Source: Candidatus Tectimicrobiota bacterium (GTDB taxonomy: Bacteria; JACPSX01). Taken from it: a stretch of DNA of 11,794 nt. The position numbers and the translations under genes were made by a program. Below are positions 1 through 11,794 of this stretch, in pieces. Location of the stretch: contig JACPSX010000177.1 of the NCBI GenBank assembly GCA_016193065.1, positions 1 to 11,794 of the forward strand, in the 5' to 3' direction. Under the pieces are notes generated by a model, which searched no databases, was not told the origin of the DNA, and saw only the letters and a list, made by a program, of their open reading frames with translations. Every line of letters starts with the position of its first letter. Within the stretch, counting starts at the first letter, position 1.

Positions 1-9
1 CGTAGTAAT

Positions 10-107
10 GGGTACCCGCGTCCTGGGTATGGGCGCTCCGTAAGGGTCCGTTGCGGACACCCGCAAGGAGCGGGTACCCACGAAGTGCACCCGCTCTGCG
101 GGTACCC
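10..107. repeat. Cluster of GGGTACCC-containing hairpins
   Basis: Three copies of the 8-bp palindrome GGGTACCC occur at 10-17, 72-79 and 100-107. Two perfect stem-loops share the same arms, ACCCGC and GCGGGT: one at 59-75 with loop AAGGA and one at 89-103 with loop TCT. A further small hairpin (GTCCG-TTG-CGGAC) lies at 46-58. No coding frame is evident in 1-183. The only other GGGTACCC in the window is inside the MITE-like element at 4090-4097, so the motif seems tied to repeat DNA here. It could be a REP/BIME-like element or the end of a larger repeat cut by the window edge. The family is not identified. Confidence 0.55.
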
Positions 108-183
108 GGAGGCGAAGGGTGGGAGGGCTTTCCCCTGGCTATGGATTCGCAAGAACTGATGGGGGGCAAGTCAGTAAATTCTC

Positions 184-212
184 TTGACAGTTCCGGGGTT
201 CATCGGTAATTT
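184..212 (+). promoter_or_regulatory. Candidate sigma70-type promoter
   Basis: A perfect TTGACA -35 box at 184-189 is followed by a 17-nt spacer and a weak -10 box, TAATTT, at 207-212 (three of six consensus bases). Transcription would start near 219 and run through the leader and terminator at 279-315 into the permease gene at 354. The -35 box and spacing are good; the -10 is the weak point. The assignment is by consensus matching only. Confidence 0.4.
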
Positions 213-218
213 TGCGGC

Positions 219-315
219 ATCATCGAAAAAAGGGCAGATGGGGTCTAGGGAAACCGTAAGGTCTCAGGAGATCCTGTAGGCCGATATCGAGTGCGCGATA
301 TCGGCCTTTTTTTTT
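219..315 (+). ncRNA. Putative attenuator or riboswitch leader
   Basis: A leader of about 60 nt between the predicted start site and the terminator could form alternative small hairpins. CAGG-AGAT-CCTG (265-276) competes with a GGTCT/AGATCC pairing that uses the same bases. The leader also holds TCTAGGG followed by AAACCG. TCTAGGG resembles a core motif of the ykkC (guanidine-I) riboswitch, but the remaining ykkC signatures were not found, so no class is assigned. A short leader ending in a strong terminator directly before a transporter gene is the usual layout of transcriptional attenuation. The alternative is that the terminator simply closes an upstream transcript. Confidence 0.3.
279..315 (+). 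terminator. Strong intrinsic terminator
   Basis: A perfect 11-bp stem (GGCCGATATCG at 279-289, CGATATCGGCC at 296-306) encloses a 6-nt loop and is followed by nine T residues at 307-315. This is a textbook Rho-independent terminator on the plus strand. It ends 38 bp before the permease start codon, so it either closes transcription from the left or acts as the switchable terminator of the leader described at 219-315. Confidence 0.9.
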
Positions 316-353
316 AACCTCCGGCAAAGCACTTACTTTAAAGGAGAATCGTT

Positions 354-1199
354 ATGGCAGAGGAAGCAAAAGACGAGTTGCTGCTGGATATTTCCGTGAA
401 GGATGCGTCCCGGCTCTACAAGTTTTACCTGATCAACGAGCGGCTCATCATCGGGGTCAGCGGGGTGTTTTTGTTCCTGTTTGTGTGGGAGTACGTGGGG
501 GGCATTGCCGAGCTCATCAACCCGATTTTCATGAGTGCCCCCTCGCGCATCCTGAAGGCGGGCTATGCGATGTTCGCCTCCGGGGAAATCTACAATGACA
601 TGTGGGTGAGTGGGAAAGAACTGTTTATAGGCTTTGGGCTGTCCATTGTGACGGCCATCCCCCTAGGGCTTCTGGCAGGCTGGTACCGGCGCCTGAACTA
701 TGCGGTGGATCCCTTCCTGGACGCTCTCAATGCCACCCCTCGGGTGGCGCTGCTGCCCCTGATCATCATCTGGGTGGGCATCGGGATCTGGTCCAAGGTG
801 GTGATCGTGTACCTGGGGGCGTTCTTTCCCATCATCATCAACACGCTGGCCGGGGTGAAGACGACGGATGTGCGCCTTTTGAAAGCGGCCCGCAGTTTCA
901 AGGCGAACGATGCCCAGGTGTTCAAGACGGTGATATTGCCCAGCACGGCGCCCTTCATCATGTCGGGGTTGCGGCAGGGGTTGGGCAGAGCCCTGGTGGG
1001 GGTTGTAGTGGGGGAACTGTACGCGGCCACGGCGGGCGTGGGGTTTATGATCACGGTGGCGGGGGCCACCTTCCAGACGGATAAGGTCTTCGTGGGAGTT
1101 CTTCTTATCTGCATCGCCGGGGTAGCGCTTACGAAGCTTTTAGGGGCGATGGAGCGTCGCTTCGACAAGTGGCGGCCCGGCTTTGAAGGCTTGACCTAA
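354..1199 (+). CDS. ABC transporter permease, NitT/TauT (SsuC/TauC-like) family
   Basis: Inner-membrane permease subunit of a nitrate/sulfonate/taurine-type importer; it would form the pore and couple to an ATPase and a periplasmic binding protein. The 281-residue protein has several hydrophobic helices, the first around residues 30-50. It carries the family's EAA-loop signature near residues 177-205 (AARSFKAN, then VFKTVILPSTAPFIMSGLR), which docks on the ATPase. Length is normal for the family. The ATG at 354 is supported by AAGGAG seven bases upstream. No ATPase or binding-protein gene lies beside it, and the next gene is convergent, so partners must be encoded elsewhere or beyond the left edge. 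Family assignment is firm; the substrate cannot be read from the sequence. Confidence 0.9.
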   Translation: MAEEAKDELLLDISVKDASRLYKFYLINERLIIGVSGVFLFLFVWEYVGGIAELINPIFMSAPSRILKAGYAMFASGEIYNDMWVSGKELFIGFGLSIVTAIPLGLLAGWYRRLNYAVDPFLDALNATPRVALLPLIIIWVGIGIWSKVVIVYLGAFFPIIINTLAGVKTTDVRLLKAARSFKANDAQVFKTVILPSTAPFIMSGLRQGLGRALVGVVVGELYAATAGVGFMITVAGATFQTDKVFVGVLLICIAGVALTKLLGAMERRFDKWRPGFEGLT

Positions 1200-1293
1200 C
1201 AAGCGAAACGGTCCGAGCCGTATCGACGTGCCGTGGCCCTCTCACTCCGTCCCTCTTCCCCGTGGAGGGAGGCAACTTCGGCGAGAAATCTCA

Positions 1294-1683
1294 TCAAATA
1301 GAGGGGGAGAGTTCCTGGCGCAGCCGGTCTTCCAGGTTCCTGTCCAGGACGAAGAGGATGACCCGCTCTTCCGTGCGGGTGCTTAGATCGGAGTGCATGC
1401 TGACCACATGACAACCGGTCAGCCCCGTGACGACTTCTTTGAGTCTGTCGCTGCTGTGCTCCAGCAACTTGGTGCGGACCTGTTTGAGGAGTTCGGCTCC
1501 TTCCGACTTGACGAGCTGCTTTTCGGCTTGGGTGAGCACCCCTTTGAGCCGGATCAGGATCATATCCTGGACGATGTGACTCCTCACCTCGTGGGGACCT
1601 CGCCCCATGTGATCCCGTTCGAACTTCACCACCGCCTTGCTGATATCGGCCTCGATTTGTCCCTTGGTTTGTTTTGTCGGCAC
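1294..1683 (-). CDS. MpsC/DUF2294 family small protein
   Basis: A 129-residue soluble protein of the DUF2294 family (Pfam MpsC, named for a Na+-translocating membrane-potential-generating system in Staphylococcus). Family features are the N-terminal segment KGQIEADISKAVVKFERDHMG, a GRGP element, and a middle helix ending in LLEHSSDRLKEVVTGLTGC. I prefer the GTG start at 1683: AGGAG sits nine bases upstream, the length fits the family, and it avoids overlap with the preceding gene. A longer reading from ATG at 1734 would add 17 unconserved residues overlapping the dipeptidase. It lies 16 nt after the dipeptidase stop, so the two are probably co-transcribed. The biochemical role of stand-alone MpsC-like proteins is poorly defined. 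No signal peptide or membrane helix is visible. Confidence 0.8.
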   Translation of the reverse strand: MPTKQTKGQIEADISKAVVKFERDHMGRGPHEVRSHIVQDMILIRLKGVLTQAEKQLVKSEGAELLKQVRTKLLEHSSDRLKEVVTGLTGCHVVSMHSDLSTRTEERVILFVLDRNLEDRLRQELSPSI

Positions 1684-1699
1684 GGCCAGGGTCTCCTGT

Positions 1700-3076
1700 T
1701 CAGCTCTCGGCGGTGGTTCTCCCCAGTTCGTCAATCAGGTGGGCGGAAGTCAGGATGCCCCGGTAAAAATCGTCCAGGCAGAGCTTCTCGTTGGGAGAAT
1801 GAGCTCCGTCATCCGGCCTGCCAAACCCCAGCATGAGGCTGTCTAGTTGAAGGACTTCCTTGAAGGTTGCGACCACGGGGATGCTCCCCCCTTCCCGGGT
1901 GAGCACGGGAGCCTTTCCAAACCCTTTGCTTATGGCCGTTCTCGCCGCTTTCATCCAGGGGCTGTTGACATCCATGAGGACCGGCTTGCCGCCGTGGAGG
2001 TTCTTGATCTCCACGGACACGTCTTGCGGGCACAGGGAGAGGACATACCGGGTGAACAGGGCGGCAATCTCCTCGGGGTCTTGATCCGGCACGAGTCTCA
2101 TGCTGACCTTGGCCCCGGCCCGGGCCGGAATGATTGTTTTCGCGCCCGGGCCCGCGTAACCTCCATAAAGGCCGTTGATGTCCAAGGTCGGGCGGGCCCA
2201 GCGGCATTCCAGCGGCGTAAACCCTTCCTCGGTCCTGAGCTTGCGCACACCCGTGAGGGCGCGGTATTCCTCGGCGTGGAAGGGGAGGGAGTCATACATC
2301 TCCCTTTCCCAGGAGGCGATGGGGAGGACCTTGTCGTAGAACCCGGGGATCCGGATGGCCCCTCGCTCGTCCTTGAACCGGGACAGGACGTCCACCAGGA
2401 TGCCGGCGGGGTTCGGCACCGTTCCCCCGAAGCTGCCGGAGTGGAGATCATGGCTGGGGCCTTGCAGGCTCACCTCCAGGTAGGCCAGCCCCCGCAAGCC
2501 GTAGGTGACGGCAGGGACCCCGGGGGCGAACTGGGTGGTGTCCGAGATCACCACGACGTCGGCCCTCAGTAGTTCCCGGTGCGCGGCAATAAACGGATCC
2601 AAGTGAGCGCTGCCCACCTCTTCTTCCCCTTCGATAAAAAACCGGAAGTTCAGCGGCAAGGTTCCCCGGGTGCGCAGGAAAGCTTCCACCCCTTTCATGT
2701 GGGCAAAGACCGGCCCTTTATCATCGCTGGCTCCGCGGGCGTAGATGTTGCCGTTGCGGATGTCCGCCGCAAAGGGTGGGCTTTGCCAGAGATCCAGGGG
2801 ATCGACGGGTTGGACGTCATAGTGCCCGTAGAATAGGACAGTTGGTGCAGCGGGGATCATAGGGGTGCTGGCAAAGAGGATCGGGTTTCCCGGAGTCTGG
2901 AAAACTTCCACGGAGAGACCGATTCCCCGCAGGTGATCCGCCAGGAACCGGCTGCAGCGCAGGACGTCTTCCCGGTGGGCGGGATCGGCGCTGATGCTCG
3001 GGATCCGCAAAAGCTCTTGGAGTTCAGCGAGAAACTTTTCCTGATGCGACTCGATATACCTGAGCACGTCTTCCAT
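1700..3076 (-). CDS. M20 family metallodipeptidase (CNDP2/PepV-like)
   Basis: A 458-residue cytosolic di-zinc peptidase that hydrolyses dipeptides or related amide substrates. Catalytic signatures are present in order: GHYDVQP (metal ligand His85 and catalytic Asp87), GASDDKGP (bridging Asp118), EGEEEVGS (general base Glu152 and ligand Glu153), ISDT (ligand Asp179), and HSPNE near the C-terminus (final ligand His). A dimerisation-type domain with HSGSFGG lies between the two halves of the catalytic domain. The open frame continues upstream to 3346, but those residues look non-coding. The ATG at 3076 has GAAGGGAA upstream, gives normal family length and lies just downstream of a good promoter (3119-3148). 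It is the first gene of a unit with the MpsC gene. Substrate specificity cannot be predicted. Confidence 0.93.
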   Translation of the reverse strand: MEDVLRYIESHQEKFLAELQELLRIPSISADPAHREDVLRCSRFLADHLRGIGLSVEVFQTPGNPILFASTPMIPAAPTVLFYGHYDVQPVDPLDLWQSPPFAADIRNGNIYARGASDDKGPVFAHMKGVEAFLRTRGTLPLNFRFFIEGEEEVGSAHLDPFIAAHRELLRADVVVISDTTQFAPGVPAVTYGLRGLAYLEVSLQGPSHDLHSGSFGGTVPNPAGILVDVLSRFKDERGAIRIPGFYDKVLPIASWEREMYDSLPFHAEEYRALTGVRKLRTEEGFTPLECRWARPTLDINGLYGGYAGPGAKTIIPARAGAKVSMRLVPDQDPEEIAALFTRYVLSLCPQDVSVEIKNLHGGKPVLMDVNSPWMKAARTAISKGFGKAPVLTREGGSIPVVATFKEVLQLDSLMLGFGRPDDGAHSPNEKLCLDDFYRGILTSAHLIDELGRTTAES

Positions 3077-3088
3077 ATGGGTTCCCTT

Positions 3089-3100
3089 CGATCCGGATCG
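3089..3100. promoter_or_regulatory. 12-bp palindrome, possible operator
   Basis: CGATCCGGATCG is a perfect palindrome between the predicted transcription start (near 3112) and the dipeptidase start codon at 3076. That position suits a repressor site or a short 5' UTR hairpin. No regulator gene is adjacent and the site has no second copy in the window. Confidence 0.3.
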
Positions 3101-3118
3101 TTCGCTCGCGGTGCCCCT

Positions 3119-3148
3119 ATTGTACTGGTCCGGCCGGGTCGCTGGCAA
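3119..3148 (-). promoter_or_regulatory. Promoter for the dipeptidase-MpsC unit
   Basis: On the minus strand, TTGCCA (-35, five of six consensus bases, 3143-3148) and TACAAT (-10, five of six, 3119-3124) are separated by 18 nt. The predicted start site is near 3112, about 35 nt before the ATG at 3076. This also argues against the longer upstream start for the peptidase. In the remaining sequence up to 3364 I see no gene or other supported feature. Confidence 0.6.
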
Positions 3149-3364
3149 ATGGGAACTGGAGCGGGCGAAAACCTTTCCCCTCTCTCTTCGGGACCCGCGG
3201 GGGCACACCCGAGGGTCTGGGGAGAGTAGCAATTCCTCGGGGATACACTGGAGGCGGGCAAGGGCACAGAGCAAGGGTACTTTCCGGCTTTTTCCTGACT
3301 GACTCAGCTTTTTCTCCCGCGTAGGATTGTGTCCATACTCGCCCAATACCCGCGGAGGAAGCCG

Positions 3365-3502
3365 TATGAGAGAGGCACCCGTAGGCTCCTTGGCCGGTTA
3401 CAAGGTGCTCCACGGTTGATGGCCATGCTTCTCTACGGGGCCGGATTGAGGCTAATGGAATGTTGTCGCCTCAGGGTGAGAGACATCGATTTCTCCCGGA
3501 AC
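3365..3502 (+). pseudogene. Remnant of a tyrosine recombinase (integron-integrase/Xer-like)
   Basis: The plus-strand frame ending at the TAG at 3503 encodes [14 protein letters not shown], then [19 protein letters not shown], then IDFSRN. This closely matches the start of the catalytic domain of integron integrases and related tyrosine recombinases, where LLYGxGLRLxExLxLRVxDxDF surrounds the first catalytic Arg (the R of GLRL). About 45 codons are recognisable. The N-terminal SAM-like domain and all downstream catalytic residues (HxxR and Tyr) are missing. The frame is open from 3299, but similarity fades upstream of about 3365. It ends at the same point where the truncated minus-strand gene begins, which indicates a recombination junction. 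It cannot be functional. Confidence 0.7.
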
Positions 3503-3933
3503 TAGAAGTAGTAGTGATTGACACAGACCGATTTGCGCCGGTAGGTGAAATGGAGATAGCGTCCGCGTTGGGTCTTGGTCGCCGACCAGCCCGAAGCGCG
3601 CTCTTGGGCTACCCCCACGCACACCATTCCCGAGGAAGCTTGGAAGCGGTTCCGGTACTTCTGAACAAGGTCGTCCTTGCGCACCCCCTTCTGGAACTCA
3701 ATCCAGGGGATGTGCCGGGCCTGGGCCCAGGCGCGCAGCCGGGTCTTGAAGGACTCGGTGATCTGGCCAAATACGGCTGGCGAGGGGATCTTCTGCCCGC
3801 GGGCTCGGAGCAGGAAGTTCACCACGCCTCCCGCGCTCTGCAGGCGGGGCACATAGGCGTTGAGGTACAGCCGGTCCACGCACTTTACTTCCAATGTCAC
3901 ATGCTTTCTGATAATCTCAGCCACGTTGGGCAT
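3502..3933 (-). pseudogene. Truncated N-terminal part of a large uncharacterised protein family
   Basis: This encodes 143 residues from ATG 3933, with GAGGAG just upstream. The conserved start of the protein (EIIRKHVTLEVKCVDRLYLN, then YVPRLQSAGGV) and the segment IPSPAVF...RKDDLVQKYR...GVAQE match, from memory, a widespread bacterial family of several hundred residues with no assigned function. The reading ends at the conserved motif NHYYF followed at once by TAG; full-length members continue with Y and a long C-terminal part. Beyond the stop the sequence is unrelated and matches a recombinase on the other strand. About the first third therefore survives. An intact short protein is possible but unlikely. 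I do not know the family's function. Confidence 0.6.
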
Positions 3934-3981
3934 GGGCTCCTCCTCGGTGTGACAATCAAGGAAGAGATACCACCCAACGGG

Positions 3982-4015
3982 CGTCCGTGGGAAGAAGAAA
4001 TCTCCCCCACGGACG
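3982..4015. other. 10-bp stem-loop, terminator-like on plus strand
   Basis: CGTCCGTGGG (3982-3991) and CCCACGGACG (4006-4015) form a perfect 10-bp stem with a 14-nt loop. TCTCTTTT follows on the plus strand, giving a terminator-like shape. No intact plus-strand gene precedes it, only the recombinase remnant. On the minus strand it would sit in the leader of the truncated gene. It may be a leftover of a mobile element. Confidence 0.35.
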
Positions 4016-4050
4016 TCTCTTTTACTGGTCGGTTTGAGGCGCAGCTTCGT

Positions 4051-4228
4051 TAGGAGGCTGCTGAAAAACCCTCCGCTCACCCTTCGACCGGGTACCCGGC
4101 TTCCGGGTGAGGGCGAACGGAGCACGCAATGAAATTCTGGAAGTTTCTCCGTTCGTGGTGAGCCCTTCGACTTGGCTCAGGACAGGCTTGTCGAACCACG
4201 AAAAGGATATTTTCAGCAGCCTTCTCTA
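4051..4228. mobile_element. MITE-like inverted-repeat element A
   Basis: The outer inverted repeats AGGCTGCTGAAAA (4055-4067) and TTTTCAGCAGCCT (4210-4222) match over 13 bp. The interior carries CCCTTCGAC...GCGAACGG and, in the other half, TCCGTTCGTGGTGAGCC (4148-4164), a 17-bp string found exactly in element B at 6251-6267. A 12-bp palindrome CCGGGTACCCGG lies at 4088-4099. There is no transposase and no coding capacity, so if mobile it would be non-autonomous. It lies between the DJ-1 gene end (4283) and the upstream side of the truncated gene. Target-site duplications are not clear. Confidence 0.65.
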
Positions 4229-4282
4229 AAGGCAGGCGGTGTGACCCGTCCTCCCATTTCCCTCGTCAGGGCGATGTGGTCC

Positions 4283-4864
4283 TTACAGTTCAATCTTCGT
4301 CCCCAGAACCTTCAGAAATTTTGCCAGCCACTCGGGATGCGCGGGCCAGGCGGGCGCAGTGACCAGGTTCCCGTCCACATGGGCTTGGTCGATGGCCACA
4401 TCTACCCAGCAACCGCCAGCGCGCTTCACATCCGGCCCCACGGCCGGGTAGGCCGTGCAACTCTTGCCCTCCAGCACGCCGGCGGCTGCCAAAACCTGCG
4501 CCCCGTGGCAGATCGCGGCGATCGGCTTGTTCGTGGCCGCAAAGTGGCCCACGATCTCCAGCACCTTCTTGTTTAAGCGAATGTATTCCGGAGCGCGCCC
4601 GCCGGGGATGACCAGAGCGTCGTAAGCTTCGGGTCTTACTTCATCGAACGTGGCGTTCAGCGTGAAGTTATGCCCTCGCTTCTCGCTGTAGGTCTGGTCG
4701 CCCTCGAAGTCATGGACAGCCGTCCGCACCGTTTCCCCGGCTTTCTTCTCCGGACAGACGGCGTGGACCGTGTGCCCTACCATCAGCAGGGCTTGAAAGG
4801 GAACCATGACTTCATAGTCCTCTACGAAGTCACCGACGAGCATCAGGATCTTCTTTGCACTCAT
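4283..4864 (-). CDS. DJ-1/PfpI family protein
   Basis: A 193-residue cytosolic protein of the DJ-1/ThiJ/PfpI superfamily, whose members include cysteine-dependent proteases, glyoxalases/deglycases and stress proteins. It shows the N-terminal strand [15 protein letters not shown] with the conserved acidic residue near Glu15-Glu18. The loop [14 protein letters not shown] and the nucleophile elbow AICHGAQ (Cys119 followed by His120) are both present, as in PfpI-type members. Length is typical. The ATG at 4864 is preceded by AAAGGAG at ideal spacing. It has its own promoter-like sequence at 4933-4961 and seems monocistronic. The family is clear; which of the several reported activities applies is not. 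Confidence 0.9.
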
Positions 4865-4932
4865 CTTGAACTCCTTTCTACTTCTTGATGTTCTTCCCCC
4901 CGAATAGAAAAAGAGGCAGGACCCTGAGGAAA

Positions 4933-4961
4933 AATCTTGAAGTCCAGCGCCTGTCTGTCAA
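4933..4961 (-). promoter_or_regulatory. Candidate promoter for the DJ-1/PfpI gene
   Basis: On the minus strand a perfect TTGACA (4956-4961) is followed after 17 nt by AAGATT (4933-4938), a weak -10 with three of six consensus bases. Transcription would begin about 60 nt before the ATG at 4864. Confidence 0.4.
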
Positions 4962-5028
4962 TGAAATAATTGTATTAGCTGCCGGAATTTATCGGTTCTC
5001 CGCGGCCCGGCGCACGGGTTTTGGGAGC

Positions 5029-5043
5029 ACCGGGGCCCCCGGT
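5029..5043 (-). other. GC-rich palindrome just after the oxidase operon
   Basis: ACCGGGG and CCCCGGT flank a single C, a near-perfect 15-nt palindrome 8 nt beyond the stop codon of the last oxidase gene (5052). There is no T-run on the minus strand, so it is not a classical intrinsic terminator. It may stabilise the mRNA 3' end or act with Rho. Confidence 0.3.
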
Positions 5044-5051
5044 AATTCTTG

Positions 5052-5930
5052 CTACTTTCTGCCCCTGGAGCGCTCGGCGGCGATCTGCGCGGGTGTGACC
5101 GTGGGGGCCTGATTGCCCCAGCTCATGCGCTCGTGGTTCACTACGGCGGCAATTTCCTCGTCGGAAAGCTTATCCTTCCATGGGGGCATCTCCGCCGCGT
5201 AGGAGACGCCGTCGATGGGTTCTCCTTTCTGGCCGTTCAGGATAACCTCGATGTGCTGAGTCGGATCGGACGCTAGGACGTCTTTGTTTCCCTTCAAGGG
5301 AGGGAAGACGCCGGGAACTCCTTGTCCGTTTTGCTGGTGGCAGGCGGCGCAGTTCTGATTGTAGATCTGCAATCCCTTCTCCTGCCAGGCGAAGGTGCCC
5401 TTGCCCGCTTCCGTGGTCTTCTTTGCTGCGGAGGGCGGGCCGGCATCGGAAGGCGGAGAGGGTTGGGGAGCAACCCCGCCGTATGTGGGGGTGTTGGCAA
5501 ACTGGGGCGGGGGGCTCCACTGGCTGGTCAAATACCAGATTGCCCACGCCACAATGGCCAGGAAGAGGACCCAGGCCCAGGTCGGGATGGGTGCGGGGGT
5601 TTCGGCGCGCCGGGGCTCAAAGTGGACTTCCCCCTCACCACCATAAGCGTTGACGAGGATGGAGATCTCTCCTTTTACCTCGTCCCCTTCCGACAGGCCG
5701 GAGACCGTGATGGCCGGACCATTGTGCACGAAGAACTTCACTTCCCGGACGTTCACCACGTTTCGCTGATCTTTGGCTTCGACACGGAGAGTGTGGAGGC
5801 CATCGGGAAGCTTGTTCGTGTCCAAAGTAAACGTTTCAGGCGCGTTGAACTGGGTGAGCGGCTCGGTCTCGCCGTCCAGAAATACCTTGATTACGACTTC
5901 GTTATCGCTTGCTGCACCTGCGTCAGTCAT
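5052..5930 (-). CDS. Membrane-anchored monoheme cytochrome c with N-terminal Ig-like domain (CcoP substitute)
   Basis: A 292-residue protein in three parts. Residues 10-105 form a beta-rich segment resembling a bacterial Ig-like sandwich (LPDGLHTLRVEAKD, then VKFFVHNGPAITVSGLSEGD). One transmembrane helix spans 117-134 (TWAWVLFLAIVAWAIWYL). After a Pro-rich linker comes a class I cytochrome c domain with heme motif CAACH (Cys194, Cys197, His198) and probable distal ligand Met248 (AEMPPW). The helix resembles that of CcoP/FixP, and its place after ccoN, ccoO and a ccoQ-like gene supports a role as the oxidase's second cytochrome c subunit. Canonical CcoP has two hemes; this has one. There is no signal peptide, and Arg107-Arg108 precede the helix, so the Ig-like part is predicted to be cytoplasmic. 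It overlaps the preceding gene by 8 bp. Confidence 0.82.
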   Translation of the reverse strand: MTDAGAASDNEVVIKVFLDGETEPLTQFNAPETFTLDTNKLPDGLHTLRVEAKDQRNVVNVREVKFFVHNGPAITVSGLSEGDEVKGEISILVNAYGGEGEVHFEPRRAETPAPIPTWAWVLFLAIVAWAIWYLTSQWSPPPQFANTPTYGGVAPQPSPPSDAGPPSAAKKTTEAGKGTFAWQEKGLQIYNQNCAACHQQNGQGVPGVFPPLKGNKDVLASDPTQHIEVILNGQKGEPIDGVSYAAEMPPWKDKLSDEEIAAVVNHERMSWGNQAPTVTPAQIAAERSRGRK

Positions 5931-6138
5931 CTTTCAAAATGGTCCGTTTGATGTGATTCTTTTCCTTCTCCCCTGGCTTCAGGGTCATGCGGACAGCCAG
6001 GAAAATGACCCAAGCCACCGCCAGGATAACAATTCCTAAAATGGGGAATTGCTCAGCCCCCGCGCTGGTTTCTGCGCCCGGGTGAACTCCATGAGTTAAG
6101 CCGCCGGCTGCCGCGAGAAGCGTTCGTGCCACAAACAT
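5923..6138 (-). CDS. Small single-helix membrane protein, CcoQ-like oxidase subunit
   Basis: 71 residues with one clear transmembrane helix (about 31-49, FPILGIVILAVAWVIFLAV), then a short basic tail rich in Lys. Size, topology and position between ccoO and a cytochrome c gene match CcoQ/FixQ, the small assembly or stability subunit of cbb3 oxidases, although sequence conservation in this family is low. The ATG at 6138 has a GAGGGG element close upstream, within or next to the left arm of the inserted element B. Its last 8 bp overlap the next gene (ATGACTGA), implying translational coupling. The longer open frame upstream is made of repeat sequence and is not coding. The first 25 residues are not recognisably conserved and could have been altered by the insertion. 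Confidence 0.6.
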   Translation of the reverse strand: MFVARTLLAAAGGLTHGVHPGAETSAGAEQFPILGIVILAVAWVIFLAVRMTLKPGEKEKNHIKRTILKDD

Positions 6139-6154
6139 TTTCCCCTCACCCTGA

Positions 6155-6315
6155 CCCTCTCCCCCATTGGAGACTGTGCCGCAATCCGCCGTTCGCCCTT
6201 CGACAGGCTCAGGACGAACGGCTAAGTGATTGAATTTCGGGGTCTGCTTGTCCGTTCGTGGTGAGCCTGTCGAACCATGAACGGACTTATGACACAGTCT
6301 CTTGGGGGAGAGGGG
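6155..6315. mobile_element. MITE-like inverted-repeat element B inside the oxidase operon
   Basis: About 161 bp bounded by inverted repeats: CCCTCTCCCCCA(TTG)GAGACTGTG at 6155 onward, and its complement ending at 6315 (CACAGTCTCTTGGGGGAGAGGG). Inside is a second inverted pair, 6189-6221 and 6252-6284, each 33 nt, beginning CCGTTCG and ending GAACGG. These share TTCGACAGGCTCA and its complement, so the RNA would fold into a long branched hairpin. The core is shared with element A. It has no coding capacity and fills most of a 235-bp gap in an operon whose neighbouring oxidase genes overlap. Confidence 0.75.
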
Positions 6316-6373
6316 AGGGAGAGGAGGATTTTCTCGCAGTCTTATTACATCTGCGTCTCTCATCACGGCGGTT

Positions 6374-6964
6374 TTACTTTCCGGCGCCGGTTGACGGAGC
6401 ACTTACGGCCGGCTGTTTCAGTGCCAGGAGGTAGTCCACCAGTGCCAGAGCGTCGGGTGTGGCAACGACTACCTTCCCTTTGGGCTTCCATGCATCGGGA
6501 ACTGGAACCACCACCTCTCCGGGACCGGCTTGATCCTTCCGTTGGAAGTACCACCAGTACGCGGGCATGATGGACTCTCTGACTACGGCCCTCGGGTTAT
6601 AGAGGTGGATCAGATGCCAGGTGGAGCTAGGCTGCCGGTTTCCCACATTGGCCAGATCCGGTCCGGTGCGCTCGGTTCCCAGAAGTTGGGGGGTGCTGTA
6701 GGCGAAATCTCCCGGGGCCGAGGGTCGCCCAAAGATCTGGTCCTGGGGGAGGGGCCTCACCTGCTGGGTATGGCAGTAAGAGCATCCCTCAGCCACGTAA
6801 ATCTCCCGTCCCCTTTGCGCGCTCGGGCTCAGCGGCTCCAGGCCGGGGGCCGGGGGGACCTTGCTTGCTTCGATGGCCGGATAGATTGCAATGGCCAGGC
6901 TCAGGGCCACGAAAATCAGCAGCGAAGTAAGATATAGAAGCCGAGGGTTGGTGTGAAAGTTCAT
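6374..6964 (-). CDS. ccoO: cbb3-type cytochrome c oxidase subunit II (monoheme cytochrome c)
   Basis: A 196-residue membrane-anchored cytochrome c that passes electrons towards the CcoN catalytic subunit on the periplasmic side. An N-terminal helix (about 9-29) anchors it. The heme motif CSYCHTQQVRP (Cys61, Cys64, His65) is the FixO/CcoO signature, and the family pattern continues with RTGPDLANVGNR, WHLIHLYNPR and SIMPAYWW (axial Met133). The ATG at 6964 overlaps the ccoN stop by 4 bp (ATGA), so the two are translationally coupled. Length is close to that of canonical CcoO. The downstream gap before the ccoQ-like gene is occupied by element B. Confidence 0.93.
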   Translation of the reverse strand: MNFHTNPRLLYLTSLLIFVALSLAIAIYPAIEASKVPPAPGLEPLSPSAQRGREIYVAEGCSYCHTQQVRPLPQDQIFGRPSAPGDFAYSTPQLLGTERTGPDLANVGNRQPSSTWHLIHLYNPRAVVRESIMPAYWWYFQRKDQAGPGEVVVPVPDAWKPKGKVVVATPDALALVDYLLALKQPAVSAPSTGAGK

Positions 6965-8403
6965 TGCTCCCTACCCGACCTTGCCTCAACGGTCGATCTT
7001 GCGGCCGGCCGCATGTGGTATAGGTTGTAGGCAAACACCAGATGCCCCAGGATCATGAGCATCCCGCCCACGGCTCTCCACAACCAGTGGGGAGCCATGG
7101 CCACCACGGATTCCAGGAACGGCTTTTGTGCCGACCATAAGAGCCCTTGGAGCGTTCCTCCGACTGAAAGAGATGCCACGTAGATGGCCATCCCCACGGT
7201 GGACATCCAGAAGTGAACACCCACCGCTTTTACCGGAGGTTCCTTGCCTGTCAAGCGGGGAAGAAGCCCGTAAATTCCTCCCCAGATCAGGAAAGCCACA
7301 AAGCCGTACATGGTGAAGTGAGCGTGTCCCACGGTGAAGTTTGTGAAGTGCCAGGTGAGATTGGCTGTACGGAATGCTTCCAGAGTTCCCTGGGTGGAAG
7401 CCAGCCCATAAGAAATCACGCCCACCAGGATAAAGGGGAGTGAGTAACTGCGGCGGATCAGTCCGCCGATCCCCTTCATGGTTAAGAGAAAGTTTCCCGT
7501 GCCGGCCCATACGGGCACCATCATCCCCACGCTGAACACGATGGCAATGGTCTGGAGGAGCCAAGGAATGGGGCTGAAGATGAAGTGGTGTGTGCCAATG
7601 ATCGTGTAAAAGACCAGTTGCGTCCAGAAGCCCAGGACCCCAAGCGCGTAGGAATAGATGGGTCGATTCAGGAACAGCGGAAGAAAGTAGTAGGTCAGGC
7701 CGACGACTGTCGGGGTAAACCACATCCCCACCCCCTGGTGCATGTAGTAACCTTGAATGATGGTTTGCCCCAAACCGCGCTGGTACCAGGGGAGATAAGC
7801 AATCGTGGCCAGAACCAGCGTCCACAGGAAGGCGGAGAGGATGTACCAGTTGGAGATATAAATTTCCTTCATCTTGCGGCGCGCAATCGTGTTGTAGAAG
7901 TTGATTACGTGCAAGAGCAAGCTGGCCGCAAATAACAGGGCCAGGGGCCAGACGTACTCCCGGTATTCCTGATTGCCGTTGTTGATCCCGCTGGCCAGAG
8001 CCAGGGTTCCCATCAGGACCATCACGTTCCAGAGCCAGAGAGCTATCTTCGCCAGCTTCACGCTGTACAGTTCGGTCTTGGATGCCCTGGGTACCGCGTA
8101 GAGGGCCAGGCCCATCATGGCCAGAGAAGTCCACCCCCAGAAGACTGTGTTGGTGTGAATGGCCCGCAGCCGTCCGAAGGAGAGGAAAGGAAGGTCAAGG
8201 AAATCCGGGAAACGGAACTTGAGAGCCACAATCCCGCCGGCCAGGGTGCCCACCACGAGCCAGAAGGCGGCCCAGCCGAGATACTGGAAGAGAATCCGGG
8301 TGAGGACAGGGTCCTCCCGTGCCGAGGTCTCTGTGATCAACCGGGCGACGGATTGTTTGTAGAGGTCTGCTTCCGGAGCGCGTCTGACGGTTTGCCTGGC
8401 CAA
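6961..8403 (-). CDS. ccoN: cbb3-type cytochrome c oxidase subunit I (catalytic)
   Basis: A 480-residue polytopic heme-copper oxidase subunit that reduces O2 to water and pumps protons. Key residues are in place: His83 (RAIHTNT, low-spin heme b ligand), His222 (first CuB ligand), Tyr266 six residues before His272-His273, and GHAH with His360 and His362 (high-spin and low-spin heme ligands). The Tyr266/His272 spacing matches the helix-VII Tyr of cbb3 enzymes. The canonical CcoN string WYGHN is replaced by YYMHQ, so this is a divergent branch. Start: no ATG is available; TTG at 8403 has AGGAAGGG nine bases upstream. It follows tlpA by 90 bp and is coupled to ccoO. Confidence 0.93.
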   Translation of the reverse strand: MARQTVRRAPEADLYKQSVARLITETSAREDPVLTRILFQYLGWAAFWLVVGTLAGGIVALKFRFPDFLDLPFLSFGRLRAIHTNTVFWGWTSLAMMGLALYAVPRASKTELYSVKLAKIALWLWNVMVLMGTLALASGINNGNQEYREYVWPLALLFAASLLLHVINFYNTIARRKMKEIYISNWYILSAFLWTLVLATIAYLPWYQRGLGQTIIQGYYMHQGVGMWFTPTVVGLTYYFLPLFLNRPIYSYALGVLGFWTQLVFYTIIGTHHFIFSPIPWLLQTIAIVFSVGMMVPVWAGTGNFLLTMKGIGGLIRRSYSLPFILVGVISYGLASTQGTLEAFRTANLTWHFTNFTVGHAHFTMYGFVAFLIWGGIYGLLPRLTGKEPPVKAVGVHFWMSTVGMAIYVASLSVGGTLQGLLWSAQKPFLESVVAMAPHWLWRAVGGMLMILGHLVFAYNLYHMRPAARSTVEARSGREQ

Positions 8404-8493
8404 TCTTGATTTCCCTTCCTGAACTTCTTGCCCCTTACGGGTCCTTCTTCAGGCTTGGCCATTGCTGAGTATATTCCTCAAGCCTCTTTGAGA

Positions 8494-9084
8494 CTACTTT
8501 AAAATCGCTGCCAATTGTTTCTTGGACTCTGCGCTGGTCCAGTCCCGGGAGCCTACATGCTTGTACCGGATGATCCCCTTGCGGTCGATCAGTAAGGAGA
8601 CCGGGATCCCGACGACGCGGTACATGCGGAGGACTGACATGTCGGGGTCGAGCAGTGCGGGAAACGTCAGTTTCAACTCCTGCATGAACTCCTGTACCGC
8701 CTTCTTTCCTCCGCGGTCAATGCTGACGGCCAGGATCTCCAGGCCGCGGCTCTGATGTTGTTCGTACGCCTTCTGCATCGTCGGCATCTCCGCCCGGCAC
8801 GGAGGGCACCAGGTGGCCCAGAAGTTGAGAAACACCGCCTTCTTCCCGCGCAGGTCCGAGAGTCGTATGATCCGCCCCTCCAGATCCGACAGAGCAAAAT
8901 CCGGAGCCAAGTATCCCACCTCCGGACGGACCTCGGGAGCAGCACTCTTCCTGGTAGAGTAGATGTACCACACTCCCAGGGCCACCACCAGCAGAAGGGC
9001 TGCACCAGCTTTCCAGGAAAACCACCGCCACTTGCGCGGCATCGGCCCGCTTTGCAAGCCGCCGGGGTCGGCGACCTCTTCCAT
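8494..9084 (-). CDS. TlpA/ResA-like membrane-anchored thioredoxin
   Basis: 196 residues: one N-terminal helix (about 24-42) anchors a thioredoxin-fold domain outside the cytoplasmic membrane. The active site is WCPPC (Cys93, Cys96) in FLNFWATWCPPCRAEMP, and the cis-proline is at VVGIPV (Pro161), with the downstream LLIDRKG strand. Such proteins reduce disulfides in apocytochrome c or in copper chaperones, which fits the adjacent cytochrome oxidase genes with three heme or copper proteins to mature. I chose ATG 9084: AGGGGAAA lies upstream and the previous gene ends 13 nt away. The open frame runs to 9213, but that part overlaps the methyltransferase gene. It may alternatively act in general thiol repair. 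Confidence 0.9.
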   Translation of the reverse strand: MEEVADPGGLQSGPMPRKWRWFSWKAGAALLLVVALGVWYIYSTRKSAAPEVRPEVGYLAPDFALSDLEGRIIRLSDLRGKKAVFLNFWATWCPPCRAEMPTMQKAYEQHQSRGLEILAVSIDRGGKKAVQEFMQELKLTFPALLDPDMSVLRMYRVVGIPVSLLIDRKGIIRYKHVGSRDWTSAESKKQLAAILK

Positions 9085-9097
9085 GTCAGATTTCCCC

Positions 9098-9850
9098 TTA
9101 GGAGTTGCGGAGCCAGCGCGGAAGAAAGGCTGGTACCCGCCCTTTATATTCGACGAAGGCCTGGCCGAAAGCGGCGGCCAGATCCTGGTCCTCCTGTTGG
9201 GCCAATCGCACATACATCCCGATCAGGATCGGGGCCATCAGAAGCGTTGGTAGAGTCGGCCACTGGATGTTGAAGGCAAGGACGATGACGATCAGCCCGA
9301 TATACTGGGGGTGACGGATTATTCCATAAATCCCCCGGGTCACCAACGTTTCTCGTCCATGAAAGACCGTGTACCACCCCAGGGTCACTAAGCCTGCGCC
9401 GATAGCAATGAGGCCGACGCTAACCACCATGACCAGGTAGACTCCCGCGGAAATAGGGAGAAGCCCCAAGCGGTCCAGGGCAAAAGCCCAGAGATGGCTT
9501 TCGTTCATCCCGAAGACCCACGGAGAGAGGCCGAGAAACGGTGCCAGGAGGTAGATGGTCAACGGAATCCCGAACATCTCGGCAAACAGGGAGATGAGGA
9601 AGGCCGTGTAGATTCCAGTGTTCCGCCACTCCGCGCGACGCCTGGGTCTGGAGAATCCGAGCAAGAAGAGGGTGAAGAGTGCCGTCGCGATCAGGACGGC
9701 CCGCCAGTTCCCGTACCAGAGAGCAAAAGGAGTATCGTTGGAGTCAGGCCCGCGCTCCACGGTCATCCAGAGAAACCAGAGGCTCAGGCCAATGACCGCT
9801 CCCACGATTCCCCGGAGTACGATCTGCCACTTTCTCAAAGCTCTTTGCAT
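9098..9850 (-). CDS. Membrane methyltransferase-like protein, isoprenylcysteine carboxyl methyltransferase/PEMT type
   Basis: A 250-residue integral membrane protein with about six hydrophobic segments. Its C-terminal part carries the ICMT/PEMT pattern: LVTRGIYGIIRHPQYIGLI (Arg179-His180-Pro181) and, after another helix, an acidic element (QQEDQDL) followed by AFVEYKGRVPAFLPRW. In this superfamily these segments bind S-adenosylmethionine. Bacteria generally lack prenylated proteins, so the substrate of such homologues is unknown. The ATG at 9850 has AGAGGTG upstream. It sits 15 nt after the selenoprotein-like gene and 13 nt before tlpA, so it is part of the same transcript. A role related to the oxidase or to thiol chemistry is suggested only by this position. 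Confidence 0.78.
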   Translation of the reverse strand: MQRALRKWQIVLRGIVGAVIGLSLWFLWMTVERGPDSNDTPFALWYGNWRAVLIATALFTLFLLGFSRPRRRAEWRNTGIYTAFLISLFAEMFGIPLTIYLLAPFLGLSPWVFGMNESHLWAFALDRLGLLPISAGVYLVMVVSVGLIAIGAGLVTLGWYTVFHGRETLVTRGIYGIIRHPQYIGLIVIVLAFNIQWPTLPTLLMAPILIGMYVRLAQQEDQDLAAAFGQAFVEYKGRVPAFLPRWLRNS

Positions 9851-9865
9851 CTGGCACCTCTGCTC

Positions 9866-10480
9866 TCAAGCTGGACCCTTCGCCTGACGGAGCGCACGGA
9901 CAATCGTCCCCACGTGCTCGCCGAATTGGCGGTCGATCTGGCGTTCTCGGATCCGACCTTGCCGGTCAATCACGACGTAGCCCATATCGGCCATCTCCAT
10001 TCCGGCTCCTTTCATCCCGTACTGGCGGATCACATTCATCTGTGGGTCCGAGAGGATGGGGAAGGTGAGGCTAAGGTCAACAGCAAGTCTCCTGGCGTCC
10101 TCAGGATGGTCGATGCTAATGACCAGCACCGCTGCCCCCTCCTCTGTAAGTTCACGGACCGTTTCTTGCAGCTTCCCGAGCTGCAGTCGGCAACTGTCTC
10201 ATGTGTGGATCATGTAAAAGAGGAGGACGACCTCCTGCCTGTCGAGGTAGTCCTCCAGGGAAATTGTCCGGCCAGTAGAGGCCTGCAGGGTAAAGCGCGG
10301 AGCCTGTTCGAACTTCGCAGCCGTTCTATTCTGCAGCCAGGCAACCGCGCCGCCCCCTCCGACAATCAGTAACGCCAGGAGGACGCCAACAGTCCACTTC
10401 TTCCGCCGCCGCATTGAAGGATCCGGCTCCGAGGCACTTCTCTCACGTTGATCGAGTTTCTTTCTCCTCTTTCTTCCCAT
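9866..10480 (-). CDS. Probable selenoprotein: membrane-anchored peroxiredoxin/thioredoxin-like protein with U-x-x-C motif
   Basis: Two frames, 10480-10202 and 10198-9866, are in the same phase and separated only by TGA at 10201-10199. Read through, they give 204 residues: basic N-terminus, one helix (about 30-49), then an AhpC/TSA-type fold (RTISLEDYLDRQEVVLLFYM, active-site loop, VLVISIDHPEDA, LTFPILSDPQMNVIRQYG, MGYVVIDRQGRI). The TGA falls at residue 94, where relatives carry the reactive Cys after the LLFY strand, giving U-D-S-C with Cys97. A SECIS-like hairpin follows. Both halves are conserved in style, and the upstream and downstream genes are tightly spaced, arguing against decay. TGA is also used as an ordinary stop here, so general reassignment is unlikely. 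No cis-Pro is seen, unlike the neighbouring TlpA. The ATG at 10480 has GGGGGAG upstream. Sec machinery is not in the window. Confidence 0.8.
10167..10201 (-). promoter_or_regulatory. Candidate bacterial SECIS element with its UGA codon
   Basis: Downstream of UGA (10201-10199), after 13 nt, the mRNA forms a perfect 7-bp stem: UGCAGCU (10185-10179) and AGCUGCA (10173-10167), with loop CGGGA. Bacterial SECIS elements lie just 3' of the UGA, have a short stem, and carry a G within the first two loop bases; here G is the second. The apical loop starts 21 nt after the UGA, close to its position in E. coli fdhF as I recall it. A short extension GCCG/CGGU could pair below it. It lies inside the coding frame, as required in bacteria. 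Confidence 0.65.
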
Positions 10481-10560
10481 AGATGTAAATCTCCCCCCAG
10501 AGCTATCGAGCCCTTCCTGGAACTTGCCGGGTTCAAAGACGGACCGCTACACGGTCCTCG

Positions 10561-10719
10561 CTATGTTCCGGAAGCAACCAAACGACGCAATGTCTCCTCT
10601 ACCTCGCTCCGGGCCACGGGCCCGAAGAACCCGGCGCAGACGTGTCCGGTTCTGGATTTCGCCAGCGTCCCGGGGACCGCCTCACTTCTTCTCCTCTCGC
10701 TTGTCTTCCGGGCTCCCAT
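10561..10719 (-). CDS. Possible small ORF (52 residues)
   Basis: An ATG at 10719 opens a 52-residue frame ending at TAG 10561, overlapping the end of the preceding gene by 38 bp. The part outside that overlap reads sensibly (TGHVCAGFFGPVARSEVEET, then LRRLVAS). There is no clear Shine-Dalgarno site and I recognise no family. It fills most of the 200-bp gap before the selenoprotein-like gene. It may be chance or a gene remnant. A hairpin (GGACCG, loop, CGGTCC) follows at 10541-10557 and has no T-run. Confidence 0.22.
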   Translation of the reverse strand: MGARKTSERRRSEAVPGTLAKSRTGHVCAGFFGPVARSEVEETLRRLVASGT

Positions 10720-11200
10720 GCTGCGCCATCTTGGACATAGAGCGCATCATGAAATACATCCCGAGGGGGCAGGCGAGGAGGGCCAGCGCGGGGAGGAAGG
10801 CCCCAGCCGCCCCGAGCACGGCACTGCCGCCGCCCAGCAGGAAGACGAGGGCGAGAAGTGGGGCGCCCCAGCAGAGCCCCTTTCCGAGGTACGCCTTCCA
10901 GCCCCGCCGCTTCGGGGCCGCGTCCGCTGGCGCCTCGGCCGAGCTGACTTCGGTCGGCGCCTGAAGCGCCCGCGCGGCCGCTGCCTGGACTCGGGCCTCG
11001 CGGACGTTCCGGACGAACTCCTCCGCGTGGCCATCGGAACAGAATACCTCGCCGAAGCGCTCGATAGTGAGGCCATAGGCGTTTGTATCCGCGCCGCAGA
11101 ACGCACAGTAGCGTTCCGCAAGCTTCTCGAATCGCGTCCCTTTTCCGTCTTCGGGGAGCGCGACGTCCGGTGCCGTCTCTTTCTGCTGCTGTTCTGTCAT
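10682..11200 (-). CDS. Metal-ribbon membrane protein with DUF2933-like C-terminus
   Basis: 172 residues. The N-terminal part has YCAFCGADTNAYGL followed by EVFCSDGHAEEFV (Cys32, Cys35, Cys54, His58), a TRASH/YHS-like metal-binding pattern seen in heavy-metal proteins. An Ala/Pro/Arg-rich linker leads to a hydrophobic hairpin (about 108-153) ending LLACPLGMYFMMRSM, which resembles the CPLxxxFMMR end of DUF2933 proteins. The C-terminus is charged. The ATG at 11200 has AGGAGG seven bases upstream. It lies 28 nt after the CcdA-like gene, so the two are co-transcribed. A role in sensing, binding or moving a soft metal (copper, zinc or arsenic) is inferred from the Cys pattern and the neighbour. 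No precise function can be given. Confidence 0.6.
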   Translation of the reverse strand: MTEQQQKETAPDVALPEDGKGTRFEKLAERYCAFCGADTNAYGLTIERFGEVFCSDGHAEEFVRNVREARVQAAAARALQAPTEVSSAEAPADAAPKRRGWKAYLGKGLCWGAPLLALVFLLGGGSAVLGAAGAFLPALALLACPLGMYFMMRSMSKMAQHGSPEDKREEKK

Positions 11201-11228
11201 ATTCCTTCCTCCTGTTCCAGGCGATGCC

Positions 11229-11794
11229 TCAGAGCGCCCAATAAGTCAGGGTGTCATTGATTCCCGCCAGAACGAAGATCACCCCGGAAATCCTAGTGAT
11301 CATCGGGCCGGCACGCTTGAGATGCTCGACAAGACCTCCCGCCGCTCCGCTCCCGACTGCAAGGAGGCCCGCGTACACCACGAGGGGGAGTGTGGTCCCT
11401 ACGGCGAAGAGCCCGGGGAACACCAGACCCGCGGTGCTCCTGAGCGCGAGCGGAATCATCAGGCCGAAGAAGAGCCAGAAGAGAGTCGGGCAGAAGGTAA
11501 ACGAAAACGACACTCCAAGAAGGAATGCCCCCCACGCTCCCTTGCGGGGGAGCCGCGCCCGAAGCCACGCCGAGACGACTCTACCCACCGAACCGCGGAG
11601 GCGTAGGACGCCCAGCAGGCCGAGCCCGATCACGATCATCAGCGGGCCCAGCGCCTTCCGCGCCGCGATCACCACCGGGACTACCGCGCTCTGGAGTTGG
11701 AGACCCAGCAGGATCACGGCGCCGCCCACCGTCATGTACACTAGGACTTTTCCGGAGATATAGGCCAGCGCCTCCCGCAGAGGCCGCCCCTCCC
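11229..11794 (-). CDS. CcdA/DsbD-type membrane protein (ArsG-like permease), 5' end outside window
   Basis: The frame is open to the window edge, so the N-terminus is missing. At least 188 residues remain, with about five hydrophobic helices. The stretch REALAYISGKVLVYMTVGGA and the later FSFTFCPTLFWLFFGLMIPL, with GLFAVGTTLPLVVYAGLL and a final GVIFVLAGINDTL, fit the DsbD/CcdA-type transmembrane family. FCPT...FFGLMIPLA...GTxLP is closest, from memory, to the ArsG-type efflux permeases. CcdA/DsbD proteins carry electrons across the membrane to thioredoxin-like partners such as the TlpA encoded downstream; one redox-type Cys is visible (FCPT), and any second would be in the missing part. A start inside the window (GTG 11741) is unlikely, because family-like sequence continues upstream. 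Confidence 0.7.
   Translation of the reverse strand, partial: EGRPLREALAYISGKVLVYMTVGGAVILLGLQLQSAVVPVVIAARKALGPLMIVIGLGLLGVLRLRGSVGRVVSAWLRARLPRKGAWGAFLLGVSFSFTFCPTLFWLFFGLMIPLALRSTAGLVFPGLFAVGTTLPLVVYAGLLAVGSGAAGGLVEHLKRAGPMITRISGVIFVLAGINDTLTYWAL

Follow-up and report, generated by a model that had tools for sequence, protein, structure and literature searches.

Does the interrupted gene at positions 10480–9866 (minus strand) of the 11,794-nt stretch of DNA that we analysed (the window) encode a single selenoprotein, and if so, what might that protein do beside genes for a cbb3 oxidase? The gene starts with an ATG at 10480, ends with a TGA at 9868–9866 and has 204 codons, its frame being interrupted only by a TGA at codon 94 (10201–10199, minus strand). 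The original prediction, which named no strand, described two same-phase frames joined only by TGA, at the catalytic position directly after an LLFY strand and with a Cys three residues later, and this description is accurate: the read-through translation around codon 94 is L-L-F-Y-M-I-H-T-U94-D-S-C97, which contains a UxxC motif. GC3 is 0.68 both before and after the TGA. A purine-rich stretch resembling a ribosome-binding site, GGGGGGAG, lies 5' of the ATG, and the stop codon is separated from the next gene by 15 nt (9851–9865), the spacing first reported.

The read-through protein contains a single domain that extends across the TGA. Pfam AhpC-TSA spans residues 58–179 (E = 2.7e-27), with a score of 95.6 bits (cut-off 26) for the read-through protein compared to 21.7 and 60.8 for its halves. 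Positions 3–33 of the profile match before the TGA and positions 41–123 match after it, in the same order, which bears out the earlier claim that the fold is continuous on both sides. An AlphaFold2 model of the selenoprotein (pLDDT 82.8) has a Prx/thioredoxin fold in which a helix (residues 95–113) starts right after U94, and among solved structures it matches AhpE and Bcp1 best, with Z scores of about 24 across some 144 residues. There is one N-terminal transmembrane anchor, at about residues 29–49. A K/R-rich N-terminus precedes it and residues 31–49 are hydrophobic; from this arrangement we predict a single membrane helix with the Prx-fold domain outside the cytoplasm.

Searches at the order and phylum levels around the source genome were empty, as the searched set contains no other genome of its phylum, and single-protein scans of genomic contigs and viral contigs gave no close homologue. 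We found the closest homologues in two other phyla, by searching two sets of genomes: 395 from the phylum to which a Geobacteraceae MAG belongs and 377 from that of a Myxococcales MAG. The best matches from both phyla contain in-frame TGAs, and alignment places either TGA (in most of these homologues) or Cys opposite residue 94, as expected if the TGA encodes selenocysteine. Among 28 aligned homologues, every TGA in the aligned region is at column 94, with Cys at column 97 and motifs such as HWUPFC, HWUPYC and DWUSHC, except for one TGA at column 97 in a TxxU peroxiredoxin (L175). Homologues that lack a TGA at column 94 have Cys there, or Thr in peroxiredoxins. On the well-supported branches of a tree of 33 sequences, the Sec label must have changed four times or more. 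Because of this tree and the occurrence of TGA, Cys or Thr at column 94, we regard Sec/Cys exchange at this site as recurrent. In the phylum of the Myxococcales MAG, 45 of the 377 genomes matched at E ≤ 1e-13, mostly with one in-frame TGA per match, and judging from these sequences UxxC Prx-like selenoprotein candidates (L166–L185 and more) look common there. L175 is from the same phylum; its motif is FTPGU, accompanied by a SECIS-like hairpin. A text search found no paper linking selenoproteins or selenocysteine to Myxococcota.

The TGA is followed by a bSECIS-like hairpin, TGCAGCT-CGGGA-AGCTGCA (10167–10185, minus strand), whose apical loop starts 20 nt past the TGA and contains a G. By a single scoring rule, which was chosen after the first hairpins had been seen, a score of 12 or more is reached at 25 of 25 Sec-type TGAs but at none of the 10 Cys/Thr codons scored in homologues; 10.6% of 3027 background TGAs also pass this threshold. 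The hairpin in the target gene scores 18, a value reached by 0.9% of background TGAs. When the same peptide was resampled with synonymous codons, 11% of the sequences scored as well as the target hairpin, so that the hairpin of this one gene is not decisive by itself. Across 16 aligned hairpins there are 10 double-change cells, and covariation was as high in 0 of 500 shuffles. The weight of the hairpin evidence lies in the comparisons between genes. A looser bSECIS criterion, passed by 32–34% of the background, was uninformative and was replaced by the stricter score. Rfam identified no RNA family in the window.

The source genome assembly (2.9 Mb in 294 contigs, 86.3% complete) contains some of the genes for selenocysteine incorporation whose presence the original prediction proposed to check: selB and two Sec-type selD genes are present, but our searches detected neither selA nor tRNA-Sec in it. 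The selB product scores 370.6 bits (cut-off 242) and carries SelB-wing_2 and SelB-wing_3 domains. Its gene starts 268 bp from the end of its contig, and our guess is that a linked selA may lie in the adjoining gap. The two selD paralogues (L028, C175, 8454; L029, C120, 4856), one of which is on the selB contig, themselves have an in-frame TGA at the catalytic position, in the motifs GAGUGCK and CAGUAGK. For tRNA-Sec, 150 of 508 candidates were scored and two pattern searches gave nothing tRNA-like; the Rfam tRNA-Sec matches above the cut-off were identified as tRNA-Trp and tRNA-Ser by ARAGORN. Four more thioredoxin-fold genes in this genome (L007, 1749; L008, 1753; L003, 1701; L005, 866) have a TGA in the active site (motifs TWUPSC, TWUHSC, FGUIFC and FTGGU), each with a SECIS-like hairpin 3' of it.

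An assembly or sequencing error in a TGC or TGT (Cys) codon, although imaginable in a single-copy contig from a MAG, is highly improbable in view of the six other catalytic-position TGAs in the source genome, the TGA at column 94 in at least 16 homologues from other genomes, and the SECIS-like hairpin that follows this TGA but does not follow Cys codons. We also find it hardly credible that the TGA is a true stop, leaving a 3' half that would be either what is left of a pseudogene or a small gene in its own right. TGA does serve as an ordinary stop in neighbouring genes, as had been pointed out, and such a reading would suit the failure to find selA and tRNA-Sec; moreover, an open frame 3' of the TGA has a chance expectation of 7%, so its existence is weak evidence if taken alone. 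However, a chance open frame is ruled out by the homology and by the aligned TGAs in relatives: one domain runs across the TGA, relatives in two phyla keep the column-94 TGA, Cys alternatives and the same hairpin, and the genome has selB and two selD genes. Genome-wide reassignment of UGA was rejected, since TGA terminates neighbouring genes and the genome carries Sec machinery. There is thus strong support for the conclusions that the split gene is really one selenium-containing redox protein and that its codon-94 TGA is selenocysteine, as originally proposed.

The protein is a divergent new member of a family that has already been described. A 'Prx-like thiol:disulfide oxidoreductase, PF00578, UxxC/UxxU' is included among predicted selenoproteins in reviews (PMC9312934, PMC13188914), and many Prx-like selenoproteins were counted in the Sargasso Sea and GOS studies (PMC1088965, PMC2398784), in agreement with the earlier statement that UxxC selenoproteins occur in peroxiredoxin-like families. 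Our protein shares with this family ('Prx-like 1' of the GOS study) the Pfam domain, the UxxC motif, the bSECIS-like hairpin and the existence of Cys homologues, but it is only about 28–38% identical to the UxxC homologues we found. It has YMIHT instead of YRGHW before the Sec, and Met166 at the cis-Pro column where most UxxC/CxxC homologues have Pro. It also has a transmembrane anchor, whereas lipoprotein-like N-termini are common, by eye, in the Myxococcota UxxC set. No curated NCBIfam model accepts it: the scores are 22.7 bits for PrxU (NF040737; cut-off 270) and 51.8 bits for the SelL-related redox protein (NF040769; cut-off 120), and the Pfam SCO1-SenC score (19.8 bits) is likewise below its cut-off of 22.8. 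PrxU, the TxxU selenocysteine peroxiredoxin, has the same AhpC/TSA fold, but in our protein the Sec is at the first motif position, not the peroxidatic one, and the Pro, Thr and Arg of peroxiredoxins are absent.

Less usual is the copper/cbb3 setting of the gene. In transcript order, all on the minus strand, the genes are a DsbD_2/CcdA-like membrane protein (11229–11792, its N-terminus lost at the contig end), a DUF2933-domain protein (10682–11200, with a YC-x2-C/FCSDGH N-terminus that by eye resembles a metal-binding site), the selenoprotein, an ICMT/PEMT-like membrane methyltransferase (9098–9850), a ResA/TlpA-like thiol-disulfide oxidoreductase with an ordinary CPPC (8494–9084; the ORF is listed from 9213, but 9084, just past the preceding gene, is the likelier start), and then a divergent ccoN-like cbb3 oxidase subunit I (6961–8403), a ccoO-like subunit II (6374–6964) and, further on, a ccoP-like c-type cytochrome (5052–5930). 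The link to a cbb3 operon had been called unusual and looks so: in 10 neighbourhoods of UxxC homologues, nothing matched the ccoN, ccoO or ccoP proteins of the window. The ccoN-like subunit scores 265.7 bits against an NCBIfam ccoN cut-off of 583, and among its closest relatives, at 53–62% identity, are proteins from Myxococcales, Geobacteraceae and Bacteroidetes; the matches in a ccoN scan came mainly from Bacteroidetes, with no syntenic Sec gene. The ccoP-like ORF reaches only 40 bits with the ccoP model, whose cut-off is 180, and a weak match to an Ig-like domain lies ahead of its cytochrome domain; the two parts of the ORF match separate places in relatives.

The genes flanking the selenoprotein gene have associations with copper elsewhere. 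In Alteromonas and relatives, a DUF2933–ICMT pair comes after genes for copper ATPases and cupredoxins in copper-resistance clusters (PMC8478169). The two genes are also adjacent on a Croceicoccus plasmid, and an ICMT gene of Pseudomonas mandelii is flanked by copper genes. For the DsbD_2 protein, homologues have CopY-type regulators or metal ATPases in their vicinity. In the tree, the selenoprotein is linked, weakly (83/64), to a Cys-type sister, L034, a CcdA-linked 'peroxiredoxin family protein' of a type found in actinobacterial copper-resistance loci. Cys homologues of this type occur directly after CcdA, with genes for CopC, a CopY-type regulator or a metal ATPase alongside; a Cellulomonas relative has CcdA, DUF305 and a metal ATPase as neighbours. 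The selenoprotein and the L034 type both have a transmembrane anchor, a CcdA/DsbD-like gene nearby, a Met-containing segment after a YG motif, and no Pro at the cis-Pro column. They differ in that L034 has Cys (TCQPC) in place of Sec and no cbb3 genes beside it, and identity between them is about 29–34%.

What, then, might the protein do? We consider it quite unlikely that it is a Sec-dependent, Sco-like metallochaperone/reductase on a Prx fold, binding or shuttling Cu(I) for cbb3 assembly; the sites envisaged for Cu(I), which are just as doubtful, would be Sec94, Cys97, Met166, Met90 and His92, together with a Met-rich loop at about residues 156–166 (GMKGAGMEMADM). TlpA/ResA and Sco are, like the selenoprotein as we infer it, thioredoxin-like redox proteins of the periplasm that are anchored in the membrane and connected with oxidase biogenesis, but the selenoprotein's fold is nearer to Prx/Bcp, its active site has Sec, and it lacks the CxxxC of Sco. 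A membrane-bound peroxiredoxin that uses Sec94 or Cys97 as its peroxidatic residue and clears peroxide around the oxidase is a somewhat better candidate, though still an improbable one. The predicted fold is nearest to the AhpE/Bcp peroxiredoxins, and Cys97 is aligned with the peroxidatic Cys of AhpE. Against this, most of the canonical P-x3-T/S-x2-C plus Arg signature is replaced (Pro by Met90, Thr by Sec94, Arg by Met166), so the selenoprotein is not a canonical peroxiredoxin, and the UxxC family is classed as thiol:disulfide oxidoreductases. We give a similarly low probability to a generic periplasmic thiol reductase, CcmG/ResA-like, that would serve the operon's c-type cytochromes and have no role in copper. 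The DsbD_2/CcdA-like gene upstream, and the ResA/TlpA-like and c-type cytochrome genes that follow in the same direction, are consistent with such an enzyme, but for that task the operon encodes a conventional ResA/TlpA protein with CPPC, and DUF2933 and ICMT point to copper.

The most likely function is that of a periplasmic, DsbD-fed reductase for copper handling or cbb3 assembly. SelB would decode the codon-94 UGA as Sec, guided by the hairpin about a dozen nucleotides downstream, a step that is well supported. The N-terminal helix is predicted to hold the protein in the membrane and to leave the Prx-fold domain on the non-cytoplasmic side, where Sec94 and Cys97 would act as a selenenylsulfide/selenol redox pair. 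Two genes upstream lies the gene for the DsbD_2/CcdA-like protein, a candidate electron donor that may re-reduce the selenoprotein with cytoplasmic electrons. The selenoprotein probably acts on oxidised cysteines, either in copper-handling proteins or in apo-cytochromes for the cbb3 oxidase, by analogy with Bradyrhizobium TlpA, which reduces ScoI and CoxB (PMC6696091). Our proposals for the electron donor, for export and for the copper/cbb3 role are read entirely from the neighbouring genes and the protein's architecture. Taken as a whole, the reading of this protein as a Sec-decoded, Prx-like UxxC oxidoreductase, anchored in the membrane, fed by DsbD and serving copper handling or cbb3 assembly, seems to us reasonably probable.

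Gene callers would cut this selenoprotein in two at the TGA. The genome it comes from, the sole genome of its phylum in the searched set, is rich in selenoproteins. The selenoprotein's location inside a DUF2933/ICMT copper module, beside cbb3 genes, makes a link between selenium, copper and respiration testable.
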